Assembly: GCA_900617975.1 (NCBI GenBank)
Contig: UZAE01001286.1
Location: 1-14,122, forward strand
Reading direction: 5' to 3'
Origin: Rodentolepis nana
Lineage: Eukaryota; Platyhelminthes; Cestoda; Cyclophyllidea; Hymenolepididae
Length of the DNA stretch: 14,122 bases
Positions 1-14,122 of this stretch are shown in pieces. A program made the position numbers and the translations under genes. The notes below the pieces were generated by a model. That model did no database searches, was not told the origin of the DNA, and saw only the letters and a list, made by a program, of their open reading frames with translations. The number at the start of each line of letters is the position of its first letter. The first letter of the stretch is position 1.

Positions 1-207
1 TGGGAATCGGTAGTTCTTCAGTTTGTTATTCGAAATGTTAGCTTCCATAATTGTGAAAATGTCTACACCATAGGTTTGCGGGATTTTCTGTATTTGGATC
101 TTTTTGTCCGGAGACATTCCTCCAGCATTCCACTGGAGGATCTGAAGACATTGTGATTCGCCCTGACGAGGGCGATTTTTCTTATAGCCTTTTTCAAAGC
201 TAATCAT
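1..207 (-). CDS. LINE (non-LTR retrotransposon) endonuclease N-terminus, partial
   Basis: The minus strand is open from an ATG at 207-205 through the window edge (69 codons, 3' part missing). The protein has LQWNAGG near residue 24, the first motif of the APE/EEP endonuclease with its metal-binding Asn. IFTIMEANIS follows about 30 residues later, carrying the expected catalytic Glu. This endonuclease nicks the target DNA to prime reverse transcription in non-LTR elements. A TGA at 222-220 closes the frame upstream, so the Met at 207 is the likely start. It lies about 25 bases after the 5'-UTR monomer at 232-311. No ORF1 precedes it, so this is either a one-ORF element or a copy that lost ORF1. 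The clade (Jockey/R1/CR1-like) cannot be set from 69 residues. The domain call is firm; whether the copy is intact is unknown. Confidence 0.85.
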   Translation of the reverse strand, partial: MISFEKGYKKNRPRQGESQCLQILQWNAGGMSPDKKIQIQKIPQTYGVDIFTIMEANISNNKLKNYRFP

Positions 208-231
208 AATTAATCGAAGTCAAAAACGTAT

Positions 232-311
232 GCCGATTGATAGACTTTTTTGCCGTAAGAAAATACGTTGTCCAGGGTGCACCACGAGGAGGTAAGTCTA
301 TCGCGCACCCC
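232..311 (-). repeat. LINE 5'-UTR monomer, single copy
   Basis: These 80 bases match the array unit in 4040-5291 and 7795-8104. Shared plus-strand words are tagacttttttgccgta, cagggtgcaccac, and ggaggtaagtctatcgc followed by cacccc. Here the unit sits directly 5' of the LINE open reading frame on the minus strand, which identifies the arrays elsewhere as LINE 5'-UTR (promoter-side) sequence. The 5' end of the element is at about 311, after cgcaccc, the same end seen in the other two copies. Confidence 0.8.
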
Positions 312-665
312 TGAAGACTTAATATAACTTAACACACACTGTCTTGGTGTTGCACTAGGTCCACAGTAAAAGAAAATTTCATTCATGATTTATTCAATTT
401 TAACAATACAAGGATTTTTTTGTGTATCAACATAATAAATTTCAAAGCACTAAATTTGAAACAAAGCATTGATTATGATTTCTTCCTTTTTCAGCAATCA
501 ATTTTATTTAACATTTGTTTGAGCAGAATGTTTGAAAGTTAATTATGGGCCGTGTTTTCATCTAAAACACCATGATATGTTACCATAGCAATTTTATTTC
601 ATTTGATTAAATGACAGCTAGTTATGATTGAATTATTATATGCACTATTATTTGAATGGGCGTAA
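312..665. other. AT-rich spacer between the LINE and gene 1
   Basis: No coding region was found. The one useful feature is tttatt at 593-598, an AATAAA on the minus strand about 70 bases after the gene 1 stop, in the right place for its poly(A) signal. The 15-20 bases after 311 (tgaagacttaatataac) should be one target-site duplication of the LINE, but its partner lies outside the window. Confidence 0.4.
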
Positions 666-700
666 TCACACTAAAATCCATGTAGTGATTCCAAAGAGAA
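666..700 (-). CDS. Gene 1, last coding exon (hydrophobic tail)
   Basis: The minus strand has a good acceptor (ttttgtttaatttag at about 715-701), then phase-1 codons reading LFGITTWILV and TGA at 668-666. The exon is paralogous to the last exon of gene 2 at 13089-13123: both contain GGAATCACT, then TGGATTTT, and encode GIT-x-WI at the same distance from the acceptor. That match also fixes the phase. The tail, together with YTFT from the preceding exon, gives about 15 hydrophobic residues at the C-terminus, compatible with a GPI-anchor signal or a short membrane segment. An AATAAA follows at 598-593. Confidence 0.6.
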
Positions 701-787
701 CTAAATTAAACAAAATAGGAGTTCAAAGGGTTTAAAGTAAATAAAACGCCTTAATAGATGAAGGAGAGATTAAAATGTGTAACTTAC

Positions 788-814
788 TTGTGAAGGTGTA
801 TCCGATTGGGCAGA
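788..814 (-). CDS. Gene 1, 27-nt microexon
   Basis: Acceptor ttattatttctaccaaatag (minus strand, ending at 815) and donor gtaagttac from 787 enclose 27 bases. In phase 1 it reads CPIGYTFT; the split codon joins the upstream exon to give Val and the downstream exon to give Ile. Length divisible by three and phase 1 at both ends allow it to be included or skipped without a frameshift. The overlapping plus-strand frame at 819-1091 shows nothing protein-like. Confidence 0.5.
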
Positions 815-1108
815 CTATTTGGTAGAAATAATAAAGCAAAAAACGAATTTATGTTGCAACCAAATCAGATTTAACTTCAATTTTGAGGATTGCATTTCAA
901 CTGCATTTCTAAAGTATAAGTTTAAATATAATGCATGGAAGCCTACAAACAATACGTCACGCCGATCTCTTGCGAAAAGACAAATCGAAAATAAGACATC
1001 TTATCTAAGTCAAATTTTCATTTATTGTCTATGTTATCAAAGCCTCATTCAAAAGGCATTTAAAGGCCACGATTTGAAATGTGTGAAATAATTCAATTGT
1101 CGACTTAC

Positions 1109-1135
1109 CTCTGCTTGTTAATAGGTTGATGCGCT
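1109..1135 (-). CDS. Gene 1, 27-nt microexon (weak acceptor)
   Basis: A strong donor (GAG then gtaagtcga, from 1108) and an AG at 1137-1136 bound 27 bases that read RINLLTSR in phase 1. The acceptor has a purine-rich lead-in (aaaacaaagcatcag), so it is the weakest of the microexons on signal alone. It is kept because the size, phase and donor match its neighbours. The other two phases are unhelpful: phase 0 contains TAA. Confidence 0.38.
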
Positions 1136-1306
1136 CTGATGCTTTGTTTTCTGATGAATATAGGCATTTATATATTTCATGATTCTTTGAATATTTTAAA
1201 ATTAGAAGTATTTAAATAAACTGAGGATTATTTGCCTTCATAAATTAACTATTTTAAACTTTGGCTTCAAACTAAAAATAATGCACAATAAAGATATGGA
1301 GCTTAC

Positions 1307-1336
1307 TTCGACACTCAGCATAATCAGGAGACTCCC
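1307..1336 (-). CDS. Gene 1, 30-nt microexon
   Basis: An excellent pyrimidine-rich acceptor (cagttcctctctttag, ending at 1337) and the donor gtaagctcc from 1306 flank exactly 30 bases. Phase 1 is open and reads ESPDYAECR, contributing one cysteine. Phase 2 has a stop. It joins in phase to the 47-nt exon at 1475-1521 and to the 27-nt exon at 1109-1135. Confidence 0.58.
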
Positions 1337-1474
1337 CTAAAGAGAGGAACTGATTTAAGTTGGTCAAATAAATAAAAAAATAATGTGTGTTTTAAATATA
1401 AAATACCATATTTCAGCCAATAGGCAAAAAATTCCTAGGAATGAACTTTCTGTTGTAAAAAAGAGATTACTAAC

Positions 1475-1521
1475 TTCCTCCGAATTCTGGCGATCGTACA
1501 CAAGTTTGTAATTCAAGCGAT
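1475..1521 (-). CDS. Gene 1, 47-nt exon
   Basis: The acceptor ttaactgttaacgatgctgaag ends at 1522 and the donor gttagtaat starts at 1474. Entered in phase 2, the exon reads SLELQTCVRSPEFGG and leaves in phase 1, exactly compensating the 34-nt exon at 1759-1792 (phase 1 to 2). A longer version from an AG at 1550-1549 (74 nt, phase 1 to 0) would read DDLTVNDAED and LNYKLVYDRQ but would not join the following microexons. I prefer the 47-nt form because it restores phase 1. Confidence 0.42.
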
Positions 1522-1606
1522 CTTCAGCATCGTTAACAGTTAAGTCGTCTTTATATTTAAACATTAAATGTTAGTTTGCACAGTCAGAGCTGTCATAATT
1601 ACTCAC

Positions 1607-1636
1607 GACAATATTTATTATCGTAACTCGAATTGG
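1607..1636 (-). CDS. Candidate 30-nt microexon, possibly alternative
   Basis: The donor gtgagtaat starts at 1606. An AG at 1638-1637 makes a 30-nt exon reading NSSYDNKYC in phase 1. The acceptor lacks a pyrimidine tract (ggaatgaaag), and the exon cannot follow the 34-nt exon, which leaves in phase 2. It could only follow a phase-1 exon such as 2048-2167, as an alternative form. A chance signal is quite possible. Confidence 0.22.
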
Positions 1637-1758
1637 CTTTCATTCCAATTCACGTACATAAAAATCTTTTGCCCACCATTATTGCGCTATTAAAGGAAAG
1701 GTATATAAATCTCGTGTATGGATAAATTAATGGTAAATAAACCAAAAACCTTACTCAC

Positions 1759-1792
1759 GTCATTTGCAAACATGATTTTAATTTATCATATT
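1759..1792 (-). CDS. Gene 1, 34-nt exon
   Basis: A strong acceptor (tatttactgtatttcag, ending at 1793) and a strong donor (gtgagtaagg from 1758) enclose 34 bases. Only phase 1 is open; it reads YDKLKSCLQM and leaves in phase 2. It therefore fits after exon 3 (ends phase 1) and before the 47-nt exon (phase 2 to 1). It adds one cysteine to the predicted protein. Confidence 0.5.
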
Positions 1793-1840
1793 CTGAAATA
1801 CAGTAAATAATAACAAAATCTAGCTGATCATCAAACATAC

Positions 1841-1944
1841 CCATGTAAGGTTGCCTGATCCATTGAAAGAAAAATGAATTTCGACTGAACTACTCCCATT
1901 CGCAAATCTTGATAACGGAAACGACACTCGTGGTAGCACAGCAC
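1841..1944 (-). CDS. Gene 1, optional exon 4 (alternative ends)
   Basis: The acceptor ttatcaaaaatgttag ends at 1945. In phase 1 the frame is open through 104 bases, reading AVLPRVSFPLSRFANG and then VEIHFSFNGSGNLTW, up to the donor gtatgt at 1840. That long form leaves in phase 0, where the next exon meets a stop after four codons (NMIN). A shorter form ending at 1894 (donor gtagtt, weak) is 51 nt, phase 1-1, and joins the 34-nt exon cleanly. Like the last exon of gene 2 it begins GTGCTGT after the acceptor. The exon is probably real or recently real; whether it is a cassette, an alternative end or skipped is unresolved. Confidence 0.4.
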
Positions 1945-2047
1945 CTAACATTTTTGATAAAAATAGTAATAAAATCTAGTCAATGAAAGTCAAAATCAAT
2001 TATGGTAACCTTGTTGGGCCCATTTTTGCCGTTTGGTATATTCTAAC

Positions 2048-2526
2048 CTGGTTCGACGGGACTGAACGAACACTTTGGATCAAATGTAGCAATGCAATTA
2101 TATTCTTTATCAGCAACAACCAGTAAGCTGTATTGTGAAGCCTCATCAATTGTAACATTAACAAATTCTAAATAAGTTTTGTTAATTGGAGGTCTTGATT
2201 TCAAACAGAACCCCATTACTTGAATCCCTATAACAAGATGATCCAATTAATGTGTCCCTGTTCATGCATTTTTCATTTTCAGTCGCGAAGTCAAACATAT
2301 TATGATTTTTCATGAGAAAGGCTCTCTGCAATTGTAGTAAATAAGTTGTAAATGGCAAGAAATCGGCGTTTACCTGAAATTGTTCCATAGAAAATACCAT
2401 TAGGTCTGTTTTGCCATTTGGTGTCTTGACAATTCGTGAACATGTAGGGTCTGACAAAACTTCACACTCTATTTCATTCGTTAAACTTAACCGCAGCAAC
2501 ACCATAATAAAGAGAGAAATAACCAT
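2048..2526 (-). CDS. Gene 1, exons 1-3: secreted cysteine-rich protein with micro-exon 3' half
   Basis: Exon 1 is 2526-2374, exon 2 is 2325-2220, exon 3 is 2167-2048. The introns are 48 nt (gtaaac...ttgcag) and 52 nt (gtaatg...tttag). The protein starts MVISLFIMVLLRLSLT, a clear signal peptide. The mature part then carries two cysteines per exon (IECEV and PTC; EKC and SSC; YNC and PKC). The 48-nt intron is a multiple of three and open, so unspliced reading is possible. The 52-nt intron must be removed to keep the frame. An in-frame ATG at 2568 is nearer the TATA box than transcription could begin, so I start at 2526. With the downstream exons at 1759-1792, 1475-1521, 1307-1336, 1109-1135, 788-814 and 666-700, the total is 579 nt, about 192 residues with 10 cysteines. 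I do not recognise the family. Its function is unknown; it is secreted or surface-anchored by inference. Confidence 0.6.
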
Positions 2527-2567
2527 TTTCTCATACTTGTGGTTTGTACTCTTTATGTTCATCTCCA

Positions 2568-2578
2568 TTTATATAAAT
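2568..2578 (-). promoter_or_regulatory. TATA box of gene 1
   Basis: The minus strand reads atttatataaa just upstream of the signal-peptide exon. Initiation 25-30 bases downstream would fall near 2545, leaving a 5' leader of about 20 bases before the ATG at 2526. Confidence 0.5.
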
Positions 2579-2579
2579 C

Positions 2580-3812
2580 ATTTGTGTATACGATCTCGAT
2601 TAAAACGCTTTCAAAGGTCATTAAAATAAACATCCTAAAATTAGTAAAGTTACGTAAAGAGATGTTTGTATATAGCAGAAGTAAATGCAGTAATGCAAAA
2701 AATTAAAATTGTTTTAATACATTATTTCTTCAATGAAACGCCACATAGTTTCTATACTATTCAAGCCTCACAGTTGTTAATTGTATTGCCGCGTTAATAA
2801 ATCTCATTGAAGAATATTTTTTTAAAAGTCCATCTTAACAATAATATTTCATTTTTTACAATTAAATATACAGAAAAAATTGATTAGATCATTTTTTTCC
2901 TGAGGAGAGCATATATGTAAACACATTCTTATCAAAATCCTGTAGTTCTCGGAGTGCGTAAAGAATTTGCTTACTTTATCTCAAGCGGCATTTCTCGAAC
3001 AAACAGCACATTTACATACTCAATTCATTATTGTTTTCATCTCACATGGAATGAACCTACCTAATGTTCACTTAATATTTGGTAAGTGAACCGCAAAATG
3101 CCAAATTAGGCCTAAAGATAATACTTTATAATTCTTTGCTATTCCAATCAAGTACGTGCAACTTGATGCACGCACTAGATGAATGAAAAGTTGTCGGTTT
3201 TGCGTTTCAAGTAATTGAACGATTAAATGGTTTTATATTTTGGCATTTATTTTTAATTTTTACAAACAAACATTTTTGGTTTCTTTATATGTAACATTTT
3301 GCAATCTTTTCATCACAGATTATTTGGTTTTCCCCTTCAATTATTCAATTTATGTATCGCCTAAACATTCAAAATATTAACGAACAATTGCAAATATTTC
3401 TGTACCGTCTAAGCTGCCAAAACTTTAAAACCAATTTCTGACTTCTTTTTGAAGGGCATTTTCTTGAATCACGCAAATGCAAAAACGATAGAAATCGCTT
3501 AACATGAGCTTGGTTCAACGTTTGGCACAAATTCGTCTAAATTGTATTCTTTGTTAAATTTAAATTAACGCACTTTAGCAAAAAAACTTTAATGTAGTCG
3601 CATAAATAAATTATAGAATCGTTTATTCCACACGGGGGTATTCCAACGAATCGAATTGCTTTACGTAATAGCAAAGATTTTTCGAACATTCAGAAAGAAA
3701 TCGCGCGCCGGCAGGCTACAAGTAATCATATTAATATTGAATTACCAATCCTGTTGAAGAATAATCCACGAATGTAATCAGAGTTTTTAAAAAAACCTTG
3801 TTCAAGCGCCCC
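2580..3812. other. AT-rich intergenic region
   Basis: I see no supportable coding exon. A 9-bp perfect inverted repeat with an 8-base loop lies at 3066-3091 (gttcactta, then taagtgaac). A donor-like gtaagc on the minus strand at 2973-2968 has only a 19-nt or a stop-containing 44-nt exon in front of it and was not accepted. Confidence 0.4.
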
Positions 3813-3813
3813 A

Positions 3814-3828
3814 ACACATAGGGAGATT
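3814..3828. repeat. Left target-site duplication of element A
   Basis: acacatagggagatt resembles acacattggaagact at 5292-5306 (12 of 15 bases). The pair lies exactly outside the two conserved ends of the element, as expected for an old LINE-mediated insertion. Confidence 0.55.
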
Positions 3829-5291
3829 TATTTATTTTTTTCAAATGGCAGGCTTTATGATGGTTATCATAGGCCCCTTAGCCGACTTCGGGCTTCACAG
3901 AGAGGAGGAGGAACATCATTGTGGCAAAAAGTCGAAAGGGGGAAGAGAAGAGTGATCTACATGTTCAAAAGAGACAAACAGACACAAAGGCAGAGAAAAG
4001 GTAAGATGAGTACAGCAAAAGTAGTCGAATATGACCACAAACAGTAAGGTGATGGTAGTTTGAAGTCAGAAGTCAACTGCCAGTTAGTTCTGGTAGTTTG
4101 AAGTGAGAAGTCAACTGCCGATTAAGGATCTTTTTGCCTTATGAGTATACGTTGCCCAGGGTGCACCACATTTTGCCGTATGAGTATGCGTTGCCCAGGG
4201 TGCACCACGTTTTTGCCGTATGAATATACGTTGCCCAGGGTGCACCACGTGGGCAGTTTGAAGTACCAGTCAATAGACTTTTTTCCGCATAAGTATACGT
4301 TGCCCAGGGTGCACCACATGGAGGTTGTAAGTACACGTTGCCCAGGGTGCACCACGTGGAGGTATGCCGTTTGAGTATACGTTGCCCATTGGTTTATAGA
4401 CTTGTTTGCCGTATGAGTATACGTTGCCCGTCAATGGGGTGATGGTAGTTTGAAGTGAGAAGTCAACTGCCACAATGGGGTCATGGTAGTTTGAAGTTAG
4501 AAGTCAACTGCCTTTAATAGACTTTTTTGCCGTATGAGTATACGTTGCCCAGCGGTTTATAGACTTTTTGCCGTATGAGGTCTGTTGCCCAAATATGACA
4601 TACAGTGGGGTCATGGTAGTTTGAAGTCAGAGGTCAACTGCCGGTTTATAGACTTTTTGCCGTGTTAGGGTTAGATCAACTGCCGGTTTATAGACTTTTT
4701 TGCCGTATGCGCATACACAATGACATACAGTGGGGTGATGGTAGTTTGAAGTGAGAAGTTGTGACATATAGTGGGGTGAGGGTAGTTTGAAGTCAGAAGT
4801 CCACTGCCGGTTTATAGACTTTTTGCCGTATGAGTATACTTTGTAACATACAGTGGGGTCATGGTAGTTTGAAGTCAGAAGTCAAGGCATACAGTGGGGT
4901 CATGGTAGTTTGAAGTCAGTGGTCAACTATACAGTGGGGTGATGGTAGTTTGAAGTGAGAAGTCAACTACCAGTCAATAGACTTTTTTCCGCATAAGTAT
5001 ACGTTGCCCAGGGTGCACCACATGGAGGTTGTAAGTACACGTTGCCCAGGGTGCACCACGTGGAGGTAGCCGTATGGGATGTCAACTGCCGATTAATAGA
5101 CTTTTTTGCCGTATGAGAAGTGATAAGTCAACTGCCGGTTAATAGACTTTTTTGCCGTATGAGTGGGTTGCCCAGGGTGCACCGCGTGGAGGTAAGTCTA
5201 TCGCAACAACTGCCAGTTAATAGACTTTTTTGCCGTATGAGCATACCTTGCCCAGGGTGCACCACGTGGAGATAAGTCTATCGCACACCCC
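3829..5291 (-). mobile_element. Element A: non-autonomous LINE derivative, 3' end plus expanded 5'-UTR monomer array
   Basis: Reading the plus strand, the left end (3829-4040) matches 7586-7795: ttatttatt tail, caaatgg, gccggc/gcaggc, ttatcat, ttagc(c/t)gact, cgggcttcacagag, a purine-rich stretch, then gtcgaatatg. On the minus strand this is a pyrimidine-rich 3' UTR ending in an AAATAAATAAA-type tail. It is joined directly to an array of monomers (4040-5291) identical in type to the LINE 5'-UTR unit at 232-311, and it ends at cacaccc. No reverse transcriptase or endonuclease frame lies between. The short frames at 4122-4473 are by-products of the repeats. Diverged target duplications flank it. 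It must depend on the LINE machinery in trans. Confidence 0.75.
4040..5291 (-). repeat. Monomer array of element A
   Basis: Two alternating modules recur irregularly. One is ggtagtttgaagtgagaag then tcaactgccggtt; the other is tagacttttttgccgtatg, agtatacgttgccc and agggtgcaccacgtggagg. Only the last copy is followed by the terminal taagtctatcgcacacccc. Copies are truncated and shuffled, as expected for unequal recombination or slippage. Four units keep a perfect CACGTG E-box (4246, 4353, 5057, 5263). Confidence 0.8.
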
Positions 5292-5306
5292 ACACATTGG
5301 AAGACT
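5292..5306. repeat. Right target-site duplication of element A
   Basis: Partner of 3814-3828, with three differences in 15 bases. Confidence 0.55.
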
Positions 5307-5579
5307 ATTCCAATTTTTTCGTTTCAGAATTCTGATGCAGTAGGTTTGATTAACGAGATCATATAAAGCTATCTTACGAATGCTTCAATCATAATAAGTA
5401 TGGTCAATGACAAATTTTGAGCAACCATTATTTAGAAAATTTGCGATTGATTTTATTCTGAAAATATATAAAAATACTCAAATTAATGATATGGCAATTC
5501 ACTTTTACTTAGATTTACTAAATTAAATATGGAAATTCTCCATATACAGGAAGAAGTGGACTTAAGACGCCCTAATTCA
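5307..5579. other. AT-rich region
   Basis: No coding signal was found. On the minus strand a good acceptor (tatttttatatattttcag) ends at about 5464 and is followed directly by AATAAA. It could serve as the last acceptor or as a poly(A) signal for the exon at 5714-5746, but neither can be shown. Confidence 0.3.
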
Positions 5580-5746
5580 TTAGTATTGTAGATTGATATT
5601 GAGCTCTGTGATTGAACAGTATTTTGGCAGCGTCAAAAATGTAATGCCATCGGTTTGATAAATGATTTGGGGAACTATTGAACCTATTAACTCAAAATTA
5701 ATATCAGCCTTACATCGCGCGTTTCCAACCGCATGGGATAGCCATG
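5580..5746 (-). CDS. Third micro-exon-type gene: 33-nt microexon (5714-5746) or longer terminal exon
   Basis: The minus strand has an excellent acceptor (tttttgcactaacataattacag, ending at 5747) with a branch-point-like ctaac. Entered in phase 1 the frame reads WLSHAVGNAR and reaches a donor gtaagg at 5713-5708, giving a 33-nt, phase 1-1 exon with far higher GC than its surroundings. If that donor is not used, the frame stays open through CKADINFELIGSIVPQ and LTLPKYCSITEL to a TAA at 5582-5580, a plausible terminal exon with two cysteines. Both may occur as alternative forms. The gene would start upstream (to the right) of the window's 5750; no signal-peptide exon for it was found nearby. Element A would lie downstream of it. 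The product is unrecognised. Confidence 0.42.
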
Positions 5747-5891
5747 CTGTAATTATGTTAGTGCAAAAAAATCTACAATTGAAAAGCATAAGGCAAGAAA
5801 CCTTTCTAAAAGAGTATATTTGACGAATATGTATACCAATTCACGAACATTTTCCCTAAAATAAATGTTTGGTTTTATATTTTCATATTAA

Positions 5892-6486
5892 GGGAGTATT
5901 CTGGTCTGGAGATATGAATTCTAGGTCATTTTTGAAGTGGTGTAATAAAAGCAAGCAGTAATTTTATAAATTGAAAATTTTTTTAAACTTTTGTTTACCT
6001 TAAAAGCATACAAAAAAATATGAAGAAATTTAAAATTCCGTTAGTTATTAGCTGATGATGTGGTGCGTCCCCAAAATATGGTGTTTGACCATACCCACAA
6101 TTTTAACTCTCCGAGCAATCTGAAATCAGAAAATTAAATAGATTACCACTCTACAAAAATGTCGCTCTGTCCGGAAATACGGAAAAGTTAAAAAAAAATA
6201 TTCTTTACAAAATGACGACTGTCTAAAGATAAAAACCATTTTTTACCATTTTTGAAAATTTTTCGATTTTTTAAAAATTGTAAAAATGAAAATTTAAAGA
6301 TAGCGCAGTTACGAACATAGACAAATCTCTATAAAAATTCTCTTAAAATTTCAAGTAAATTAGCTCTGCAGAATCTGAGAAATCGTTGGTATCAGATTCA
6401 AAAAACAGTTTTGAGAAAAACGCGTTTAAAGTTTCCAGTAAAATTTTTTGCTGTCTTAGTTATAAACTTATATTTCTAACTTACAT
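5892..6486 (-). mobile_element. 3' non-coding part of the Mutator-like element
   Basis: Downstream of the transposase stop on the minus strand lie about 600 AT-rich, homopolymer-rich bases that end in a distinctive segment (gggagtattctggtctgg at 5892 on the plus strand). I take 5892 as the probable element end. No matching inverted terminal repeat was found near 7170-7260, so the other end is lost or diverged and the boundary is tentative. Confidence 0.4.
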
Positions 6487-7166
6487 TTATACAATCTGCT
6501 TTCCTGCTGCATACAGCGGACCTTCCCCGACTTCAAAAAAACTATTTTTGGCGTCTCTGTTTTCTATCCAAGCAGTTTTAGCCTGCTTTGATGCGCTGGA
6601 TGCTCGTATTTCGGAGCGGTCAATCCGGGCGTTGTCTCGTCTGATAACAAATGCATGCGCTTCTAGACTAATTTTCACTAGCATAATCGTTAACATCTTC
6701 AATATTGGTATAAAGCTTTCATTAAAAATAGACAAAGCAATAAATGCTGCAATTTCAATGATCTGAAATCCGGAATGGATATGCTTTGGAGCGAAAGTTC
6801 ATATCAACGAGTTTGAAGACTCATTGTTATTTTGAGTTTCCGAACCCAAACATCGAATCAATAACTCTTCGGATAATAAACTTCGATGGATTTGTCAACG
6901 AATGGACATGATGGAATGTGGCGTATGCTATTGCAACTGCAATGTAATACAATTTTGAATACGAGTTGGCGTTGAGCCGTTCTTGAAAATGTAATCTCGT
7001 TGTTGCATGAAGCACACGACATAAACGAAGAAATTGCTGAAAAGGCCGTGAAAAACTCCAAAACACAGTAGCCGTAATTATTTTCCATAATTGACTTTTC
7101 ATCATTTGATTTCCTCAATTTTGTTGCTGGTGCACTCGTAAAACTGGTGTTTTCCTGTTCCGTAAA
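6487..7166 (-). pseudogene. Mutator-like (MULE) transposase, internally deleted and frameshifted
   Basis: Three pieces line up in order on the minus strand with the widespread animal Mutator-like transposase domain. (1) From 7166: a CASCN...EITFSR...HCSCN zinc-binding-type segment, then IPSCPFVDKSIE. (2) After a frameshift near 6882: IIRRVIDSMFGFG. (3) After a junction near 6840: TQNNNESSNSLI, a stop (TGA at 6801-6799) where this motif normally has Trp, then TFAPK, HSGFQIIEIAAF, SIFNES, and the basic C-terminal tail ending in EGPLYAAG and TAA. Between pieces 2 and 3 the central catalytic region, a few hundred residues in intact relatives, is gone. Live members move DNA by cut-and-paste; this copy cannot make an enzyme. 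The 126-codon plus-strand frame at 6386-6766 is its antisense shadow. The family assignment rests on motif recall, chiefly TQNxNES and the Cys motifs. Confidence 0.75.
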
Positions 7167-7183
7167 TCAATTGCTGCGAAATA

Positions 7184-7229
7184 TAAATAAATAAATAAAT
7201 ATATATATATATATTTATTTATTTATTTA
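7184..7229. repeat. 46-bp perfect palindrome
   Basis: A 17-base arm of (taaa)n at 7184-7200 and its exact complement at 7213-7229 flank a 12-base (at)6 core. The whole is a perfect inverted repeat with no loop and could extrude as a cruciform. It lies just 5' of the transposase remnant. It probably arose from simple-sequence expansion. Confidence 0.85.
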
Positions 7230-7567
7230 CATATACATATATATAGAGATTTAACGGAACAAATGGGCTTACTAAGAAATATAGTTTCAGGTAGTCAGAG
7301 AACCTATTTTGTCTTTTGTTCGATTACTTGCAGTCCAACCGATTTGGATGCCTGCTCAGCAAAATACTTATATCTCCAAAAGTAATTGGAATTTTGGTAA
7401 CTATTCTCGTAGACATATTCTTAAGTAGTTAAATTATGAAAATATGCAACAAAATAAATCATTCCGATGCAACGTATCTAACTTAAATCATTATTCAATA
7501 ATGTATCAATGACTAAATTTCATGCGACAGTTTCCACGAATGTTCCAAAGAGAAGATTTTGAAAATG
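7230..7567. other. AT-rich spacer
   Basis: Short (AT)n follows the palindrome, then unstructured AT-rich sequence. No coding or splice pattern could be supported. Confidence 0.4.
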
Positions 7568-7585
7568 AGCGTTGGAAATACATAT
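7568..7585. repeat. Left target-site duplication of element B
   Basis: agcgttggaaatacatat corresponds to agcgctggaaatataatat at 8105-8123, with two substitutions and one inserted base. This gives precise ends for element B. Confidence 0.75.
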
Positions 7586-8104
7586 ATTTATTTCAAATGG
7601 CCGGCGTTTTGATAGCTATCATTAGCCATTTAGCTGACTCCGGGCTTCACAGAGGGAAGGTTCATCAAAGTAGCAGAAAGTCGAGGGGCGGGGAACAGAA
7701 GAGCGATTTACAGATGTAAAGGAGGAAGACAGACGCAAAGGTAAAAAAGGGTAAGATAAGTAATGTGTAAGGGGTCGAATATGGCAAGCAGTCGGGCCAT
7801 GGTAGTTTGAAGTGAGATATCAACTGCCGGTTAATAGACTTTTTTGCCGTATAAGTATACGTTGCCCAGGGTTATCACGGAGGTAAGTCTATCGCACACC
7901 CCGTATTTTAGACTTTTTTGTCGCATGAGTATACGTTGCCCAGGGTGTTAGACTTTTTTGCCGTATGAGTATACGTTCCCCAGGGTGCAGTTAAAAGACT
8001 TTTTGCCGTATGAGTATACGTTGCCCAGGGTGCACGGACTTTTTTGCCGTATAAGTATACGTTGCCCAGGGTGCACAATGTGGAGGTAAGTCAATCGCCC
8101 ACCC
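7586..8104 (-). mobile_element. Element B: short non-autonomous LINE derivative
   Basis: It has the same plan as element A in 519 bases. A 3'-UTR-like segment with a TTTATTT (plus-strand) tail occupies 7586-7795. It is followed after the same gtcgaatatgg...ggtagtttgaagtgag junction by about five 5'-UTR monomers, ending at cgcccaccc. No coding sequence is present; the 7522-7719 frame is incidental. Sharing the junction with element A means both come from one deleted master copy rather than two independent deletions. The flanking duplication at 7568-7585 and 8105-8123 supports target-primed insertion on the minus strand. It is better preserved at its flanks than element A and so is probably younger. 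Confidence 0.8.
7795..8104 (-). repeat. Monomer array of element B
   Basis: About five copies of the tagacttttttgccgta - agtatacgttgccc - agggtgca unit are present. Most are cut before the caccacgtggagg module; the last runs to the terminal gtaagtcaatcgcccaccc. No perfect CACGTG remains in this array. Confidence 0.75.
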
Positions 8105-8123
8105 AGCGCTGGAAATATAATAT
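8105..8123. repeat. Right target-site duplication of element B
   Basis: Partner of 7568-7585. Confidence 0.75.
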
Positions 8124-8372
8124 TCACAAATTAGTCAATTGAAGGCTGTAATTACTTGTTGCTAAATGCAAGCTCTGTAAAATATGATAAGATTGTAATT
8201 GAATACATAGTAGAAAACGAACGTTAAGCATGTACATTTAATTAAACGATTAATTTATTTTAGATGAAACGAGCAAATGATATTATATGAAAATTATTAT
8301 GAGGTAGGTTGTAAAGACAAAAGGTTTATGGGAATAAATTTATTGATTGTAAGTTATCCATCAATATTGAAT

Positions 8373-8743
8373 CAGCCTCCATGCTAGCTATTATTTTTTT
8401 GGACATGATGCTGGGCTCTTTCAAAAATAGTTTCAAATGAAGATTTCATGGAATTGCCTTCACAAAATGTTAAACCTAACGAAATTATCTTCAAAACAAA
8501 CACGTAAATTGCCAAAGAATAAACTCATTCAAATTTATTGCTTCATGGAGTTTTTAATCATTGAACCATAAAGCCATTTGAAAACTAATAGCGGTCGTTA
8601 ATAAGGTTTGCGATTTGTGATAATGAAGGAGATGTGTGAGATTGAAGCAAGTATTGAAACACCCTCTCAAGAAAATGGTGACATTTGTGATCGTCATTGC
8701 TTTGTCAATAATAAGTACCGCGGTTGAAAGAGGTAGCTTCAAT
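8373..8743 (+). repeat. Duplicated segment, copy 1 (signal-peptide exon and its upstream region)
   Basis: Three co-linear blocks recur at 10648-10993: CAGnCTCCATGCTAG; ttcaaaacaaa...ttattgcttc...atcattnaaccat (8490-8569 versus 10761-10840); and the signal-peptide exon itself (8671-8743 versus 10921-10993). Spacing between the second and third blocks is similar (185 and 165 bases). The sequence in between has diverged. Confidence 0.7.
8675..8732 (+). CDS. Candidate first exon encoding a signal peptide
   Basis: ATG at 8675 opens MVTFVIVIALSIISTAVER, a typical signal peptide. A GT at 8733 (AGAG then gtagct) would end the exon in phase 1, the phase used by the microexons on the other strand. Without splicing the frame stops at 8782, giving 35 residues. 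The donor is weak, and I could not trace convincing downstream plus-strand exons. The presence of a diverged copy at 10926 supports a real gene start. It may be a secreted-protein gene related in design to genes 1 and 2, or a decaying relic. Confidence 0.4.
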
Positions 8744-8782
8744 TGCTTCTTTTTACGGTTTTCTAATCTATACCCTCTATAA

Positions 8783-9180
8783 GAAAATTAACATTTTATA
8801 CAACAATGCACCAACAAAACAATTGAAAATCATTTGTTTAGCGATATGTTTCGATATTTATCTCATTTTATGTACCTACATTTTATAAAATATATTTGCA
8901 AATATGGGTCTGCTCAAATGAGAATTCAAGGTCATCAAACGTTGCGTCGTAAAAATATCTCAAGAAATTAGAAGAGATGTGCGCAAAAGCATTAAAGAGA
9001 TGAATGAAACATGATCATTAGAGAACGAAACTGTCATTGATTATTACATTTATATGCGTAATTAGTGCTTAATGACAAGATGGCCTACACATAAGCACTA
9101 TTTCCCATATTGTCTATATTTTGACAAGCGTAGCAATATATAGCACCTATCATCAATAACGACACGTTAATTGGCCTAAA
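8783..9180. other. AT-rich region, no supported gene
   Basis: One minus-strand possibility only: after an AG at 9148-9147 the frame reads AIYCYACQNIDN and ends at TAG 9087-9085. It starts GTGCT like two other exons here. The acceptor is mediocre and nothing around it supports a gene. Confidence 0.25.
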
Positions 9181-9512
9181 AAATGAAGTGATAAAATAGT
9201 TTCAGAGGGTGATTTCCACTCTCTAAGGAGATTAGGCTAATTTTTAATTTTTTTTCAAAATTTTGACACAGCATGATAAACGATCGAAGCCATTCCACGT
9301 ATAAGTTGTTTTGCAAATATCTGAAATATCTCTTTTGACATATAGGTGACCGTCTTCGTTAAAATTATACATGTATATATTTCGATTTTTCGATTTGCTC
9401 TAGGTTGCGGCATCGTATTGTTTAATTTGAGCTATACTTTAAGTAATTAATCTCGATGTCAAAATCCTCTAGATGAGGAAAATGGACTTATAAGGCCATA
9501 CCCTTAAGGGGG
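9181..9512. mobile_element. Possible non-autonomous DNA transposon (tentative)
   Basis: The segment has an abrupt composition change and the homopolymer-rich style of the Mutator-like 3' region. It ends in a small inverted repeat (tcctc...gagga near 9470) and a 10-bp palindrome cccttaaggg at 9501-9510. No inverted terminal repeat or flanking duplication could be established. Confidence 0.2.
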
Positions 9513-9630
9513 TTTTAATTGTAAAAATGCTGTTCAGCAAGCAATTTTTCGTAACTCCAACCTTTTAATGTTTATTACTTGTTCATGTCTTAGAAGGCTT
9601 CATCAATGTTTAAATGTTTTACTCACAAAA

Positions 9631-9731
9631 TTATTCGGCCTCACGGTACACGCACCAGTACCTCCTATCGTGCATAGACATTTTTCCTTTACAGTGTGAT
9701 AACTGAATACATCCGTTTATGCAATTTGAAT
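9631..9731 (-). CDS. Candidate cysteine-rich terminal exon
   Basis: On the minus strand, an AG at 9733-9732 opens a phase-1 frame reading NCINGCIQLSHCKGKMSMH and then YWCVYREAE before TAA at 9633-9631. It has four cysteines in 33 residues and higher GC than its surroundings. An AATAAA follows at 9576-9571. The acceptor (cattttatcatgag) is poor. The overlapping frame also gives a cysteine-bearing reading (EKCLCTIGGTGACT) ending at a gtgagtaaaa donor. I cannot choose between them, and it may be fortuitous. Confidence 0.28.
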
Positions 9732-9820
9732 CTCATGATAAAATGTGCTTTTACATTTTCTAATTAGACTCAGAATATGATTTTACTTGTTTATCTTATG
9801 AGTTCGATTTAATCTATTAA

Positions 9821-9888
9821 AAATGTGCTCAAAATTAGTGTTTGTATATTATATATCCCTATTTTAATTTAATGTGTTGAGCACATTT
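9821..9888. repeat. 12-bp perfect inverted repeat
   Basis: aaatgtgctcaa at 9821-9832 is the exact complement of ttgagcacattt at 9877-9888, across a 44-base spacer rich in TA. It could be a stem-loop or the remnant of a tiny inverted-repeat element. No target duplication is evident. Confidence 0.6.
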
Positions 9889-9889
9889 C

Positions 9890-10645
9890 AAGATTCGCTG
9901 TAAAATTTGACGATTCATTGAGTGTTTACAGAAGTGACTAAGTGAATCCAAAATCATTTTCAATTAATAGTAATAAAAAGCCCATGTAATTGTTTCAACA
10001 ATTGCGCAACACAATTTCTTTCTCAAAACTGTAGTTGATAAATAAGAATCGCCGTTCTGTTAATCAGAGTTGTTCAGTATTTATTGCCTAGATGTTAGCT
10101 GTATCAGACTGTTGCAAAATTAAAGTTATTTAGTCTTATTAATAAGTTGCCTTCGTTAAATTATTGACTATCATAGTGTTTGTGTGGTTAAGAAAAATAA
10201 ATTTTAATTTAGCCAATAAAACAAATAAATAACGTACCAAAAATTAATAACCTAATTATAGAGTTTCACAGCTATGCAATAGTCAGTTGAGGAGAAACAG
10301 CAGGTTATTACTTGAAAAGAGGAAGAAGGAATATTAAAACAATTCGAGTGGCAACTTTTTTAGCACACTTTATTTGGACATACCGTGTGAATACCTGGAT
10401 TTGATCAACTTGAAATGTTTAAATTTATAAGTATTGACTATGATGCTTTATATAAAACATAATTCAAATATAATTCAATAAATATTTTTAACCTGAATGA
10501 TTAACATTTCTATTAAAGCAAATACAAATATTACATTTATTACATGGTCCTGCGCTTGTTGGTATAAAGGTGAACATAAAAGAGCACATGATTCACAGTA
10601 AATGTAAATAAACCGATTGGCAGACGGGTTTCCAACCCAAGTTAC
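9890..10645. other. AT-rich intergenic or intronic region
   Basis: No coding exon is supported here. Isolated acceptor-like sites on the plus strand (for example ggcaacttttttag near 10362) have no paired donor of convincing strength. Confidence 0.4.
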
Positions 10646-10672
10646 CTCAGTCTCCATGCTAGTAACCATTTT
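10646..10672 (-). CDS. Doubtful 27-nt microexon
   Basis: A fair acceptor (aaagctcaccttcag) ends at 10673 and the donor gtaact starts at 10645, enclosing 27 bases. Phase 1, used elsewhere, has a TAG. Only phase 0 (KMVTSMETE) or phase 2 is open. The duplicated copy near 8373 has lost the donor. It is listed because of its size, but I think chance is likely. Confidence 0.15.
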
Positions 10673-10993
10673 CTGAAGGTGAGCTTTGAGTCGCATTCAT
10701 TCACTGAAAAAGAGATCTCTTATAATTGCTTGCATAACACATAAATCTTATGAATTGAGGTTCAAAACAAAGTATTAAAACGCCAATAAATTAATTCATT
10801 TACAATTATTGCTTCGTAGAATTTGTGATCATTAAACCATTACCCTAATTTTCATCGCTTTTAGAGATTACGTCACGTAAATAGAAAAAAAATATGGTGC
10901 CAGTAATTAAGCATTCGCATGAAAAATGAAGGTCATTACATTCGTCTATTTAATTTGACAAATAAGCGTCTCAATTGAAGAAAGAGCTTCAAA
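10648..10993 (+). repeat. Duplicated segment, copy 2
   Basis: Partner of 8373-8743, as described there. It lies 2.3 kb downstream in the same orientation. Confidence 0.7.
10926..10993 (+). pseudogene. Broken copy of the signal-peptide exon
   Basis: It starts MKVITFVYLI, then TGA at 10956-10958, then ISVSIEERASN in register with the 8675 copy (TAVERGSFN). The gta of the putative donor is missing here (gaaagagcttc versus gaaagaggtagcttc). It therefore cannot act as the same first exon and looks like a decaying tandem duplicate. Confidence 0.55.
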
Positions 10994-13088
10994 TAGAATG
11001 TTATAGATTGTTCTGCTAATAAGACAGCATCATCAGATAAATCAAGCCAACTATATTTGATGCTTTCTATTTTGAACACGTAACTATACTCTCATCAATC
11101 TGTTTCTCGTTTTTTTATGATTTCAGTATCTTGACAGTAAAGTAAATGACCGTAATATCGACAAATATTTTTAAAAAGTGTAGCTGCTGCATAAGGTGAA
11201 AATTTATTTACAAAATCTGTAGTAAGTGTGTCGGTATTGATTTAATGTATGATCCGTATATATTGTCAATCTGTTCAAGTATCCATGGCATTGAATTTTC
11301 TTTAGAAATTGACGAGAATCAGCAGACATTTTGTAATCCCTCAAGGCAGCCAAATATTCAAAGAGCACTGCGTCTTATTCATTTCGTTCACCTAAACAAA
11401 CGACTCCCAATTTATTTACGATAGCTCTTCAGCACACATTCTACTTTATTTTATTAGCAGTAATTCTCTGAATTTTACCCGGTACAATTTTTCACTAAGA
11501 AGGTGGCAATTACCGTCACTATGATAGGCTTTTACCGCAATCAATTACTTTCCAAGTTTCTTTTACAAATCCTAGACAGAGATTGTCTTTGCGATTGCGC
11601 AAAATGCACAAATAGAGTTGATACATATAATTGACAAAAATCAGGCTATTAGAGCTTAAAATGAATTCCTAAACTTTAATTAAAGACTCGAAATTGGCAG
11701 AATAATTGTTAACAATTTGATTAACAACATTAAAGCAAAAAAGCATATAATGAGCAAACAGTAACTGCGAAGAAGACAATTATAGTTAGTTCGTGTCAAA
11801 GGCATCAATATACTCAATCCTAGAAATAGCAATATAACTAATCATTTGCGCATTGTCTATAATCACAGCATGCAAATCAGATTAAATCATTGATACGCAC
11901 AGATAACGCAGATATGAATTAATTTCTAGAGACACCATCGCAAAATATACTATTTTGGTTATGTTTTTGCAATTCGCAAAATCTTTGCTGTTTTTTCAGA
12001 GTAGATCTTGTATTAAATGTACAATTGTTCCACTGGATATATATATATATATACGACCATTAATACTTTTTGGTACATATCGAAAAATTGCATTTATAGA
12101 GAAATTAATTCTCTTTTATTGCCGGCTATGAATTATATTGTATCCCTAACTGGTTTAAACTGGTTTGCTTGATTAGAAATTTAATTGATTCACTTTTTAG
12201 GCTGTAAATATTTATCATATATACAGGTAAGCGCGACTATCATTTGCCCGCATCCATTGGTCAGCACATAAGAGATAGATGATTAAGCAGTTCAATTTTG
12301 TTTCATTTCCTTCGTTAAAGCTGAAGTTGAATTTTCTTTGAAATTACTTTCTAGTTTGAAAGTCCTAGTTTTAACAAAATATTTAGATAGAATATCAGCA
12401 AAGAATCGGGTGACATAAAAATAATATGTCAGTAATAACACTGCTATTAGTTTGGTTCATTGATTGAAAATGTCATTTGGCGACAGAGATACCTACCTGG
12501 AAATAAGTAAAATTCTATTTGTTTTCAAATCGCTGTTTCTTGCAACTTTAAACACACTTTATTTATTATTATTCTGTATATGTTCATCAATGCACTACAG
12601 CATCTAGACCATATTCGTTTTAACAGAACCGGAGCACACAATCCAATTTTAAAAGATTATGCACGACCACTTGTTAAACTTTAACTTAATATGATCGTTA
12701 GCCGTGAATTGGAACATAATGCCAATGATTTAATGCCAACACATGATAAAATAACTGAAAATGCCTTAACCGAGTGAAGCATGGAACCACAATTATTAAT
12801 TACTAATAAAAGTAAAACTCGAGTTGTAGAAATGGATTTGTCAATGATTTCATCTAGTCAAAGCTTTGAGTAGCGAAATAATACCCGAAAAAAATTGTAA
12901 AATTAATTTAACTGTAAAACATTTATAAATTCGTAAATATGGGATGTACGGCGAATATAATAGTGATTGATGATCAATATATATTTATTTAATTCAATTA
13001 TATTATAAAAGGGGAGTTAAAATTCGATTTGTCAGAGAAGAGTTTATCAGAGATATAATTGTGTACACCATGCGTCGAGTTAATGTCA
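10994..13088. other. Two kilobases without a supported gene
   Basis: AT-rich throughout, with a short (AT)n tract near 12038-12052. Plus-strand splice-like signals exist: a 27-nt phase-1-open segment at 11306-11332 (IDENQQTF, good acceptor, weak donor) and a 26-nt segment at 12201-12226 with a strong acceptor and a gtaagc donor but the wrong length to keep frame. In this composition such pairs arise by chance and none was called as a gene. An AATAAA on the minus strand at 12989-12984 is the likely poly(A) signal of gene 2. Confidence 0.4.
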
Positions 13089-13123
13089 TTATTTGAAAAT
13101 CCAGTGAGTGATTCCAACAGCAC
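13089..13123 (-). CDS. Gene 2, last coding exon
   Basis: The acceptor gaattaaaatttattttag ends at 13124. The phase-1 frame reads AVGITHWIFK and stops at TAA 13091-13089. It is the paralogue of the gene 1 last exon (666-700): identical length of 35 nt, the same GGAATCACT and TGGATTTT words and the same phase. The incoming split codon from the 13462 exon makes Gly. It is less hydrophobic at its end than gene 1 (FK versus LV), so membrane anchoring is doubtful. Confidence 0.6.
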
Positions 13124-13461
13124 CTAAAATAAATTTTAATTCATCAGGAAATGATTAATGGAGAAAATCAAAACAAAAGAAATTGTTTTAGAAAATGCAA
13201 AACTTGCTTGAGACGACGGACCCAACTACGCAACCTATTTTACAGTGTAAACAAATTTTTAAACCAATTCTTTCTAACAGCAAGTTCTGGCAGTTAGTTA
13301 GAAAATTTGATTAAATAAGGAAAAGTAATATTCCTCTAATAGTTCCGTTTCTATCTACTACTTTAAAATGAAAGGGGTCTTATGTCATTTTGAACTCATG
13401 TGATTCAAACACTGGTTTAAATAATGTTTTGTAGATAAATCATTTGTCTCATTACACTTAC

Positions 13462-13491
13462 CAACGCTCGTTATAGTTATCGGTTGATATT
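13462..13491 (-). CDS. Gene 2, 30-nt microexon c
   Basis: Acceptor aaaatattaacttttag (ending at 13492) and the strong donor gtaagtgtaa (from 13461) flank exactly 30 bases reading YQPITITSV in phase 1. It is 19 of 30 identical to microexon a at 14076 and encodes the same YQ-x-x-T-x-T pattern. The incoming split codon is Glu. Confidence 0.65.
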
Positions 13492-13648
13492 CTAAAAGTT
13501 AATATTTTCTTATTTTGGTATTTTAATCATTATCTGCAAATAAAGCATTGTAAATAAGCAAAACAAAGGAATTTGAAATAAAATATTTTATTGCTTCCAA
13601 ATATTTACTTAAAAGTGGTGTAATATTTCTTTTTCAAAAGCGGCTTAC

Positions 13649-13678
13649 CAGTACACGTTGTTGTTACTTGATGTTGCT
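13649..13678 (-). CDS. Gene 2, 30-nt microexon b
   Basis: Acceptor caaaattgtaatttttcag and donor gtaagccgc bound 30 bases reading QHQVTTTCT in phase 1. It is 22 of 30 identical to microexon a, including aacg near the middle and the final ctg. The threonine run suggests an extracellular, possibly O-glycosylated segment; that is inference. Confidence 0.65.
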
Positions 13679-14075
13679 CTGAAAAATTACAATTTTGAAT
13701 CTCATAAACAATCTGCAATGTTGGGCGGCCCTTCATCTATTTATAATTTTATTGCAAATTGCCCTCTTCTTGCCTTATGCTATGATTCTAATGCTCGCTG
13801 TGACTGAGCTCAGTGGCATTGCACATAGGAACTTAAAATTACTGTGTTAAATAAGGAGAATGCTTTATTGATGTGAAATGATTTATTGAACTATTCAACG
13901 CGTTAATAAGAAACGAGAGATTGAGACAATTGACTTAATGTTAAGAGAAAGTCAGAATGATTGATCCAGGCAATGATAATTTTATTTAACACTCGAGCGA
14001 ATTTGAAAATGGTTTAATGCTTGGACACATATTAATGCGCGATGAAACTTACAATTTTCAAAAAATAATACTTAC

Positions 14076-14105
14076 CAGAATTCGTTGTCGTTTCTTGTTG
14101 ATACT
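14076..14105 (-). CDS. Gene 2, 30-nt microexon a (gene continues beyond the window)
   Basis: Acceptor agcaattttttcag and donor gtaagtatt enclose 30 bases reading YQQETTTNS in phase 1. This is the most 5' exon visible; the start of gene 2 lies to the right of the window. Exons a, b, c and the last exon join without a frameshift, with Glu, Glu and Gly at the joins. The introns are about 400, 160 and 340 bases, large compared with the exons. The repeated, frame-neutral design would let splicing add or drop ten-residue blocks. Confidence 0.65.
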
Positions 14106-14122
14106 CTGAAAAAATTGCTTAT

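Follow-up and report, generated by a model that had tools for sequence, protein, structure and literature searches.

Probable degenerate DUF5727 genes with duplicable microexon tails in a 14,122-nucleotide window of a cestode-like genome

The window, the whole 14,122-nucleotide stretch of DNA analysed here, displays minus-strand microexon genes at both of its ends. This raises the question of whether they form an independent or highly diverged secreted-protein family, as an earlier note on this DNA had proposed, or belong with the micro-exon genes (MEGs) of schistosomes, the bicycle effectors of aphids or some other group. It is quite probable that DUF5727 (PF18997) is represented in the window, part of a cestode-like genome, by two degenerate members, and that complete members carry a duplicable microexon tail. 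The best reading of genes 1 and 2 is as decaying members of a birth-and-death family, secreted and possibly held at the surface, with a stalk coded by microexons; their function and expression we infer. DUF5727, a domain of unknown function, is already a Pfam family.

Gene 1 comprises six ordinary exons, four of 104-153 nt and two of ~82 and ~142 nt by eye, which precede its microexon tail. These ordinary exons, the Pfam family and the lesions described below were overlooked in the earlier note. Contigs of the same genome that carry related genes are designated C1030, C4679 and so on.

2374..2526, minus strand: gene 1 exon 1, signal-peptide exon (MVISLFIMVLLRLSL...), 153 nt, phase 0 at its end, with open frame and donor
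2220..2325, minus strand: gene 1 exon 2, 106 nt, phase 0 to 1, splice sites read, collinear with C1030, boundaries inferred
2048..2167, minus strand: gene 1 exon 3, 120 nt, phase 1 to 1, equivalents in C4679 and C3459
1841..1944, minus strand: gene 1 exon 4, DUF5727-like part, 104 nt, phase 1 to 0, with splice sites; PF18997 E=0.0032, 17.4 bits
1607..1688, minus strand: gene 1 exon 5, damaged, from tblastn and frame comparison, limits by eye
1407..1548, minus strand: gene 1 exon 6, damaged, frame shift near the exon end, limits by eye
1307..1336, minus strand: gene 1 microexon 1 (ESPDYAECR), 30 nt, phase 1-1; 28 genome copies, none for controls
1109..1135, minus strand: gene 1 microexon 2 (RINLLTSR), 27 nt, phase 1-1, compared with C1030 and C3459
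788..814, minus strand: gene 1 microexon 3 (CPIGYTFT), 27 nt, phase 1-1, identical in C1030, splice sites included
666..700, minus strand: gene 1 last exon (LFGITTWILV), 35 nt including the stop

Lesions are present at several points of gene 1. Exon 5 contains an in-frame stop, and its acceptor appears displaced when set against C1030, C4601 and C2241. The tblastn match to exon 6 is split between two frames at a place where C1030, C757, C4601, C2241 and C2602 are uninterrupted, and ~0.8 kb of C1030, including a T-rich tract, is missing directly before microexon 2. Because of the stop, the frame shift and this loss, gene 1 is read as broken, and the several separate lesions strongly support its classification as a pseudogene that is probably non-functional. 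C1030 is the nearest relative of gene 1 found (~90%) and carries a stop of its own, different from that of gene 1. Microexon 2 matches C1030's exon at 25 of 27 bases in gene 1 and at 19 of 27 in C3459; a 42-nt exon ending at 1109 was dropped in favour of this 27-nt exon, as in C1030 and C3459. Convincing relatives were absent from six other loci searched for microexon 2 and from seven other loci searched for microexon 3.

For gene 2 the window contains the tail only, which is cut by the contig end and is intact as far as visible.

14076..14105, minus strand: gene 2 Thr-rich microexon a (YQQETTTNS), 30 nt, phase 1-1
13649..13678, minus strand: gene 2 Thr-rich microexon b (QHQVTTTCT), 30 nt, phase 1-1
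13462..13491, minus strand: gene 2 Thr-rich microexon c (YQPITITSV), 30 nt, phase 1-1
13089..13123, minus strand: gene 2 last exon (AVGITHWIFK), 35 nt including the stop, same sequence in C4679
13765..14122, no strand: stretch common to the window and C3459, 99.7% over 358 bp

The assembly has one N near the end of this overlap. A 30-nt candidate exon (RIGLKICLH), found alike in gene 2 and C4679, was rejected for its poor donor. C3459 extends upstream with ordinary exons, probably those of gene 2's 5′ half, and this gene-2-like half contains a stop in frame. Judged through this probable neighbour, gene 2 is probably a pseudogene too. Both genes might instead be functional, what look like lesions coming from mistakes in the assembly, from allelic variation or from exons that the mRNA skips, a reading to which the gapped draft assembly, with its N near the end of the C3459 overlap, and the intact visible tail of gene 2 lend some weight. 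Against it, gene 1 has accumulated a stop, an apparently displaced acceptor, a frame shift and a lost stretch, and its ~90% relative in C1030 is interrupted by another stop, such that functional genes appear unlikely here. Taken alone, the window carries a modest message, one copy being decayed and the other probably decayed.

The two genes were placed in a family by searching the 107-Mb genome, with reversed patterns, which gave no matches, as controls for the exon pattern searches. The family is spread throughout this genome. Gene 1 exon 1, queried from its second codon, yielded 127 matches at E≤0.1 on 98 contigs, 62 of them at E≤1e-3; a second family exon lies downstream in 63/127, and 64/127 have neither DUF5727 nor the ESPD exon (microexon 1) within 3 kb downstream. 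For the PF18997 profile, exon matches at E≤1 numbered 78, with a best score of 68.1 bits, against none in 14 control genomes; on the same strand, 57/78 are preceded by an exon-1 match at a distance of no more than 1.5 kb, and in 1/78 that match is on the wrong side. Gene 1 exon 4 by itself reaches 17.4 bits, below the Pfam cut-off of 26.5, whereas paralogue exons on C2441 score 68.1, 55.8 and 48.3. Since the window's best match lies under the cut-off, the DUF5727 membership of its genes rests on these paralogues, the confirmed members showing the same exon order as gene 1 and, on C2441, the ESPD exon as well. Genes 1 and 2, which the earlier note had held to be paralogous, are indeed paralogues within one family, DUF5727; the independent family it had suggested gives way to this one.

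Homologous tail exons recur across the genome, in line with the order and strand of the other family exons. The 30-nt ESPD microexon occurs at 28 places, with exon 1 within 3 kb upstream in 17 and downstream in none; nine have neither exon 1 nor DUF5727 in the 3 kb upstream. A spliced, intronless ESPD retro-copy was also considered and, judged by the position of exon 1, set aside (18 places, five new, four of these five with exon 1 within 3 kb upstream). The 35-nt last exon with the GIT-x-WI motif, first noticed in genes 1 and 2 and confirmed here, recurs with its acceptor at 24 places, the reversed control giving none. On the same strand, another family signal precedes the exon by no more than 5 kb in 12/24 and follows it in 1/24, while the remaining 12 lack any such signal in the 5 kb upstream. 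Short contigs may be the cause of family signals missing around isolated exon matches.

In both genes an AG precedes and a GTAAG follows each internal microexon, and all of these exons have symmetric phase 1, in agreement with the 27-30 nt phase-1 exons originally described. A scan of the window for 27-, 30- or 33-nt exons running from a T-rich acceptor to GTRAG detected four, each with its phase-1 frame open and each belonging to gene 1 or gene 2, although its acceptor filter missed both 27-nt exons of gene 1. None of 200 first-order Markov shuffles reached four phase-1-open exons (mean 0.34, maximum 3); counting any open phase, 3/200 did. Splice sites are conserved along with the exons. Pairwise comparison of 13 Thr-rich exons on six contigs gave a mean identity of 0.70 within the exon and 0.70/0.68 in the adjoining 10 nt, falling to 0.44-0.46 in the following 10 nt and 0.27-0.37 beyond 20 nt. 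This drop away from the exon borders shows that exons and splice sites were kept while the introns drifted. Identity by codon position (0.72, 0.73, 0.66) displays a weak bias.

These profiles bear on the proposal, raised for the last exons in the earlier note as a possible refutation, that last exons and microexons are parts of an interspersed repeat carried along by transposons. A minisatellite common to many of the loci examined is abundant in the window, which also contains a LINE-like fragment, as such an origin might lead one to expect. However, similarity of the 13 Thr-rich exons is lost within 20 nt of their borders, and order and strand agree with the family exons, the wrong side being occupied by 1/24 last exons and 0/28 ESPD exons. 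Border drop-off, order and strand contradict a repeat origin for the tail exons examined, making it very improbable, and the excess of family signals upstream over downstream (12/24 vs 1/24) favours the view of the last exon as part of a gene.

Two tail types were observed in the genome, in which ESPD is followed either by exons of 12-27 nt or by 30-nt Thr-rich exons of the YQQETTTNS kind. C4679 presents a whole gene layout with a 30-30-30-30-35 tail; used as the model for gene 2, it lacks the AG before exon 3. Scanning a stretch ahead of the last exon in C2399, C757 and C2241 revealed no convincing further tail microexons. The hydrophobic end of the last exon spans ~10 residues, with mean hydropathy of 0.77-2.19 in nine copies, and is short for a membrane anchor.

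Could these genes be a schistosome-like MEG cluster in the formal sense, secreting variable peptides coded mainly by microexons? The signal-peptide exon comes first, symmetric microexons of no more than 36 nt follow in runs, and the content is Thr-rich; moreover, MEG-14, -29, -32.1 and -32.2 are described in PMC4671649 as membrane-held and predicted to be O-glycosylated, MEGs with hydrophobic or membrane-held ends being on record, and MEG-32.1 and -32.2 as having a threonine-rich loop and a microexon-coded central part. The same source assigns to schistosome MEGs long 5′ and 3′ flanking exons around a centre composed mostly of microexons under 36 bp. In contrast, and comparing by description, the bulk of the genes studied here is six ordinary exons, and the last exon codes 35 nt, its 3′ untranslated part aside. 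Schistosome MEGs are further characterised by alternative splicing and by expression in the esophageal gland or tegument. Among tapeworms, Hymenolepis microstoma has a multigene family of this kind on Chr6, a MEG family whose members contain microexons and carry the motif MRLFILLCFAVTLWACPKQCP (PMC7653826); the motif resembles a signal peptide but has no local alignment with gene 1 exon 1. Of the features listed there, at least seven exons are predicted both in C4679 (11) and in gene 1 (10), counted by eye, and four or more microexons in succession are found in C4679 (30-30-30-30) but not in gene 1 (30-27-27); microexons make up, by eye, 4/11 and 3/10 of the exons. By the published criteria the window genes fail as MEGs, and a formal MEG cluster is quite unlikely. 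The likeness first noted stands as regards secreted type, symmetric phase-1 microexons and architecture.

Aphid bicycle genes (PMC9168663) average ~17 exons, many of which are small and begin at codon position 2, as the present microexons do. These aphid genes, of which CYC motifs are a further mark, nevertheless belong to another phylum.

In the host genome, PF05596 (Taeniidae_ag), which we take to be restricted to cestodes, gave three matches against 0/14 control genomes, for which reason the genome is called cestode-like. With this host outside the aphid lineage and genes grouped with DUF5727 relatives, the bicycle link drawn in the earlier note falls away, its probability being close to nil. 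An Rfam search gave no match, and protein searches of a large database with intron-containing frames yielded 4 and 39 candidates, none at E≤1, which is weakly informative, since that database may contain few flatworms and its length limits may leave out full-length proteins. In the literature searched, no paper names DUF5727 or PF18997.

Returning to degenerate DUF5727 genes, a complete member would comprise a signal-peptide exon, five ordinary exons forming a cysteine-containing ectodomain (DUF5727), symmetric 12-30 nt phase-1 exons and the 35-nt last exon (x-x-GIT-x-WI-x-x) with its short hydrophobic end. Because all tail exons are 1-1 in phase, one exon with its splice sites could be duplicated, lost or skipped with the frame unshifted. 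Duplication would generate, in one subfamily, Thr-rich stalks of varied length built from 30-nt YQQ-x-TTT-x-S units, other short tails occurring elsewhere. It is somewhat likely that the product is secreted and then stays on the worm, at its surface or in its mucus, through the hydrophobic end (GPI-type or aggregating), with the ectodomain offered to the host on a Thr-rich, O-glycosylated stalk; chances that the tail is alternatively spliced seem about even. Less damaged members lie, for example, on C4601 and C2441; should such genes be expressed where worm and host meet, the family would be a large secreted one that can change its stalk length by simple means. It is doubtful, though conceivable, that dozens, perhaps >100, secreted DUF5727 surface proteins, with stalk length set by duplicated frame-neutral 30-nt exons, constitute a surface-diversity system that draws on how many genes there are, on birth-and-death and on microexon modules, in a group said, in the abstract of PMC4413821, to be without surface antigenic variation. 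The tails suggest that MEG-like runs can arise at the ends of ordinary genes through tandem duplication of an exon with its splice sites, an idea that bears on the origin of micro-exon genes in flatworms.

Further members had been proposed between the two genes. The 33-nt exon at 5714-5746 lies in 191 bp that recur on three other contigs, yet the exon itself is unconserved: it is interrupted by a 1-nt gap in each of these copies, its acceptor is altered in one of them, and similarity in the flanks is about the same as within it, so this candidate was rejected. The presumed duplicated signal-peptide exons at 8675 and 10926 are likewise unsupported, both lying on the plus strand with a stop in the 10926 frame; 8560-8780 has no other match in the rest of the genome. 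The duplication between these places is real, albeit weak (71% over 129 bp), and is located upstream of the supposed exons.

The genome searched comprises 107.1 Mb in 4,701 contigs, and the window is one entire contig of it (C1286, 14,122 bp). The genes are read on the minus strand:

666..2526, minus strand: gene 1, with exons 1-6, three microexons and a last exon
13089..14105, minus strand: gene 2, tail only
14076..14105, minus strand: exon a, the first Thr-rich microexon of gene 2 (YQQETTTNS)

The gene 1 tail comprises microexons of 30, 27 and 27 nt followed by a 35-nt last exon, and the visible part of gene 2 displays three 30-nt exons, again followed by a 35-nt last exon. Four candidate exons of 27-33 nt flanked by a T-rich acceptor and a GTRAG donor lie in the window; each belongs to gene 1 or gene 2 and is open in phase 1. 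None of 200 Markov shuffles reached four such exons in phase 1 (3/200 if any open phase is allowed), and the two microexon tails with their 35-nt last exons, proposed in the earlier note, are upheld. The last exon with its acceptor was found at 24 genome places, against 0 for the reversed pattern, with a stop inside the matched part in one. The additional exons suggested at the same time did not survive comparison. At the proposed 33-nt exon (5714-5746), the exon is 1 base shorter in the three other copies of the stretch, and its conservation is no better than that of the surroundings, while of the proposed signal-peptide pair at 8675/10926 one frame is closed and 8560-8780 has no relative elsewhere in the genome. 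Positions 8340-8780 and 10600-11030 are weakly similar copies of each other (71% over 129 bp). A 191-bp stretch at 5640-5830 recurs at 81-85% on contigs C4679, C3459 and C1030, which also bear DUF5727-family exons; it marks a segmental duplication and is apparently non-coding.

Six ordinary exons precede the gene 1 microexons, and exon 4 matches DUF5727 (PF18997) weakly (E = 0.0032, 17.4 bits; cut-off 26.5). A genome search with DUF5727 revealed 78 matches to exons (E ≤ 1); the strongest (68.1 bits) lies on contig C2441, upstream of a 30-nt exon coding ESPDY-x-x-CR (the ESPD exon), as in gene 1. Protein search with gene 1 exon 1 identified 127 places at E ≤ 0.1, spread over 98 contigs; 62 of these places, in 53 contigs, pass E ≤ 1e-3. 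Exon 1 lies on the same strand ≤1.5 kb upstream of 57 of the 78 DUF5727 matches and on the wrong side of 1/78 (no such partner, 21), and ≤3 kb upstream of 17 of 28 ESPD exons and downstream of none (no such partner, 11). Similarly, a family signal is located ≤5 kb upstream of 12 of the 24 last exons and downstream of one (no such partner, 12), and DUF5727 or ESPD follows within 3 kb of 63 of the 127 exon-1 matches (no such partner, 64). The missing partners may reflect short contigs and searching exon by exon. Given the partnerless matches, the family is best described as having several dozen members at the least and, counted by exon 1, as many as about 127. Judged by paralogy, the window genes belong to the DUF5727 family, the window's own exon being below the Pfam threshold, and the suggestion of an independent family is therefore not sustained.

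Tails vary across paralogues. Thr-rich 30-nt exons (YQQETTTNS, QQQVTTTIS, YQQVTTTSS and others) are present in C4679, gene 2, C1645 and C2602, and C1208 and C1856 contain one each within the part read; exon a plus flanks, as a DNA query, matched 8 places on 7 contigs, window included. Two 27-nt exons are common to gene 1 and C1030, one of them also occurring in C3459, and no convincing relative of these was found at the remaining loci searched. C4601 contains one 12-nt tail exon and C2441 candidate exons of 21 and 27 nt, while scanning of C2399, C757 and C2241 for tail microexons revealed none or only unconvincing ones. Mean pairwise identity of 13 Thr-rich exons is 0.70 inside, ~0.7 in the 10 nt on each side and 0.27-0.37 past 20 nt, the pattern predicted when introns drift but exon and splice sites are retained. 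Codon-position bias is slight (0.72, 0.73, 0.66), and these exons thus support splicing more than selection on the peptide. Exon a and the flank downstream of it align with C4679 exon b (76% over 131 bp), and the best account of the rows of tail exons is therefore that an exon was duplicated in tandem together with adjoining intron sequence. Window ~780-1020 and C1030 (locus L030) ~6000-6240 are nearly identical over ~240 bp, a segment that contains the second 27-nt exon, while the rest differs by ~10%; gene conversion between gene 1 and C1030 over this segment is possible.

The gene 1 copy is decayed. Compared with C1030, C757, C4601 and C2241, exon 5 contains an in-frame stop, and its acceptor, read by eye against C1030, C4601 and C2241, seems to be displaced. 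The reading frame shifts within exon 6, at a point that is read through in C1030, C757, C4601, C2241 and C2602. About 0.8 kb of C1030 directly before microexon 2, including a T-rich tract, is missing from gene 1. C1030 carries its own, different in-frame stop, in exon 1, and undamaged copies of these gene 1 exons occur elsewhere in the genome. The upstream part of gene 2 lies beyond the contig end. The final 358 bp of the window are shared with C3459 at 99.7%, the match ending close to an N in C3459, and the ordinary exons lie there in that contig; because exon 6 of C3459 has an in-frame stop, gene 2 is probably damaged too, provided that the contigs adjoin. In C3459:19200-22600 (locus L056), exon 1 and its upstream region are present twice close to Ns, and the doubling is probably an artefact of assembly. 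No AG precedes exon 3 in C4679, exon 6 of C1645 is interrupted by a stop, and 11 of the 127 exon-1 matches contain a stop. As lesions recur among copies, the DUF5727 family appears to turn over through duplication and loss.

The sequence reads as a signal-peptide-like exon 1, ectodomain exons, symmetric phase-1 tail exons and a short hydrophobic end. Mean hydropathy of last-exon peptides (0.77 to 2.19, 9 copies) is compatible with a short C-terminal signal and weak for a membrane span. The product would be secreted and may be attached through its hydrophobic end, either by a GPI-type signal or by aggregating, with Thr-rich units possibly O-glycosylated and tail exons perhaps used alternatively. 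In possible mode of action, the nearest parallel is schistosome MEGs (micro-exon genes) 14, 29 and 32, described in PMC4671649 as membrane-anchored with predicted O-glycosylation, MEG-32 having a threonine-rich loop whose centre is coded by microexons; the schistosome MEG layout given there differs from that of the window genes. By the definition in PMC7653826 the genes are not MEGs, because microexons, counted by eye, make up 4/11 or 3/10 exons, and the H. microstoma Chr6 MEG motif did not align with gene 1 exon 1. The likeness to MEGs and aphid bicycle effectors drawn in the earlier note is retained for the microexons, whose phase bicycle genes share (PMC9168663), but not for MEG status, and the bicycle host differs. 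The window presents a known domain family bearing a microexon-built tail, in one decayed copy and one that is probably decayed. DUF5727/PF18997 was unmentioned in the literature searched, although DUF5727 genes may already figure in the supplementary MEG lists for H. microstoma and for E. multilocularis; in that literature, three of the four terms tapeworm, GPI-anchored, threonine-rich and microexon retrieved PMC4671649 only.

G+C content is ~31-32% in the fetched loci (258,513 letters, 5,464 being N, overlapping loci counted repeatedly). Taeniidae_ag (PF05596), a cestode antigen family, has 3 matches in the genome and 0 in 14 control genomes; the family is not known outside tapeworms, and the host is accordingly read as a tapeworm. 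A minisatellite-like repeat with a unit of ~40 or 80 bp (e.g. TTTTTGCCGTATGAGTATACGTTGCCCAGGGTGCACCACG) occupies window 4037-5306, 7781-8105 and 231-311 and occurs in many fetched loci around DUF5727 genes. Window 1-311 (minus strand) contains what we take to be a LINE-like endonuclease frame fragment (LQWNAGG...MEANIS), with a weak LysM match only in Pfam. One 80-bp repeat unit lies just upstream of this fragment, as if the repeat acted as the 5' end of a LINE-like element.
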